Below are positions 1 through 64,000 of a stretch of DNA of 64,000 bases, piece after piece. The notes beneath the pieces are model-generated. The model did no database searches. It saw nothing but the letters and a program-made list of their open reading frames with translations, and was not told the origin of the DNA. The DNA lies in the NCBI RefSeq assembly GCF_018336815.1, contig NZ_CP050497.1, forward strand, positions 2,418,001-2,482,000, read 5' to 3'. This DNA is from Treponema vincentii (GTDB taxonomy: Bacteria > Spirochaetota > Spirochaetia > Treponematales > Treponemataceae). Numbering within the stretch: position 1 is the stretch's first letter; the number at the start of each line of letters is the position of its first letter. The position numbers were made by a program, and so were the translations under genes.

Positions 1-103
1 TCGGCAGCTGACCGGAGGTGAAAATCAAGCCGTTTGCGGCTGTTCCCTGTGAGTACGGTCCGATTGCGGCCGGCGCCTTATCTGTTGCAATAATCTGTTT
101 CAT
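1..103 (-). CDS. RidA family protein (N-terminal part)
   Basis: The reading frame starts at ATG (complement of 101-103) and runs off the left edge, giving about 34 residues that begin [20 protein letters not shown]. The AIGPYSQG signature is typical of the RidA/YjgF/UK114 family, small cytosolic proteins that hydrolyse reactive enamine/imine intermediates released by PLP enzymes. A strong ribosome-binding site (TAGGAGGA, 111-118) lies at normal spacing. It is separated from eno by about 190 AT-rich bases. Only the N-terminus is visible, so the catalytic arginine further on cannot be checked. Confidence 0.85.
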
Positions 104-162
104 AAATAAATCCTCCTATAAATCAATTAGTAATTGGTAATTTGTAATGGGTAATTACTATC

Positions 163-192
163 ATTTTTAATTATGAATATATAATTAAAAAT
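163..192. other. AT-rich perfect inverted repeat between eno and ridA
   Basis: Arms ATTTTTAATTAT and ATAATTAAAAAT (12 bp each) enclose a 6-base loop. It lies about 100 bases beyond the eno stop on the minus strand. It could be a weak terminator of eno or part of the ridA control region. It lacks the GC-rich stem of a standard intrinsic terminator. Confidence 0.4.
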
Positions 193-290
193 ATTAAATC
201 AGCATGCGGACATCGGACTCGTTTTTCATTTAGAAAAAGAACTTCCGAATATCCGCTTGGAACTGCTTAGAAATATCCGCCTATAACTGC

Positions 291-1651
<1,361 letters not shown>

Positions 1652-1664
1652 TAGAGATAATTCA

Positions 1665-1694
1665 TTACATATTACACTTATTTTATGATATAAT
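1665..1694 (+). promoter_or_regulatory. Sigma-70-like promoter of the UPF0158-GNAT gene
   Basis: A consensus -10 box TATAAT (1689-1694) is preceded at 18 bases by TTACAT (1665-1670), a 4/6 match to TTGACA. The expected start point (about 1701-1703) falls at or next to the ATG at 1703, and no Shine-Dalgarno sequence is seen. The mRNA may therefore be leaderless or nearly so. Confidence 0.6.
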
Positions 1695-1702
1695 CAAATG
1701 GT

Positions 1703-2680
1703 ATGACATTTATTTTATCACCTGAAATAATCGATGACATTATATTTGCGATGGAAAATCAAACGGAAATTCTTTTATTCGATGCGCTTGAAGGTATCTG
1801 TGTCGACATGGATGAGATTGACGATGATTATGAGACGACTATCGATGATCAACGTTATTATGATCTCCCTGAATGGACTTCTGCCCAAGGCTTCCGTGTA
1901 ATGGAACAGTTTACGACGCGGGTACACAACCCTCTGCTGAGAGAAGCGCTGCTGAATGCCCTCGGTCAGCGGAAAGGAGTGTTCCGCCGGTATAAAGAAG
2001 TGCTAAAAACCGCACCTACCGTCGAGCGCGAATGGTACCGCTTCAAGGATCAGCAAATGAAAGCTGCCGTTTACGAATGGTACAATGAACTCAGGATGAT
2101 CTGGGGGTTGGAAAAAATCGGTTTTGAAGATGAAACAGACCCTCAACTTTTACAGGAAGATTTTATATTTCAAATTGAAAAACACGATGCATTGAATCGC
2201 GAACTTTTGCAAAATTTTATCCGTAAAACGGAAGAAACTTCCGACGACGGCGATAAGATACTATCCTTTGATGATTTCGATGAAAGGGCGGCCTTTGAGG
2301 CGGCTAGGATGCTCGGGTACACATCATTTTTTGACGCAAATGTATGCGCCGCCGCTGAACAAAAGCACGGCACAACTCAGCATAATGCCGCATATATCAC
2401 TGCGTCGAACGAGAATGGACTGTGTGGGGTGTGCTCCATCGTTGCATTTCCATTTAATGAAAGTTTTTGTATTCCGTTCTTACGGGTATTGCCTGAGTAT
2501 CGGGGGCTTGGACTCGGCAAGGCGCTTTTACAGCGTGCCTGCGTCTACAGCGCACCCTTAGCTGCTACGCTGTTATTTGCCGACTTTTGCACGCCGTCCC
2601 ATTTTATTACGGAACTTGAACGGAACGGATTTAAGCGGATGGGACTGTTGTATGTAAAAGATTTGTCTATTGAAGAGTAA
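1703..2680 (+). CDS. UPF0158 domain-GNAT acetyltransferase fusion
   Basis: Residues 1 to about 140 look like the UPF0158 family, of unknown function: an acidic start, then the DLPEWTSAQGFRVMEQF segment and an FRRYKEVL helix. The C-terminal half (about 180-325) resembles a GNAT N-acyltransferase with the acetyl-CoA binding loop LPEYRGLGLGKALLQRAC. The substrate is unknown. The gene stands alone behind its own promoter and ends just before two convergent tRNA genes. The start is chosen because ATG 1703 begins the UPF0158 homology and directly follows a good -10 box; there is no RBS. Confidence 0.75.
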   Translation: MTFILSPEIIDDIIFAMENQTEILLFDALEGICVDMDEIDDDYETTIDDQRYYDLPEWTSAQGFRVMEQFTTRVHNPLLREALLNALGQRKGVFRRYKEVLKTAPTVEREWYRFKDQQMKAAVYEWYNELRMIWGLEKIGFEDETDPQLLQEDFIFQIEKHDALNRELLQNFIRKTEETSDDGDKILSFDDFDERAAFEAARMLGYTSFFDANVCAAAEQKHGTTQHNAAYITASNENGLCGVCSIVAFPFNESFCIPFLRVLPEYRGLGLGKALLQRACVYSAPLAATLLFADFCTPSHFITELERNGFKRMGLLYVKDLSIEE

Positions 2681-2716
2681 CAGGAATTGTTTAAAAAAAG
2701 TGAATAGGTAAAAAAA

Positions 2717-2790
<74 letters not shown>

Positions 2791-2855
2791 ATTTTCCGTT
2801 ATGCCCAAAACAGACTAATGTATAAACATCTGCCCATTGAGCACAAACGTAAAAG

Positions 2856-2928
2856 GGTGGGTGATGGGGTTCGAACCCACGACAACCAGATCCACAATCT
2901 GGCGCTCTACCACTGAACTACACCCACC
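2856..2928 (-). tRNA. tRNA-His (anticodon GTG)
   Basis: The complement folds as a cloverleaf with anticodon loop TTGTGGA (anticodon GTG) and T loop GTTCGAA. The extra G at position -1, paired with discriminator C, is the identity element expected for histidine tRNA. CCA is not encoded. It lies 65 bases upstream of tRNA-Arg on the same strand and may be cotranscribed with it. Confidence 0.96.
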
Positions 2929-3006
2929 GTGAATGCCAAGGATGATGCCAGATAAGCCCAAAAAAGTCAAGTAGCCGTTGATAGATGCGTGTGCCTTGCA
3001 AACACA

Positions 3007-3035
3007 TTGACCGCACCGCATAAATTTTGTACTAT
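3007..3035 (+). promoter_or_regulatory. Promoter of def-fmt, apparently leaderless
   Basis: TTGACC (3007-3012) and TACTAT (3030-3035) are separated by 17 bases, a near-consensus sigma-70 promoter. The predicted start point (about 3042-3044) coincides with the ATG of def at 3044. There is no Shine-Dalgarno sequence in between. Confidence 0.65.
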
Positions 3036-3043
3036 GATGCGCA

Positions 3044-3565
3044 ATGAAGGTACTGTATTTAGGTGAAGAAACGCTCCGGCAGCCCTCAAAGCCGGTAGAA
3101 CATATCGATGAAGCCTTGCATGAATTGATACGGGAAATGTTTATAACGATGGATACTGATAAGGGTATCGGTTTGGCGGCGCCTCAGATAGGAAAAAACA
3201 TAAGACTTTTTATCGTAAAAATCGATGACGGCGTTGAACGGGTGTTTATCAATCCGCTCATTGTCGGTACTTCGGAAAAGCAATGCAGCTACGAAGAAGG
3301 CTGTTTAAGCATCCCTAAAATGTATGCGGATGTTATCCGCCCCGAAGCCGTAACCGTGCAATATCAGGATATGAATGGACGGCGTAGGACGATAGAAGCA
3401 ACCGGTTTACTCGCGCGGGTTATCCAACATGAGTATGATCACCTTGAAGGCGTCCTTTTCATCGATCGGTTATCCGAAAAAGAACGGGATAGCCTCGTTG
3501 CAAAGTTCACTCAACAGCAAGAGCGCAAAAAACAGCGCGAAGCAAAAAAGCGGGCGCGTGCATAA
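3044..3565 (+). CDS. def: Peptide deformylase
   Basis: This enzyme removes the formyl group from the initiator methionine of nascent proteins. All three family motifs are present: GIGLAAPQIG, EEGCLSIP (metal-binding Cys) and HEYDHLEG (metal-binding His pair with catalytic Glu). At 173 residues the length is usual. The lysine/arginine-rich tail (KKQREAKKRARA) is a mild extension. The stop codon shares one base with the fmt start (TAATG), so the two formyl-cycle genes are translationally coupled. Confidence 0.97.
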   Translation: MKVLYLGEETLRQPSKPVEHIDEALHELIREMFITMDTDKGIGLAAPQIGKNIRLFIVKIDDGVERVFINPLIVGTSEKQCSYEEGCLSIPKMYADVIRPEAVTVQYQDMNGRRRTIEATGLLARVIQHEYDHLEGVLFIDRLSEKERDSLVAKFTQQQERKKQREAKKRARA

Positions 3566-4542
3566 TGAATGTTTTTTTCGCAGGGACTCCCGATTGTGCA
3601 ATTCCTGCATTGCAGGCAATCGCAAAGGCATATCCTCTTGCCGGTGTGCTGACCGCTCCGCCCGCCCGTATCGGACGCGGTAAAAAGTATGCTGAGTCTG
3701 CCATAGCGCAGGCGGTTGCCGAACTAAAAGAACACGGCGTTATCGCTCAGGAGGTACCGGTACTGACGCCCGAAAAACTAAATGCGGACTTCCGCGAAGC
3801 CGTAGCAGCGCTCAGACCCGATATAATGGTATGTTTTGCCTATGGAAAGATTTTCGGCCCCAAGGCGCTGGCGCTCTTTCCCAAACACGCGCTCAATATT
3901 CATCCATCCCTGCTGCCCCACTGGCGAGGCCCGAGTCCGGTACCCGCAGCAATCCTTGCAGGAGACAGCATAACCGGTGTAACCGTTCAGTATATGGCGC
4001 AGGAAATGGATGCGGGAGACATCATCATTCAAAAAGAACTGCCGGTTGAATCGTCCGATACGACCGAAACACTGTTAACCCGCTGTGCAGAACTCGGCGC
4101 TTTGCTCATCGTGCAAGCGCTTAAAATGGTAGAAACAGGTTCCGTCACTGCAACGCCGCAACATCATGAAACGGCATCGTACTGTACTCTGATACAAAAA
4201 GACAGCGGATTACTGAACTGGCAGGACAATGCTGCCGCAATAGACCGGAAAATACGCGCCTACACCCCGTGGCCGGGAGCCTTTACCTATTGGGTTGGCT
4301 CAAAACTTTCTATTACACAGGCTCATCCGTATGCGGGGAACGCAGCGGCGGAATCTCCCGAAACGCCGGGACTGGTACTCGGCATTGATAAACGGGAAGG
4401 CGTCTTGATACAAACGGGAAAGGGTATTTTAGCGGTTCAGATACTCCAAAAAGAAACCAAAAAAGCAATGCAATGGAAGGATTTTTTAAACGGAGCAACC
4501 GGTTTTATCGGAACAACGCTCCGGTCTCTTCCTGAAACATAA
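3565..4542 (+). CDS. fmt: Methionyl-tRNA formyltransferase
   Basis: This enzyme formylates initiator Met-tRNA with 10-formyltetrahydrofolate. The 325-residue product starts MNVFFAGTPD, the usual N-terminal Rossmann beginning. It has the catalytic region ALNIHPSLLPHWRGPSP and the QEMDAGDII segment. The C-terminal OB-like domain (about 205-310) includes AYTPWPGAF. It pairs functionally with def and overlaps it by one base. The PASTA gene follows after 15 bases. Confidence 0.96.
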   Translation: MNVFFAGTPDCAIPALQAIAKAYPLAGVLTAPPARIGRGKKYAESAIAQAVAELKEHGVIAQEVPVLTPEKLNADFREAVAALRPDIMVCFAYGKIFGPKALALFPKHALNIHPSLLPHWRGPSPVPAAILAGDSITGVTVQYMAQEMDAGDIIIQKELPVESSDTTETLLTRCAELGALLIVQALKMVETGSVTATPQHHETASYCTLIQKDSGLLNWQDNAAAIDRKIRAYTPWPGAFTYWVGSKLSITQAHPYAGNAAAESPETPGLVLGIDKREGVLIQTGKGILAVQILQKETKKAMQWKDFLNGATGFIGTTLRSLPET

Positions 4543-4557
4543 ATCTAAGGATTAACT

Positions 4558-5559
4558 ATGGGTATAGGTGATATTGCTGATGATATCAGCGGAAACGGAA
4601 AAACAATTGTTATTACATCGTTGGTGATGCTCATCGTTTTTGTTGCGGTTTCGACGCTGGTCTTTTTTATTTCGTTAAAAAGTGCCGAACAGGTGATGGT
4701 GCCGAATGTTGTCGGTAAAGATTTACCCGAAGCGCTGCTCGATTTGCAGGCGCGTGAGCTCTATCCGCGCATTCAGCTCCGCTATTCTCAAAAAGCGGAC
4801 GAAAAAGGGCTTATCCTTGAACAGGATCCCAGCCCGGGAGCTATCGTCAAAGGAGGCAAGCGGATCGAGCTGGTGGTAAGCCAAGGGACTGTTATCGATA
4901 CGGTACAGAATTATATCGGAGAAAATATCGAAGATGTACAAAACCGGATACGGGAGTTGTTTACTTCCGGCAGCCGTCAATACATCCGGATTAAACAGCC
5001 GTATTTGACGAAATACAGCGCCGAACCTGCAGGCACCATCCTTGAGCAGGAACCCGCAGCGGGAACACCGATTTCAAATAATATGGAGCTGACCTTTGTG
5101 GTAAGCAAGGGAACGCAAACGGAAACAACCCAAGTTCCCGATATGACCGGCGCCGATCTTAAAAAAATATATCAGGTAATGCAAAGAGCTGCGGTAACCT
5201 TTGCCTTTACCGCAGGCAGCGCCACGGGAACGGATATTACCGTACAACAGCAAAGTGCCGCAGCACAGAGTGAAGTTCCGGTATTTTCTCCGGTAACACT
5301 GACCGTTTCCCTACCGGAATCGGCAAACGGTATGGTGTCCGGCATCCTTAAAACAACACTGGCAGAGTTTCCCTATCCCTTTACCGTTTCGCTCTATGCA
5401 GCGTATCCCAACGGGGATAAAGATCTCCTTACCTCATTCCGGCATCCGGGCGGCGCATGTTCAGTACCATACACCGTTCCGGAAGGAACAAAGCTGTCGC
5501 TGGAAGTACTCAACAAAGAGGTTTACACCGAAACGGTAGGCGCAAATACAGCGGAATAG
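4558..5559 (+). CDS. PASTA domain membrane protein
   Basis: The 333-residue product has a short cytoplasmic N-terminus, one membrane helix (about residues 18-43) and an extracytoplasmic part with roughly three PASTA repeats (about 46-112, 113-183 and 184-250). The repeats show the pattern VPNVVGKDLPEALLDL and ILEQDPSPGA. A C-terminal stretch of about 80 residues is not recognised. PASTA domains usually bind peptidoglycan fragments or beta-lactams, but there is no kinase or penicillin-binding domain here, so the role is open. An RBS (AAGGA) precedes the ATG. It probably belongs to the def-fmt transcription unit. Confidence 0.85.
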   Translation: MGIGDIADDISGNGKTIVITSLVMLIVFVAVSTLVFFISLKSAEQVMVPNVVGKDLPEALLDLQARELYPRIQLRYSQKADEKGLILEQDPSPGAIVKGGKRIELVVSQGTVIDTVQNYIGENIEDVQNRIRELFTSGSRQYIRIKQPYLTKYSAEPAGTILEQEPAAGTPISNNMELTFVVSKGTQTETTQVPDMTGADLKKIYQVMQRAAVTFAFTAGSATGTDITVQQQSAAAQSEVPVFSPVTLTVSLPESANGMVSGILKTTLAEFPYPFTVSLYAAYPNGDKDLLTSFRHPGGACSVPYTVPEGTKLSLEVLNKEVYTETVGANTAE

Positions 5560-5670
5560 GCGGTTGCTGCAGGGCACGCGCTTGTACCACCCCTCACCCG
5601 TTCTCCGCTAGGACTATATTATATTTTCCTTCTACACAAACCGTGCGTAATAAGGTACACTTCTTCCATT

Positions 5671-7662
5671 ATGAAGCAGTTTAAACTCATGGCGGATTAT
5701 CAGCCTGCCGGAGACCAAGGGGATGCAATACGGCAGCTTGCGGACGGTATACTGGCAGGCGATCGGTTTCAAACGCTCAAAGGCGTCACCGGTTCGGGTA
5801 AAACCTTTACGATGGCGAATATCATTCAGGCGGTACAAAAGCCGACGCTGATTATCAGCCACAACAAAACGCTTGCGGCGCAGCTTTACCGCGAGTTCAA
5901 AGGCTTTTTCCCGGAAAATGCCGTTGAATACTTTGTTTCATACTACGATTACTACCAGCCGGAAGCCTACGTCCCGGCGCGGGACCTTTATATCGAAAAA
6001 GATGCTTCTATCAACGACGAAATAGACCGGCTCCGGCTTTCGGCAACATTCAGTTTGATGGAGCGGCGGGATGTTATCGTTGTGTCGACGGTATCCTGCA
6101 TCTACGGTTTGGGCTTGCCCGAATCGTGGCGCGATTTACGCATCACCATAGAAAAAGGACAGACCATTGATCCCGGAAAACTCAAAAAGCAGCTGATCAG
6201 TCTGCAATATGAGCGGAACGATGCGGTGTTGGAGCGCGGTCGGTTCCGTGTCAAGGGCGATGTGATGGAAGTATTCCCTGCGTATATGGAAGAAGCCTAC
6301 CGCATTGAGTTTGACTGGGAAGAGATTGTGCGTATCCGCCGCTTTAATCCGCTGACCGGAGATGTGAGCCAAGAATACGAAGAGCTTTCGATTTATCCTG
6401 CAAAGCACTTTGTTATGCCGGAGAATGCGATACCTAATGCTATCGAGCGGATTAAACAAGAGCTTGATACCCGTTTGGAAACACTCAAGACGCAGGGAAA
6501 GCTCTTGGAGGCGGAACGGCTGAAAACCCGTACCGAATACGACATCGAAATGCTCTCCGAGATGGGCTATTGTCCGGGGATAGAAAACTACTCTGCGCCG
6601 ATTGCAAACCGCAAGCCCGGGGAGCCGCCTGCAACGCTTTTGCATTACTTTCCCAAAGACTTTCTCCTTTTTATGGACGAAAGCCATGTAACCTTTCCGC
6701 AAATCGGCGCGATGTACGAAGGCGACCGCAGCCGTAAGCAGAACCTTGTGGACTTCGGCTTCCGGCTCCCCTGCGCGCTGGATAACCGCCCGCTCAAAAT
6801 GAAAGAGTTTGAACAGATGCTCAATCAGGCAATATTTGTTTCCGCAACGCCCGGCCCCAAAGAGCTGCAGTATTCCACCCGCGTTGTTGAGCAGCTCATC
6901 CGCCCGACCGGTTTGTTAGACCCGCTCATCGAAATTCACCCGATCGAGGGGCAGATGGAGCATATCTACGGTGAGGTAAAAAAACGTATTGCAAAGGACG
7001 AGCGGAGCCTTATCCTCACCCTCACCAAGAAGATGGCGGAAGACCTGACCGACTACCTCACCGGTTTGGGCTTAAAGGTAAAGTATATTCACAGCGAGGT
7101 GGAAACCATTGAGCGGGTGGAAATCCTTAAAGGTTTACGGGCGGGCGAGTTCGATGTGCTTATCGGGATTAATCTTTTGCGAGAAGGGATTGACTTGCCG
7201 GAGGTATCGTTTATCGGCATCCTCGACGCGGACAAGATCGGCTTTTTGCGCTCAACCACCAGCCTCGTACAGATTGTCGGGCGGGCGGCGCGTAATGCCA
7301 ACGGCAGCGTAGTGATGTATGCCGACCGCATAAGCGATGCGATGAAGGAAACCATAGAAGAAACAACCCGCCGCCGTTCAATCCAGCAAGCATATAACGA
7401 GGCGCATGGCATTACGCCCAAGACTATTAAAAAATCCATCGAGGATATTCTGGTACGCGAAGCGGAAATCAAAAAAGAAGCCGCCCGTACCGAAACGGAA
7501 CCGCTCGTCAACAGCTTTAATATTTTGAACCCCGCCGACCGCAAAAAGCTCATCAAAAAGCTCGAGGCGCAGATGGCTGAATACGCCGATATGCTCCTCT
7601 TTGAAGAAGCGGCGGTGGTACGTGATAAGATTGAAGAGATTAAACGCCTTGGTTCCTTTTGA
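5671..7662 (+). CDS. uvrB: Excinuclease ABC subunit B
   Basis: UvrB is the damage-verifying helicase-like subunit of nucleotide excision repair. The 663-residue product has the N-terminal DYQPAGDQ start, Walker A GVTGSGKT, the YYDYYQPEAYVP beta-hairpin region, the MDESHVTFPQ Walker B region, helicase motifs through QIVGRAARN, and a C-terminal UVR domain that ends EEIKRLGSF. No clear Shine-Dalgarno sequence precedes ATG 5671, but the start agrees with family length. Unusually, the last 63 bp have a second, diverged copy at 8856-8918 behind the neighbouring nuclease gene. Confidence 0.98.
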   Translation: MKQFKLMADYQPAGDQGDAIRQLADGILAGDRFQTLKGVTGSGKTFTMANIIQAVQKPTLIISHNKTLAAQLYREFKGFFPENAVEYFVSYYDYYQPEAYVPARDLYIEKDASINDEIDRLRLSATFSLMERRDVIVVSTVSCIYGLGLPESWRDLRITIEKGQTIDPGKLKKQLISLQYERNDAVLERGRFRVKGDVMEVFPAYMEEAYRIEFDWEEIVRIRRFNPLTGDVSQEYEELSIYPAKHFVMPENAIPNAIERIKQELDTRLETLKTQGKLLEAERLKTRTEYDIEMLSEMGYCPGIENYSAPIANRKPGEPPATLLHYFPKDFLLFMDESHVTFPQIGAMYEGDRSRKQNLVDFGFRLPCALDNRPLKMKEFEQMLNQAIFVSATPGPKELQYSTRVVEQLIRPTGLLDPLIEIHPIEGQMEHIYGEVKKRIAKDERSLILTLTKKMAEDLTDYLTGLGLKVKYIHSEVETIERVEILKGLRAGEFDVLIGINLLREGIDLPEVSFIGILDADKIGFLRSTTSLVQIVGRAARNANGSVVMYADRISDAMKETIEETTRRRSIQQAYNEAHGITPKTIKKSIEDILVREAEIKKEAARTETEPLVNSFNILNPADRKKLIKKLEAQMAEYADMLLFEEAAVVRDKIEEIKRLGSF

Positions 7663-7773
7663 AAATATACGGCACATCTGCGTTGTCGCTTAACAAAAAA
7701 CAGTCCTCGACGTACAAAAAGTACGCCTGCGGATGTTTTTTGTACGCTCCTAGCATCTGTGGCGTCTATTTTC
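7661..7773. repeat. Palindromic MITE-like element touching the uvrB stop
   Basis: This 113-bp segment has imperfect terminal inverted repeats. The left end GAAAATATACGGCACA matches the complement of the right end, GAAAATAGACGCCACA, at 14 of 16 positions, and the flanking TTTT/AAAA extends the pairing. An inner stem pairs GTACAAAAA with TTTTTGTAC. The left end overlaps the uvrB stop codon. No protein is encoded. Its left part also resembles the direct repeat at 7789-7848. Confidence 0.55.
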
Positions 7774-7788
7774 AAAAGCCTGGTTCAA

Positions 7789-7848
7789 AAATATACGACA
7801 TATCTACTGCGTCATACGGTAAAAAAGTGTCCTCAACGTATCAGAACG
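7789..7848. repeat. 60-bp direct repeat, copy R1 (left of Rpn gene)
   Basis: It begins AAATATACGACATATCTACT and matches 8918-8977 at 58 of 60 positions. The pair flanks the Rpn gene. Copy R1 runs directly into a perfect hairpin (7841-7874). Confidence 0.85.
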
Positions 7849-7874
7849 TCCTCGGATGGACGAGGACGTTCTGA
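7841..7874. repeat. Perfect 14-bp stem hairpin
   Basis: Arms TCAGAACGTCCTCG and CGAGGACGTTCTGA are exactly complementary around the loop GATGGA. It lies between repeat R1 and the promoter of the Rpn gene. There is no T-run, so a simple terminator is unlikely. Confidence 0.75.
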
Positions 7875-7903
7875 TTAGAGAGGTTATAAAATTGTGGTAA
7901 GTA

Positions 7904-7912
7904 TGGTATAAT
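7904..7912 (+). promoter_or_regulatory. Extended -10 promoter of the Rpn gene
   Basis: TGG followed by TATAAT (7907-7912) forms an extended -10 element about 21 bases upstream of the start codon at 7934. A -35 box is not obvious, which is normal for this class. GAGG at 7924-7927 serves as the RBS. Confidence 0.55.
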
Positions 7913-7933
7913 AACGTACAAGTGAGGTACGCT

Positions 7934-8860
7934 ATGCCAAAGCACAACCGCAGGTACAAAGACTCGGTGTTTGTTGACCTTTTCAGCGAAGACGAAAAGG
8001 CAAAAGAAAACTTCTTGTCGTTGTATAATGCCTTACATAATACTAATTTACAGCTTTCATGTCCGGTAGAAAACATACGGCTTGATAATGTCATGTACAT
8101 GAATATTATCAACGATATATCTTGCCTTGTAGACAATAAGATTGTTGTTCTTGCGGAGCATCAGTCTACTATCAATGAAAATATGCCGATACGCTTTTTA
8201 CAATATATCGCGCGGCTCTACGAAAAACTGCAAACTCCGACAGACAGATACTTAAGAAAGCTGTCAAAAATACCTACACCGGAATTTTACGTCTTTTACA
8301 ATGGGATGGAAGACTACCCTGAAACTACAATTTTAAAGCTTTCAGATGCATTTATGACAAAATCGGATGCCCTGCCGCTGGAACTTATCGTAAAGGTCTA
8401 TAATATAAATACGAGGAAGGGAGCACAAATATTAAGCTGTTGCAGAACTTTAGATGAATACAGTTTGTTTGTAGAAGAAGTACGCATACAAACACAACTC
8501 GACCCTGAAAACGGCTTTACGAATGCGGTAAAAATATGTATAGAAAAAGGTATCTTAAAGGAATACTTACAAAGAAAATCACGGGAGGTAATTAATATGC
8601 TAGTAGCAGAATACGACTATGATACGGACATTGCGGTACAGCGAGCAGAAGCGGGCAGAATAGCCTTTGCCGAGGGTATTGAGCAAGGTATTGAGCAAGG
8701 CATTGAACAGGGTATTGAACAGGGTATTAAACAAGGATTTTCCGATGGAGCGTACCAAACAAAGCTTGAAACGGCAAAACTTATGCGTATACATAATTAC
8801 TCGATTGGCGAAATTTGTACAATGACCGGTCTCAGCCAAGAAGAAGTAGAAAGTGTTTGA
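7934..8860 (+). CDS. Rpn family PD-(D/E)XK nuclease (putative transposase)
   Basis: The 308-residue product has the start MPKHNRRYKDSVFVDLF and the core ISCLVDNKIVVLAEHQST of the Rpn / PD-(D/E)XK nuclease 'transposase' family. Relatives in E. coli (RpnA) are DNA endonucleases that promote RecA-independent recombination. The tail carries five IEQG-type repeats encoded by 12-bp tandem repeats (8675-8734) and a closing helix-turn-helix-like segment (YSIGEICTMTGLSQEEV). ATG 7934 is preferred over GTG 7922 because GAGG lies at normal spacing. It is flanked by 60-bp direct repeats and a duplicated uvrB tail, suggesting that it arrived as a unit. Confidence 0.85.
   Translation: MPKHNRRYKDSVFVDLFSEDEKAKENFLSLYNALHNTNLQLSCPVENIRLDNVMYMNIINDISCLVDNKIVVLAEHQSTINENMPIRFLQYIARLYEKLQTPTDRYLRKLSKIPTPEFYVFYNGMEDYPETTILKLSDAFMTKSDALPLELIVKVYNINTRKGAQILSCCRTLDEYSLFVEEVRIQTQLDPENGFTNAVKICIEKGILKEYLQRKSREVINMLVAEYDYDTDIAVQRAEAGRIAFAEGIEQGIEQGIEQGIEQGIKQGFSDGAYQTKLETAKLMRIHNYSIGEICTMTGLSQEEVESV
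8675..8734 (+). repeat. 12-bp tandem repeat (5 units) in the Rpn gene
   Basis: Five consecutive units related to GGTATTGAGCAA encode the repeated G-I-E-Q motif. A unit gain or loss keeps the frame, so the C-terminal linker length can vary without inactivating the gene. Confidence 0.85.
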
Positions 8861-8918
8861 AGAGGCGGCGGTCATTCGCGACAAGATCGAAGAGATTAAA
8901 AGATTGGGCTCCTTTTGA
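8856..8918 (+). pseudogene. Second, diverged copy of the uvrB 3' end
   Basis: These 63 bases encode FEEAAVIRDKIEEIKRLGSF and a stop, nearly the last 20 residues of UvrB (FEEAAVVRDKIEEIKRLGSF). About a fifth of the bases differ, almost all at silent positions, so this is not a recent copy of the resident uvrB. It overlaps the Rpn stop codon by 3 bases, has no start, and runs straight into repeat R2. The pattern fits acquisition of the Rpn gene with a foreign uvrB tail, or an old duplication. Confidence 0.85.
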
Positions 8919-8977
8919 AATATACGACATATCTACTGCGTCATACGGTAAAAAAGTATCCTCAACGTATCGGAACG
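8918..8977. repeat. 60-bp direct repeat, copy R2 (right of Rpn gene)
   Basis: It matches 7789-7848 at 58 of 60 positions. It directly follows the uvrB tail remnant, in the same relation that the related sequence at 7661 has to the real uvrB stop. Confidence 0.85.
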
Positions 8978-9132
8978 GACAAGGATGTCCGTGGTTATAA
9001 GCAGTAGCGATGTTTTTGCGCAGCAAAAACTCGCGTTCAAAAATTGACAAGGAGGTCAATTTTTGAACTTGCCACGGATGGCACTGGTTCTCGGCTCAGC
9101 AGCGTGTTTGCAGAGGAAACACGCTGCTGAGC
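8975..9132. repeat. Array of four perfect hairpins
   Basis: There are four self-complementary units: 8975-8992 (ACGGAC/GTCCGT, loop AAGGAT), 9012-9030 (GTTTTTGC/GCAAAAAC, loop GCA), 9035-9068 (14-bp stem GTTCAAAAATTGAC, loop AAGGAG) and 9094-9132 (16-bp stem GCTCAGCAGCGTGTTT, loop GCAGAGG). The stems are unrelated to one another, but most loops are purine-rich. No coding potential is seen between 8919 and 9171. Confidence 0.75.
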
Positions 9133-9171
9133 TGCGCAACGGCAGGTACTAAACCACACGAATAAATTAGA

Positions 9172-9513
9172 TTACCCCCAACATTTTTTCCAGAAATCTT
9201 CTGCATCTTGACCGGTAACCTTATAAGTATTACGCCATATCTCGTTAGGAAACATACCTCCACTAAGAAAATATTTACCAAAAGAAATATAAACATCCCA
9301 GTCATTAAGATTTTTGAAGTTATCCGCAAATGGGGGAAAATTATCCAGATACTTTTTAACAGTATCCTTAATTTCCGATGCAATTAGATTCCTTGCCTCA
9401 CCTTCACTGATATTATGCTTTGCCTTAAGAATATCGATGATTTCTGGTGTTTCCAGTGATTTTTTCAGATTTTTTTCCAAAGCCAGGCGAACCAATGTCG
9501 ATAATTTAAGCAT
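9172..9513 (-). CDS. Hypothetical protein, 113 residues
   Basis: I do not recognise this protein. It starts MLKLSTLVRLALEKNLKKSL, is mostly helical with acidic and lysine-rich stretches, and ends in an aromatic segment (EDFWKKCWG). There is no signal peptide or membrane helix. The start is well supported: AGGAGG lies 6-7 bases before ATG 9513. It is the last of three small same-strand genes (9826-10443, 9591-9815, this one), each of the two downstream ones with its own strong RBS, which look like one operon. Confidence 0.6.
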   Translation of the reverse strand: MLKLSTLVRLALEKNLKKSLETPEIIDILKAKHNISEGEARNLIASEIKDTVKKYLDNFPPFADNFKNLNDWDVYISFGKYFLSGGMFPNEIWRNTYKVTGQDAEDFWKKCWG

Positions 9514-9590
9514 ATGAAATCCTCCTGCATGCTCATTATACTTACCATCGACTTCATCATCATCTACCGGAGGAATAGGTCTATCATAAT

Positions 9591-9815
9591 TTACAGTCCA
9601 CCTTTTGCTAAAAATACGCTTAGTTCATCTTCCAGTATTATGAGCTGAGCCTCCGCCTTTTTAATTTTTTCAAGCATAACTTGCTTTTGTATTTTTTCCA
9701 ACTTGGCAAATACCGTATCAAAGAGCTCTTTTTCCGTTACTTTAGGTTCTTCATCAAGATATTCTATTTTATAATATCCGGTCCACGCCTCAAACGGCTG
9801 TTCGTTTTTCTGCAT
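9591..9815 (-). CDS. Hypothetical coiled-coil protein, 74 residues
   Basis: It is not recognised. The first 30 residues are aromatic/acidic (EAWTGYYKIEYLDEEP) and the rest is a probable amphipathic helix or coiled coil (LEKIQKQVMLEKIKKAEAQL). AAGGAG lies 7 bases before ATG 9815, supporting the start. It begins 10 bases after the stop of the upstream 205-residue gene. Confidence 0.6.
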   Translation of the reverse strand: MQKNEQPFEAWTGYYKIEYLDEEPKVTEKELFDTVFAKLEKIQKQVMLEKIKKAEAQLIILEDELSVFLAKGGL

Positions 9816-9825
9816 ACAAATCTCC

Positions 9826-10443
9826 TTATGCTAGCCCCAACATCTCGCGCAGATGACCTTGGAACTCTCCGGATGTTGTCTCCCCATTCAAAAAAGCTTT
9901 TATCTCCTGCTTTATACCGGTAGGAAAGCGCCGCCAATAAGAACCCGTCCAATCATGCATTGCAGCGGTAAGACTGCGCTGTGTGTCAACCGGCATTTCG
10001 CCCAAACTGTACGAAACAAACTGTATAACCATTTCGTATAACAGATCGGCAGGAACACCTTGTACCGAACCGTTCTTTGCTAAAGAAGCGCGGCGGCTTT
10101 TTCCACGTTGACTGCTTGATTGAGGAATCCATGAATCAACCAGATCGACGATCTGATCCTTGGAAAGCTCAGGCGCTTCTTTTTGCAAAATATCGGTGGC
10201 GTAATTCCGAAAAGTATGCCGAACGCCATCCATACTAGCATCAATAGAAGCATAGATCGATTCCGACATTTTCTTGGCTGCTTCTTCCGGAGTAAACGGG
10301 AAGTTACCGTTTAACGCTCCCTCAAGCTGACCTTGCCGACGTTCAATTGCTGCAGCAAATGCATCGATTTCGCGTATATTCGCTTTATTCAATATATAAT
10401 CAAGCGCAAAGAGGAAATCGCTGTCGCCCTTCGTATTGTTCAT
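9826..10443 (-). CDS. Hypothetical protein, 205 residues
   Basis: No family is recognised. The product is soluble and largely helical. It has a basic serine-rich linker near residues 108-125 (SSSQRGKSRRASLAKNG) and a Gly/Asp-rich C-terminus. It is the first gene of a three-gene minus-strand group with two other unknown small genes. The RBS is weak. The 200 bases upstream (10444-10645) contain nothing I can identify. Confidence 0.6.
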   Translation of the reverse strand: MNNTKGDSDFLFALDYILNKANIREIDAFAAAIERRQGQLEGALNGNFPFTPEEAAKKMSESIYASIDASMDGVRHTFRNYATDILQKEAPELSKDQIVDLVDSWIPQSSSQRGKSRRASLAKNGSVQGVPADLLYEMVIQFVSYSLGEMPVDTQRSLTAAMHDWTGSYWRRFPTGIKQEIKAFLNGETTSGEFQGHLREMLGLA

Positions 10444-10645
10444 GAGGAAAGCATATACTATTTTACGGGATTTTTAAAGAGGAAGGATATAAGTGCGAAA
10501 TCTTGTCTCAAATTTCGCACAGAAGGAAGATAACAACCTAAAATATTTTAGAGCGATTGCCTCAAAAAAGAAAGGAAAAATCTTGAGAAATCAACACCCC
10601 GACACAGAGCATCGGGGGATTAAACACTCCGCACGAATAAAAAAT

Positions 10646-12193
10646 TTATCGCTTCGTCAAGGTAATGATAGAAGTAATGATAGTTAAAATCGTTGCTGTT
10701 ACCGTAATGAGTGGTACATACATATTAAAATTATACATAAAGGCATTACTTTTTGCCGTAATAATCGTATTCGGACCGATAACCGAATCCTTGGCAAGTT
10801 TTTTGCCATATACATCTTTAATTACAACAGCTCCACCGGTATTCCGTTGATAGTCAAAACCGCCCGCTAATGCAATATAAAAGTCAGCTTTACGACCGGG
10901 AGTATACGGATACGAACCGGGATTCGTTACAGCACCATCAACAGTTACGGTTTGTTTAATCTCGGGAACAACCAGTCGGTCTTCTGCCTCGATCGGAATA
11001 ATTTCGTGATAGGATGGATCGAACAATAGCGGACTTAAATTTATCGGTATCTGTTTTCCTTGCCGAAAAATATACGCTCCTGTAACATCAATCCACGGTT
11101 TAGTGAAAATCGGTAACCGCTCGCGAACGATCGAAATAAGATCATCCCCTTCATTAAAGGGAATTGGAATAGTCGTAACCACAATTTTGGTCTCGGTATC
11201 TTTATTTATTGTACTTGTATCATTCTGGGTTGAAGAAATTCCATTTGTATTACCTTTTTGACTATCTGCCAAAATCGTACGTCGTGTTTCAACATCAAGC
11301 GGAATGTCAAGATACACAAAAGGACGCAGTGTTTTTTGAGTATCAATATAGACTTTATCCAAATGCTGCAGCTGCTCATTTCCATCCGGCTCACCGCTCA
11401 GCGCAACAAAAAAAGAATCAAACTTCGTGCTTCCATCTTCTGTGTTTGTTGTACGGGTTATTTTAACCTGTGTTCTATTGGCTCCAGCGGTATATCCACT
11501 GCCGTAAACGTCAATCAGCTGAGCAAGCGTTTCTGTTTCTGCCAATTCATACGTTCCGGGACGCTCAACTGCTCCGGAAAGTGTAACACGCCGCTTAACA
11601 CGTGGGATAGAGATTACATCACCGGGCGATAAATACGGGTCTTGAGTAAGATCCCCAAAACGTATTGCCTGAAAAAGATCATAATCAATTGTTTTTCCGG
11701 AACGCCCTGTAATAGACAGATAACGATTTGAAGCAAAATCCGTTAATAGACCGGTAATAGCTTGAGATGCGCGCATAAGTCCCCAGGCTTTTACTTCTGT
11801 TGTTTTATTCACTTCCCCCTTCACCGTTACGGTAAAAGTACTGGGGGCTGTAAGTACAAACTGAACCACACTCAGTGGATAATTTTGTGAAACCAGTGTT
11901 TCAACCTGTTTTTTAACAGCCATAAAGGTCTTACCGTTTGTATTCACCGAACCTAAGTTAGAAACACGGATAATGCCGCTTGAGTCCACAACGATCTGAT
12001 AACTCACAGCATTTTGCCCAATCGTATAACCAAGTTGATATATATCCCCCGGCAAAACACGATAATCGGGATTCGCCATTGCTTGTTGAGCTAATCGCTT
12101 TGACTCAGTTTCCGCATCGGAATTTGAAGCTGCACACAATGAAAAAGCTGCAATAAAACATACACATACAAGTAAAATAGTTTTATACTTCAT
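10646..12193 (-). CDS. SLBB-domain polysaccharide export protein (Wza-like)
   Basis: The 515-residue product starts with a signal peptide (MKYKTILLVCVCFIAAFSLC). A polysaccharide biosynthesis/export domain follows (about 35-120, YRVLPGDIYQLGY), then several SLBB-type beta-grasp units (VTLSGAVERPGTY; TVDGAVTNPGSYPY) and a C-terminal hydrophobic helix. No standard lipobox precedes the Cys. Proteins of this family carry glycan across the outer membrane. ATG 12193 is chosen because AAAGGA lies about 8 bases upstream and the signal peptide begins there. It overlaps the wzz stop by 11 bases, so the two are coupled. Confidence 0.88.
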   Translation of the reverse strand: MKYKTILLVCVCFIAAFSLCAASNSDAETESKRLAQQAMANPDYRVLPGDIYQLGYTIGQNAVSYQIVVDSSGIIRVSNLGSVNTNGKTFMAVKKQVETLVSQNYPLSVVQFVLTAPSTFTVTVKGEVNKTTEVKAWGLMRASQAITGLLTDFASNRYLSITGRSGKTIDYDLFQAIRFGDLTQDPYLSPGDVISIPRVKRRVTLSGAVERPGTYELAETETLAQLIDVYGSGYTAGANRTQVKITRTTNTEDGSTKFDSFFVALSGEPDGNEQLQHLDKVYIDTQKTLRPFVYLDIPLDVETRRTILADSQKGNTNGISSTQNDTSTINKDTETKIVVTTIPIPFNEGDDLISIVRERLPIFTKPWIDVTGAYIFRQGKQIPINLSPLLFDPSYHEIIPIEAEDRLVVPEIKQTVTVDGAVTNPGSYPYTPGRKADFYIALAGGFDYQRNTGGAVVIKDVYGKKLAKDSVIGPNTIITAKSNAFMYNFNMYVPLITVTATILTIITSIITLTKR

Positions 12194-13190
12194 GTTGCTT
12201 GTCCTTTTTCCGTAAGAACTTTGCCTGCACTTCAGGATCGCGATATATCTCCTGCACGGCATTCAAAAGAAAAGCAAGAAATATTGAAAAGAATAATCCT
12301 GCAGCAAATGCAATAATACATATTTTTGCACGCGACGGTCCGGATTTTTTTTCGGGTACTTCGGGCATATCCAATATTTGAAATACCGGAGTTTCGCCCG
12401 CCATTTCTACTTTCAAAAGTTCATACTGAGCTTTTAATTGCCCGTATATCTTTTCTTGAATAGAAATTTCACGCTTGATTTGTTCTATCGTAAGAGCGGT
12501 ACCTCTCATCCCACCTGATTGAGCTATTTTATTTTCCAAATTGCCTGCTTCCCGCTCTAAACGTTTTATTTCATCAAATGATTGTTTCAAACTTTTCTCT
12601 AAATTTTCTTTTTCGTGGACTTTTTTATCAAGACCAAGCTCTGCAAAACGTTTTTCATAATACTCAACAGCAATCAAGACAGCTTTCTGCGCAAACTCAG
12701 GCTCAATATGCGTAGCAGCTAATGAAAACACTCCGCTTTTTTCATCCATTTTTGCTTTAAGTAAACCCTTGACTATGGTTCGGGTCTCGGTTTTGAGGAA
12801 TTTTTTAATCTTATATTTTTCGGCAATATGCAATTCATCTGCAATAGTATCGAGAAAAGAATTACTGCCGGCAATATAGAGCGCTAACTGCTGCGTATTA
12901 TCGCTGCCCCCCCCTGCTAGATTACCGAGACCATTTTGCTGCAACATCGACGCTAAAGTTCCACCGGAAGAACTTGTACTGCTTTGTATGCGCATAAAGG
13001 CTGTACTGGTGTATACATCCGGCATATATGACTTTTGGGGATCCATTTTTTTACCAATAAGAACATAGGTAAAAACACCTATTGAAACTATACCCGTTAG
13101 CGCAACAATCAGCCATCTCCAGCGCCATAATACGGCAACTAAATCTAACAAAGATATTTCGTCAGAATTATTATTTATATCATGTTCCAC
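12183..13190 (-). CDS. Wzz-type chain-length determinant
   Basis: The 335-residue inner-membrane protein has a Wzz domain with N-terminal membrane helix (about 28-50), a long coiled-coil periplasmic part (about 175-240), the proline-rich motif MPEVPEKKSGPSRAK and a second membrane helix near the C-terminus. Such proteins set polysaccharide chain length; no tyrosine-kinase domain is fused. The start is GTG 13190, with AAGGAG at 6-7 bases. The coding strand contains a G8 tract (12907-12914) encoding a Gly-Gly-Gly segment. Confidence 0.88.
   Translation of the reverse strand: MEHDINNNSDEISLLDLVAVLWRWRWLIVALTGIVSIGVFTYVLIGKKMDPQKSYMPDVYTSTAFMRIQSSTSSSGGTLASMLQQNGLGNLAGGGSDNTQQLALYIAGSNSFLDTIADELHIAEKYKIKKFLKTETRTIVKGLLKAKMDEKSGVFSLAATHIEPEFAQKAVLIAVEYYEKRFAELGLDKKVHEKENLEKSLKQSFDEIKRLEREAGNLENKIAQSGGMRGTALTIEQIKREISIQEKIYGQLKAQYELLKVEMAGETPVFQILDMPEVPEKKSGPSRAKICIIAFAAGLFFSIFLAFLLNAVQEIYRDPEVQAKFLRKKDKQHEV
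12907..12914 (-). repeat. G8 tract in wzz
   Basis: Eight G on the coding strand encode part of LAGGGSDN in the periplasmic part of Wzz. The frame is open as given. One-base slippage would truncate the protein early. Confidence 0.8.
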
Positions 13191-13269
13191 TATAATCTCC
13201 TTAGAGCTTATTCGATCCAGTTAATTTTTAGGAAGTCACAGCCTATGTATTTTTTGCATTTCAAGTATA

Positions 13270-14370
13270 TTACCGACCGCTATAGTTCTTTTCGATCCAC
13301 TTTCGGTATTCACCGGAACGAACATTTTCTATCCATACTTTATTTTGCAAATACCAGTCAACAGTATGAGCAAGTCCTGTTTCAAAATCAAACATACGTT
13401 TCCAGCCCAGCTCTGTTTTAAGCTTTGTACAATCGATAGCATAGCGCCGGTCATGCCCGAGCCGATCGGTTACGTGAGTTATAAGAGCCCTAATCTTTTC
13501 TATATTTAGACCCGCTTTTTGAGAAACGATATCGATCAACTTATGTAACAGTTTAATATTTGCCCATTCGTTTTCACCACCGATATTATAGGTTTCCCCT
13601 ACTCTGCCATGTTGCATAATAAGCTGCACGGCGCGGTTATGATCTTCAACATGAATCCAGTCGCGTATCTGCATCCCGTCGCCATATACCGGCAGAGGCT
13701 TTCCTTCCACAATATTTAAAATCATCAGCGGAATGAGCTTTTCCGGGAACTGAAACGGTCCGTAATTATTTGAACAATTAGACACGGTGATGGGCAGGCC
13801 GTATGTATGAAAATACGCCTTTACCAAATGATCACTTGATGCCTTGCTTGCAGAATAAGGAGAGCGGGGATCATACGGTGTCGTTTCTTGAAAATAGCCT
13901 TCTGCGCCAAGCGATCCGTATACTTCATCTGTACTTATATGGTGAAACAGCACATCATCCCGCATGGAACCATCGCTCTTTTGCCATGCCTTTTTTGCTG
14001 TCTCCAACAACGTGAAAGTACCGAGTATATTCGTTTGTAAAAAAACTTCCGGCCCTAAAATGGAACGGTCTACATGGCTTTCCGCCGCAAAGTGTATTAC
14101 AGAATCAATATCATATTTTTCAAAGATACCGGCCACGAGCTCTTTATCACAAATATTGCCGTGAATAAAAATATACCGTGTATCAGCAGTGCTCCCGCCG
14201 AATTCAGCTTCTATATCGGAAAGACTTGCCGCATTACCGGCATAAGTTAATGCATCAAGGTTGATAATGCGTCCTGTAAATGTGGAGTCTTTTTTTAATA
14301 AGGTGCGGATAAAATTTGACCCAATAAAACCGGCACCGCCTGTAATAAGAATATTTTTAAAACTGCGCAT
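13270..14370 (-). CDS. rfbB: dTDP-glucose 4,6-dehydratase
   Basis: This is the second enzyme of dTDP-L-rhamnose synthesis, making dTDP-4-keto-6-deoxyglucose. The 366-residue extended SDR has the NAD-binding GGAGFIGSNFIR, the catalytic YSASK motif (SPYSASKASSDHL) and the STDEVYG segment. The start follows the rfbD stop directly, with AAGGAG lying inside the end of rfbD. The C-terminus ends about 80 bases before wzz. Confidence 0.97.
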   Translation of the reverse strand: MRSFKNILITGGAGFIGSNFIRTLLKKDSTFTGRIINLDALTYAGNAASLSDIEAEFGGSTADTRYIFIHGNICDKELVAGIFEKYDIDSVIHFAAESHVDRSILGPEVFLQTNILGTFTLLETAKKAWQKSDGSMRDDVLFHHISTDEVYGSLGAEGYFQETTPYDPRSPYSASKASSDHLVKAYFHTYGLPITVSNCSNNYGPFQFPEKLIPLMILNIVEGKPLPVYGDGMQIRDWIHVEDHNRAVQLIMQHGRVGETYNIGGENEWANIKLLHKLIDIVSQKAGLNIEKIRALITHVTDRLGHDRRYAIDCTKLKTELGWKRMFDFETGLAHTVDWYLQNKVWIENVRSGEYRKWIEKNYSGR

Positions 14371-15243
14371 TTAGAGTAACTCCTTGAGATATAATGAAAG
14401 GCTCTCATTCCAATTCGGAACCGAAAGAGAAAACACTTCTTTAATTTTTTGCTTATTGAGCAATGAGAAAGACGGACGGTGAGCCTTCTGTGGAAATTCA
14501 CTACTGGTACACGGAACAACTGAACAAGTTCTCTTGAGAAGCCCCATCTCTTTTCCTTGCCTGTAGATTTCACAAGCGAAATCGTACCACGTTATATTTC
14601 CCTCATTTGAATAATGATAGATATCATAACGGTGATTGTTTTGCTGAATTATTTGCAGTACAGTTTTTGCCAAATCTACGGCATACGTCGGAGAGCCTCT
14701 CTGATCATTGACCACTTTGAGGCTGCCTTTTTCATTCATTAAGCGAAGCATCGTAGAAACAAAATTAATACCGTTTTTTCCATAGAGCCATGCAGTACGG
14801 ATAATATAATGTTCAGGCAATAGCCCGATAATATTCTGCTCACCTTGCAATTTTGTACGACCATACACACTCTGCGGATTAGTAACATCGGTTTCTATAT
14901 ACGGAACAGCAGAAGCTCCATCAAATACATAATCCGTAGAAAAATGAATGAGCTGTGCTCCGTACTGTTTCGCAACCTCACAAATATTGATAAGGGCATC
15001 CGCATTCAGCTTTTGGGCTGTTTCAGGGTCGTCTTCCGCATTATCTACTGCCGTATATGCAGCACAGTTAATAATCCACTGCAAAGCGCCGGTTACAAAG
15101 TTCCGTTGCGCAAAAGTTTCTACAGATGTTCTATCGGTAATATCAACTTCCTTATCCGAACCGATCCATTGTATACTATATTGGTTAAGCTGCGCAGCAA
15201 CCTCGCTTGCGAGCATCCCCTTAGAACCTATAAGCCAAATCAT
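14371..15243 (-). CDS. rfbD: dTDP-4-dehydrorhamnose reductase
   Basis: This is the last step of dTDP-L-rhamnose synthesis. The 290-residue SDR protein has the N-terminal GSKGMLASEV, FSTDYVFDG, the YGRTK catalytic pair (SVYGRTKLQGE) and RTAWLYG. The length matches the family. It sits between the rfbC and rfbB genes in an rfbA-(insertion)-rfbC-rfbD-rfbB order. Confidence 0.97.
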   Translation of the reverse strand: MIWLIGSKGMLASEVAAQLNQYSIQWIGSDKEVDITDRTSVETFAQRNFVTGALQWIINCAAYTAVDNAEDDPETAQKLNADALINICEVAKQYGAQLIHFSTDYVFDGASAVPYIETDVTNPQSVYGRTKLQGEQNIIGLLPEHYIIRTAWLYGKNGINFVSTMLRLMNEKGSLKVVNDQRGSPTYAVDLAKTVLQIIQQNNHRYDIYHYSNEGNITWYDFACEIYRQGKEMGLLKRTCSVVPCTSSEFPQKAHRPSFSLLNKQKIKEVFSLSVPNWNESLSLYLKELL

Positions 15244-15259
15244 AAAATCTCTCGCTTTA

Positions 15260-15800
15260 TTATTTCATTCCAAAAGCAGGGTACTTTGTATCCTTTTCGG
15301 AGAATATATAGGGAACATCTAATTTCGGCCATTCGATACCGATTACAGGATCGTTCCACATAATGCCACCTTCATCTTCAGGGTGATAAAAGTCCGTACA
15401 TTTATACGCAAAGACAGCTTCATCACTCAATACTAAAAAGCCGTGTGCAAATCCCGGTGAAATAAAAAACTGATTTTGCCGTTCTGCAGAAAGGAGAACC
15501 CCGTACCATTTTCCGTAAGTAGCAGACCCCTTACGAATATCAACTGCAACATCGAAAACCTCTCCGCTTAACACCCGTACCAATTTTCCCTGCGGATAGT
15601 TCTTTTTGAAAATGTAACCCGCGCAGCACTCCTTTGGAAGACTTTGACTGATTATCCTGCACAAAATTATAAGCAATGCCAGCAGCAGCAAAATCGCGTT
15701 GCGACCAACTTTCAAAAAAATAACCGCGGTTATCAGAAAAAACTTTTGGCTGAATTTCGTAAAGTCCGGCAATAGGGCATTGTACAATGGTAAAAGGCAT
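15260..15800 (-). pseudogene. rfbC: dTDP-4-dehydrorhamnose 3,5-epimerase, frameshifted
   Basis: Codons from ATG 15800 encode a normal RfbC start ([20 protein letters not shown], then VLRGLHFQK). After an A5 run on the coding strand (15604-15608) the frame is lost, and the rest (NYPQGKLVRVLSGEVFDVAV to FGMK) continues in another frame. Removing one A restores a 179-residue protein of normal length. Either the gene is inactive, making the rhamnose pathway incomplete, or the extra base is a consensus error. A 42-bp segment over the gene start is duplicated at 17496-17537. Confidence 0.9.
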
Positions 15801-15812
15801 TAATAATTCTCC
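15771..15812. repeat. 42-bp direct repeat at rfbC start, copy A
   Basis: It is identical to 17496-17537 at 41 of 42 positions. It covers the first 10 codons of rfbC and the 12 bases before its start. The two copies bracket the AAA/PD-(D/E)XK gene. Confidence 0.92.
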
Positions 15813-15900
15813 TGTTTAATTCTTCAATACATTTCCGCTCTATACGGCGAAATAGAGTATCCTTAATTACACCGAAGCGATCTCATTGCAGCTACCGAAG

Positions 15901-17443
15901 TTATAGCTTCGCATACTTAAATTCGCTTATATTTCTCTTTTCACTATCAAAATTAATACCTATGACATAAATATCTTTACCTTGATTTTGATATTTTTCA
16001 TAGTATTTTTTCTCCATTATTTGTGCGATACCGTCTCCTGCACCCATCTTAAACTCAATAATATAGACATTATTTTCAATGGTGATGCTCATATCAATAC
16101 GCCCTTGATTGGTGCAATCTTCGGCAACAAAGGGCATGTTCAAACTATAGAGATAGGTGTAAATCACACTCGCATAAAAACCTTCATACTGCGCAATATA
16201 GTTACTTGAATAATTATGATACGGAATATTCGCAAAAACACGCACAAGATGGTTTTTTAAACGTTTCCATGTCCGCATTTTCCAGTGCAGAATATAGATT
16301 ATCCTGCATCTTTGTTTTTTCAATAACTGAGGGCGTTACCACATTGAGGAGTTCTTCATTTAAAGATTTTTGTACTTCAAAATTCGGAATCCTCAACTGA
16401 TAATAAAGTCCTTCCCTTACCGTAACAGCTGCCTTTATCGTAAGATACCCCGCTTGATACAATAATACCGGTAACTCAATATTATCGATGTCAAAAGATT
16501 GCAGGATTTCCTCTCCGACTTTTATATTCTGTAAATCAGGCGGAAAGAACTGCTTTTCTTGCATCAGGCGTATCAAAAAAGTCGGCGTTCCGGATTCGAA
16601 CCAATAATTCCTATATGAATGTCCTGCCGTACAGAAGTTAAGAATATCAAACGGATTATATACATTGTCCTTTAAGAAATTATACCCGTCATACCAGCGC
16701 TTCACCTTTTCCATATCAGCGCCTTCCAGATACGGCTGAAAGCTTGTTTCGAGATCGGTTTGCGTATACCCGCAGATATTTCCGTATTGAGGATACAACG
16801 ATATATCGACAAGGTTATTCAGTCCGGAAAAAATACTCACCTTTGCAAATTTACTCACCCCGGTCAGAAATGCAAATTTGACATATTCGTCGTTGTATTT
16901 GATATGTTCATACAAACCTTTCAGCGTATCGCGTGCATAATCCCTCATTGCAGGATCGGTAATATTGTCCAGTATCGGCTTATCGTATTCGTCTATTAAA
17001 ATAACAACGCGCTTGTTGTACTTTTTATAGGTTTCTTTGATAAGTAAATCAAACTGAGAAGAAAGTGATAATTCTTTATCAAGCATTACACCAAGGGATT
17101 CGGCATTCCAAGTTAGTGCTGATTGTACTTCACTTTGGAAATTAACTTCCGATGTAAAATTACCGCCCCAATGAATCCTGATAACCGGATAGGCTTCAAA
17201 ATTATATTTATCGTAAATATATAAGCCTTTAAAAAGCTCCTTCTTCCCTTCAAAAATTGCTTGCAAGGTGGTTAAAAAGAGACTTTTACCGAACCGCCGC
17301 GGGCGAGATAAAAAAACGTATTTATAATTATTGATTAACTGATATGCTTCTTGTGTTTTATCAATGTAGACGTAGTTACCGGTAATGATCTCAGAAAATG
17401 AGTGTATGCCTACCGGCAGTTTTTTTCCATGACAGTTATTCAT
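15901..17443 (-). pseudogene. AAA-ATPase-like / PD-(D/E)XK nuclease protein, frameshifted
   Basis: The N-terminal part (from ATG 17443) is an AAA-ATPase-like domain (PF09820 type): LPVGIHSFSEI, YVYIDKTQEAYQLI, Walker A-like SRPRRFGKSLFL, Walker B VVILIDEYDKPI. The C-terminal part has the PD-(D/E)XK core (QGRIDMSITIENNVYIIEFK). The frame breaks in an A6 run (16253-16258); five A would give one 513-residue protein. Its function is not established, though the family is expanded in gut and oral bacteria. It is inserted between rfbA and rfbC, flanked by 42-bp duplicates of the rfbC start. A deletion remnant of a second copy lies at 49480-49584. Confidence 0.85.
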
Positions 17444-17480
17444 TGTAATCTCACAAAATTAGATTTTCCAGCTTTCTTTT

Positions 17481-17525
17481 TTAAAAGAACTCTTCAATAG
17501 GACATTGTACAATGGTAAAAGGCAT
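17481..17525 (-). pseudogene. Truncated duplicate of the rfbC 5' end
   Basis: The ATG at 17525 overlaps the rfbA stop (TAATG) and encodes [10 protein letters not shown], identical to the start of rfbC, then EEFF and a stop. This is probably the original rfbA-rfbC junction, with the real rfbC now 1.7 kb downstream behind the insertion. Confidence 0.85.
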
Positions 17526-17537
17526 TAATAATTCTCC
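17496..17537. repeat. 42-bp direct repeat at rfbA/rfbC junction, copy B
   Basis: Partner of 15771-15812 (41/42 identical). It includes the last bases of rfbA, so the junction as a whole was duplicated. Confidence 0.92.
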
Positions 17538-18400
17538 GCAATATACTGTAGGTATTGTCCGTACTCGGTTTTATACTTTTCAGCAAGTTTTAAAAGCTGC
17601 TCTTTGGTTATCCAGCTTTTTAAGTATGCAATTTCTTCAATGCAGGACACATACATACCCTGCCGTTTTTGAATAGTCGCAATAAAATTTGATGCCTCCA
17701 ATAAACCGTCATAACTGCCGGTATCGAGCCATGCCATTCCGCGCCCTAGCTTTTCGACTTTTAATTTTCCGGCAGCAAGATAGGCATTATTAACAGAGGT
17801 GATTTCAATTTCACCGCGAGCGGACGGCTTCACATTCTTCGCAATCTGTACAACGTCGTTATCATAAAAATACAATCCAGGTACCGCATAGTGCGATTTA
17901 GGGTGCTGAGGTTTTTCTTCTATTGAAATTGCCTTGCCGTTTTGGTCAAACTCCACGACACCATACGCAGTAGGATCTTTTACATAATAACCGAAAATAA
18001 CAGCACCATTATTCTGCTCTATTGAATGCACTCCTTCAGCTAAGGTTGCAGAAAAACCCCGACCGTAAAAGATGTTATCTCCGAGCACTAAAGCACATGG
18101 ATCATCACCGATAAATTTTTCACCGACAATAAAAGCATCTGCCAAACCGCGCGGCTTATCTTGGACTGCATATTCAAAACGCATACCAAGCCACTCGCCG
18201 GTTCCAAACAGTTCCTTAAAGAGAGCAATATCCCGTGGCGTAGAAATGATGAGGACATCACGAATTCCGGCAAGCATCAACACCGATAACGGATAATAAA
18301 TCATCGGTTTATCATAAAGCGGCAATATTTGCTTGGAAACAGCCCGCGTAAGCGGATATAAACGAGTGCCGGAACCGCCGGCAAGGATTATGGATTTCAT
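17525..18400 (-). CDS. rfbA: Glucose-1-phosphate thymidylyltransferase
   Basis: It makes dTDP-glucose from dTTP and glucose-1-phosphate, the entry to the rhamnose pathway. The 291-residue product has the nucleotide-binding start [30 protein letters not shown], the EEKP motif ([12 protein letters not shown]) and [18 protein letters not shown] precedes the ATG at normal spacing. It is the first of the rfb genes in transcription order and would be coupled to rfbC were it not for the insertion. Confidence 0.97.
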
Positions 18401-18441
18401 ATATTACTCCTAAACAGTATTAATAATTAACGCATATAGAA

Positions 18442-19260
18442 TTATTGTGCTATCTCTTTTAAAATTTTATCATTCATTATTTTTCGTTCTTTATCAAAGA
18501 ACCATCCATATTTATTAAAATACTTTATTGCCGAAATAATATGTAATTTCAACATTTTTTTTGAACGATACGAACTTCGAGCATGATCATGAATAATAGT
18601 GAGATAGGGATAAAAAATAGTTTTTCCAAGTCGGTGCAAACGACGAATAAGGTCGAAATCTTCAAGATACATAAAAAATTGTTCATCAAAAAAAATATTG
18701 CCTTGTTTTATAGTATCCAAGCGCAAAAACATAAAACATCCAGATAAGCAAGGAGGATTTATAATCTTATCGTATCCTGAATTTTTCAACACATATCTAT
18801 CATTAATATTATTCAAAAATTCCCAAGCTGGTAAAAAGCGCCTAATAAATAAATCTATGGGAGTTGGTAAAAGCTTACACAAATATTGCAATTCGCCGTT
18901 AGGATATATTACTTTCGGCAATATATAAGCAGTATCACCATGCTGATTCATAAATCTTTTTAAGTCATCTAGGATTCGAGAATCAAATCGAATATCAGGA
19001 TTTAAAACCACATGGTATTGAGAATTTTCATCTATTGCCTTATGCAGTGCGATATTATGTCCTGCGCCATACCCTACATTTTTATTATTAAAAATATATC
19101 GTATGTGAGTCAAATCCATATTTAACTTATTTAGGTCAAATTCTTGCTCAGAATTATCAATCAGATACAATATCCGCTCAGCACTTGGCGCATAGGAATT
19201 AATTGCATTACGTAATTGAGAAATATCGGTATTATATAAAACAATTGAAGCTGTTATCAT
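18442..19260 (-). CDS. Glycosyltransferase family 2 (rhamnosyltransferase-like)
   Basis: The 272-residue GT-A fold protein begins MITASIVLYNTDISQL and has the VGYGAGHNIAL and VVLNPDIRFD (DXD-like) motifs and FFMYLEDFDLIRRLHRLGK. These features resemble WbbL-type rhamnosyltransferases, which fits the adjacent dTDP-rhamnose genes, but donor and acceptor are inferred only. No membrane helix is evident. Confidence 0.8.
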   Translation of the reverse strand: MITASIVLYNTDISQLRNAINSYAPSAERILYLIDNSEQEFDLNKLNMDLTHIRYIFNNKNVGYGAGHNIALHKAIDENSQYHVVLNPDIRFDSRILDDLKRFMNQHGDTAYILPKVIYPNGELQYLCKLLPTPIDLFIRRFLPAWEFLNNINDRYVLKNSGYDKIINPPCLSGCFMFLRLDTIKQGNIFFDEQFFMYLEDFDLIRRLHRLGKTIFYPYLTIIHDHARSSYRSKKMLKLHIISAIKYFNKYGWFFDKERKIMNDKILKEIAQ

Positions 19261-19323
19261 TTATTAATTTCCCTTATGGTATAATACATTTGCAGCATAT
19301 ACAAAACTACGATACATAGTATA

Positions 19324-20211
19324 TTACGAAGTATGGTAGCCTAATCTACCTAAAACACCATCATAGAGTCCCCTCATACAATATTTGAATGTAGTAAATT
19401 TTTTAGCCGAGCAAACGGCAAATAACCATGGATAAGCACATCCTTTACAAAATAATATAAACTTATCAACCTCTGATAAAAATCTAGTATGTAAAGACAA
19501 ATATATCGTATTACGTGTAATATAATAACATCGAATATTAGTATGGATGTTTATTTTCTTATGACCAATCACACGAACTCGGTCACCAAGAGTATGTTGT
19601 AAAACTAAGTTTTTGCAGCCAATAATTTTATAATCATAAAAATTTAATTTCCAACACCATTCAAAATCCACAGAATCGATAAATAAGTCTTCATTCATAC
19701 AACCAATAGTTCTTAGATATGCCACACGAATTACTAATCCTGACGCAATCGCTTGAAAAACAACACTATAAAGAGCATCTGGATAACATTGTTTAATCCA
19801 TATTCTTCTTTTATAATAAAACCGTCTATGCTGATTAGATATAACATCATATATAGAAGGTGCAAAAGCAGCGATATTATCCAATAAAACTGAAGACAAG
19901 GCTTCATAAAAAGTTTTTATGTAATTCTTAGCAAATATACTATCTTGATCACTTAAAACAATATAATCAAAATTCTTTTTAATAAAATATCTAAAACCAA
20001 CATTGGTAGCATATGCAATTCCCATATTTTTATACAAAGAAGCAATGGTACAATTTCTTAGACGAGAAAATTTTGTATTTATATCATCAAAATTTTCTGA
20101 TCCATTATCAACTAATAAGACTTCATCAACTTGCTCAGCAATAGAAAAAAAAGTTTGTTCTAACAAATTAATATCTGGATTATATGTTACAATGATAACG
20201 CCAATAGTCAT
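19324..20211 (-). CDS. Glycosyltransferase family 2
   Basis: The 295-residue product starts MTIGVIIVTYNPDINLL and carries VLLVDNGS, NMGIAYATNVGF, YIVLSDQDSIFA and the ED-like SVDFEWCWKL segment. This is the arrangement of rhamnosyltransferase-type GT2 enzymes. ATG 20211 is favoured; GGAG lies 12 bases upstream, and an earlier GTG at 20229 is possible. It directly follows the polymerase gene. Confidence 0.78.
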   Translation of the reverse strand: MTIGVIIVTYNPDINLLEQTFFSIAEQVDEVLLVDNGSENFDDINTKFSRLRNCTIASLYKNMGIAYATNVGFRYFIKKNFDYIVLSDQDSIFAKNYIKTFYEALSSVLLDNIAAFAPSIYDVISNQHRRFYYKRRIWIKQCYPDALYSVVFQAIASGLVIRVAYLRTIGCMNEDLFIDSVDFEWCWKLNFYDYKIIGCKNLVLQHTLGDRVRVIGHKKINIHTNIRCYYITRNTIYLSLHTRFLSEVDKFILFCKGCAYPWLFAVCSAKKFTTFKYCMRGLYDGVLGRLGYHTS

Positions 20212-20228
20212 AACGAATATCAACTCCA

Positions 20229-21260
20229 CTATATAGAAAAATTAAGGGGATTCATTAACGTGAAAAAATAATACACAAAACCTAAAGTAAAAGTAAAGAA
20301 CATCCCTAAAACCATCATGTGTTTTTCTTTAATAGCATATACTGAGTTCGGTAATAAAACAATTAAAACGGTAGATAAATACCCAGAAATTCTTACAGCA
20401 AAAACCGGTAAAAAATTAAAAAGGTAGAAGCTGCATATACCATAAAATGATATTCTTACAAGAAATCTATCATAATCAGAAGCGAGGTATTTATTAACAT
20501 ACAATAAAAAATAATACAAAAGAAACATTACAATATGAGCAAAAGAATAAATATTAGCTCCCGTATTATTACTATTAGCTAATAGAGTAAGATAAATATT
20601 GATTTTACTAGATAAAAAAGAAGGCAAAACAGGAACAATCATTCGAAAAAGCATAAAAAGCGACCATCCAACCTCAACGAGAAAAAGTAATATAACTGGA
20701 AACAGAAAATAAAAAACACGCTTAATTTTTAACCTTTCTACCAATGGAAGAAGCAATAAAAAAAACGCGGAATAATGAAATAGTATCGCAGGAACAATTG
20801 TAAGTACATACATGAAATATTTTTTTTTAAAAAGATAGGGAAGTGACAATAAAAAAAAACCGATAGAAACGGCTACTCGAATTTGGGTCGCTTCATGGAG
20901 CAGTACAAAAGCAGTTATATATATATAGAAAGAAAGATACGGATAAAGGGCTTGTTTACAAATAACACAAATTTTTAATGTAAAAGCTAACAACGAATAC
21001 ATCAAAAGGAGGCCTCGAAAGCCTGTTCCGAAAAAGATTGATAATTTGGCTATCAACAAAAAACCTATATCAGTGGTAAAAGCTACTTCTCCGGCATTTA
21101 TAACACCACCAGAAATAGCATCAAATAAACTCAAATACGATAATGAATCTCTATCAGCTCCGATCGGTCTCAAAGCAACTATAATAGCAAAAAAATATCC
21201 AATGAAGAACAAGAAAATAACTTGACCTCTTAAACAAAATTCAAACCTATTTTTAATCAT
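20229..21260 (-). CDS. EpsG-type polysaccharide polymerase (Wzy-like)
   Basis: This is a very hydrophobic 343-residue protein with about ten predicted membrane helices. It has the EpsG-like features RPIGADRDSLSYLSLFD near residue 35 and HEATQIRVAVSIGFFLL in the middle. It is likely to polymerise repeat units on the outer face of the inner membrane. ATG 21260 overlaps the upstream glycosyltransferase stop by 8 bases (ATGATTAA), so translation is coupled; a longer frame to 21374 lies inside that gene and is unlikely to be used. Confidence 0.75.
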   Translation of the reverse strand: MIKNRFEFCLRGQVIFLFFIGYFFAIIVALRPIGADRDSLSYLSLFDAISGGVINAGEVAFTTDIGFLLIAKLSIFFGTGFRGLLLMYSLLAFTLKICVICKQALYPYLSFYIYITAFVLLHEATQIRVAVSIGFFLLSLPYLFKKKYFMYVLTIVPAILFHYSAFFLLLLPLVERLKIKRVFYFLFPVILLFLVEVGWSLFMLFRMIVPVLPSFLSSKINIYLTLLANSNNTGANIYSFAHIVMFLLYYFLLYVNKYLASDYDRFLVRISFYGICSFYLFNFLPVFAVRISGYLSTVLIVLLPNSVYAIKEKHMMVLGMFFTFTLGFVYYFFTLMNPLNFSI

Positions 21261-22371
21261 AAAGTTTATCCAAGATCGGCCGCATTGTAATATGCATATC
21301 ACAATTATTTTCTGCAAAAGCTCTAATATTATATATCTGTTTCTGCCGAGGTTCTCTCCATTTAAGCATATCATAAAAACTTAAAATAGCTTCAATATCA
21401 ATAGGACTATCATCATCAGGAACATAGTGCACATATACATAGTCATTAGTTAATATGTCGATTTTAGCTGATGCCACCATAGGTAAACCACGAGCCATAT
21501 ATTCCCTCGATTTTAGCTCGCTAGAAAGTATGATACCTTTACGATGGCACCCCAGTGAGCATACAGCCATATCAGCTTGATTAAATACAGCAGACAAATC
21601 ATCGCCTGCTAAAATTCCATGAAATATAACATATCGTTCTAACTTATATGTACTCACCATGTCTCGATATTGTTGCAATGCATCGCCATCGCCAACAAAA
21701 TCAATAAATATTTTTTTTTCAGGATTGTTTTTATAGTGTGCATATAATCCATCTATCAACCTATCATACCCATGCCATGAAGAAAATTGGGCTACACAAA
21801 TTAAATGTATATCATCATGGTATGCTTTAGCGGTAACAAGAGGGATAGCACTACAATCTATTCCATTCACTATTTTGATCGTTGGAACGCCAAAAATCTC
21901 ATCGTGATGAGAATATGTAGCTATATAATTAATGTACTTATATAAACATTTTCTAAATAAACGATCAGTAAATAGTACAATGGAACCTTTTATTCCTGTA
22001 TGCTCTTCATCATAAGGATATGTGGGAATTTCATAAATAATCCTACAATTCTGATTTACTTTTTTGATAGCAGCAAGCAAATAAAGTAAATTCCTATCGG
22101 TAGGGCTAAATCGACGAACATAAATAAAATTAATTCCAGAAAAATCAATATTAGAAATTTTTTTTATATACACTCGTTTAGTAAAAAAGAAAGAAAGCAA
22201 CCGCCTAAAATACGATGCATCTGTAAAGTTATAATTTACCAACTTTGTATCCAACCCATTTGTATTCAATACTTTAAGCTGAGATAGAATCTTTTTAGCA
22301 ATTCCGGTTGCATGTACATTTATATCATCGAAATTATAATTTTGTTTACAGAGATATAAACCTCTTTTCAT
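21253..22371 (-). CDS. Glycosyltransferase, GT-B fold (GT4-like)
   Basis: The 372-residue protein has an N-terminal acceptor domain and a C-terminal donor domain with ICVAQFSSWHGYDRLIDG, FVGDGDALQQY, FHGILAGDDLSAVFNQADMA and SLKSRE-like SSELKSREYMARGLPMV, typical of GT4 enzymes. There is no membrane helix. It overlaps the polymerase start and is read after wbpA. Confidence 0.8.
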   Translation of the reverse strand: MKRGLYLCKQNYNFDDINVHATGIAKKILSQLKVLNTNGLDTKLVNYNFTDASYFRRLLSFFFTKRVYIKKISNIDFSGINFIYVRRFSPTDRNLLYLLAAIKKVNQNCRIIYEIPTYPYDEEHTGIKGSIVLFTDRLFRKCLYKYINYIATYSHHDEIFGVPTIKIVNGIDCSAIPLVTAKAYHDDIHLICVAQFSSWHGYDRLIDGLYAHYKNNPEKKIFIDFVGDGDALQQYRDMVSTYKLERYVIFHGILAGDDLSAVFNQADMAVCSLGCHRKGIILSSELKSREYMARGLPMVASAKIDILTNDYVYVHYVPDDDSPIDIEAILSFYDMLKWREPRQKQIYNIRAFAENNCDMHITMRPILDKLYD

Positions 22372-22383
22372 AAAAACCTCATC

Positions 22384-23706
22384 TTACAGTTTAAACACCT
22401 TTCCATCTTCAATGTGGACAGTTTTTACCGCATTGCGTAAATCGACTACCAAACTTGATTTCTCTACAATGTGTTCAATATCAAAACAAGAATGGTTAGT
22501 CGTAAATACTACACAATCGGCTTTTTCTAAAAGCACATCGGTTAAATCAGTACCAATCCATTTTTTTCCGTTATCATCAATACATTCAGGAATATACGGA
22601 TCATGATACAGGACATTTGCCCTCTTTTTAGCACATTCTTCCATGACGAGCAAGGCAGGACTTTCCCTCGGATCATCAATATCCGGCTTATAGGCAACAC
22701 CCAAGAACAATATTGTAGAGCCATTCATAGACTTTTGTTTGCGGTTAAGGGCATACATAATCTTATTCATCATCTTATGCGGCATCTGATTGTTGATATT
22801 GCCGGCAGTATTTATCATCGTTAAATCGAAGTTAAAACCTTTTGCGATATGCTCAAGATAGAACGGATCAAGCGGGATACAGTGTCCTCCGATACCTGGA
22901 CCGGGATAAAAAGCCTGAAAACCGTAAGGTTTCGATTTTGCAGCGTCTATTACTTCCCAAATATTAATATCCATTTTCCCCGCTAAAAGAGCCAGTTCAT
23001 TGATAAGTGAAATATTGATCAATCGATAGGTATTTTCAAGTATTTTTACCATTTCTGCGACACGGGGACTTGAGACAGGATAAAGATGCTGAATTGCTTT
23101 ACTGTAGAGCGCAACCGCAATTTTCTGAGCCTCTTCACCTAACGCACCAACAACCTTAGGCGTATTATCAGTCTTATAATCTTTATTACCCGGATCAACT
23201 CGTTCCGGACTAAAGCACAGCCAAAAATCTTTACCTTCTTTTAGGCCTGATGCTTTTTCGATAATGGGCTTCATAAAGTCTTCCGTTGTCGTAGGATAGG
23301 TGGTACTTTCAAGCGAAATAAAAGTACCTGTTTTCATATTTTTTCCAATATCTATGCAAGACTGTTCGATAAACTTCATATCCGGCTTTTTGAAGTGATC
23401 AAGCGGTGTCGGAACACAGATAATAACCGTATCGCATTCTTTAATACGGGAGAAATCGTTTGTTGCGGAAAGTTTTTTTGTTTTCGTTACTACACGGATT
23501 AAGTCTTCATCTTTTATATCACCGATATAGTTCTTTCCCGCATTCACTGCTTCTGCTTTTTTCACACTCTTTTCAAAGCCCAAAACCAGCACATTTTTTT
23601 TTGCAAAAGACACGGCAAGAGGTAAGCCGACATAGCCTAAGCCGATAATACCGACAACTTCGGTATTACTTTCAATTTTTTTTATGATTGTTTCAAAATT
23701 TGACAT
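22384..23706 (-). CDS. wbpA: UDP-N-acetyl-D-glucosamine 6-dehydrogenase
   Basis: It oxidises UDP-GlcNAc to UDP-GlcNAcA. The 440-residue product has the NAD-binding GIIGLGYVGLPLAVSF, VIICVPTPLD, the catalytic-Cys segment GPGIGGHCIPLDPFYL and the C-terminal LFLGVAYKPDIDD. The start MSNFETIIKK is supported by AAGGAG 7 bases upstream. The remaining enzymes for UDP-ManNAc3NAcA are wbpB, wbpE and wbpD (46695-49430) and the 2-epimerase at 24697-25788. Confidence 0.9.
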   Translation of the reverse strand: MSNFETIIKKIESNTEVVGIIGLGYVGLPLAVSFAKKNVLVLGFEKSVKKAEAVNAGKNYIGDIKDEDLIRVVTKTKKLSATNDFSRIKECDTVIICVPTPLDHFKKPDMKFIEQSCIDIGKNMKTGTFISLESTTYPTTTEDFMKPIIEKASGLKEGKDFWLCFSPERVDPGNKDYKTDNTPKVVGALGEEAQKIAVALYSKAIQHLYPVSSPRVAEMVKILENTYRLINISLINELALLAGKMDINIWEVIDAAKSKPYGFQAFYPGPGIGGHCIPLDPFYLEHIAKGFNFDLTMINTAGNINNQMPHKMMNKIMYALNRKQKSMNGSTILFLGVAYKPDIDDPRESPALLVMEECAKKRANVLYHDPYIPECIDDNGKKWIGTDLTDVLLEKADCVVFTTNHSCFDIEHIVEKSSLVVDLRNAVKTVHIEDGKVFKL

Positions 23707-23756
23707 GTTGAACTCCTTAGTCTGCAATTATGTTTAATAGACTGTTGAAAGTAAAT

Positions 23757-24398
23757 TTATACATTCCGAATTATTTCATCCAGAATTTTTTTATACGTTT
23801 CATCAAAATCATTTAAGAAATTTTTATCGAGCAATTTAATATTTTTTAACAAGTTTCTTGGAAAAGTCTTTAAGCGGATAATTAAATCATCGTCGCTAAA
23901 ATAAGCTTTTTCATGAGCCGCCGTCAGTATTTCCTTCCATGAAAACGTATGCATCTTAGATATTAAAAAAATATCAAATATATCTTTAGGGTTATCGCGC
24001 CCTATTACAGCACATAGTTTATTACTAAGAATATTATCAAGATTGTCAATGATAAAATACTCATTCACTATAATAACATCTTTAAAATGTGGAAGCGTTT
24101 CATTGACAAAATCAAGCTGTAAAATCGTATTGATTTTTAACCTAATAAAATCTTTTGAATCTACTTCTGTAATAACCGAAAAATTTTTTTTAAGCTGACA
24201 TAAAATGTTTTTTATCGCAAAATGGAACCGATTTGAACTTTGTGCAAAAAAGTCTAAATCATCAGAATATCTTTTTTCAAAATAAAACCTGCTTAAACAT
24301 GTTCCACCGGTTAAATAAAACTCTTTTTCGGTTTTAAAAACGATTTTCAGAACTTTATCTTGAAGTCTGTACAGCTCTTTATAACTTACACCGTCCAA
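23757..24398 (-). CDS. AbiEii/AbiGii-type nucleotidyltransferase
   Basis: The 213-residue product has the nucleotidyltransferase core FYLTGGTCLSRFYFEKRYSDDLDFF, matching the AbiEii toxin family of type IV toxin-antitoxin and abortive-infection systems. A later KLCAVIGRDNPKDIFDIFLI segment is also typical. In known systems this protein modifies tRNA or another target and a partner opposes it. It overlaps its upstream partner by 13 bases. It is lodged between wbpA and the wbpI-like gene, unrelated to glycan chemistry. Confidence 0.82.
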   Translation of the reverse strand: MDGVSYKELYRLQDKVLKIVFKTEKEFYLTGGTCLSRFYFEKRYSDDLDFFAQSSNRFHFAIKNILCQLKKNFSVITEVDSKDFIRLKINTILQLDFVNETLPHFKDVIIVNEYFIIDNLDNILSNKLCAVIGRDNPKDIFDIFLISKMHTFSWKEILTAAHEKAYFSDDDLIIRLKTFPRNLLKNIKLLDKNFLNDFDETYKKILDEIIRNV

Positions 24399-24703
24399 CT
24401 TAACTCCTCAATTGTTAAAGGCAAATCAAGAAAATACGTCCCTGCTAAATTTAACCGTCGCTTTGCAATATTTTTATTAAAGGTAGGTAGCTTATAACCC
24501 TTTATCAGTTTTTCCAGATCTTCTTTATAGAATATGTTCAAACTTGCAAAAAGCTTTGTGCTGTTTAACAAAAGTTTATCAAATAAAAAAGCTTTTGCTT
24601 TAAAATCATTACCGTAAATTATATTAGACAATTCATCAACATTAAAATTCATATCCCAAAAACAGTCTTTTATTATTTGCTCTATTATTTTTTCATCTAA
24701 CAT
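24386..24703 (-). CDS. Probable antitoxin/partner of the AbiEii-like protein
   Basis: The 105-residue helical protein begins MLDEKIIEQIIKDCFWDMNF; the FWD segment recalls short proteins often encoded beside AbiEii-like nucleotidyltransferases. It lacks the length and winged-helix-plus-C-terminal layout of classical AbiEi. Its stop overlaps the toxin start by 13 bases, and its own start overlaps the upstream 2-epimerase stop, so it is translated as part of the glycan operon. Confidence 0.55.
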   Translation of the reverse strand: MLDEKIIEQIIKDCFWDMNFNVDELSNIIYGNDFKAKAFLFDKLLLNSTKLFASLNIFYKEDLEKLIKGYKLPTFNKNIAKRRLNLAGTYFLDLPLTIEELSWTV

Positions 24704-25788
24704 AACTGTATCGCATAACTCCCTAAAACTTCGATAATCTTTTCTGCCGTATGCCCATCACCATAAAGCTGAGGATACTCTGTAGGGGTATGCATATTCC
24801 GAATGGCAGATACGATTTTTTCAGTGTCAGCACCGGTGAGCGTATTCCAACCGGAAGAGACCAGTTCAACCCATTCAGTAGTGTCGCGCATGGTGATACA
24901 CGGTTTTTGAAAGAAGAAAGCTTCCTTTTGAACACCGCCTGAGTCTGTAAGCACAGCAGTACAAGCTTCTTCATATTTCAGCATTTCCAAATAACCGACC
25001 GGATCAATCAGTGTAACGTGTTTTTCAAAATGTAACCCATGCTCTGCCAGTATTTTCTTTGTACGAGGATGCACAGGGAAAACAAATTTTCTATCCGAAA
25101 GGGTGTTGATAGCATTTACAATATTTGTTAAGCGCACCGGATCATCGGTGTTTTCCGCCCTATGAATAGTCAGCAAGATAAAATTACTTGGTGTTTGTAA
25201 TGAACTACTTTTCTGACGGTAATAAAGGGAAGCATCATACATAATATCACCCGTTTTACACACAACCTTATTATCTGCAGATGGTATACCGCTCGTAGAA
25301 ATAATTCCTTCTTTCTTGAGATTGTCTACAGCCGTATCAGTCGGACAAAAAAGCCATGTTGAAAGGTGATCGGTAAGACGACGGTTTTGTTCCTCCGGCA
25401 TTGCCATCATATAGGAACGCAGGCCGGCTTCCACATGAGCAACCGGAATGTGCAGCTTACTGGCAGCTAAAGCCCCTGCCAATGTAGAATTAGTATCGTC
25501 GTACACAAGCACTGCATCCGGCTTTAGCACTAACAGCAATTCTTCGATCTTTTCAAGCATAAGGCCGGTCATTTTCCCATGAGAACCGGAACCTATATGT
25601 AAGTTGTAATCAGGTCGCGGAATATCCATTTCGGTAAAGAATATGTCACTCATATTTTGATCATAATGCTGACCGGTATGAACGATTGTTTCCGTTACAC
25701 CAAGCTGCGGATTGTTTCTAATATAGCGACTTAACACCGCTGCTTTAACAAATTGCGGACGTGCGCCAATAACTGTAAGAATGTGCAT
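24697..25788 (-). CDS. wbpI: UDP-GlcNAc-type 2-epimerase (non-hydrolysing)
   Basis: The 363-residue product has the epimerase start MHILTVIGARPQFVKAAVLS, the HTGQHYDQNMSDIFF and HVEAGLRS motifs, and TDSGGVQKEAFFF. With the wbpA, B, D and E genes present, the best assignment is the WbpI step (UDP-GlcNAc3NAcA to UDP-ManNAc3NAcA); WecB activity on UDP-GlcNAc is an alternative. Start 25788 is preferred (AAGG 11 bases upstream) over in-frame ATG codons just before. Confidence 0.82.
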   Translation of the reverse strand: MHILTVIGARPQFVKAAVLSRYIRNNPQLGVTETIVHTGQHYDQNMSDIFFTEMDIPRPDYNLHIGSGSHGKMTGLMLEKIEELLLVLKPDAVLVYDDTNSTLAGALAASKLHIPVAHVEAGLRSYMMAMPEEQNRRLTDHLSTWLFCPTDTAVDNLKKEGIISTSGIPSADNKVVCKTGDIMYDASLYYRQKSSSLQTPSNFILLTIHRAENTDDPVRLTNIVNAINTLSDRKFVFPVHPRTKKILAEHGLHFEKHVTLIDPVGYLEMLKYEEACTAVLTDSGGVQKEAFFFQKPCITMRDTTEWVELVSSGWNTLTGADTEKIVSAIRNMHTPTEYPQLYGDGHTAEKIIEVLGSYAIQLC

Positions 25789-25817
25789 AAAATACATTAC
25801 CTTATATAATTCAAAAA

Positions 25818-27206
25818 TCAACAATCTAAAACTTCTATATAAAATTGTTTCTGAGCTTCTGTTAAGAACTCTGTATTGTGGAACAGTAAAACAAAATTGC
25901 CGTTATAATATTTACATTTTACTTTTAAATTTTTAAATACTTGTAAAGCATCATCGGTTAGCCCTAAATTCATATATCGCTCTGCAATTATAGAACACTC
26001 CATTGCAATAAGCGGGCGTTCTTTCAATTTTAATTTTCTTCGTGTTATACAATCATACACTGAATACTCATAACACGTACCGCATCGAAAGCCGGGCATA
26101 TCTGCAAAGCTCAATGTAGAATCATACTTCATCCCTGCATTTTCCCAAATAACGAAAGTTTCGGGATTCTGCCATTGGAGATAATGCTGCCGACCGCCTT
26201 TTATTTCTTGACCAATTCCAAGCACTTCAAGTGTATCTCGCAGCAATTGTACATCGTCTGTGAACGCTTTACTATTTAAATACGTCCCATAAAAACCATG
26301 AATACCTATTTCATGACCGCGTTTATCAATAGTCTGCAATAAGGCTTGCATATGAGGTAATGTAACGGGATATTGTATTGTCATTTCAGGACTGCTTGAA
26401 GGTAAAAAGTAAAATGCGCTTTTTAAGTCACGCTTTTCGCTTTCAGACATAATAAAATCAAATGTGTAATAGGGATCATCTTCTACTTTGCCATTATTAA
26501 CTTTATTCCATCGAGATAATGTATCAAAAGCTAACAGTACAGATTTACGTTTTAAAACATCTCCTCCCATATGCTTAATAAAACGCGGCACAGATACATT
26601 GAGGTATCTAAACGGAACATCAACATCATGCGTAGGAGATATTCTAAATTGCATTTTTTTCCGTTCCAGCTGCGGAAATAAATAGTGAAGCAACGCAAAT
26701 AACAGTTCCACATATTCATTTACAATAGGACGAAATAAAAAACTTTCTTTATATGCGACTGAAGATTTTGCAGAAAAACGATTATGATTATCCCGTTCTT
26801 TTACCACAATTTCTTCGTAACGCGAAATCATAAAAAAGATACTGCCTAAAATATCAATATCACAGTCAATAGTATTTTCGTCAACCGCTATTTTCGGCAC
26901 ACCATACAATACGGGAAGCTCAGCCTCGCAAATATGAATTTCATTATGTAAAGTCGTTTTCAATTCAGTCAAATTATAGTTCTTTAACGGCAAACACGGC
27001 ATTGCTTCTTCATTAAGCCAGTTATTTGAAGCTCTAACAAAAAAGTCCGCACTAAGCCGCAATGTATTATCACCGGAAGATATAAGAACAGTATTTTGCG
27101 CCATAGGTGTAATTTCATAATCGATGCCAAGCCATTCGGTAAAAACAATGGAGCAGGTATATTCAATTTCGGAAATACAAAAGTTAGGAATTTTTATTTT
27201 CAGCAT
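25818..27206 (-). CDS. Polysaccharide deacetylase family protein
   Basis: The product has about 462 residues. The N-terminal half looks like the DUF7033-type domain found before deacetylases (ISRYEEIVVKERD). The C-terminal half has a NodB-like fold with ISPTHDVDVPFRY (metal-binding Asp), GHEIGIHGFYGTYLN (His pair) and an HNTEF motif near the end. It probably removes acetyl groups from the glycan, but the substrate is not shown by the sequence. The start is uncertain: ATG 27206 or TTG 27221, neither with a clear RBS. Confidence 0.72.
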   Translation of the reverse strand: MLKIKIPNFCISEIEYTCSIVFTEWLGIDYEITPMAQNTVLISSGDNTLRLSADFFVRASNNWLNEEAMPCLPLKNYNLTELKTTLHNEIHICEAELPVLYGVPKIAVDENTIDCDIDILGSIFFMISRYEEIVVKERDNHNRFSAKSSVAYKESFLFRPIVNEYVELLFALLHYLFPQLERKKMQFRISPTHDVDVPFRYLNVSVPRFIKHMGGDVLKRKSVLLAFDTLSRWNKVNNGKVEDDPYYTFDFIMSESEKRDLKSAFYFLPSSSPEMTIQYPVTLPHMQALLQTIDKRGHEIGIHGFYGTYLNSKAFTDDVQLLRDTLEVLGIGQEIKGGRQHYLQWQNPETFVIWENAGMKYDSTLSFADMPGFRCGTCYEYSVYDCITRRKLKLKERPLIAMECSIIAERYMNLGLTDDALQVFKNLKVKCKYYNGNFVLLFHNTEFLTEAQKQFYIEVLDC

Positions 27207-27225
27207 AGTATTTATTTCCAAATAA

Positions 27226-28188
27226 TTAAACTGACGTAAAAATATCTTTTATATTTTTCATACATTTATATAATCGGGAACCGCAACGATATATTTGAAA
27301 ATATGGTACTTGTGCAGCTCCAAATGATCGGAAATATTTTTCAATACTTTCAACCATACTTCCTTCAAAATCGAATACTTTACCGGACTGTAAGGCAAAT
27401 AAAATAGAGTGGTGCTGCACCATATCCATCCCTCCCATATCCTTTGCAGTAGGGTCTATTCCTCCCATCAAATAATAAACCGTAGTATCATCATAAACCA
27501 AAAAATTTGCAGCAACAATAGTCCCATCAGGCAGCTTTGCGGCAAACATTTTCACCGCGCTATGCATTATGCATGCATTATAAATACGGACAACAATATC
27601 TTTTGAATAAGGAATCTGCATATTTTTCCGATTAAATGTTTTTGTATTTAAAAGAAAAAAATCATCTACAGAATGTAACTCATCAACAGTAATACCAAGA
27701 TTAACAGCTTTTCTTCTTCTTCTTCTTATATCAGTTTCATATTCATTCTCTAATTGGTCTTCCGTAATATTCTTAATCCGATACGTGTAGCGTGTTGTCT
27801 GTTTAAACCCGCACCAATAAAACGGCAGCCAATTGGTAATTTGTGGAGAAAGGCTTTGTTGAAAAAAATCATAGTTAGGTAATTGCTTAATTAAATCCGA
27901 ATATACTTCTTTTTCCCAAGAAAGACGCTTATAATATTTTTGGTTTACAGGATACTTTATATACGGCCCCAATGTTTGAGTCAGCAATGGCATTTGTATT
28001 CTATTAAACCATAGTTTTTTATCAATGCAATAAGGCAAAGCGCCGACTATACTGCCACCTTTTTCTACTAACACTACATTCCAATTATCTTCACCACACA
28101 CGGCATCAAGCCACCAATCTTTATTAAAAATTGGGACACCTTTTTCTTGTTCACAAAACGTATGATACCTGTCTTTATTTGTCATCAT
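27226..28188 (-). CDS. FemAB/BioF2-like GNAT acyltransferase
   Basis: The 320-residue protein has the GNAT fold seen in FemAB-like and BioF2-like (PF13480) proteins: an IVGALPYCIDKK segment, the basic helix DIRRRRRKAVNLG, and MGGIDPTAKDMGGMDMV followed by FDFEGSMVESIEKYFRSFGA. Relatives transfer acyl or aminoacyl groups to sugars or peptides. It could act on an amino sugar of the local glycan, such as the missing N-acetyltransferase of the legionaminate pathway, but that is conjecture. Confidence 0.65.
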   Translation of the reverse strand: MMTNKDRYHTFCEQEKGVPIFNKDWWLDAVCGEDNWNVVLVEKGGSIVGALPYCIDKKLWFNRIQMPLLTQTLGPYIKYPVNQKYYKRLSWEKEVYSDLIKQLPNYDFFQQSLSPQITNWLPFYWCGFKQTTRYTYRIKNITEDQLENEYETDIRRRRRKAVNLGITVDELHSVDDFFLLNTKTFNRKNMQIPYSKDIVVRIYNACIMHSAVKMFAAKLPDGTIVAANFLVYDDTTVYYLMGGIDPTAKDMGGMDMVQHHSILFALQSGKVFDFEGSMVESIEKYFRSFGAAQVPYFQIYRCGSRLYKCMKNIKDIFTSV

Positions 28189-28205
28189 GCTTCCTAATAG
28201 TATTA

Positions 28206-28240
28206 GGCATTTCTAAACACCTGAGGTTTTTAGAGATACC
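28206..28240. repeat. Dispersed hairpin copy 2, overlapping a gene end
   Basis: A 16-bp imperfect stem around a 3-base loop (TGA) contains the TCTAAA...TTTAGA core of the family seen at 1612, 59945 and 61621. It supplies the last codons and the stop of the 472-residue gene to the right. Confidence 0.65.
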
Positions 28241-29631
28241 CTATTCTTTTCATCAATAATAGTAAGAGCTTTTTTTAATCTTTCTTCATAATTATCCGCA
28301 AAGAACCATGATCCTTCCCGGCGAATGATATTTCTGTCGAGTTGAATAGCTTGATCCACTTTTTCTACAAAGTCTTTCGGTTCAGAAACATATAATACCG
28401 ATACAATACCTTTAAAAAATTCCCCATACACAAACTTTGCCAAACCGCCTATATCCATCAAGATTACAGGAGTACCGAAAGCTAAACTTTCTATTGCGCA
28501 TGTTGATAGCACAGCGGATGTTATATGTGAATTTTGCATACATTGATAGACATTAAGTTCCGTTTCAATCACAATACTATCATTCTTATAACTACGGTGA
28601 TAACCTTTAACAAACCGAGGAATAAAAACAAAAAACAATCGACTATCTAACTTAGTCACTTGCTCAACAAATGTAAGAATATCCCTATCGATGTCATACT
28701 GACTTGCAACAGTAATAATAATTTTGTCTTTTAAAAACCCATATTTTTTTTCAAATAGATGCTTATTGATCTCTACCTCTTGCCGCATTAAATCAATATA
28801 ATAGCTGCCTACGGTAAATATTGAATTTTTATGATATATATGTTCGCTAACGTCTAATTTAAATCGGTCACCAAAAACCAATAAATAATCAGGATAGGGA
28901 TTCGGATCAAAACTTTTAAACGAAGTATACGCGGTATGATGACTATTGATTACCCCGTGCTGCATCTCAATTACCGGAATATGTTTCAACTTAGCAACAT
29001 AAAACGCAGGCATTCGCATAATATCATAATAACAATTCACATAAATCTTAGAAGGTTTTATCAACTCAAAATATATGTAATAAAAATTGATTCCACCAAT
29101 GATTAACCGGACAATTTTTTCATAATTAAACTGAATACCTAAATCATGGATAATATTTTTAACTATCTCTTCTCCTTGAAAGGCTTTCTGTTTAAAGTGA
29201 AGCAATTTCGAAAATAATACAATAAAACCGGCAATAAGATCAGATTGTACGTAATATTTAATAGGCATATTATACGACAAACGTTTTACAATAACCGGTA
29301 TCTGCCTTGTTTCGATAGCAAAAACACATTGCATAATCCTATCAATATATTCATCATTATGCTTCTTAATTTCTAGATCATCAGTAAAAATAATTACACT
29401 TTGTTTCTTTAACATTTGAGTTAAAGAAGTCTCTTTCAATGCTGTAAATAATCGCCATAATTTATTTTTCTTCTGAGCTTCATTCGCTTCAGGTTTTTCA
29501 TCTGAATAATAGTATAAAGTAAAAATACTATTTCGCAAAAATGGCCATAATTTGATACCTGCATATTCAATATCTTCAACAGAATATGTTGTTTCTATAT
29601 ACTTTATCTTTTCTATAACATCAGTTTTCAT
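28213..29631 (-). CDS. Probable polysaccharide biosynthesis protein (glycosyltransferase-like)
   Basis: The 472-residue protein is not firmly recognised. The segment HIPVIEMQHGVINSHHTAYT, a later VFGDRF and LSTCAIESLAFGTPVILMD resemble GT-B enzymes of capsule synthesis, where a His-Gly motif and a late Ser/Thr-Glu pair bind the nucleotide donor. There are no clear transmembrane helices. It precedes the legionaminate genes in the map and could be the transferase for that sugar, but nothing proves it. The C-terminal residues SLKTSGV come from a palindromic repeat, so the end may have been altered by repeat insertion. Confidence 0.6.
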   Translation of the reverse strand: MKTDVIEKIKYIETTYSVEDIEYAGIKLWPFLRNSIFTLYYYSDEKPEANEAQKKNKLWRLFTALKETSLTQMLKKQSVIIFTDDLEIKKHNDEYIDRIMQCVFAIETRQIPVIVKRLSYNMPIKYYVQSDLIAGFIVLFSKLLHFKQKAFQGEEIVKNIIHDLGIQFNYEKIVRLIIGGINFYYIYFELIKPSKIYVNCYYDIMRMPAFYVAKLKHIPVIEMQHGVINSHHTAYTSFKSFDPNPYPDYLLVFGDRFKLDVSEHIYHKNSIFTVGSYYIDLMRQEVEINKHLFEKKYGFLKDKIIITVASQYDIDRDILTFVEQVTKLDSRLFFVFIPRFVKGYHRSYKNDSIVIETELNVYQCMQNSHITSAVLSTCAIESLAFGTPVILMDIGGLAKFVYGEFFKGIVSVLYVSEPKDFVEKVDQAIQLDRNIIRREGSWFFADNYEERLKKALTIIDEKNRVSLKTSGV

Positions 29632-29700
29632 TTTTACACCATAAAGTAAATTTATTGTATAATGCCAAGTAAAAAAGTTTTCAAGTTAAGACCTTTAACC

Positions 29701-31478
29701 TCACCCCTTCAAATGCTCTGCAATTTCCTGTACTTTTTGAAAATCAGCAGGTTTACCGATATCTATCCAATAGCCGGAAATCGGAAAACGAATGACTTTG
29801 TATTGCTTTGCTATAAGATCATTCAAAAAATCCGTTGCATCATAGAAAGTATTATGGGGGATTAAATCAAGCAACGACCTCTTAAAAAGATATATCCCTG
29901 CATTTGCATAGTAATAATAACTCGGTTTTTCTTTGATTCCAATAATATCTCTTTTATTTTCAATATCAAGTATGCCATACGGTATATTCACGTTGTATGG
30001 CATAGCTGCAACACTCATATCTGCGCCATTCTTTAAAAAATGCAAATAAAATTCTTCTAAATTTATATTGGTAAAAAGATCCGAATTCATTAAAAGAATA
30101 ACATCATTATGCCAATCATGTATATATTGCACACCGCCAATAGTTCCTAAAAATTTTTTTCACCTTCGCGAATACATTTAATCTGTATACCATCTTTTTC
30201 AGTTGAGAAATGTTCCTCTATTTGCTCGGCTAAGTAATTTACCGTAACATTTATATTATCAATACCGCAGTGCATAAGATTATCAATATTATAATCGATA
30301 ATCGCCTTACCGCCGACTTTTAAGAGCGGTTTAGGTATATTAAGCGTTAAAGGCCGAAGACGCTCTCCCTTTCCTCCCGCCATCAACACCGCATCAATGG
30401 GCAAATAGGATTTTCCATTTGAAAAATCAAGAATTTTCTTAACGGTTTTATCTTTATGAAGATAAGGGACAAGTTTAATGCCTTTTTGCCTAATAAAGGA
30501 AATTAAATCGGAAGAATAATTATCATCATCAATATAGGTAAAATCTTTCCGCATAACGGTTGCTATGGGATCCGCTAAAGAAGCACCTTTGATTAGAGCT
30601 CGTCTACAATCACCATCAGTCAATGAACCCACCACCCGCTTCGATTCATCGATAACAAACAATGTAAGCATCCCATTATCAGAGACAGCATCAAGTTGCT
30701 TTAAAGCATCGAGAATACTCGTACTATCTAGTACAAGATACTTTGTAAAATCATGTGTATTCATTACTACTTTAAGCCTTTTACCAACTTTTTTCTCCAA
30801 AATTGCTTCAGCAAGCTGCCAGTCAAATGGAGTATCAATATCTATCGAGTTTATATCTTCCATAATGCTCTTCTTTATCCTGGAAAAATGAGCCAAACCT
30901 TTTTCCTTCAAAGATATTGGATTGATGACATAAACAGCACCATTATACTCATAATACGATTTAACATCTTGACGCCGGACATCATCTTTATTTAGAGTCA
31001 TCGTTAAAAAGCCATCTAAATCTTCTTCACATATAACAGCAGCAGAAGAAGATAGTTTTACCGACACCACCATATCTATATCATCAGTATATAATTTTAC
31101 AGCTGCCCGCACATTTTCTACCAAACGCAATGGAGATGTAGGCTGCAACAACACTATTGCCGTATAGTTTTTTCCGATAGACTCATAATATTTCAACGCA
31201 TGAATCAAAACATCATTCGTACTTGCCGTATCGTTTGCCAATTCCCTTGGTCTCACAAAGGGGACTTTCAAACCGTAATCGGAAACAACCTTGATAATTT
31301 CTTCATCATCAGTCGATACACAAATATGCTCATCGTTTGTTAATGACCGAGCTATATCTATTGAATAATAAATCAACGGTTTCCCGTGTAATAACTTAAT
31401 ATTTTTATGAGGTATACCTTTACTACCACCACGAGCTGGAATAACATATAAAAACCCATTATCTATGCTTGTCACCAT
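29701..31478 (-). pseudogene. Fused CMP-nonulosonate synthetase-CBS-sugar nucleotidyltransferase (legF-ptmE), frameshifted
   Basis: Residues 1 to about 230 form a CMP-legionaminate/sialate synthetase (VIPARGGSKGIPHKN, LLQPTSPLR, YEYNGAVYVI). Residues about 240-360 are a CBS pair (GSLTDGDCRRALI). From about 365 there is a sugar-nucleotidyltransferase (VLMAGGKGERLRPLT) like Campylobacter PtmE, which makes GDP-GlcN for legionaminate synthesis. These activities are usually separate proteins. The frame breaks in an A7 run on the coding strand (30154-30160); eight A restore a protein of about 592 residues, and the remainder (LMNSDLFTNINLEEF to AEHLKG) completes the last domain. Confidence 0.82.
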
Positions 31479-32473
31479 GTTACTCCTTCACCAATCCTGA
31501 AATCTTTTCCAGCTTTCAATCCAATTACAGAGTCCCACAATGAGGCTGACAACCCGCTATCACTTCGTTTAACAGAAATATTATCTTTTGTAAAGCACTC
31601 CCCCTTTACTATATTTTGTATCGCAACAATTTTTTTCAATACCACTTGGGAAATCTGTGTTTCCATTTTTGATGGTATTTTTATACCGTTTCCCAATGCT
31701 TTTTCAATATTGCGGATTTTTTGTACCATTATAGCGAAGTCATCCGGTGTAGTGCTTGCCGCATGATCAGGCCCTTCCATCGTTACATCAAGCGTAAAAT
31801 GTTTTTCAACCACTACTGCACCCAGCGCAACAGCAGCTATAGCGACCTCATCGCCAATAGTATGATCGGAATACCCAACCGGACAGTGAAAAGCGTCGGC
31901 AAGTGTCTGCATAGCTTTTAGATTGACTGTATCGATAGGACACGGATAACTGGTGGTACAATGTAAAAGAGTAATATCGTCAGTTCCCGCCTGCTGCAAA
32001 ATTCGATAGGCAACATCAACCTCTGCTAAAGAACTCATCCCCGTGCTTAAAATTACCGGTAGCCTTTTTGAGCCTACATATCGCAAAAATGGAATATTGG
32101 TAATTTCACCGGAACCAATCTTCAACATAGGAACCCCCAGCTCAACAAGAAAATCAAGACTTTCTTGTTCATCAGCGGTAGACAAAAACAGAATACCAAT
32201 CGAATCGCAATAGGCCTTTATCTTACGAAAATCATCATACGAAAGTTCAAGCGACTTCAACATTTCGTATTGAGAGATTACCTTTCCGGTATTTTTTACT
32301 TGATATTCTGCCTGGGCAACATCTTTTGTAATAATAGCATCCGTTTTCCAAGTTTGAAACTTGACGGCATCTGCTCCCGTTTTTTTTGCAGCATCACACA
32401 ATTTTAAAGCAAGATCACAGCTACCATTATGGTTTACCCCTGCTTCTGCAATAATAAAAGTTTTGTATTTCAT
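31472..32473 (-). CDS. legI: N-acetylneuraminate/legionaminate synthase family protein
   Basis: The 333-residue NeuB-type enzyme condenses phosphoenolpyruvate with a hexosamine to give a nonulosonic acid. Motifs are IIAEAGVNHNGSCDLA, ADAVKFQTWK, LLHCTTSYPCP, GYSDHTIGDEVA and EKHFTLDVTMEGPDHAAS. A C-terminal SAF (antifreeze-like) domain spans about 270-333. Given the legB/legC/legG-like neighbours, legionaminic acid is the more likely product than sialic acid. It overlaps the start of the fused synthetase gene by 7 bases. Confidence 0.9.
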   Translation of the reverse strand: MKYKTFIIAEAGVNHNGSCDLALKLCDAAKKTGADAVKFQTWKTDAIITKDVAQAEYQVKNTGKVISQYEMLKSLELSYDDFRKIKAYCDSIGILFLSTADEQESLDFLVELGVPMLKIGSGEITNIPFLRYVGSKRLPVILSTGMSSLAEVDVAYRILQQAGTDDITLLHCTTSYPCPIDTVNLKAMQTLADAFHCPVGYSDHTIGDEVAIAAVALGAVVVEKHFTLDVTMEGPDHAASTTPDDFAIMVQKIRNIEKALGNGIKIPSKMETQISQVVLKKIVAIQNIVKGECFTKDNISVKRSDSGLSASLWDSVIGLKAGKDFRIGEGVTW

Positions 32474-32474
32474 A

Positions 32475-33498
32475 TTAATACCTATATTTCAACAATCTAT
32501 TTTTATACAAAGAGGCTTTATCAGGATTCTTTTGCTCCCATTCTTGGCATACTGTACTGTAAACATCTTCATTAAAGATCATTTTCCCGATATAAAACTC
32601 TGCCGTAGTATGGCTAAAGGATTTTTTAAATTTAAACAGGGAATTTTCGGGATCATCATTTAACCCACCCCCAAGATGAAATATTTTAACACCCTGTTTT
32701 TTCAATTCAAGGGCAGCTTGCCATAGCAAGAGATTATTAACCCCATGATAAGAGCTTTTTACACTCCCCGCAAGGTGATAATGTCCATAATCTCTGCTGT
32801 ACATGAACAATGCTGCAGCAAGAATTTCTCCATCTTTCTTAACACAGCCTAAAAATGATCTTTTTTCTCAGCATTTCCGCAAACGATTGATAATATGCCT
32901 CATCAAAAAAATAAAAATCATCGGCTGACAGCCGGGACATTGTATCGCCATATATTCGTATAAAATCCTTCAAAGAGACAAAATCGTAATCTGCGCAAAA
33001 CACCAACCCTTCCGACAATGCCTTTCTAACCATATTTCGATTTTTTGCAGAAAGCTGAAGCGAAAAAATACTATCCTCATCTGGTAGTAAATCGATGACT
33101 ACCGTTTGACGATCAAGACCCACTTCACAACAGTTACAGCATATCGCATTATTATGCAGCAATGGATGAAACCGAATAAAACCTGCAATATACCGCTGTT
33201 CTACAAGAAACTGTTTCATACTTTGCAGGGCGGATTCAATCCAACGAATATCATCAGTATTTACAAGAGGTCCCCCATAACCATACGGAGTTTCAAAATC
33301 AAAAAAAGTCTCGAATTGGCGCCGGATAATGGGCAACAGCAGTATATTATCGTTTTCTTGAGCTATAATACACAAAGCTCTTGAAGTATTATCTTGATAT
33401 AACTTAACATACTCTTCAAAAAAATAAATATCACGTTTATTGTCAGGAATAAGATCAAGACACTTATTCCAAGTATCCCTTATTTCCACCAATATCAT
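32475..33498 (-). pseudogene. FemAB/GNAT-like acyltransferase, frameshifted
   Basis: From ATG 33498 the frame encodes a GNAT/FemAB-like fold (FETPYGYGGPLV, LSAKNRNMVRKALSEG). It breaks in an A6 run (32861-32866). The other part continues RSFLGCVKKDGEILAAALF, HGVNNLLLWQAALELKKQG, IFHLGGG. With five A the protein is about 340 residues. Acyl or aminoacyl transfer to an amino sugar is plausible, and a LegH-like N-acetyltransferase is otherwise missing from the pathway. Its start lies inside the end of the preceding fused gene. Confidence 0.75.
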
Positions 33499-35620
33499 TT
33501 AAAGCTCCAATCATTTTTTTCATATCAAAAATAGAATACCGCTGATCAATCACCAAAGAAAGTTCAGTATCATACAAGCGATTAGTATGTGCAATACCTT
33601 CCACCCGCGGCCAATGCACCGGCAGGAAAATATTACGTTCTTTTAATGCTATTCTTATTTTATCTCTATTCGGTACTAAAATAGGGATAAAAAAGGGGAT
33701 TTTTGGCATCTTTGAACCTTTAACAACATATATATCCATTTTTTTTAATTGTTCACATATATAGTCAGCATTCATACTGCGTATTCGCTTTATACCATCA
33801 AAATCAATTTTTTCAAAAATAGCTTGTGTTATTTCTGAGCATATTACATCATATGAATTATCAAGAATTTTTTCACCATGTATTAATAAATCCAAATAAG
33901 ATTGATCAGACACCTCTTTATACGAGTCAAAATACTTTAATAAAGCCCCTGCAAATTTAAATTGAACAAAACCATTTGGGTAAAGAGCAGGCTTCATATT
34001 ATTATGAACAGTCTTTACCCATGCACCATCAGGAACAGCAAACCATTTACGAAAACTAGTAAATACGTAATTGGCACTTGACCTATCGTCCATTTCATAA
34101 AATGCCTGCACGTTATCTAAAATGATGCATACATCAGATTGTATCTTACGCAGTGCCTGTATAATATATTCGCTATTTACGCAACCAAAATAATTTATAA
34201 CAAAAACGCAGGTATGATTATCCAATTTTGAAAGTATCGTTTCGCAATTAGGCTCAACATCAGCTTTTATATCATAAAAATCATAACGAAATCCTGCAGC
34301 AGAAACGGTATGGATAATAGATTCACATAAATACTCAGGCAACAAGACAGTGTCAATTTTTGAAAAATGATACTTTATATTTTGCAATATTGCGTATAAT
34401 GCCGCCCTACCAGATGCATACAAATAATGTTTATTTATTTTCTGAAAACTTATCGGGGGGGGGGCACACGCTAGATCAATAGCGAACTCTCCACCTATTT
34501 TTTTATCAACCATTTGATGCAGTATTTTTAAAATATTTTCAGCAGTACGCCCTTCACCCCAATAGTTTTTATCGTTGTAGGCATTTTTATCTGCAGCGAG
34601 CGCGGTAGTAACAGCAGCTTGTATTTCATCAACTCCAGTAGATGCCTGTATAATATTAGCACATTGATACCGCCCTTTTTGCCTATCTCCTACATTTACC
34701 GTCGGAATAGACAAAAAAGGAGTTTCAACAATACCGCTGCTGGAATTTCCAATAACAAGAGCAGCCTGTTTCATAAAGCTTAAATAGCGGAGCTGCCCCA
34801 ATGAGGAAACCACAGTAAAAATCCCAGGGTATTGTACAGCCACAGCATCAAGATATTCATTGATTTCTTTTCCGCCGTAATCCATATTTGCTTTAGTAAT
34901 AACGATTTGAATATTAGGAATAGACTGCACTACTGTAATAATATTACTAACAGCCTCCATATTATAGTCGAGGCTTTGCATTGTTTCCGGGTGATAAGTC
35001 ATCAATACCCAGCGTTTATCTGCATCAAGATGTAGTGCTTCGGCTAATTCAACACGAGTCAGCAGCGTTTCTGTTGTATAAAAATCAAGCGTAGGTTCTC
35101 CAACTGTAAAGACATTCTTATCCCCCCCCCGCATTCTGATGATATTTTTTGCAGAATCTTCCGTACCGGGAAAGTGATACTCGGCAAGCATTGTTACTGC
35201 ATTTCGTATAGCATCATCCAAAGCTCCCTCTGTAACATCTCCGCCTGAAAGATGTGCGATCGGAATTTTCATCATAAATGCTGCAGAACAGATCGGCAAA
35301 AGCTCGTACCGGTCACCCAATACAAAAACAATATCCGGCATCAGTTTATGAAAGGTATCAGCAAAGCCTTCCGCATAACGGCTCATTGTATGCGCAATAG
35401 TCAGTTCAGAAGTATTATCCACCGCAACATCTACAAACGCGGCTATCGGATAGCCATCTTCTTGTATACGCTCAACCGTATAGCCTTGTTCTTTTAACAA
35501 ATGAGCGCCTGTTACAACAAGCTGCAACTGAAAATGATGATCATGATGCACTGCATCTATTAAACTGCGTAGATAACCATATTCTGCCCGCGTTGCTGTT
35601 ACAATACAAATTTTAGTCAT
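33464..35620 (-). CDS. Hydrolysing NDP-hexosamine 2-epimerase (NeuC/LegG) joined through C10 to a DegT-like domain
   Basis: Residues 1 to about 390 form a NeuC/LegG-type epimerase (CIVTATRAEYGYLRSL, GDRYELL, IAHLSGGDVTEGA, NSSSGIVETPFLS), which releases the free hexosamine used by LegI. Immediately after its natural length comes a C10 tract (34455-34464) encoding APPP. About 325 residues of a DegT/AHBA-aminotransferase-like domain follow (YLYASGRAALYAIL, VINYFGCVN, SFRKWFAVPDGAW with the likely PLP lysine). The domain has no good start of its own. With C9 or C11 the epimerase would end within a few codons, so the tract decides between a solo and a fused product. A G9 tract lies within the epimerase part. 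Confidence 0.85.
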   Translation of the reverse strand: MTKICIVTATRAEYGYLRSLIDAVHHDHHFQLQLVVTGAHLLKEQGYTVERIQEDGYPIAAFVDVAVDNTSELTIAHTMSRYAEGFADTFHKLMPDIVFVLGDRYELLPICSAAFMMKIPIAHLSGGDVTEGALDDAIRNAVTMLAEYHFPGTEDSAKNIIRMRGGDKNVFTVGEPTLDFYTTETLLTRVELAEALHLDADKRWVLMTYHPETMQSLDYNMEAVSNIITVVQSIPNIQIVITKANMDYGGKEINEYLDAVAVQYPGIFTVVSSLGQLRYLSFMKQAALVIGNSSSGIVETPFLSIPTVNVGDRQKGRYQCANIIQASTGVDEIQAAVTTALAADKNAYNDKNYWGEGRTAENILKILHQMVDKKIGGEFAIDLACAPPPISFQKINKHYLYASGRAALYAILQNIKYHFSKIDTVLLPEYLCESIIHTVSAAGFRYDFYDIKADVEPNCETILSKLDNHTCVFVINYFGCVNSEYIIQALRKIQSDVCIILDNVQAFYEMDDRSSANYVFTSFRKWFAVPDGAWVKTVHNNMKPALYPNGFVQFKFAGALLKYFDSYKEVSDQSYLDLLIHGEKILDNSYDVICSEITQAIFEKIDFDGIKRIRSMNADYICEQLKKMDIYVVKGSKMPKIPFFIPILVPNRDKIRIALKERNIFLPVHWPRVEGIAHTNRLYDTELSLVIDQRYSIFDMKKMIGALNDIGGNKGYLE
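34455..34464 (-). repeat. C10 tract between epimerase and aminotransferase-like domain
   Basis: Ten C on the coding strand (G10 on the plus strand). In frame as given. C9 gives a stop after APPR-type codons, and C11 gives a stop after about ten more codons. Confidence 0.9.
35122..35130 (-). repeat. G9 tract inside legG
   Basis: Nine G on the coding strand encode Arg-Gly-Gly in IIRMRGGDKNVF near residue 165. Slippage would truncate the epimerase. Confidence 0.88.
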
Positions 35621-35622
35621 AT

Positions 35623-36300
35623 TTATAGCTGCTCCAATTTCTCAATCCAATCGGAAAAATGTCTACATTCGTCTCGTAATTTTCCTATTCCAATTTTCTC
35701 GAGTATGGATACTCCACCATCAATTTTATCGTAATCCGGTATACACGCAAGTAATCTTTTTGACGGTGATGTAGATTCGCCATGGTTGATCAACTCAGGA
35801 TTTTTAAATTCTTTTAAAGCTTCTTTAAGAGGTCTGATATCATAATCAGATTCAAAATATCGTTGAGTGATCTTATCCAAATCAGCAAAAATCAAACTTT
35901 CAAACTCATGCAATTGTATATACGGAAGATATACATACGGAGATACTTTTTCAAAAGCTTGTATTTCTTTCTCCAGCAATAATATCTGCCTATAAGGATC
36001 ACTAATGGTTCCTATTTTATCCATACCAGGTGTATCCTGCGGAAGTTTATAAAAATCAAACATAGTCGTAACAAATATGTGACCATTTTTTACATTGGCA
36101 AGAGCCTTAGTTATTGTTGAACGAGCTTTTTCAAAATTGCTCATCCCGCCCTTGTACATTTTACCATGCTTTTTATCAAGTTTGGTTAATACAGTCCAAG
36201 GAATAAGTATTTTATCTCGTAAAGCAAAATATGGCACCAGTATGCGCTTTACAAAAGTAGCTTCAGCCTGCCCTTCGCAAATAACAGAGATATACTTCAC
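35623..36300 (-). CDS. DUF4276 family protein
   Basis: The 225-residue product has the family start VICEGQAEATFVKRILVPYF and LHEFESLIFADLDKI. DUF4276 proteins are predicted Toprim-like nucleases and are commonly encoded next to AAA ATPases. The GTG start at 36300 overlaps the ATPase stop (GTGA), so the two proteins are made together. The pair interrupts the legionaminate genes between legG and legC. Confidence 0.8.
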   Translation of the reverse strand: MKYISVICEGQAEATFVKRILVPYFALRDKILIPWTVLTKLDKKHGKMYKGGMSNFEKARSTITKALANVKNGHIFVTTMFDFYKLPQDTPGMDKIGTISDPYRQILLLEKEIQAFEKVSPYVYLPYIQLHEFESLIFADLDKITQRYFESDYDIRPLKEALKEFKNPELINHGESTSPSKRLLACIPDYDKIDGGVSILEKIGIGKLRDECRHFSDWIEKLEQL

Positions 36301-37423
36301 GGCTGCCCGCCTAAAACATTTTTTTCCCACAATTCAGACAAAGTAAAATCTTCCAACCATAGCTTTAATTGTTCTTGCTCCAACCGATGAAAGAGACTGC
36401 ATTTGCGTATGCTATCATACTCGGCAACAATAATTTCAGATGAATCAAAGCTATCAAGAAGCCGTGCAGACTGCGTTGCAACAATAACTTGAGCATTTTT
36501 TGCTGCGGTTTTTATCATTGAAGCCAATAAATCAATTGCTTGCGGATGCAAGCCTAACTCAGGTTCATCGACAATAATAACATTCGGCAGTAATTCCGGC
36601 GGCTGCAAAAAAAAAGCGTTGTAAGCGCAATAAAGCGGATAGAACCATCAGATAACTGTTCAGCCCCGAAATCATACTCATTATTATCAGCACTAAACCA
36701 TCGTAGTTTTATATAGTCAGGATTTAATACCTGTGGTTCCAGTGAAAAATCACAGAACTGCGGCATAACAAACTTTATTCTTTCAACAATCCTGTCATAA
36801 TATTTTTTGTATTCTGATGATTTGTTTTTTAACATATAGAGATATGCAGCAATATTTCCGCCATCACTCATAAGGCAACGGTTATTCTCAATTTCTGACG
36901 TATTCCTGATATGAGAAGTCATAGACGTATCATGAAATTGAAATGTTCTACAATTTGATAAAATATATTTGATAATTCTTTCACTGCTATATTTTAGGTT
37001 ATTAGTAGCTAAATAACTTTCTCTTTGTCCTCCCGCGAGTTCATAACGCCGCTCTCTCCATTCTATTGATTCATCCAAAAAAATTAAAGAATCCTGTATG
37101 GTTTTTGCAAGCACTATATCATATACATCGGTATCTTTATCGTTAACAAACGTAAGACGCGATTCAATCGACGATGTATATTTCGAACCAAAATGGAGAA
37201 GGTATTCCGCACCACCATATCGAGCAACATAGTTCTGAAAAGCTCCGGTCATCATGTAATTAAGCATTTTGAAAAAAGAAAGTAAATTTGTTTTTCCGGA
37301 ACCATTCGAACCGATAACAATATTTACATCGGTCAAGTCCATATCTAAGGCATATTCTTTTGATGAACTAATTGATTTAAAACCGGCAAGTTCTATCTTT
37401 TTCAAAATTGATCGTCTATTCAT
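36297..37423 (-). pseudogene. AAA ATPase (SMC/OLD-like), frameshifted
   Basis: From ATG 37423: a Walker A region VNIVIGSNGSGKTNLLSFF, then the ABC-type signature EQLSDGSIRFIALTTL. The frame breaks in a T9 run on the coding strand (36607-36615 as A9). The rest continues LQPPELLPNVIIVDEPELGL (Walker B) and VIVATQSARLLDSF. One more T would give a protein of about 375 residues. It forms a two-gene module with DUF4276, resembling other ATPase-plus-Toprim pairs found in defence islands. Confidence 0.8.
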
Positions 37424-37436
37424 AATGCGCCTATAT

Positions 37437-38588
37437 CTATTTTATACAATCGATTCTTACTCCGCTCGGAATGTTCACAACCCTCTCTGCAAACCATTCG
37501 GCATTGGTCAGATCACCGCATTCACAATCTTTAAACATAGGTAAGTGATTCATAAGTTCCCAAATAGGACGAGTCATTACACCGGCATCGTTCGTTGCTG
37601 TTAAAAATTCTTGTTGTTTTGCTTTATTTTCACATATAACCGCATTGAGCCAGAAATTCGAATGCGTACTGTTCGGTTCATCAAAAAAAGTAATATCGGA
37701 GCCTTCAAAAAATGCCTTGTACCGCATAGCTGTTTCCCGTTTATTTTTTAAGAACACATCAAGATTTTCAAGCTGGGCACATCCTAATGCAGCATTAATA
37801 TTCGGCATACGATAATTATATCCAATTGCATCATGCTTAAATTCCCACCGATGAGGAATTTTTGCCTGTGTTGTAATATGTTTTGCATAGGAGCCGAGCT
37901 TCTCATCCTGAAAAAGCAATATCCCGCCGCCGCCGGTTGTAATTGTCTTATTACCGTTAAAACTGATAACACCGATTTTACCGAATGTTCCGGTATGCTG
38001 CCCTTTATAAAAGGATCCGATGCTTTCAGCAGCATCTTCAACTAATTCCAATTTCCAATCATTACAAACCTGTACAAGTTCATCGAGCTTAACAGGATGC
38101 CCAAAGGTGTGCATAGGCAAACAAGCTTTAATGCGCCTACCGGTTTGTTTGTTAAAACATTCATTATTTTTAATTAGAGCATGTTCTTTCAGCCATTCAA
38201 CCATCTTTACAGGATAAAGCCCCATTGTTTCCTTATCAACGTCTAAAAATACCGGATGGGCATAACAATAAGAAATAGCATTTGCTGTTGCAATAAATGT
38301 CAACGGTTGTGTAATAACCTCATCATTCATTTCAACGCCCGCAAGTTTAAGCGCTATTGCAATGCCATTCGTGCCATTAACACACACAACGGCCCGCTTA
38401 GCTCCCGTATATTCTGCCATATCTTTTTCAAACCGATCCACGAACGCACCGACACTGGAAACATAGGAGGTGTCAATACACTCCGCAAGATATTTTTTTT
38501 CGTTGCCGATAAAAACCGGTGCGTGCAGCTGTACGGAATCAGCATTATAGAGCTTTTTGATAAAAGTAATAACTTCATTAATATTCAT
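37437..38588 (-). CDS. legC: LegC-type PLP-dependent sugar aminotransferase
   Basis: The 383-residue DegT/DnrJ/EryC1 family protein has VVCVNGTNGIAIALKLAGV, PLTFIATANAIS, VEDAAESIGSFY and the PLP lysine in VISFNGNKTITTGGGG. It begins with the LegC-type extension (VITFIKKLYNADSVQLHAP). It would aminate the 4-keto sugar from the neighbouring dehydratase. The start is 3 bases past the dehydratase stop. Confidence 0.88.
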   Translation of the reverse strand: MNINEVITFIKKLYNADSVQLHAPVFIGNEKKYLAECIDTSYVSSVGAFVDRFEKDMAEYTGAKRAVVCVNGTNGIAIALKLAGVEMNDEVITQPLTFIATANAISYCYAHPVFLDVDKETMGLYPVKMVEWLKEHALIKNNECFNKQTGRRIKACLPMHTFGHPVKLDELVQVCNDWKLELVEDAAESIGSFYKGQHTGTFGKIGVISFNGNKTITTGGGGILLFQDEKLGSYAKHITTQAKIPHRWEFKHDAIGYNYRMPNINAALGCAQLENLDVFLKNKRETAMRYKAFFEGSDITFFDEPNSTHSNFWLNAVICENKAKQQEFLTATNDAGVMTRPIWELMNHLPMFKDCECGDLTNAEWFAERVVNIPSGVRIDCIK

Positions 38589-38591
38589 AAT

Positions 38592-39807
38592 TTACATTCT
38601 CCCATCTAAATTCTTATACTTTTCTTCGTGTTCAAAATTTGGTAGAAATTTCTTTAAGAGTGCTATAATCTCCGCTTTTTTCAGCGTATCGTTATTAAAC
38701 AATCGCTCCAGTTCAAAAATAAATTCATTAATTTCAGTGGATGAACGCTTTTGTATACCCGTAATAACACCCAGTGCGGAAAACTTATTCATATCAACCG
38801 TTTCTGTTTGGGTAAAGAACTCTTCATAAGGTTTCTCTCCTGTTGTATCTGAAACAGAAAAATAAACAGGATAATCCCTACTACCTCTAAACAGTTGTAA
38901 GGCCTTCTCTTTTGCCTCTTCTTCCGAACTGCACTTACATACGGTATAACCCAACTCGTGTAATAATTTTTCTGCAATATCGGAAAAAGTCATTGTTGAA
39001 ACTTGATCCAGCTTTGGGAAATATACCTCACGATTATGCCCAAGCATACAAGCAAGCATACAAATTTCGCCACTCTCTTTCGGAGAAACAAAATACCGCT
39101 TGACATCAGTTGGAGCAGAAATCGGCTGATATTTAGCTATGCGTTCTAAAAATCCTGCCGGTAACGAACCGTTTGAAAAAGCCACATTCGCAAAACGTGC
39201 CGTTTTAACGGGGAAATAATCGGAGTATGAAAAAATTAAATCCTCCATTATTCTTTTACTTGCACCCATTACGTTCACAGGATTTGCAGCCTTATCCGTA
39301 GAAACACAGAAAAATGCTGCTGGAGGAAATTCTTTTAACAAATCCAATAACTTTTTCGCATTTATAATATTATTTTTTGAGCAAAGCTTCAATAGAATAT
39401 ATATCTTTTTCAGTTCTGACATGCTTATGTGCAGAAAAATTTGCTACGATATCAAAGCCTTTCCTCGCTCTCAATATCTTCTCAAAGACAACATCCGCAT
39501 AATTAATCGGGTACGTAGCATAGTCATCGGGAATAAACAACCCCTTTGTGCTTCGTAAATCTCGCGTCAATTCCGCAAGCTCATTTTCGTTTGTATCAAC
39601 TACGACAAGGGTGCGGGGCTTAAACGGTAAACACGCTTTAATGAAAGAACTTCCAATACTGCCTGCCCCTCCAATTACGAGCATTGTTTTTCCTTCAATA
39701 CAAGCACTCAACTGTTTTGTATTTGCACGAATATCAGAAGCAAAAAGACTTTCTTTCCGCTTTATTACATATTCTGAAATAAAATTTTCTATATTAAAAT
39801 CAACCAT
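38592..39807 (-). pseudogene. NDP-hexosamine 4,6-dehydratase (LegB-like), frameshifted
   Basis: From ATG 39807: SDR NAD-binding MLVIGGAGSIGSSFIKA, VVVDTNENELAEL, FSAHKHVRTEKD, then a break in an A6 run (39373-39378). The rest continues NNIINAKKLLDLL, FFCVSTDKAANPVNVMGASK (catalytic region) and ARFANVAFSNGSLPAGF. Five A give about 404 residues. It belongs to the polysaccharide_synt_2/CapD group. It is the likely first step of the legionaminate pathway after nucleotide activation. Confidence 0.85.
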
Positions 39808-39823
39808 AAAGACTCCTTCCTTT

Positions 39824-41224
39824 TTAAAACAATGCCCTTTGTTTAATAATACGCAATAAAAGGAATACCCCTAAACAGGTTGCGACTGCCCATCGTATAT
39901 ACCAAAACGATAATGTAAAATAATATAAGATAGCAACGCACAGAACGGGTACGAGACCGCACAGATAAAACCTAAAATGATATTCCAAATTTTTTATAAC
40001 ATACCGCGCAATAATGTCATGAAAAAGAAATAAGAACACAAACGAAACAACCGTTGCAATGGCCGCCCCCATATCTCCATATATGGGAATCAGCAAGAAA
40101 TTTAGACCAATATTAATACCGGCAGCTACTAAAGTACCTAATGATATATAGATAGTTTTTTGATAAAAAAACTCATGATTAGCAGGAAAGGCATACAAAA
40201 AATTGAAATAGTACGCCAATACAATAAGCGGAATAAGGCGGATTCCCTTCCAATAGGCCGATGGGGCCATAATTTTATACACCTCCGGTGCTAATAGTAA
40301 AAACCCCATAGTTAGCACGGAAAAAAGCGTCATATACCGACCAGCCTTTTCCAAAATGAGATTTCCGTTGTTATCCTTCTTATACTCATAGTAAAAAGGT
40401 ACCCACGAAGTATTCAAGGCTCCCCAAATCGAAGAAATAATAAGAGCTAAGCTGTATCCTACACTGTATATACCAACACTTTCCTCTCCAACAAACTTCT
40501 TCAGCATAATTCTATCACTTTGGGATAGAATCAGCCCCCCCGCACCATGAAGGATAAGCGGCAGAGTCAATTTTAAACAATATTGCCAATAGTCTTTATT
40601 ATAAAAACATCGACCATTCCTATATAGAAAAACTAAAAAAATACATGCCGACAAAATTTGGGGAATAGCAGCACCATATATCTTTCCTCGATATTTTTCC
40701 TCCTGAAAAAAGTAAATAAAAATGAGCGACAGACAAACACTTACGACAGCTATTAACACTCCAAAAATAGCATTCTTTTCAACATCTTTAAATTGCATCC
40801 ATTTTGTCGTATAAAAGTTAACAATAAAAACGCAAAAACTATGAATGGGCAGCAGAATTACAAACCCCTGCTGTATACCCAAAATCCTTGATAATGGACG
40901 TACCCAGATTATACAAATACTCAAAACACAAGCAAAAGAAAGGAAGCTTAAGGTCATAATTGCAGATAAGTACATATCTATTGTATTTTTTTCATACGTA
41001 ATACGGGCATTTGCAATAGAACCATAAGTTTGCAGTCCGATAAATAACATAAATAAGCCCTGCCATGCCGTATAAACAGCGACGATACCATAATCAGATG
41101 GACTTAAAAGACGTGTAAATATTGGAGCAGTAAAAAACGATATCCCTTGTAAAACGAAACTCCCAAACACATTAAAAATAACAACGCGGGAAATCGACTT
41201 ATTTTTTGAAAAAACATCAACCAT
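39824..41224 (-). CDS. Oligosaccharide flippase (Wzx-like)
   Basis: The 466-residue membrane protein has about 12-14 predicted helices. The MATE/MOP-type polysaccharide exporter start (VVIFNVFGSFVLQGISFFTA, IFTRLLSPSDYGIVAVY) is characteristic. It moves lipid-linked repeat units across the inner membrane and, together with the EpsG-like polymerase and Wzz, indicates a Wzy-type pathway. It has a G7 tract on the coding strand at 40535-40541 (GAGGLILSQ). Confidence 0.88.
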   Translation of the reverse strand: MVDVFSKNKSISRVVIFNVFGSFVLQGISFFTAPIFTRLLSPSDYGIVAVYTAWQGLFMLFIGLQTYGSIANARITYEKNTIDMYLSAIMTLSFLSFACVLSICIIWVRPLSRILGIQQGFVILLPIHSFCVFIVNFYTTKWMQFKDVEKNAIFGVLIAVVSVCLSLIFIYFFQEEKYRGKIYGAAIPQILSACIFLVFLYRNGRCFYNKDYWQYCLKLTLPLILHGAGGLILSQSDRIMLKKFVGEESVGIYSVGYSLALIISSIWGALNTSWVPFYYEYKKDNNGNLILEKAGRYMTLFSVLTMGFLLLAPEVYKIMAPSAYWKGIRLIPLIVLAYYFNFLYAFPANHEFFYQKTIYISLGTLVAAGINIGLNFLLIPIYGDMGAAIATVVSFVFLFLFHDIIARYVIKNLEYHFRFYLCGLVPVLCVAILYYFTLSFWYIRWAVATCLGVFLLLRIIKQRALF

Positions 41225-41256
41225 TTAGCCCTACTTAAAAAGCTCAATACATTTAA

Positions 41257-43041
41257 CTACAAAACTTTATACACATGAATAGTATATATGCTATTTTTAT
41301 GCGTATAAGTTTCCACTAAATGTAATTTTAAGACAGCAGCGTTAGTAATCACCGGCCTTGATAAGATATACTTGACATTAAAAGTATCTTTCAAAATATT
41401 CATATCTACACGTAAAGCCGCAGGTTGAGGATTTTTATTACGGGTTGGCGCATAAAAATCAGCTCCGCCATTATATAAGTACATGCGTCCACCCCAACTA
41501 TTATAATAGTCTCTCATTTCAGGATTCACTGCAAATTCAGGCTCGAGCAGTTTTCCGAATTTCCTCATATATGAAAGAGGAATAATACTATTATAGCCAT
41601 CGACCGTGTGGAAGCCGTTATACATTAGTACCGCAGGATGATAGCCAAAAGCGACTACATTTTCATTGGCATATCCAATGTCATGCTTTATATCATTAAA
41701 CAACTCAATATCAAAGAACTCTTTATAAGAAATAAAATCATCAGAGCTATAGACAAATTTTTTAGAGATTGTCTTATCTATATGGATGACTTTATCAAGA
41801 CCTGTTTTATAAACAATTTCGTTATACCATGTTTTAATAGTATCATTATACTCTGTCGGGGAAAATAAAACATAGCATAATTGCAACAAAACAACGGTAT
41901 AGCCAAGCCATTTTTTATTAAATATAGCATTAATCTGTACAGCAACTAACGCAAACAAAATATACCAAACCGGAATATTCAAAACCCAAATTCTTCCCCA
42001 ATTAAACCCTGATAAAGGAGGAATGACAGTTTCAACAAATGTGCTGATAGAATTATTTTCATACAAAGCCGCAATGAATGAAAAAGAGATAAGTATACAA
42101 AATAAAAATAATATTATGTGAATATTTTTCCTACTGATATTTTCAAATTGCGTTTTTATCCGTTTTACCCAAAAAGATAAAAAATATAAAAGTAAAAAAA
42201 TAAATGCAAACGGGATTATGATTTTTCTTTGTAAAGAAGCAAAATGATACCAACCATTCAAAAAATAATTTTTAAACCATAGCAAAACATTACCGTCGCC
42301 CAGAGCAAATATTGACCTATTTAACGGCTCCTTTATTACCAAGGCATGATAGAATAATTTAAATTCAACAAGGATATACCCAGTACACAAAACAAAAAAG
42401 GCAACAAACAGATTGATATTTATTTTTTTAGATCGTATTAATAAAATTATGGAAACAAGCAGCCATAACCCTATAGCAAATATGCCGACAAAAGCAAAAT
42501 TTGAAATAAGTGGAAAAAATAAAAGGAGTATATATTTTTTGTTAAATCTGGCATTTTGTTTGATTATATCTAAAAATGTAATTACTAAAATTGGTATAGA
42601 GGAAATAGCAACAGCTGACCAATAATATTTAGGCAATACAGCAAAAATTATAGAGATAACAACCGCTATAAAATCATCTTCTATTCCAAGCCTTTTTAAT
42701 AAGATAAGCATAGATACGAAACCTACAATAATTGCAATATAATAATTAATCATATAGGCAAAGAAAGTAGGTAAAAGACAAAAGATAGCAGAATATAAAG
42801 AATAATTAACCTGCATAAAATACAAAGTTGACAAATTATTAAAGGATGGTGTGGGACTATTAAGCGTAAAAAAAGAGTCATTATCCTTGATCATTTTCGC
42901 CCATGCAGCATTGGAGTCCAAATTATCGTGTATGGAAATGATAGAATTCTCACCGATAAACGCCGGAAATACAAGAAAAACAATCACAAGCAGCAATATT
43001 ATACGCAATAAATATCTCTCTTTCTTTTTTAATTTCAACAT
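41257..43041 (-). CDS. Large membrane protein, DUF6044-like
   Basis: This 594-residue protein has about ten membrane helices in the first two thirds, an early periplasmic loop (GENSIISIHDNLDSNAAWAK) and a soluble C-terminal domain (VDGYNSIIPLSYMRKFGKLL; SWGGRMYLYNGGADFY). This layout recalls DUF6044 and YfhO-like GT-C proteins, so it may add a sugar from a polyprenyl donor outside the membrane. That would fit the UbiA/HAD genes directly upstream. ATG 43041 has AGGA at good spacing. Confidence 0.6.
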   Translation of the reverse strand: MLKLKKKERYLLRIILLLVIVFLVFPAFIGENSIISIHDNLDSNAAWAKMIKDNDSFFTLNSPTPSFNNLSTLYFMQVNYSLYSAIFCLLPTFFAYMINYYIAIIVGFVSMLILLKRLGIEDDFIAVVISIIFAVLPKYYWSAVAISSIPILVITFLDIIKQNARFNKKYILLLFFPLISNFAFVGIFAIGLWLLVSIILLIRSKKININLFVAFFVLCTGYILVEFKLFYHALVIKEPLNRSIFALGDGNVLLWFKNYFLNGWYHFASLQRKIIIPFAFIFLLLYFLSFWVKRIKTQFENISRKNIHIILFLFCILISFSFIAALYENNSISTFVETVIPPLSGFNWGRIWVLNIPVWYILFALVAVQINAIFNKKWLGYTVVLLQLCYVLFSPTEYNDTIKTWYNEIVYKTGLDKVIHIDKTISKKFVYSSDDFISYKEFFDIELFNDIKHDIGYANENVVAFGYHPAVLMYNGFHTVDGYNSIIPLSYMRKFGKLLEPEFAVNPEMRDYYNSWGGRMYLYNGGADFYAPTRNKNPQPAALRVDMNILKDTFNVKYILSRPVITNAAVLKLHLVETYTHKNSIYTIHVYKVL

Positions 43042-43078
43042 AAAAATCCTCAATAATAAAAATTTATGATTCACAAAT

Positions 43079-43642
43079 TCAGCTTAGACACCATTTTTGT
43101 ACTTGATTTCTTTTAACAAAATACGCATTTCCAGCTAGCAAAGCCATAGGCAAATCAGATTTTGAATCGGAGTAGAAATTTTCAATTTCTATTTTCCCAA
43201 ATTTTTCTTTAAATAAAATCGGCTTAACAGTTCCATAACAGTTTTCACCTAGAATATTCCCCGTCTTTTGGTCCATATTTGTGGCTATTAAATTATTTAT
43301 ACCAATTTTTTTACATATTGGGCGAAGCAAAAAATCAGGAGATGCGCTTATAATGCAATCATCTGAAGCCTGCATCTCTTTGTACCATCCTTTAATTTTA
43401 TTTTCATTCTCAATCCAAAAAGAGAGAATACAAGCATCTATATCCTTTATTCCTTGTAAAAATTTAAAAAACAATTTCTTAAATTCTTTTTTATCAACAA
43501 ATTTAAATATATATAAAAACAGACCGCTAACTTGCAAAGGAAAAAAGCGAATAAGCTTTATATCATTTTTTAAACAGAAAAGCCAAAAATTGATTGAACT
43601 GTCTCCATCATAAATCGTTCCGTCAAAATCAAATACATTCAT
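43079..43642 (-). CDS. HAD superfamily phosphatase
   Basis: The 187-residue protein begins MNVFDFDGTIYDGDSSINFW (motif I DxDGT) and has CIISASPDFLLRP (motif II) and YSDSKSDLPMALLAG (motif IV), as in HAD-IB enzymes. Its ATG overlaps the ubiA stop (ATGA), so the products are coupled. In decaprenyl-phosphoryl-pentose pathways a phosphatase acts right after a UbiA-type transferase, which suggests dephosphorylation of a polyprenyl-phospho-sugar here (inference). Confidence 0.8.
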   Translation of the reverse strand: MNVFDFDGTIYDGDSSINFWLFCLKNDIKLIRFFPLQVSGLFLYIFKFVDKKEFKKLFFKFLQGIKDIDACILSFWIENENKIKGWYKEMQASDDCIISASPDFLLRPICKKIGINNLIATNMDQKTGNILGENCYGTVKPILFKEKFGKIEIENFYSDSKSDLPMALLAGNAYFVKRNQVQKWCLS

Positions 43643-44520
43643 AATAGATATATAATTCCAAACAACATACATAAAAACAACAAACAAAAAGCCAGTATCT
43701 TTTTATCTGCAAAAACAACTTCAACAGGATCTCCATCATAGGAACTTTCGATATCAAGACTATATTGCATAAATATAATAATAACCACAGGCACAGTTAA
43801 AATCATATATGGATTAGGGTACTCCTTAGCCCACAGAGCATAAAACACACAGGTCATACCCAAACACAGATACATAAATTTATCAAGAAAGTTGAATGTA
43901 TATTTTTTGCAAAACGGCACGAGTCACACCATCGATGCCGCTCTCAACCATTTTAATTTCATTTCTACGCTTCCCTAGACCTAAATAAAAAGCAGCCGAA
44001 ACAATCGTCAAATACAACCATGAAGAAACATAGGTTCCAGCAAGAAGAGCACCAAACATAACCCTGATTAAAAACCCTGCTGTTAAAATAGAGATATCTA
44101 TAATCGGAATGTCTTTAAGACCCAAACTATATGCCAAATTCAAAATAAAATATAACAACAAATTAAACAAAGCAAAAAAACTGATATGATGAAATACAAT
44201 TAGATAAAAAAGCAATCCTATAGAAATAAAAAAACAACATACAGCATACACAAAACCCTCTGCTATCGAAATTTTTCCGCTTGCAAAAGGTCTGTTTTTT
44301 TTAGTTGGATGAAGTTTATCTTTTTCTACATCCTTAGCATCATTTATTATATATATTGTTGAAGCAATAAGGCTAAACGAAATAAAACCAATTAAAACAT
44401 ATAGTATTCTCTGCCCCCCCCCCCTTCATCCCGCATAAATATAAGCGGAACAAAAACAAGAAAATTTTTTATACAGTGTTTTAGACGAAGGAGCTTTAAT
44501 ATATTTCTAAATTTCCCCAT
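43639..44520 (-). pseudogene. UbiA-family prenyltransferase (DPPR synthase-like), two frameshifts
   Basis: ATG 44520 starts MGKFRNILKLLRLKHCIKNF. A G11 tract (44414-44424) then throws the frame into an early stop; 9 or 12 G keep it open. The body continues YIINDAKDVEKDKLHP (metal-binding NDxxDxxxD-like), RPFASGKI and YLGLGKRRNEIKMV, as in decaprenyl-phosphate phosphoribosyltransferase-like proteins. A second break lies in an A6 run (43903-43908). With G12 and A5 the protein has 293 residues, normal for the family. It precedes the HAD phosphatase and follows an SDR epimerase. Confidence 0.82.
44414..44424 (-). repeat. G11 tract in ubiA (frame off as given)
   Basis: Eleven G on the coding strand lie in the loop after the first membrane helix, about 32 codons from the start. 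With 11 G translation ends about seven codons later; multiples of three restore the family-like sequence. Confidence 0.9.
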
Positions 44521-45504
44521 TTAAATCTTACTGTCTCTCCTTTTCGTTTCCGAATACATCCTATATGCATCTATTAACATATCATCATCACTATATTTAG
44601 GCTGCCAGTCCAAATCTTTTTTAGTTTGTGAAATATCAAGAATATACTCCTCATCGGCTATCATAAATTGTTCGGGATACATAATCGTTAGTCCTATTTT
44701 ATCAAAAAGAGCAAGTATTAGTTTTACAAAACCTCCCGGCGTATGAATAACAGATGAAGAAGAGCCTGCATACTGTATAACCTTTTCTAAAAGAATCGTA
44801 ATATTAGGCGGAGATTCCGATCCGAGATTGTACTCCTTATTAGGGATATCTTTTTCAAGAGCACAAATAATTGCTGAAACACAATCAAAGACCGAAATCA
44901 TTTGATAATGATTTTTACCACTTCCGATCGTAGGCACAGGAAGACCTAAATCAATCAGTTTAAATAGCTTAACAAGGATACCAAACCGTCCAGGTCCAAT
45001 AATCATTCTAGGTCTAAAAATTGTTATATTTATCCCTTTTTTGCGAAATTCACGGCAAATATCTTCACAGGCTTTTTTACTTTGTCCGTAAGGACCAAAA
45101 GGATTCTGCGGATGATTTATATCAACCGGAAGATATTGAGGCTTGCCGTATGTCATATCCGTTGTAAACATAATATAGCTAAGACATTTTCTTTCATACA
45201 TTACCTCTAGGATATTTTGAGTTCCTGTAGTATTGGTATCAAAAAAATAATCATGGCGATTTTGGGGTACTCTGTTGTGATACTGATTCGCAGCCAAATT
45301 TATAACAGTATCGCACGAAGCAAATGAAAGATTTTCTATTTGTCTTTTATCACGAATATCGACATGAACATAGTCAGCCTTCTCATTTATTTGGCTATCC
45401 AGAACTTCATGAATATCACAAACGGTTACCGATTCATTCCTGTTTAACAGTTCATTTGCAAGATAACGCCCAACAAAACCATTACCACCAAAGATATAAT
45501 ACAT
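44521..45504 (-). CDS. NAD-dependent sugar epimerase/dehydratase
   Basis: The 327-residue extended SDR has GGNGFVGRYLANEL, INLAANQYHNRVP, the YGQSK catalytic pair (PFGPYGQSKKACED), FRPRMIIGPG and NLGSESPPN. The exact sugar is unknown. It is followed immediately (zero spacing) by ubiA, so it may act on the polyprenyl-linked or nucleotide sugar of that group. Confidence 0.85.
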   Translation of the reverse strand: MYYIFGGNGFVGRYLANELLNRNESVTVCDIHEVLDSQINEKADYVHVDIRDKRQIENLSFASCDTVINLAANQYHNRVPQNRHDYFFDTNTTGTQNILEVMYERKCLSYIMFTTDMTYGKPQYLPVDINHPQNPFGPYGQSKKACEDICREFRKKGINITIFRPRMIIGPGRFGILVKLFKLIDLGLPVPTIGSGKNHYQMISVFDCVSAIICALEKDIPNKEYNLGSESPPNITILLEKVIQYAGSSSSVIHTPGGFVKLILALFDKIGLTIMYPEQFMIADEEYILDISQTKKDLDWQPKYSDDDMLIDAYRMYSETKRRDSKI

Positions 45505-45513
45505 TTAATTTCC

Positions 45514-45870
45514 TTAACTTCTTGAAATAAGAACAACACCAATACAGATAACTGCAATCCCCGCAATACGAACCGGCGAAAGAGATTCCTGAAAAAACAA
45601 GTAACCGGCAACTGCCGAAAGCACATATCCTATACTGAGGAACGGATATGCAAAACTGACTTGAACCTTTGAAAGAACAGACATCCAAAGGATAATACTT
45701 ACTGCATAACAAAACATTGCAATCCAAAGCCATATATTGCTTGCTAAAAGCCCTATATTGTAAGCCATTCGAAGCATGTTCATTTCACCGACTTGAAGCA
45801 TTCCTTTTCTAATAAACAGTTGGGCACAGCAGTTAAGACAAACACTTAATAAAATAACACCTATATTCAT
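45514..45870 (-). CDS. Small EamA/SMR-like membrane protein (ArnE-like)
   Basis: The 118-residue protein has four predicted membrane helices and the SMR/EamA end sequence VSFAYPFLSIGYVLSAVAGY. In glycan loci such small proteins (ArnE/ArnF type) flip polyprenyl-linked sugars, in keeping with the adjacent SDR-UbiA-HAD genes. ATG 45870 is favoured by AAGGA 8 bases upstream over an earlier ATG. It ends 9 bases before the SDR gene. Confidence 0.75.
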   Translation of the reverse strand: MNIGVILLSVCLNCCAQLFIRKGMLQVGEMNMLRMAYNIGLLASNIWLWIAMFCYAVSIILWMSVLSKVQVSFAYPFLSIGYVLSAVAGYLFFQESLSPVRIAGIAVICIGVVLISRS

Positions 45871-45922
45871 TTTATCAATCCTTTTACAAAACACAAATAT
45901 TTTTGATATTTTTCAACAACCG

Positions 45923-46222
45923 CTACTTTAACACCACACCGTATTCATCGATATGCTTGATTAAATCCTTATGGTTCAATTTAGCATAAGCAACAAAGTC
46001 AAAAAAATAGGGTAGGCATGTTTCCTCTTCAATTTCCGACTTCAAATGCGCTGCCAAAAAAGAATCTACTTTATTACCTTTTAATGCAATGTCCACATCC
46101 GAACCCTGCTTATACGTTCCTAATGCACGCGAACCGAATAAAACAGCTTCCTCAATTTCGCTATGCCGTGCAATGTAACTTAAAATGATTTTGATATGCT
46201 CTTCTGGCAAACCGTACCGCAT
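45923..46222 (-). CDS. MNT-type nucleotidyltransferase (antitoxin-like)
   Basis: The 99-residue protein has the minimal nucleotidyltransferase motif LFGSRALGTYKQGSDVDIAL (GSx10DxD). In HEPN/MNT (type VII) toxin-antitoxin pairs this protein AMPylates and silences the HEPN ribonuclease. It starts 3 bases after the HEPN-like gene stop. Confidence 0.85.
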   Translation of the reverse strand: MRYGLPEEHIKIILSYIARHSEIEEAVLFGSRALGTYKQGSDVDIALKGNKVDSFLAAHLKSEIEEETCLPYFFDFVAYAKLNHKDLIKHIDEYGVVLK

Positions 46223-46225
46223 ACG

Positions 46226-46651
46226 CTAAAGTTCCGCTCGCAGTGTATCATTAAGTTTTTCAACTTCAGGTAAAAAGCTTTCAATCACAAAATCATTAAG
46301 CTCTCCAAGAAGGGAAACATCATAGACATGACTCGTAAGATTTCTCACTTCAAGAGCTTTTAACCAAACTTCTCCATTTTCAATTATTCCATCTTGAAAG
46401 GCTTGACGGAATGCTCTCTTTCCCGTTTGAACTTCCGTATACCCTTCACTTTCAAGATAGTCTTTTAACACCTTCCAAGAAAGCTCTATAAGAATTTCAA
46501 AAGCTTGTACCAATGCCATCTGAAAGGCATCATAATATTTTGAACCCTCAGGATGTTCCTCAACGTCCAAGCACCTTTCTTTAAAGACGATGAGGGCTTT
46601 TTCAAAATTTTGAAACCGCTGTTTCCAACGGATATTTTCCGTATCTTTCAT
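46226..46651 (-). CDS. HEPN-like (HI0074 family) partner protein
   Basis: The four-helix protein of about 141 residues matches the nucleotidyltransferase substrate-binding/HI0074 family. It has the HEPN-type RX4H motif in VRNLTSHVYD and a QAFEILIELSWKVLKDYLE helix. Two adjacent ATG codons (46654 and 46651) are possible starts. It pairs with the MNT gene and lies between the SMR-like gene and wbpD. Confidence 0.82.
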   Translation of the reverse strand: MKDTENIRWKQRFQNFEKALIVFKERCLDVEEHPEGSKYYDAFQMALVQAFEILIELSWKVLKDYLESEGYTEVQTGKRAFRQAFQDGIIENGEVWLKALEVRNLTSHVYDVSLLGELNDFVIESFLPEVEKLNDTLRAEL

Positions 46652-46694
46652 CATTGCCTATGATAAATACTTTTCCAGAGGGCTTTCATCCCCT

Positions 46695-47189
46695 CTACTC
46701 CTTCTCCCCCGCCTCATTCACCGTGCCGTGCACCCGTGCGGGGTTTCCATAGACAAGGGTGTATGGCGGCACATCTTTTGTTACTACGCTTCCTGCACCG
46801 ATTAACGCATATTCACCGACAGTTACTCCGCAAACAATCGTAGCATTTGCACCGATAGATGCGCCTTTTTTAATCAAGGTTTGTTTATACTCATGTTTGC
46901 GTTCAATAAAGGCACGGGGATTTATCACATTGGTAAACACACAGGACGGACCGCAAAAAACATCGTCTTCTATCACCACATCGTCATATAGCGAAACATT
47001 ATTTTGAATCTTTACGCCATTGCCGATAACAGCCTTCCCGCCGATGTTAACATTCTGCCCGATGGAACATCTTTTACCGACTTTAGCGCCGCTCATAATG
47101 TGCGTGAAATGCCAGACCTTGGTTTCTTCTCCTATCTCCGCACCTTCATCAACATAACTCGATTCATGCACAAAATAATTTTTAGCCAT
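46695..47189 (-). CDS. wbpD: UDP-2-acetamido-3-amino-uronate N-acetyltransferase
   Basis: The 164-residue left-handed beta-helix acyltransferase has hexapeptide repeats ([20 protein letters not shown]) and the WbpD-like start [20 protein letters not shown]. It acetylates the 3-amino group made by WbpE. It lies 6 bases downstream of wbpE in the order wbpB-wbpE-wbpD. Confidence 0.9.
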
Positions 47190-47195
47190 ATTCCC

Positions 47196-48317
47196 CTACC
47201 GCTTATAAAATACTTTTATTGCATCACAGGTATAGGCAATTTCATCTTGAGTCAACTCAGGGTACATAGGAAGAGCAAGTACGGAAGCACACAGTTTTTC
47301 GGCAACGGGGAAATCACCTTTCTTGTAACCGAGATACTTAAAGCACTCCTGTTCATGTAAGCACTTGGGGTAATACACCGTCGTACCTATTCCTTTTTCG
47401 GTAAGATATGCCTGTAACTCATCCCGGTTTTCAGCAAGGATATTAAACACGTAGTACACTTCTTTTCCCTTCGTTTTTACGACGGGAAGTTTTATCTGCC
47501 CTATATCTTTTAGCAAAACCCGATATTGCGCTGCGTGTTCAGCTCGCTTTGCAATCGCCTCATCAATATGCTTGAGTTTAACATTCAGAACGGCAGCCTG
47601 TAAGCTGTCAAGCCGAGAGTTATATCCGATATAGTCATGGTGGTACTTTTTTGTTGCTCCGTGGACACGCAAGCTTTTCGCTTTTAAGTAATACTCTTCG
47701 TTATTCGTAACGATCATACCGCCATCGCCGTAGCCGCCGAGCGTCTTGGTCGGAAAAAACGAATAAATCCCCATATCGCCGACAGTTCCTGACTGATGCA
47801 AAGCGCCGTTATACATATCCTGCATCCCGAAGGCCTCAGCTGCATCTTCTAACACACGGAGATTATGCTTTTTTGCAAGTGCCATACAAGCAGTCATATC
47901 CGCCGTTTGTAAGAATAAATGCACAGGCAATAGTCCGACCGTATTTTTTGTTATACGTTTTTTCGCATCCTGCATATCCATACAGAAGGTGTCTTCATCA
48001 ATGTCGCAAAAAACAGGTTTACCGCCTAAGCGGGCAATACAGGAAGTGGATGCAAAAAACGTAAAAGCAGGTGTTATAACCTCTGCGCCGTTTTTAAAGC
48101 CAAGAATATCGGAAGCAATCACCAATGCGTCACTGCCGTTCGCAACCCCGACCACGTATTTTGCTCCGGTATACTGTTGTATTCCTTCTTCCAAACTTGC
48201 TACAGCTTTTCCTAAAATAAAATCCCCCGTTTCCAGCACTGAGGATAATGCCGTATCGAACTCATTTTTTAAATTTTTATATTCTCGTGTCGCAGTATAA
48301 AAAGGTACTTTCATCAT
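47196..48317 (-). CDS. wbpE: UDP-2-acetamido-3-keto-uronate aminotransferase
   Basis: The 373-residue DegT/DnrJ family protein has VVGVANGSDALVIASDIL, EDAAEAFGMQ, the PLP lysine in GIYSFFPTKTLGGYGDGG and the YNSRLDSLQAAVL segment. It transaminates the 3-keto sugar from WbpB to the 3-amino sugar. It is encoded between wbpB and wbpD. Confidence 0.92.
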   Translation of the reverse strand: MMKVPFYTATREYKNLKNEFDTALSSVLETGDFILGKAVASLEEGIQQYTGAKYVVGVANGSDALVIASDILGFKNGAEVITPAFTFFASTSCIARLGGKPVFCDIDEDTFCMDMQDAKKRITKNTVGLLPVHLFLQTADMTACMALAKKHNLRVLEDAAEAFGMQDMYNGALHQSGTVGDMGIYSFFPTKTLGGYGDGGMIVTNNEEYYLKAKSLRVHGATKKYHHDYIGYNSRLDSLQAAVLNVKLKHIDEAIAKRAEHAAQYRVLLKDIGQIKLPVVKTKGKEVYYVFNILAENRDELQAYLTEKGIGTTVYYPKCLHEQECFKYLGYKKGDFPVAEKLCASVLALPMYPELTQDEIAYTCDAIKVFYKR

Positions 48318-48332
48318 CTTTCTCCTCTTAAT

Positions 48333-49430
48333 CTATTTAAAGATACCCCTCATTTCCAACGTTGAAAAATCACACGGCAGCGTTACCGGCAATCCGGTTT
48401 TTTGAGATTTATAAATAGCCAAGATAATCTCTAAAGCTTTTTTGCCTTTTTCGCCCGAAACGAGCGGTTCACGATTATGTTCGATTGCATCGACGACATC
48501 TCTAAAAAGAGCCGTATGTCCGAAACCGTACACCGTCGGCGGGTCTTTTTCATTAGGATTAAGGACATTTTCTTCCGTGTCCCCTACCTGTTCCGCATCG
48601 GCAAAACGCCATGTTTCCATCTTATTAACCGCAAGCCCGCCGATCACAACGGAACCTTCCGAACCGAATAAGCTCAATGTTTCATTGAGATTTTTCGGAT
48701 ACACATCGGCAGTTCCTTCTATTATGCCAACAGCACCGGAAGCAAATTCTACAATCGCACAACCGAAGTCCTCTGCATCAATCGGACGGATAAACCGGCG
48801 GGTTTGCGCCTGCACGCGGACAGCATCTTCCCCCATCATCCATTGCAAAAGATCAATACCGTGCGTACACTGGTTCATCAGAGTACCGCCGTCCTGCTCC
48901 CACGTACCGCGCCACTTTGCCTGTTCGTAGTAACCTTCATTTCGGTTCCAGCGCACTTGGATCATTCCGTGCAGCATTTTACCGAAACGGCCTTTTTGAT
49001 ATGCTTCACGTGCTTTTACCACCGGTGCATTAAAGCGATTCTGAAAGCACACTGCCAATGTTTTACCGTGTTGTTTTGCCGTATCAATCATCGCTTGTGC
49101 ATCAGCTGTAGAAAGCGCCATCGGCTTTTCGCAAATTACATGAGAGCCATTCTGCAAACAATGCACCGCAATATCCTTATGCTTACCGGATTCGGTCGCA
49201 ATCGTTACTATCTCCGGTTTACACGTCGCAAGCATTTCTTTATAGTCGGCAAATACTTTCACCATTGCATTCGGCAGTGCTTTAGCGTACTCAGCTTTTT
49301 TCTCTTCTGCACGCTCCTGCACGGGATCGCAAACAGCAACTAAATCAACCTTATCCTGCATCGCAACAAATGCTTCAATATGCTTAAAACTAATTCGGCC
49401 GCAGCCGATTAACGCAATCTTATATTTCAT
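48333..49430 (-). CDS. wbpB: UDP-N-acetyl-glucosaminuronate 3-dehydrogenase
   Basis: The 365-residue Gfo/Idh/MocA oxidoreductase begins MKYKIALIGCGRISFKHIEA and has the EKP motif (HVICEKPMALS) and GGTLMNQCTHGIDLLQWMMG. It is the second step toward UDP-ManNAc3NAcA. AAGGA lies 7 bases before ATG 49430. A remnant of an AAA/PD-(D/E)XK gene lies directly upstream. Confidence 0.9.
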   Translation of the reverse strand: MKYKIALIGCGRISFKHIEAFVAMQDKVDLVAVCDPVQERAEEKKAEYAKALPNAMVKVFADYKEMLATCKPEIVTIATESGKHKDIAVHCLQNGSHVICEKPMALSTADAQAMIDTAKQHGKTLAVCFQNRFNAPVVKAREAYQKGRFGKMLHGMIQVRWNRNEGYYEQAKWRGTWEQDGGTLMNQCTHGIDLLQWMMGEDAVRVQAQTRRFIRPIDAEDFGCAIVEFASGAVGIIEGTADVYPKNLNETLSLFGSEGSVVIGGLAVNKMETWRFADAEQVGDTEENVLNPNEKDPPTVYGFGHTALFRDVVDAIEHNREPLVSGEKGKKALEIILAIYKSQKTGLPVTLPCDFSTLEMRGIFK

Positions 49431-49455
49431 TTTATATCCTTCTCTTAATTTCACT

Positions 49456-49584
49456 CCAAAGCCACATACTTAAATTTGCTTAATTATTGATTAACTGATA
49501 CGCTTCTTGTGTTTTATCGATATACAGGTAATCTTCATTTCTAATTTGAGAAAACGTATGGATACCAACCGGTAGTTTTTTCAT
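49456..49584 (-). pseudogene. Deletion remnant of an AAA-ATPase-like/PD-(D/E)XK gene
   Basis: ATG 49584 encodes 34 residues: MKKLPVGIHTFSQI, then YLYIDKTQEAYQLINN and a stop. They are closely related to the first residues of the gene at 15901-17443. Directly after the stop, about 20 bases (AAGCAAATTTAAGTATG) match the very end of that gene (AAGCGAATTTAAGTATG). The middle of about 470 codons is missing. It is an internally deleted copy, not a random fragment. Confidence 0.82.
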
Positions 49585-49603
49585 GGAGATGTTACCTCAT
49601 TGC

Positions 49604-49816
49604 TCAAATATGCTCGCAATCGATATACTTACCCTTATAGGCATCTTTAAAAATATATTTTGGAGACAATCGTTCGAAAGTCAATCCATCACATTCCATT
49701 TTATCTTTAAGCGTCTTCCAAGCAAGACATTCAAGATTCATCCGAAAATTGCATTTGTAGAAATTGTCCTGCAGATAATCCAATCGCCTAACCGTAGTTT
49801 TTATGCTTACATCCAT
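49604..49816 (-). CDS. Hypothetical protein, 70 residues
   Basis: It is not recognised. The product starts MDVSIKTTVRRLDYLQDNFY, is basic with several Cys, and has no membrane helix. AAGGA at 7 bases from ATG 49816 supports translation. It lies between a gene remnant and a terminator-like hairpin and could itself be a leftover. Confidence 0.4.
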   Translation of the reverse strand: MDVSIKTTVRRLDYLQDNFYKCNFRMNLECLAWKTLKDKMECDGLTFERLSPKYIFKDAYKGKYIDCEHI

Positions 49817-49982
49817 AAAACATCCTTATATAAATTAAATCTTACAGCTATAAGCATAAAAAGCCAACAAGAATTAAAGTTTTTATAGGTATAGGCACAA
49901 AAACAGCAATAAATTTAAAATCTTTAAAGACACAACCATAAAATAGTATAATCTATTTATACAACGTGTAAATTAACCCCAA

Positions 49983-50014
49983 GCCCCTCAAAAATGAAGT
50001 TTTTAGGGGAGGCT
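49983..50014 (-). terminator. Terminator-like hairpin after the HEPN gene
   Basis: On the minus strand a CCCCT-AAAAA / TTTTT-GAGGGG stem with one bulge and a 5-base loop lies right after the HEPN stop codon (50017). The flanking 49817-49982 holds nothing else that I recognise. Confidence 0.55.
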
Positions 50015-50016
50015 AT

Positions 50017-50523
50017 TCATTTATTGGATAGCGGGCATTCCAAATCTTCCGTACCAAGCAGTTTTTCTGCCGTTACAGCAAGCTTCATGTATAGTGTCAT
50101 AAATTTATCCCATGAAGCATAGAGTGCATTAACCGCATTGACAATATCTTCCGGCCGCTCGGGGTATTCATGGGCAAAACTATTTCTCAACGAACGGAAA
50201 TACTGCCAGTCCTCAGCCGATGTTAAAATGTTAAATTTTTCAAGTTTATTGAGAATATCGATAAACGGATGCGCGGTTGTATCGCTTTCCAGCAAACTAT
50301 ATACAGCAGGGATTAACCGCAAACCAATGCAATCTTGCAACTTTGCAAACCGATAGAGGAATTGATCCAAAACAGCAGTTTGCTCATCGGATAATGCGTT
50401 CAGCCTCTCTTCTGTAATCGGAAAAAACGAATGCAAAGTTTGAAGCGCCACATCAATCCTGTGTATATGTTTTTTACATTCTTCCAGCGCAGAAGCGCAT
50501 TTTAGTTTTGCTATTTCGTCCAT
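50017..50523 (-). CDS. HEPN domain protein (HepT-like toxin)
   Basis: The 168-residue helical protein has the HEPN ribonuclease motif RX4H in LRNSFAHEYP. Its ATG overlaps the end of the MNT gene by 13 bases, so it is translationally coupled. Together they form a second HEPN/MNT pair, different in sequence from the pair at 45923-46651. The toxin is probably an RNase held in check by the MNT protein (known for the family). Confidence 0.82.
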   Translation of the reverse strand: MDEIAKLKCASALEECKKHIHRIDVALQTLHSFFPITEERLNALSDEQTAVLDQFLYRFAKLQDCIGLRLIPAVYSLLESDTTAHPFIDILNKLEKFNILTSAEDWQYFRSLRNSFAHEYPERPEDIVNAVNALYASWDKFMTLYMKLAVTAEKLLGTEDLECPLSNK

Positions 50524-50819
50524 AATACTACACCTTGCCGGTATGCATTCTGCACGATCAACCGCCCATCATCAGCGCCGGTTGTTGTAAGTAGATCAAT
50601 CCGTTGCTCACCGAGCTTCAATTGTAGAGCCGCAGCCGTCTGTAATTTTTCTTCAAAGGCTACAGCAGAAGTAAGCGGCGTTTGCACCAGTATATCGATA
50701 TCCCCGCCCCGCTTGCTATCATCAGCACGAGAACCGAATAGGATAATTTTTTCAGCTTGCGTAAAATGCCGACGAACGGAATCGATGATGATGCTTTTAG
50801 TTTCTTCAGACAGACGCAT
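50511..50819 (-). CDS. MNT-type nucleotidyltransferase (MntA-like)
   Basis: The 102-residue protein begins MRLSEETKSIIIDSVRRHF and has ILFGSRADDSKRGGDIDILV, the GSx10DxD nucleotidyltransferase motif. It is placed between a DUF4143 ATPase (upstream, 2 bases away) and the HEPN gene (overlap). ATG 50819 is preferred over an upstream GTG/ATG inside the ATPase gene. Confidence 0.83.
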   Translation of the reverse strand: MRLSEETKSIIIDSVRRHFTQAEKIILFGSRADDSKRGGDIDILVQTPLTSAVAFEEKLQTAAALQLKLGEQRIDLLTTTGADDGRLIVQNAYRQGVVLWTK

Positions 50820-50821
50820 TG

Positions 50822-52039
50822 TTACCCAAAGTAGTCCCACGCAGGCATGATAGTTATCCTTTTATCTTCTTTTACAAAAAGATCACGAGAATCCCGCGTA
50901 AGAATAAGTCCTTCCCGAACCTTAAAGAAATCCATAGCTTTCAGAAGTCCGTTTAACTCTCGTTCGGTGTTATCGAGGTTCAGCTCTAAGCATACCTGAA
51001 TGCACTGCGGTGCAAAAAGCGGATTAACGACAAAATCGCACTCGCACGCATCATCACTATAATAGTAGATTTGTTTATCGTCAAAAGTCCCGTACTTTCG
51101 GCGGAGTTCGTTAAACACAAAATTTTCTAAAATATGCCCCGAATTTTCGCTAAACGTAAGCCCTGCCGTCCGTATCAATCCGATATCGGTAAAATAAACT
51201 TTTTTTGGGGCAAGGCTCTGTGCTTTTTGCGACCATGCGAACTTAGGTACTAAACTCAACAAATATGCATTCTCAAAATATGAAAAATAATCAAGAATGG
51301 TCGTATGCGACTTTACTCCGGCGACTGTTTTCAGCTTACTGGGAGAAATCAGTGATGCCGCATTGGAAGCAAGATACACATACAGCCGTTGCAGCGATTT
51401 ATCATCACTGACATTGTAGCGCACTGCTATATCCCGATATAAGATGTCCTTTTGAAGCTGCATAACAACTTCGGAATTATTCAGCTTGAGATACTCGGGA
51501 AAACCGCCTGTTTGAAAATAGCTTTCAAACGATTGAATACCTTTTTGTGCATGCGCAAAGCGCAGATACTCGGAATAAGAAAACGGAAACAACTCTTTTA
51601 CGATATGCCGCCCGGTCAGTTTTGTTCCAAGTTCACGGCTTAAAAGGGAGGCATTAGAGCCTGTTAATACAACCTGAAAACCTTGATCCAGTTTTTGCCG
51701 CACGTACAATTCCCAATGCGCTGCGGCCTGTATTTCATCAAAAAAAATAAGACGACTGTTCGATTCCTCAATAACAGCATCCAGTATCGCATAGTCGGAA
51801 ACGGAGAATTCCAACAGCCGTAAATCATCAAAATTCAGATAAAAAAACGGCTTATTGAGCTTCTTTACAAACTGCTGTAACAGAGTGCTTTTCCCGCACC
51901 GCCGAACACCGCATACCACAAACGCATGGGTCGTTATATCGGGGATATCCGCTAATGCATCTCGATAGGTTCCGTCATCGGTTTTCCGCAGTTTTTCGAG
52001 TTGTGTAAGATATATTTTCTTTAATTCTGCCTGTAACAT
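50822..52039 (-). CDS. ATP-binding protein with DUF4143 domain
   Basis: The 405-residue protein has an AAA_14 domain with Walker A VVCGVRRCGKSTLLQQF and Walker B RLIFFDEIQAAAHWELY, and a C-terminal DUF4143 domain (KVYFTDIGLIRTAG, ENFVFNELRRKYG) with a PD-(D/E)XK-like core (DDACECDFVVNPLF). Its function is unknown; these proteins are abundant accessory genes in host-associated bacteria. It probably heads an operon with the MNT/HEPN pair. Confidence 0.85.
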   Translation of the reverse strand: MLQAELKKIYLTQLEKLRKTDDGTYRDALADIPDITTHAFVVCGVRRCGKSTLLQQFVKKLNKPFFYLNFDDLRLLEFSVSDYAILDAVIEESNSRLIFFDEIQAAAHWELYVRQKLDQGFQVVLTGSNASLLSRELGTKLTGRHIVKELFPFSYSEYLRFAHAQKGIQSFESYFQTGGFPEYLKLNNSEVVMQLQKDILYRDIAVRYNVSDDKSLQRLYVYLASNAASLISPSKLKTVAGVKSHTTILDYFSYFENAYLLSLVPKFAWSQKAQSLAPKKVYFTDIGLIRTAGLTFSENSGHILENFVFNELRRKYGTFDDKQIYYYSDDACECDFVVNPLFAPQCIQVCLELNLDNTERELNGLLKAMDFFKVREGLILTRDSRDLFVKEDKRITIMPAWDYFG

Positions 52040-52177
52040 TGTGAAGAAAATATATCAACAACTGCATGGTATGTCAATATCATCAACATATATATGCCAA
52101 TAACGTTAACATATCACTAAACACAATACGCCCCTTGTAAAGGGCTGCATTATCAATGGGGGTGCCTTAAAAGTTGT

Positions 52178-55157
<2,980 letters not shown>

Positions 55158-56459
55158 TTATTTAGTCCCCGGAATTAATTCCAAAATATTTTTTATTGAA
55201 AGACACATATCATTCACTTCTAAAGAACGTTCAGCTTCTAAAATAGTCTTTGCGACTTTATACATTGCAGGATACGATGCCCGCAACATGTGATTCGCAT
55301 AAATAATAACATTTGCTCCCCATGAAGCAAGCTCCGATTCGGTAAATTGATTATAGGTAGTGGGTACTAAAACGATCGGTACTTTTTTATATTCGCCTCT
55401 AAAGCGTTTACAGAATTCTTTAATATCTTCCCCTGTTTTCTCTTTACTGTGAATCATAACGCCATCGGCTCCGGCTTTTACATACGCAAAGGCACGTTCC
55501 AAAGCCTCATCCACAGAATGGCCTGCTATCAGAGATTCAAGGCGAGCAATAATCATAAAATCTTTGGTAACTTGTGCCTTTTTACCTTCCGCTATTTTAT
55601 GACAAAAATCTTCTACCGGCGCCAATTCCTGCTTAGCTTCCGTACCGAATAAGCTGTTTTTCTTCAAACCGACTTTATCTTCTATTATAATAGCGGAAAT
55701 ACCGTTCCGCTCCAAAGTTCGAACGGTGAATACAAAATGCTCAGGTTTGCCGCCCGTATCACCGTCATAAATAATCGGCTTTGTCGTACATTCCAGAATA
55801 TCCGTTAAACTTTGTAAACGAGTTGTAAGATCAACCGCTTCAATATCTGGCTTTCCCTTACTGGTAGAATCGGTGAGACTTGAAGACCACATTCCATCGT
55901 AACGATGAACACCATCTTCTTTTTGTACTTCAATATTTTCGATAATCAAGCCGGAGAGGCCGGAATGAGCTTCCATAATCCGCACAACCGGTTGTGCTTC
56001 GATAAGTCTCCGTAACGTTTTCATTCTAATTTCAGGCGTTGTCCCGATAGTATGCATATTAGCGGCAAGCGCCGTTGAATTAATTCCTTTCGTGTAAGGA
56101 ATTTCAATCACCTGACCGCCCCACTCGTTCATTACTTGAAAAACTTCATCTCTGATCTTGCTTAAGGGGCCGGCTTGCCAATCATCACCGTGAATAATAA
56201 AATCCGGTTTTAATTTTTTTAAATTCGGAACATACGACCAGTCTTCTTGCGGAATGACTTCGCTTACGCCTTTAATATTCTCTATAACCTGTTTTCGTTG
56301 TTCATACGTCAAATACGGTAATCTTTTATGCGAAACAATAGCGCTATCCGTCAACACCCCAATAATAAGGCGTCCGTATTTTGCACCTTCTGCAATAATA
56401 TTGATAATGCCGGGATGGATGATATCCCCGGTAATTCCCAAATATACTGTTTTTTCCAT
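55158..56459 (-). CDS. aepX: Phosphoenolpyruvate mutase with N-terminal cytidylyltransferase-like domain
   Basis: The 433-residue protein has an N-terminal nucleotidyltransferase-like domain (about 1-135; GITGDIIHPGIINIIAEG, HGDDW) and a PEP mutase/isocitrate-lyase barrel (about 140-433). The barrel has the EDKVGLKKNS mutase signature and YDGDTGG metal site. It forms the C-P bond of phosphonopyruvate. It is first in the aepX-aepY-pntC operon. No strong RBS is visible. The N-terminal domain is seen in other PEP mutases; its substrate is uncertain because PntC already provides CMP activation. Confidence 0.94.
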   Translation of the reverse strand: MEKTVYLGITGDIIHPGIINIIAEGAKYGRLIIGVLTDSAIVSHKRLPYLTYEQRKQVIENIKGVSEVIPQEDWSYVPNLKKLKPDFIIHGDDWQAGPLSKIRDEVFQVMNEWGGQVIEIPYTKGINSTALAANMHTIGTTPEIRMKTLRRLIEAQPVVRIMEAHSGLSGLIIENIEVQKEDGVHRYDGMWSSSLTDSTSKGKPDIEAVDLTTRLQSLTDILECTTKPIIYDGDTGGKPEHFVFTVRTLERNGISAIIIEDKVGLKKNSLFGTEAKQELAPVEDFCHKIAEGKKAQVTKDFMIIARLESLIAGHSVDEALERAFAYVKAGADGVMIHSKEKTGEDIKEFCKRFRGEYKKVPIVLVPTTYNQFTESELASWGANVIIYANHMLRASYPAMYKVAKTILEAERSLEVNDMCLSIKNILELIPGTK

Positions 56460-56561
56460 AGGTTACATTTCCCAAAAAACATCAAGCTTGTATCAAGCCT
56501 CATATTCGCCAATATCAATTAAATATTTTTAACACCGCACACAAAAATTCATAAAAACAGT

Positions 56562-56750
56562 CTATTTCTTAAAAGCATGTTCAAGAATATACATTTGCCC
56601 GCGCTTATAGATGGGATAATAATCTTCATACCAGTAGAGAGCGGTCATCGTATGCCTATGCAGCAAAACACTTTCCTTAGGCATCGCAAGGATAATTTCG
56701 GGTCTAGCATCAAAAAAGACCGTAAGTTTTTCTATAATTGCGGTATTCAT
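56562..56750 (-). CDS. Hypothetical protein, 62 residues
   Basis: It is not recognised. The product begins MNTAIIEKLTVFFDARPEII and has an aromatic middle (TALYWYEDYYPIYKRG). AAGG lies 6-7 bases before ATG 56750. The neighbours give no clue. Confidence 0.4.
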   Translation of the reverse strand: MNTAIIEKLTVFFDARPEIILAMPKESVLLHRHTMTALYWYEDYYPIYKRGQMYILEHAFKK

Positions 56751-56819
56751 TCGCGCCTTTTTCCTAAAAACAATATTCTCTAACGCATGAGCACAGGGGC
56801 ATTACATGAGCTACATGAA

Positions 56820-57212
56820 TCAAAACTCCAACCGATGTTTTAGCATCCCCAACCGTACAAGTGTTGCTAAGACAGCTCCGGTACAGTCGGCAAACCAGTC
56901 ATATACGGAAGCATCGCGCCCGGGAACAAAGATTTGATGGATTTCATCAGAGATACCGTAACAAGCAGTAAAAAGGCAAACAAGCGTGAAATATTTAAAC
57001 GGTTTTGCAAGCCATTTACCAGAAGCAAACCAATAGGAAAGCGTAAAAGCAAGACTCCCGAAAGCGCATGCATGCAAAAGCTTATCTAATCCATGAAAAG
57101 AAACGCTCTCCGGAATAGGCAGCTTTGACTGCGCAGAAAGGAGAAAGATTACAACGGCGATACACATTGACATACACCGCATAGTATATTCGATGATTTT
57201 TTTTGAAATCAT
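56820..57212 (-). CDS. VanZ family membrane protein
   Basis: The 130-residue protein has three to four helices and the VanZ signature HGLDKLLHACAFGSLAF and SDEIHQIFVPGRDASVYDW. The function of the family outside glycopeptide resistance is unknown. GGAGG 8 bases upstream marks ATG 57212 as the start; an earlier in-frame ATG at 57254 lacks an RBS. Confidence 0.85.
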   Translation of the reverse strand: MISKKIIEYTMRCMSMCIAVVIFLLSAQSKLPIPESVSFHGLDKLLHACAFGSLAFTLSYWFASGKWLAKPFKYFTLVCLFTACYGISDEIHQIFVPGRDASVYDWFADCTGAVLATLVRLGMLKHRLEF

Positions 57213-57495
57213 GTCCGACACCTCCGAAATAAGATGAGGACATACCTCACCCATTCACACAACTGCTTTGATTTTTAAACAGGCTGTATGCCAATCAATA
57301 AAAATGACCGCCGCTGCTTTCTGTGCCGCCGAAACAGGCTCCATTCCGCATAAGGCTGATAATCGTAAACTACGGCAATATACACCAAGTTTAAGCTAAA
57401 AGCAAGATACGCAAGCTATGGTTTTTCGGATATTCAAAGGTTTTCTAAACGTATCGCTTATGAAATAAAGGGACAAAGACATCGAGGGAGACTTC

Positions 57496-57882
57496 CTATT
57501 CTGCCTCGTCTTTTTTGACAATGCGTACCTTCCGCGCGGGTTTCGGTTTTGTACTTGAGTTGTGCTTATTGATGATTTTCTTTTTTTCTCCGCCGGCTGT
57601 CTCTGCAGAAATACTCCGCTGCTTTTTCTCTCGTTTTTCCTTGAGCTGCTCTTTCCGTTTTTTTTCGATAAATTCAAGGCTTTCGTTAAGCCCCTGCAAA
57701 AAGGTTTGCATTTCATCCTGAAATACGACAATTGCATGGCGGTCAAAACCGGCGCCGTCAGTGTTTTTGCTTTCGACAATCTGCAAAAAAACATCACCCA
57801 GCCGATTCTCTTTCACATTAAAAAAATATGTCCGGTTCTCTACCGGAATTTGAGTGGTAAATAATTCTCCTCGAATTCCCAT
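57496..57882 (-). CDS. PUR-domain nucleic acid-binding protein (BpuR-like)
   Basis: The 128-residue protein has a PUR domain (about 1-75): GIRGELFTTQIPVENRTYFF, NVKENRLGDVFLQIVESK, HAIVVFQDEMQTFLQGLNES. A lysine-rich tail follows (about 78-128; KPARKVRIVKKDEAE). Borrelia BpuR, the best known spirochaetal relative, binds DNA and RNA as a dimer and represses genes. The basic tail is longer than the bare PUR fold and may add nonspecific binding. Confidence 0.85.
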   Translation of the reverse strand: MGIRGELFTTQIPVENRTYFFNVKENRLGDVFLQIVESKNTDGAGFDRHAIVVFQDEMQTFLQGLNESLEFIEKKRKEQLKEKREKKQRSISAETAGGEKKKIINKHNSSTKPKPARKVRIVKKDEAE

Positions 57883-57897
57883 TCCGTTATCCTTCCC

Positions 57898-58014
57898 TTA
57901 AAAGCTACCGATAATTGCCGGAATGCATATAGCCAGTAAGACCATCAGCATTCCTTTACCGGCGCCGTAAAATTCGGCTACAGCTTTCTTAATTTTTTGC
58001 CGATACCGCCGCAT
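57898..58014 (-). CDS. Possible small membrane protein, 38 residues
   Basis: ATG 58014 opens a 38-codon frame with a basic N-terminus (MRRYRQKIKKAVAEFYGAGK) and one hydrophobic helix (MLMVLLAICIPAIIG). It overlaps the 3' end of the phosphohexomutase gene by 26 bases and stands before the BpuR-like gene. There is no clear RBS. The positive-inside charge pattern makes it credible, but it is unproven. Confidence 0.35.
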   Translation of the reverse strand: MRRYRQKIKKAVAEFYGAGKGMLMVLLAICIPAIIGSF

Positions 58015-59911
58015 CGGCTTTGCGTACCATATCTCCCTGCCACTGAACCAGATATTCTTCCGCTGCCTGATCATATCCTTTGATGTCTGCCATAATGCGG
58101 AATACCGGTTCGGTACCGGAACCGCGCATCCAGATAAAGGCAATCGGCATATAGCTTGCATTATAGAACTGCACTTTGAGGCCGCCCTTTGCGGAAACTC
58201 CAAAATCTCTGAGATTTTCCGTACAAACCGTTCCATTATACGCAAACACTTTACAGGCTGCTATACCGAACCGGTCTTTCAGCAGCTGTTTTTTATCCGC
58301 CCATTCCTGCATAAAAATCTTCTGATATGCCGATTTTAACGCAGTGTGGTCGGTTGTATGGATGTGCATCAGCGCCCGCGCTTCCTGCGTCGGGGTTGTC
58401 CAATAGCGGGGAAGCGTTGCAATAATATCCGCAAAGGTAAAGTCTTTCCGGTACTTTGCCGTTTGCCCCGACCGCTCGCACCAGATACGGAACGGGCAGG
58501 ATGCGCTCGGCGTATCTTTTATGAGCAAGAGCTTACTGATAGCAAAGAGCGTATTCAGCGGGTCACGCACGGCGGCGGGGTAGGTGATATTCCCCCCGTT
58601 GGAGCCTTCGCCGAGTATCCGTACTTTGTAACCGTACCGGCGTGCATCTTCCGCTCGGTTTACTACATTGGCTTCGCCTACCTCCGCATAAAACACTTCC
58701 GCATCCAAGGCTTTTGCGATTTCGTTAATGCGGAGCGATGTCGGCCCGTTGACGGTAACCGCGAGAGGCGCGCTGATGTTACCGCTGTAGTGCAGATAAC
58801 TCAGTTCCGCGATGACCGACAAAGCAAAGACTTCCTGCGCTTCAAGGATCAGCGCTTTTTGCTGTACCTCATCCCAGTAGATGATATTGCCGCGGTCTCC
58901 GTCGCAGTCGGGCATATAGCCGAACAACGTATTCTCCGCCTGTGCGGGATTGCTCCGGTGCAGTTCTTCGATCTTTGCAGCACAAGTTGCGAGGTTCCCC
59001 CCTTCGGGAATAATACCGTGGACGATATTTCCGGCCTGTTCCGCAATACCGACAAGCTGCATACCGAGCTTTTCAAAGAAAGCTCGGTCAACCGAAGCGG
59101 CGCGGGCGCTGCCGTTAAAGTCTGCAACCAGTGTAAACGGCTTCCCTGCTGCCGCAAGTTCGGTGCATTGAGCGCGGATGCCGTCAAAAAAACGCGCTTG
59201 TTCCGCGCTGTCTTTTGAATCGGCAATCACTTCCTGTAAAAAGTTTTGATAGGCTGCAAGCGCCGCTTGTTTATGCGCAGCCTCCGCCTCAAACACCATT
59301 TGTACCTGTGCCGGATTAGCCTGTTTGCGCAAGGCAGCCGCAGTATCTTGGTGTGCGGCGGCGCATTTTTGTGTGAATAAGGCTATCAGCCGCGTCGATT
59401 GACTTCCGTCCAGTACGCCCCCGGTATCCAACCCGAACTTAAAGCCGTTATGCCCGATGGGATTATGGCTTGCGGAAATATACATGAAAGCCGCCCCTGC
59501 AGCGCGCGCGTACGCCATAATCTCCGGCGCCGCTGCTATTCCAACCGATTGTACCGCTAAAGCCGCCGAACTTTTCACCGCGGAAGTAGCCGTAGCAACC
59601 GTTGCCATAGGCACATCCGAACCTGTTATCGCGGACGCAGCGGCAAACGCCGTTACAGCCTCTTTTAAAAGCGCTGCGCCGGTGGGACGGCTGTCGCGGG
59701 CTATGACTATCGTGCGGATTGCCGGAAACTCAGCTTGTAAGAATTCCGCAAATGATTGAGCGGCAAAGAAAACAATATCGCGGTCGGCGGCGGAAATTTC
59801 CGGCGCTCCGTCGTTTTCGCTTCCGGATTGAGCAAATACTTTGCGCCAGCCCGACGCCGATAGAATCATCTTTTCAAATGCATGCTGTAATTCAGGGTAT
59901 GCTGTATTCAT
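57989..59911 (-). CDS. Phosphoglucomutase/phosphomannomutase family protein
   Basis: The 640-residue alpha-D-phosphohexomutase has the active-site serine loop MYISASHNPIGHNGFKFG, the metal loop GYMPDCDGDRGN, the sugar-binding loop GEGSNGGN and the C-terminal phosphate loop RGSGTEPVFRIMAD. It interconverts hexose 1- and 6-phosphates and so feeds the sugar-nucleotide pathways of the glycan locus. It is longer than classical members (about 450-550), with alanine-rich insertions near residues 80-130 and 190-225. Confidence 0.9.
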   Translation of the reverse strand: MNTAYPELQHAFEKMILSASGWRKVFAQSGSENDGAPEISAADRDIVFFAAQSFAEFLQAEFPAIRTIVIARDSRPTGAALLKEAVTAFAAASAITGSDVPMATVATATSAVKSSAALAVQSVGIAAAPEIMAYARAAGAAFMYISASHNPIGHNGFKFGLDTGGVLDGSQSTRLIALFTQKCAAAHQDTAAALRKQANPAQVQMVFEAEAAHKQAALAAYQNFLQEVIADSKDSAEQARFFDGIRAQCTELAAAGKPFTLVADFNGSARAASVDRAFFEKLGMQLVGIAEQAGNIVHGIIPEGGNLATCAAKIEELHRSNPAQAENTLFGYMPDCDGDRGNIIYWDEVQQKALILEAQEVFALSVIAELSYLHYSGNISAPLAVTVNGPTSLRINEIAKALDAEVFYAEVGEANVVNRAEDARRYGYKVRILGEGSNGGNITYPAAVRDPLNTLFAISKLLLIKDTPSASCPFRIWCERSGQTAKYRKDFTFADIIATLPRYWTTPTQEARALMHIHTTDHTALKSAYQKIFMQEWADKKQLLKDRFGIAACKVFAYNGTVCTENLRDFGVSAKGGLKVQFYNASYMPIAFIWMRGSGTEPVFRIMADIKGYDQAAEEYLVQWQGDMVRKADAAVSAKN

Positions 59912-59944
59912 TGATATTCTCTCGTATCGAAATCGATTAACCGA

Positions 59945-59974
59945 AACCTCTAAAAACCACAGCTTTTAGAGGTT
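59945..59974. repeat. Dispersed hairpin copy 3 (perfect 11-bp stem)
   Basis: Arms AACCTCTAAAA and TTTTAGAGGTT enclose an 8-base loop. It lies in the short gap between the aminopeptidase stop (minus strand) and the phosphohexomutase start, where it could end aminopeptidase transcription. Same family as 1612, 28206 and 61621. Confidence 0.7.
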
Positions 59975-59984
59975 CCGCTTCGCT

Positions 59985-61427
59985 TTAATGTGCTTTTAAA
60001 AACGCCTTGTAGGCTCGGTATGCCATTAAAAGGTCTACTTTACTGATCAATTCGATGGGGGCATGCATCGACAATACCGGCACTCCGCAGTCTACGACTT
60101 CCGTTCCGTACTTAGCGAGGATGTAGGCTATCGTACCTCCTCCCCCGGCGTCGGTCATACCGAGTTCCGCCGTCTGCCAGACAACATTGTTGGTGTCGAA
60201 TAAATGCCTGATCTTTTGGAGATATTCGGCGTTTGCGTCATTTGAGCCGCCCTTGCCGCCGGAGCCGGTGTATTTGTTGATGCAGATACCGTTGCCGATA
60301 AACGCCGAATTGAGCTTTTCAAATACGGACGTAAACGCGGGGTCATAACCGGCGGACACATCGGCAGATAACATACAGGAGTTAGCAAATGCGCGGCGCA
60401 CGCCTAAATCGCAGGGAGCATTTTGCAGGGCGGCAATCTCCGCGACCATGTTTTCAAAGTAGAGCGCTGTCATGCCGGTATTACCGACCGAACCGATCTC
60501 TTCTTTATCGGCAAAGAGGGCGACGGCGGTCTTTGCGGGAGTCCCCGAAACTTCGAGCATCGCTTTCAGTGTGGTATAGGCGCATACGCGGTCATCATGG
60601 CCGTGCCCTGCAATCATCGAGTTATCAAGCCCGACATTCCGCGCCTTTCCTGCGGGGACAATCTCGAGTTCCGCAACGCGGAAATCTTCTTCCGTAATGC
60701 CGTATTTTTGATTCAAGATTTTTAAGATATTTTCCTTAACGGGAGACTCCTTATCTCCTTTTTTATCCTCTTTAGATTTGTCTTTTTTCTTATCATCCGA
60801 TTCATCCGGCGTTGCAGGTTTCATATTCCCGACAAGGACATTGAGCTGCTCGGCGGTAATGCCTTCCGCTAAGGTTTCCTGCAGCTGCTTTTTTGAAAGA
60901 TGGATGAGCAAGTCACTGATAAAGAGCACAGGATCGTTTTCATCTTCACCGATGCATATTTCAACCTTCTTGCCTTCTTTGGTAAAGATGACCCCGTGAA
61001 TAGCGAGCGGAATTGCAGTCCACTGGTACTTTTTGATACCGCCGTAATAGTGGGTCTTTAAAAACACGAGGTTGGAATCTTCATAGAGGGGCATCTGCTT
61101 GACGTCGAGACGCGGGCTATCGATATGAGCGCCGACAATATTCATCCCCTGCATGATATCCTCGCCGAGCACCATCATCACAACGGACTTATCTTTATTG
61201 TTAAGATAGACCTTTGTACCCGCAGGCGCTTTTCCGCTCTTTATCACTTCTTCAAGCGGCTTAAAACCTGCTTCCTTTGCCTGCCGTATAATTTGAGCGG
61301 CGCATTCGCGTTCGGTCTTTCCGGTGTTTAAAAATGAGATGTAATTTTGAGAAAGCGTTTGCATCTCGGCAAGTTCACTTTCGGTGAGCTTTTCCCATGC
61401 TGTTTTTGCTTTATACGTGAGTTCCAT
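59985..61427 (-). CDS. M18 family aminopeptidase
   Basis: This 480-residue metallopeptidase has the M18 motifs GAHIDSPRLDVK, GHGHDDRVCAYTTLKAM, ADKEEIGSVGNTG, SADVSAGYDPAF and SMHAPIELISKVD, which hold the two metal ions. A lysine/aspartate-rich insertion near residues 210-235 (DDKKKDKSKEDKKGDKE) is unusual and probably a surface loop. It is cytosolic, probably trimming peptides. Confidence 0.93.
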   Translation of the reverse strand: MELTYKAKTAWEKLTESELAEMQTLSQNYISFLNTGKTERECAAQIIRQAKEAGFKPLEEVIKSGKAPAGTKVYLNNKDKSVVMMVLGEDIMQGMNIVGAHIDSPRLDVKQMPLYEDSNLVFLKTHYYGGIKKYQWTAIPLAIHGVIFTKEGKKVEICIGEDENDPVLFISDLLIHLSKKQLQETLAEGITAEQLNVLVGNMKPATPDESDDKKKDKSKEDKKGDKESPVKENILKILNQKYGITEEDFRVAELEIVPAGKARNVGLDNSMIAGHGHDDRVCAYTTLKAMLEVSGTPAKTAVALFADKEEIGSVGNTGMTALYFENMVAEIAALQNAPCDLGVRRAFANSCMLSADVSAGYDPAFTSVFEKLNSAFIGNGICINKYTGSGGKGGSNDANAEYLQKIRHLFDTNNVVWQTAELGMTDAGGGGTIAYILAKYGTEVVDCGVPVLSMHAPIELISKVDLLMAYRAYKAFLKAH

Positions 61428-61620
61428 AGTGCACCTTCTTAATTATGTGATGTATCAAATTATCAACCAATTTCTAAAAACTTTAGATGTTGAGTTTAAT
61501 CATCAGATGGGGCAGTATATACTATTGAAGAGAATTATAAAAGAGGTACATCACGATGCCGGAATATCAAAAAAAACTGGACAACCGTCAGAAAGTCAGC
61601 TACACTATAGAAAGATAGTT

Positions 61621-61659
61621 GGACATCTCTAAAAAACCGGTCAGCTTTTAAAGATGTCC
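61621..61659. repeat. Dispersed hairpin copy 4
   Basis: GGACATCT and AGATGTCC pair perfectly, and TAAAA/TTTTA continue the stem after one mismatch. It lies 26 bases upstream of the symporter start. The remaining 61428-61620 contains no gene I can support. Confidence 0.6.
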
Positions 61660-61684
61660 TGACACTTTTAAAAAGGAGTTTATT

Positions 61685-62872
61685 GTGAGTGCAAAAAAAT
61701 TAGGTCTATTGCCGCGTCTTATTATTGCAATCGTTGCCGGTATTTTAATCGGTAACTTGACGCGCTCCATCCATTTGCCGTTGCCTGTTCAGATTTTGGC
61801 AACCTTTAACGGGGTATTCGGCAACTTTCTCAGCTTTATCATTCCGCTGATCATTCTTGGATTTGTCATTCCGGGTATCGCGGATCTGGGTTCCGACGCA
61901 GGAAAGCTGCTCGCTATCACTGCCGGTATTGCGTACGGTTCAACACTGCTTGCCGGTACGTTGGCCTTTGTAACCGATTCCATATTCTTCCCGTTCTTTT
62001 TAAGTTCTCATGTGGATGTTTTTTCCCATGCGAACCCTGAAGATGCGCTGCTGCCCGGCTTATTCGGTATCGATATGCCGCCGCTGATGGGCGTTATGAC
62101 TGCGTTGATTTTAAGCTTTGTTCTGGGTATCGGTATTGCGGTAACCCGTTCTGAAACATTAAAAAATGCAGCACGCGAATTTCAGAATATCGTTACGAAA
62201 GTTATCGAAGTTATCATTATTCCGCTTCTGCCGATTCATATTTTAGGCGTATTTACCAACATGACCCATGCGGGACAAGTTGGGCTTATCCTCAAGGTAT
62301 TTATCAAAGTATTTGCAATCGTCATTGCGCTGCACGTCATCATGATACTTATTCAGTACATCATTGCCTGTACCATTGCAAAACGGAATCCCTTTACGTC
62401 GATTAAGACGATGCTACCGGCGTATGTTACCGCATTGGGAACGCAGTCTTCTGCTGCGACCATACCGGTAACGCTTGCTTCCGCCAAGAAAATCGGTATT
62501 CAGGAAAAAATTGCGGACTTTGTTATTCCGCTCTGCGCAACCATCCACCTTGCAGGAAGTACCATCACCCTTACCAGCTGCTCGATGGCTATCCTGATCC
62601 TGCACGGACAAACAGCGAGCGCCGGCGTTATGCTCCCGTTTATCGCAATCTTGGGTATCGCAATGGTTGCAGCCCCCGGTATCCCCGGCGGCGCCGTTAT
62701 GGCAGCGCTTGGCTTTGTTCAGTCCATTCTCGGCTTTAACGACACGATGAGTTCATTGATTATCGCGCTCTATATTGCACAGGACAGCTTCGGAACTGCA
62801 TGTAACGTAACCGGAGACGGCGCCATCGCCATTTTGGTCGACGCCATTTCGAAGGATAAAAAGAAGGCGTAA
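61685..62872 (+). CDS. Dicarboxylate/amino acid:cation symporter (DAACS)
   Basis: The 395-residue transporter has about eight to ten membrane segments. The re-entrant loop motif LGTQSSAATIPVTL (SSAATxP type) and the AGSTITLTSCSM region mark the glutamate/dicarboxylate:Na+ symporter family. It starts at GTG with AAGGAG 6-7 bases upstream. The exact substrate is not shown. It is followed by pyk after 29 bases and may share its transcript. Confidence 0.92.
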   Translation: MSAKKLGLLPRLIIAIVAGILIGNLTRSIHLPLPVQILATFNGVFGNFLSFIIPLIILGFVIPGIADLGSDAGKLLAITAGIAYGSTLLAGTLAFVTDSIFFPFFLSSHVDVFSHANPEDALLPGLFGIDMPPLMGVMTALILSFVLGIGIAVTRSETLKNAAREFQNIVTKVIEVIIIPLLPIHILGVFTNMTHAGQVGLILKVFIKVFAIVIALHVIMILIQYIIACTIAKRNPFTSIKTMLPAYVTALGTQSSAATIPVTLASAKKIGIQEKIADFVIPLCATIHLAGSTITLTSCSMAILILHGQTASAGVMLPFIAILGIAMVAAPGIPGGAVMAALGFVQSILGFNDTMSSLIIALYIAQDSFGTACNVTGDGAIAILVDAISKDKKKA

Positions 62873-62901
62873 AGACATACTTTCATTCGATAGGAGAAAA
62901 G

Positions 62902-64000
62902 ATGAAAAAGACAAAGATTGTCTGTACTATCGGTCCCGCTTCCGACTCGGAAGAAATACTGCGTGAATTATTTAAGGCAGGGCTCAACGTATGCCGCCTT
63001 AATTTTTCGCACGGTACGCATGAAGAGCACCAGATCCGTATCGACCGTATCAAGAAGATTCGACAGGAACTCAACTTGCCGATTGCGATTATGCTGGACA
63101 CCAAGGGGCCGGAAATACGGCTGAAAAACTTCGGCGTTAATTCCGTACAGCTGAGCAAGGGACAGCAATTTACGCTTACCGTACGCGATGTTGTCGGCGA
63201 TGAAAAAATATGCAGCGTAACCTATAAGAACCTTGCGCAGGAAGTACAGCCTAATAATCGCATCCTTATAGATGACGGCTTAATCGAACTGAAGGTCGAG
63301 CGGATCGATAACGGCGCCGATATTATCTGTACCGTCATGAGCGACGGCCCCGTATCGAATCATAAGGGCATCAATATTCCCGGAGCAAAAATCAATCTTC
63401 CCTTCCTGAGCGAGCAGGATATTTCCGACTTAAAGTTCGGCGCTCAAAACGAGGTTGATTTTGTAGCGGCCTCATTTACCCGCGGCCCTGCGGATATCTT
63501 AAGCATCCGCAAGGTCTTGGAGGAAGCAAATGGGAACAATATCCACATTATTGCGAAAATCGAAAACCAAGAAGGCGTCGACTCCATCGACAAAATTATT
63601 GAAGTTTCCGACGGTATCATGGTTGCTCGCGGCGATTTAGGTATCGAAATTCCGCCGGAAGAAATTCCGCTCGTGCAAAAGATGATTATCCGTAAAACGT
63701 TGCGGGCAAGTAAACCGGCAATTACGGCAACCCAAATGCTTGAGTCGATGACGCATAATCCTCGCCCGACGCGGGCGGAGGTTACCGATGTTGCAAACGC
63801 CATCTTTGACGGAACGAGCGCCATTATGCTTTCAGGAGAAACGGCTGCGGGAAAATATCCGGTAGAAACCGTTAAGATGATGCACCGCATTGCCGTTACA
63901 ACCGAAAATTCGTTAAACTACGACAAGATTATGGGGGCGGTTGCCCGGGAGCATTCTTTGACCATTACGAATGCCATCGCACACGCAACCTGTTCTATGG
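62902..64000 (+). CDS. pyk: Pyruvate kinase (C-terminal part cut by the window end)
   Basis: ATG 62902, with AGGAG 6-7 bases upstream, begins MKKTKIVCTIGPASDSEEIL. The open frame runs to the right edge (366 codons). The LNFSHGTHEEH segment, MLDTKGPEIR, catalytic lysine in HIIAKIENQEG, MVARGDLGIEIP and ATQMLESMTHNPRPTRAEV signature are present. It converts phosphoenolpyruvate and ADP to pyruvate and ATP. Confidence 0.97.
   Translation, partial: MKKTKIVCTIGPASDSEEILRELFKAGLNVCRLNFSHGTHEEHQIRIDRIKKIRQELNLPIAIMLDTKGPEIRLKNFGVNSVQLSKGQQFTLTVRDVVGDEKICSVTYKNLAQEVQPNNRILIDDGLIELKVERIDNGADIICTVMSDGPVSNHKGINIPGAKINLPFLSEQDISDLKFGAQNEVDFVAASFTRGPADILSIRKVLEEANGNNIHIIAKIENQEGVDSIDKIIEVSDGIMVARGDLGIEIPPEEIPLVQKMIIRKTLRASKPAITATQMLESMTHNPRPTRAEVTDVANAIFDGTSAIMLSGETAAGKYPVETVKMMHRIAVTTENSLNYDKIMGAVAREHSLTITNAIAHATCSM

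Follow-up and report, generated by a model that had tools for sequence, protein, structure and literature searches.

Two natural uvrB 3' ends flank a putative Rpn nuclease gene in Treponema vincentii: a probable scar of one-sided recombination between lineages

Results

The window analyzed here, a stretch of 64,000 nucleotides from Treponema vincentii (NZ_CP050497.1, positions 2,418,001 to 2,482,000), carries on its forward strand an intact uvrB gene (5671–7662, 663 aa, TIGR00631 at 1039.8 bits), an anchor gene that four close relatives (G001, G004, G005, and G006) also possess at 88–91% (88.4–90.9% DNA identity). Its last 63 bp (7600–7662) recur in the same orientation at 8856–8918 with 51 of 63 positions identical, eight of the nine differing codons being silent and the ninth changing V to I. 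This tail pair and a second pair, R1 (7789–7848, +) and R2 (8918–8977, +), identical at 58 of 60 positions, are beyond chance (self-BLAST E = 3e-13 and 2e-21, respectively) and constitute two of the three plus-strand direct-repeat pairs within 8 kb that the whole window contains at E ≤ 1e-5.

The only open reading frame longer than 110 aa lying wholly between the tail copies (in a scan of frames above that length) is rpn (7934–8860, +), encoding 308 aa from its ATG, with relatives at most 86% identical over nearly the whole length. Queried with 7937–8860, the start codon being omitted, the TIGR01784 profile gave 52.5 bits (cut-off 52.1) and Pfam Transposase_31 (PF04754) gave 24.5 (cut-off 21), all profile matches being of the Rpn-type or coiled FliH-like kind; in the genome-wide search the gene scored 46.6, or 52.3 with its neighbors in frame. 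Within it, an in-frame candidate RpnS antitoxin frame of 87 aa (8597–8860, +) is preceded by a putative ribosome-binding site, GGGAGGT, 7 nt ahead of its ATG, and contains 12-bp (4-aa) repeats (8662–8733; family D1), a layout that, in the available part of the Rpn survey (PMC10327210), is the same for RpnL/RpnS. We thus regard the gene as a putative Rpn nuclease gene of the RpnL type. A scan of genome contigs, from which near records may be missing, yielded no relative closer than 74% among the matches listed, and an exact 39-base pattern of the remnant had no match among viral contigs. The rpn stop codon TGA (8858–8860) falls within the uvrB remnant (TTTGAAGAGG), so that gene and remnant overlap by 5 bp; TTTGA is common to the rpn end and the uvrB codons, and a match of 5 bp only is, on its own, weak evidence for the joint. 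The sequence-only reading from which this analysis started had described the two repeat pairs, the Rpn gene between the tails, and an intact resident uvrB, all of which hold.

R1 and R2 are not a private pair but dispersed repeats. The part corresponding to R1 occurs in at least eight further places of the genome at 82–96%, and the whole 259-bp spacer behind uvrB gave at least 51 genome matches, itself included (40 of 92 candidates being scored). The 119 bp directly after uvrB form a separate dispersed inverted-repeat element, MITE-like and placed at the uvrB stop codon (7656–7778), with 26-nt inverted arms (7656–7681 and 7753–7778) that are 85% complementary. R1 makes up the left portion of a further dispersed repeat, a copy broken in its middle, and a 14-bp perfect hairpin lies at its end, ahead of the rpn leader (7840–7875). 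A second repeat copy stands at the R1 place behind uvrB in G006 as well, and, in view also of the dispersed copies, we rejected as unsupported the proposal that R1 and R2 were imported along with rpn. In 424 kb of this genome, the word following the A-side repeat has a single occurrence, which lies behind uvrB; a scan of the four uvrB loci of the relatives placed it behind uvrB in G006 and G001 as well. A hairpin class with a conserved loop and variable stem was not supported, GGAT or ATCC loops being present in 3 of 58 perfect hairpins in the 424 kb.

Comparison with the relatives assigns the two uvrB ends to different sources. The intact end (haplotype A, 7600–7662), its spacer, and the start of R1 (7600–7843 in all) match the uvrB end and spacer of G006 contiguously at 88% over 245 bp, whereas the remnant (haplotype B, 8856–8918) and the following 205 bp (B-type spacer, 8919–9123) align without interruption with the end of uvrB and its spacer in G004 (8856–9123 against 626683–626949, 88% over 269 bp), where there is no rpn. 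Since A matches G006 and B matches G004 contiguously, rpn separates two naturally occurring 3' ends of uvrB that differ in their closest relative; the differences between them are almost wholly silent, and the two alleles can be told apart across the joint by both ends and spacers. The remnant is closer to G004 (55/63) than to the resident uvrB (51/63) or to G006, G001, and G005 (48–50/63), and shares with G004, alone among the four relatives, five silent differences in three adjacent codons. Twelve differences with a single amino-acid change would arise by random change with P = 5e-6 if all fell on the remnant; the same silent pattern has P = 0.007 if six changes are placed there and 0.07 if four. 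In G004 itself, 14 of the 93 differences from G005 uvrB lie in the last 63 bp (P = 1.4e-6), a pattern that looks as after a tail exchange, with no rpn at that gene.

Alignment of the regions downstream of uvrB thus revealed the two natural haplotypes, but the uvrB–rpn–remnant junction was absent from all four close relatives available, as was a tail duplicate without rpn at their uvrB genes. The proposal that rpn came with a foreign uvrB end survives in part: the two ends do belong to different lineages, but that rpn carried the remnant does not follow, since both ends are followed by natural uvrB spacers and the remnant could just as well be the end that stayed where it was, as the analogy with tRNA integrases would also imply. 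The B side is likewise unproven as the old resident side, because uvrB has a different genomic location in all four relatives and the G004-like match ends at 9123. A sliding comparison along the resident uvrB against the four relatives showed no mosaic breakpoint or crossover point.

Apparently similar scars, some with cargo other than Rpn, are present at a putative lipoprotein gene, at prmC, between rfbA and rfbC, and at a tRNA gene. Within the window, a gene assigned by PF09820 and PF08011 to the AAA-ATPase/PD-(D/E)XK type (15901–17443, –), its frame broken near 16214–16323, lies between rfbA and rfbC; the rfbA-stop/rfbC-start junction is duplicated around it (left copy 17495–17537, right copy 15770–15812, both –, 42/43 identical), and in G003 rfbA and rfbC are contiguous. 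At prmC of this genome (G000), the remnant, the middle copy, and the intact tail are 95.5%, 97.7%, and 90% identical to G004, respectively. The prmC-tail remnant of G005 has a TPM-domain gene as cargo, its two tails being alike in identity to G004 (92.6% and 93.1%), and in G006 that prmC position is occupied by an Rpn gene, with no remnant beside it. At the lipoprotein-like gene, the remnant side is 98.4% and the gene side 91% identical to G005, and the site is empty in G006; the order is gene–X–Y–Rpn–Z–tail–short frames in G000 as against gene–tail–short frames–X–Y–Z in G005. The genome from which the window derives also has a BrnA antitoxin gene bordered by a duplicate of a tRNA-Thr 3' end. 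The cargos besides Rpn are accordingly of the TPM-domain, AAA-PDDEXK, and BrnA/Gp49 types, and the repeated tails in G000 are 63, 148, and 225 bp long, that in G005 about 100 bp.

In a survey of Rpn genes, low-copy flanking repeats were found at 19 of 54 Rpn loci as against 3 of 185 control frames; all three positive controls proved to be nuclease genes, leaving none among the other 182, a set unscreened for nucleases. In this genome alone, 5 of 12 surveyed Rpn loci were positive, in addition to two Rpn genes met among the controls, and other AAA-PDDEXK genes had flanking repeats in 2 of 35 rows (29 places, fragments included), both of 31 bp or less. The 54 loci, taken as full-length or nearly so from five genomes out of 110 family matches in seven, omit fragments and two G003 matches and include at least three that are partial or broken (L235, L236, and L249). 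Controls were frames of at least 200 aa, no longer than 2.5 kb and lying 2 kb or more inside the regions sampled (20 hand-picked regions of 18 kb and the window); the copy limit was 3 for controls, whose own copies were in the background, and 1 for Rpn loci. Because the background of the copy filter was this genome only, dispersed repeats may have passed in the four relatives. Low-copy flanking repeats are hence commoner around Rpn genes, and Rpn proteins may contribute to insertion.

When the window gene and L205 were added, the 56 Rpn loci comprised 34 with no flanking direct repeat, 6 with Rpn pieces, 3 with A+T-rich stretches, 1 with a dispersed repeat, and 12 'other', the last sorted by the analyst's judgement. 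Clear neighbor-gene edges flank 3 of the 56 (the window gene, L230, and L236) and possibly L252; the rest of the 12 are three paralogous neighbor genes (L231, L266, and L267), one Rpn array (L232), L205, which is rather A+T-rich, L246 and L253, of 28 bp only, and L258, unexplained. Across 424 kb, a wider self-comparison detected 16 low-copy pairs, the majority of which lie inside repetitive or paralogous genes. Among 39 Rpn loci inspected by eye, no conserved, defined ends were seen, and an insertion sequence or transposon was rejected on this ground; most had no common flank beyond a promoter-like stretch, and four pairs had longer ones (L042/L051, L044/L053, L048/L056, and L054/L067), some representing the same place in two genomes.

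Discussion

The arrangement uvrB–rpn–remnant is best explained, with a probability that we put at roughly 0.6, as a scar left when treponeme lineages recombined by homology on one side only, that is, by homology-facilitated illegitimate recombination (HFIR). A DNA piece composed of uvrB, the repeat element, R1, and rpn would have paired with uvrB on a chromosome where that gene had a tail and spacer of the G004-like (B) type. One end would have been exchanged through homology, within or upstream of uvrB, and the other joined illegitimately at TTTGA, linking the end and stop of rpn to the old uvrB at a position 21 codons from its end, the stop codon counted. The outcome would be an intact A-type uvrB, then rpn, then the last 63 bp and the spacer of the old uvrB; the direction of transfer, the route of DNA entry, the place of the homologous crossover, and the arrival of rpn in the same step are what we infer. 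HFIR is favored by the contiguity of both copies with natural uvrB spacers, the silent pattern, the differences shared with G004 alone, the G004 tail pattern without rpn, the similar architecture at the lipoprotein-like gene and at prmC (G000 and G005), and rpn being the sole frame above 110 aa between the copies. Counting against it are the lack of a breakpoint in uvrB, the equal identity of the two G005 prmC tails to G004, and the excess of repeats around Rpn genes over other frames, the last of which plain HFIR would predict only if Rpn genes are simply recent arrivals. If correct, the duplicate uvrB end would be a readable record of how a genome can gain small defense genes with no transposase at work, each exchange being marked by a leftover gene end that hints at the lineages involved.

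The same final order, with tail and spacer in both copies at uvrB and at prmC of G005, would also result from a Campbell-type single crossover or unequal tandem duplication, in which the uvrB tail recombined with a piece of another lineage, circular or tandemly duplicated, that held [uvrB tail–spacer–rpn]. At the lipoprotein-like locus, the order of blocks in G000 versus G005 fits such a circle or duplication followed by loss, but neither form was seen in any genome examined, and a further deletion would be needed because R1 is a truncated copy and part of the A spacer is missing; we consider this route unlikely. A simple local duplication of the uvrB end that diverged later, for which the 1.2-kb distance between the copies might speak, is extremely improbable in view of the two different natural spacers and the five silent differences common with G004 alone; the nearly silent-only differences (P = 5e-6 to 0.07, by the changes assigned to the remnant) led us to reject a decaying local copy. 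Integrative elements of tRNA genes insert in a manner that restores the gene end, leaving an intact gene end, the cargo, and a displaced gene end. The uvrB locus resembles them in this order, and the tRNA-Thr duplicate beside the BrnA antitoxin gene belongs to the same genome, but the targets are protein genes, the insert has no integrase gene or integrase-sized frame besides rpn, and the copies, at 81%, are too dissimilar for a fixed, near-identical attachment core and vary in length, as does the cargo, from site to site. We therefore rejected as very improbable an integrase-like, site-specific insertion at the 3' end of uvrB in which the tail copy brought by rpn would have served for attachment. 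The sequence-only reading had likened the arrival of rpn to the gene-end-restoring insertion familiar for tRNA-targeting integrases; the B-type end is an ordinary G004 uvrB end without rpn, and an Rpn-specific mechanism of this kind lacks support because scars occur with non-Rpn cargo and G006 has Rpn at prmC without a remnant.

A contribution of the nuclease itself is suggested by the survey, in that Rpn cleavage might help the rpn gene to be captured at the ends of other genes, by RecA-independent template switching, so that Rpn genes with duplicated edges would pile up. Consistent with this, 19 of 54 Rpn loci have flanking repeats, versus 0 of 182 controls and 2 of 35 AAA-PDDEXK rows. As far as the available text of the 2017 family description goes, RecA-independent recombination rises when E. 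coli Rpn proteins are overexpressed, rpnC entered panC–panD seemingly twice, and whether Rpn nucleases promote their own spread was left open (PMC5350276). However, in the same available text basal recombination was unchanged after deletion of four E. coli rpn genes (PMC5350276), and the accessible part of the Rpn survey reports variable ends and no target duplications (PMC10327210). In our data, moreover, a clear neighbor-gene edge is confined to 3 of 56 loci, the other flanking repeats are mostly Rpn pieces, paralogous neighbors, or A+T-rich stretches, dispersed repeats may inflate the count in the four relatives, TPM-domain, AAA-PDDEXK, and BrnA/Gp49-type cargos leave similar scars, and the varying remnant lengths indicate no fixed site. 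Such Rpn-stimulated insertion is thus distinctly unlikely at uvrB, and equally doubtful is the broader view that oral treponemes would take up small nuclease and toxin–antitoxin genes by recurrent, Rpn-stimulated, gene-end-preserving insertion at housekeeping 3' ends, a diverged host tail remaining as the scar each time. With scars present at more than one gene and the cargos differing, self-spread could be tested directly by a pan-genome count.

The HFIR reading is worth comparing with known systems. HFIR is known, from the available parts of the sources, mostly from transformation and conjugation experiments (PMC3240628, PMC5361080) and has been proposed to account for the displacement of effector 3' ends within the T6SS arrays of Vibrio (PMC5361080). 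The uvrB case would share with it one homologous and one illegitimate end and the addition of new DNA beside an anchor gene, but is read from genomes and at the 3' end of a housekeeping gene. In the Vibrio T6SS effector–immunity arrays and Rhs loci, too, a new module beside a conserved anchor pushes the old 3' end downstream, and repeated rounds produce arrays, as they may have done at prmC; there, however, the displaced gene is the polymorphic effector itself, whereas the anchors here are uvrB, prmC, and the lipoprotein-like gene, and the cargo is Rpn or another small gene. With the RpnL/RpnS toxin–antitoxin defense genes the window gene would share the PF04754/TIGR01784 assignment, the internal start with its ribosome-binding site, the 4-aa repeats, and variable insertion ends, while a few Rpn loci here, unlike those in the available part of that survey, are flanked by diverged ends of the neighboring gene.

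Two uvrB 3′ ends at the rpn locus

In the window, positions 2418001–2482000 of C1, the single 2.71-Mb contig of the Treponema vincentii genome (G000), the intact uvrB (5671–7662) is followed after 271 bp by the start of rpn (7934–8860), behind which stands a remnant (8856–8918) that repeats the final 63 bp of uvrB and takes in the rpn stop codon. This second uvrB tail behind a nuclease gene, noticed in the sequence-only reading, is confirmed: the two copies are identical at 51 of 63 bases and differ in nine codons, eight of them silently. Comparison with four close relatives (G001, G004, G005, and G006; uvrB DNA 88.4–90.9% identical to that of the window) shows that both copies are genuine uvrB 3′ ends, here called A-type and B-type. 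A contiguous match in G006 (88% over 245 bp) covers the intact uvrB end, the element behind it, a short spacer, and the start of the 60-bp repeat R1 (7789–7848); the corresponding match in G004 (88% over 269 bp, ending at 9123) covers the remnant and its spacer, which G005 also matches over 116 bp (86%). The word behind the A-side element occurs once in 424 kb of G000, behind uvrB, and again behind uvrB in G006 and G001 (for the relatives, the scan was confined to the uvrB loci). The A-type end is thus found in the intact copy of G000, in G006, and, interrupted, in G001, and the B-type end in the G000 remnant, G004, and G005.

Directly 3′ of uvrB stands a dispersed element, 119 bp long, that has inverted ends. 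Identical at 58 of 60 bases, R1 and R2 (8918–8977, behind the remnant) are parts of a dispersed repeat related to this element. The 259 bp that separate uvrB from the rpn region have at least 51 matches in G000, self included, and their R1 part at least eight besides R2, each of 42 bp or more, so that the likeness of R1 and R2 tells little about a shared arrival. The last uvrB codons and stop, CTTTTGA (7656–7662), coincide with the end of the dispersed inverted-repeat element, as they do at the uvrB ends of three further loci (L034–L036) and, with one base different, of L037; the element therefore seems to supply the uvrB stop. The G003 uvrB, which is without the element, has a different end.

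Origin of the remnant and direction of the proposed exchange

A local duplicate undergoing decay would be predicted to collect amino-acid changes, and one is seen (for at most one such change, P = 5e-6 if all 12 differences fell on the remnant, 0.007 with six of them there, and 0.07 with four). The comparisons instead support the earlier proposal of a uvrB end from another lineage at this place: the nearest counterpart of the remnant is G004 uvrB and not the resident gene, five silent differences, spread over three neighbouring codons, are common to the remnant and G004 alone, and at the uvrB loci of the four relatives no duplicated tail lacking rpn was found. G004 and G005 uvrB are 95.3% identical, with 14 of their 93 differences within the last 63 bp (P = 1.4e-6; no significant excess in five other pairs tested), a pattern as after a tail exchange, here without rpn.

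A single exchange anchored at uvrB, with an illegitimate joint at TTTGA, would mean that the B end is the one that stayed, and the analogy with integrases would likewise need it to be so. The blocks that adjoin uvrB in the window, which we take from their translations to be eno–fmt (left) and exopolysaccharide (right), are not next to uvrB in any of the four relatives.

Such homology-facilitated illegitimate recombination is described for competent bacteria and E. coli conjugation (PMC3240628), and has been proposed for Rhs loci and for the serial displacement of Vibrio T6SS effector ends (PMC5361080). When overexpressed, Rpn proteins of E. coli increase RecA-independent recombination, deletion of four rpn genes leaves the basal rate the same, and rpnC was apparently inserted in panC–panD twice, according to PMC5350276; a 2023 Rpn study reports variable ends and the absence of target duplications and autonomous transposition (PMC10327210). 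Our search, mainly of the open-access literature, found no paper on Rpn genes with flanking host-gene ends.

Similar scars and a possible link to Rpn

Between rfbA and rfbC in the window, an AAA-ATPase/PD-(D/E)XK gene (15770–17537, including flanking copies) is flanked by copies of the 43-bp rfbA-stop/rfbC-start junction (42 of 43 bases identical); rfbA and rfbC are contiguous in G003. The frame of the inserted gene is broken near 16214–16323, and rfbC reads in two frames (15540–15800 and 15260–15787), each piece matching RmlC.

Across five treponeme genomes the prmC–relA boundary is likewise a hot spot for cargo (L309, G000:C1:1531500-1543000, and L310–L313; gene names assigned on G004). The prfA–prmC–relA region is empty in G004 and holds a spacer in G001 and an Rpn-type gene in G006 (PDDEXK_2, TIGR01784 148.3 bits; no prmC remnant beside it at E ≤ 1e-3). 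In G005 the cargo is a TPM-domain gene, behind which come a remnant of the prmC tail and a spacer. In G000, intact prmC and a shortened prmC copy enclose a leucine-rich-repeat gene; a broken Rpn comes next, and then another prmC tail, entering relA, the intact tail, shortened copy, and entering tail being 90, 97.7, and 95.5% identical to G004.

Elsewhere in G000, a presumably lipoprotein-like gene, with no family match in the profile search, is followed by blocks X and Y, Rpn, block Z, a 148-bp tail, and two short ORFs. A BrnA antitoxin gene lies in X; one of the two ORFs is weakly VapB/DUF2281-like, below both cut-offs. This locus is vacant in G006, and relative to G005 its remnant side is 98.4% and its gene side 91% identical. 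Two control regions, examined in G000, hold comparable repeats: a 45-bp repeat covering the tRNA-Thr(CGT) 3′ end, with its copy ~950 bp downstream (L211:13171-14240), flanks a BrnA-type antitoxin gene, the ORF list of L211 showing nothing long between the two, and an 82-bp direct repeat (94%) flanks a Gp49-type gene together with a short ORF that has no family (L218:4921-5943).

Flanking low-copy direct repeats are enriched at Rpn loci, being found at 19 of 54 (5 of 12 within G000) and at 3 of 185 control ORFs, namely the window's two nuclease genes and the Rpn in L205 (others, 0 of 182). A clear neighbour-gene edge was left after sorting at only 3 of 56 Rpn loci, and of 35 rows for AAA-PDDEXK genes elsewhere, two have low-copy repeats, neither longer than 31 bp. 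The same enrichment would follow if the Rpn genes had arrived recently. Since scars occur with other cargo and some Rpn genes are unscarred, there is no need to invoke a mechanism specific to Rpn, and an Rpn-specific insertion that restores the gene end is not supported. In G004, a 71-bp low-copy repeat (90%), with no recognised gene in it, spans an Rpn locus (L258:2243-2313 and 4708-4778).

The window rpn itself scores narrowly above the TIGR01784 and PF04754 cut-offs in the profile search and has a candidate internal start, ATG 8597, with a good ribosome-binding site, together with 12-bp repeats, the layout published for RpnL/RpnS (PMC10327210). Several full-length Rpn genes are preceded or followed by C-terminal Rpn pieces (L040–L094), some of which have their own start and ribosome-binding site, as stand-alone RpnS-like genes.
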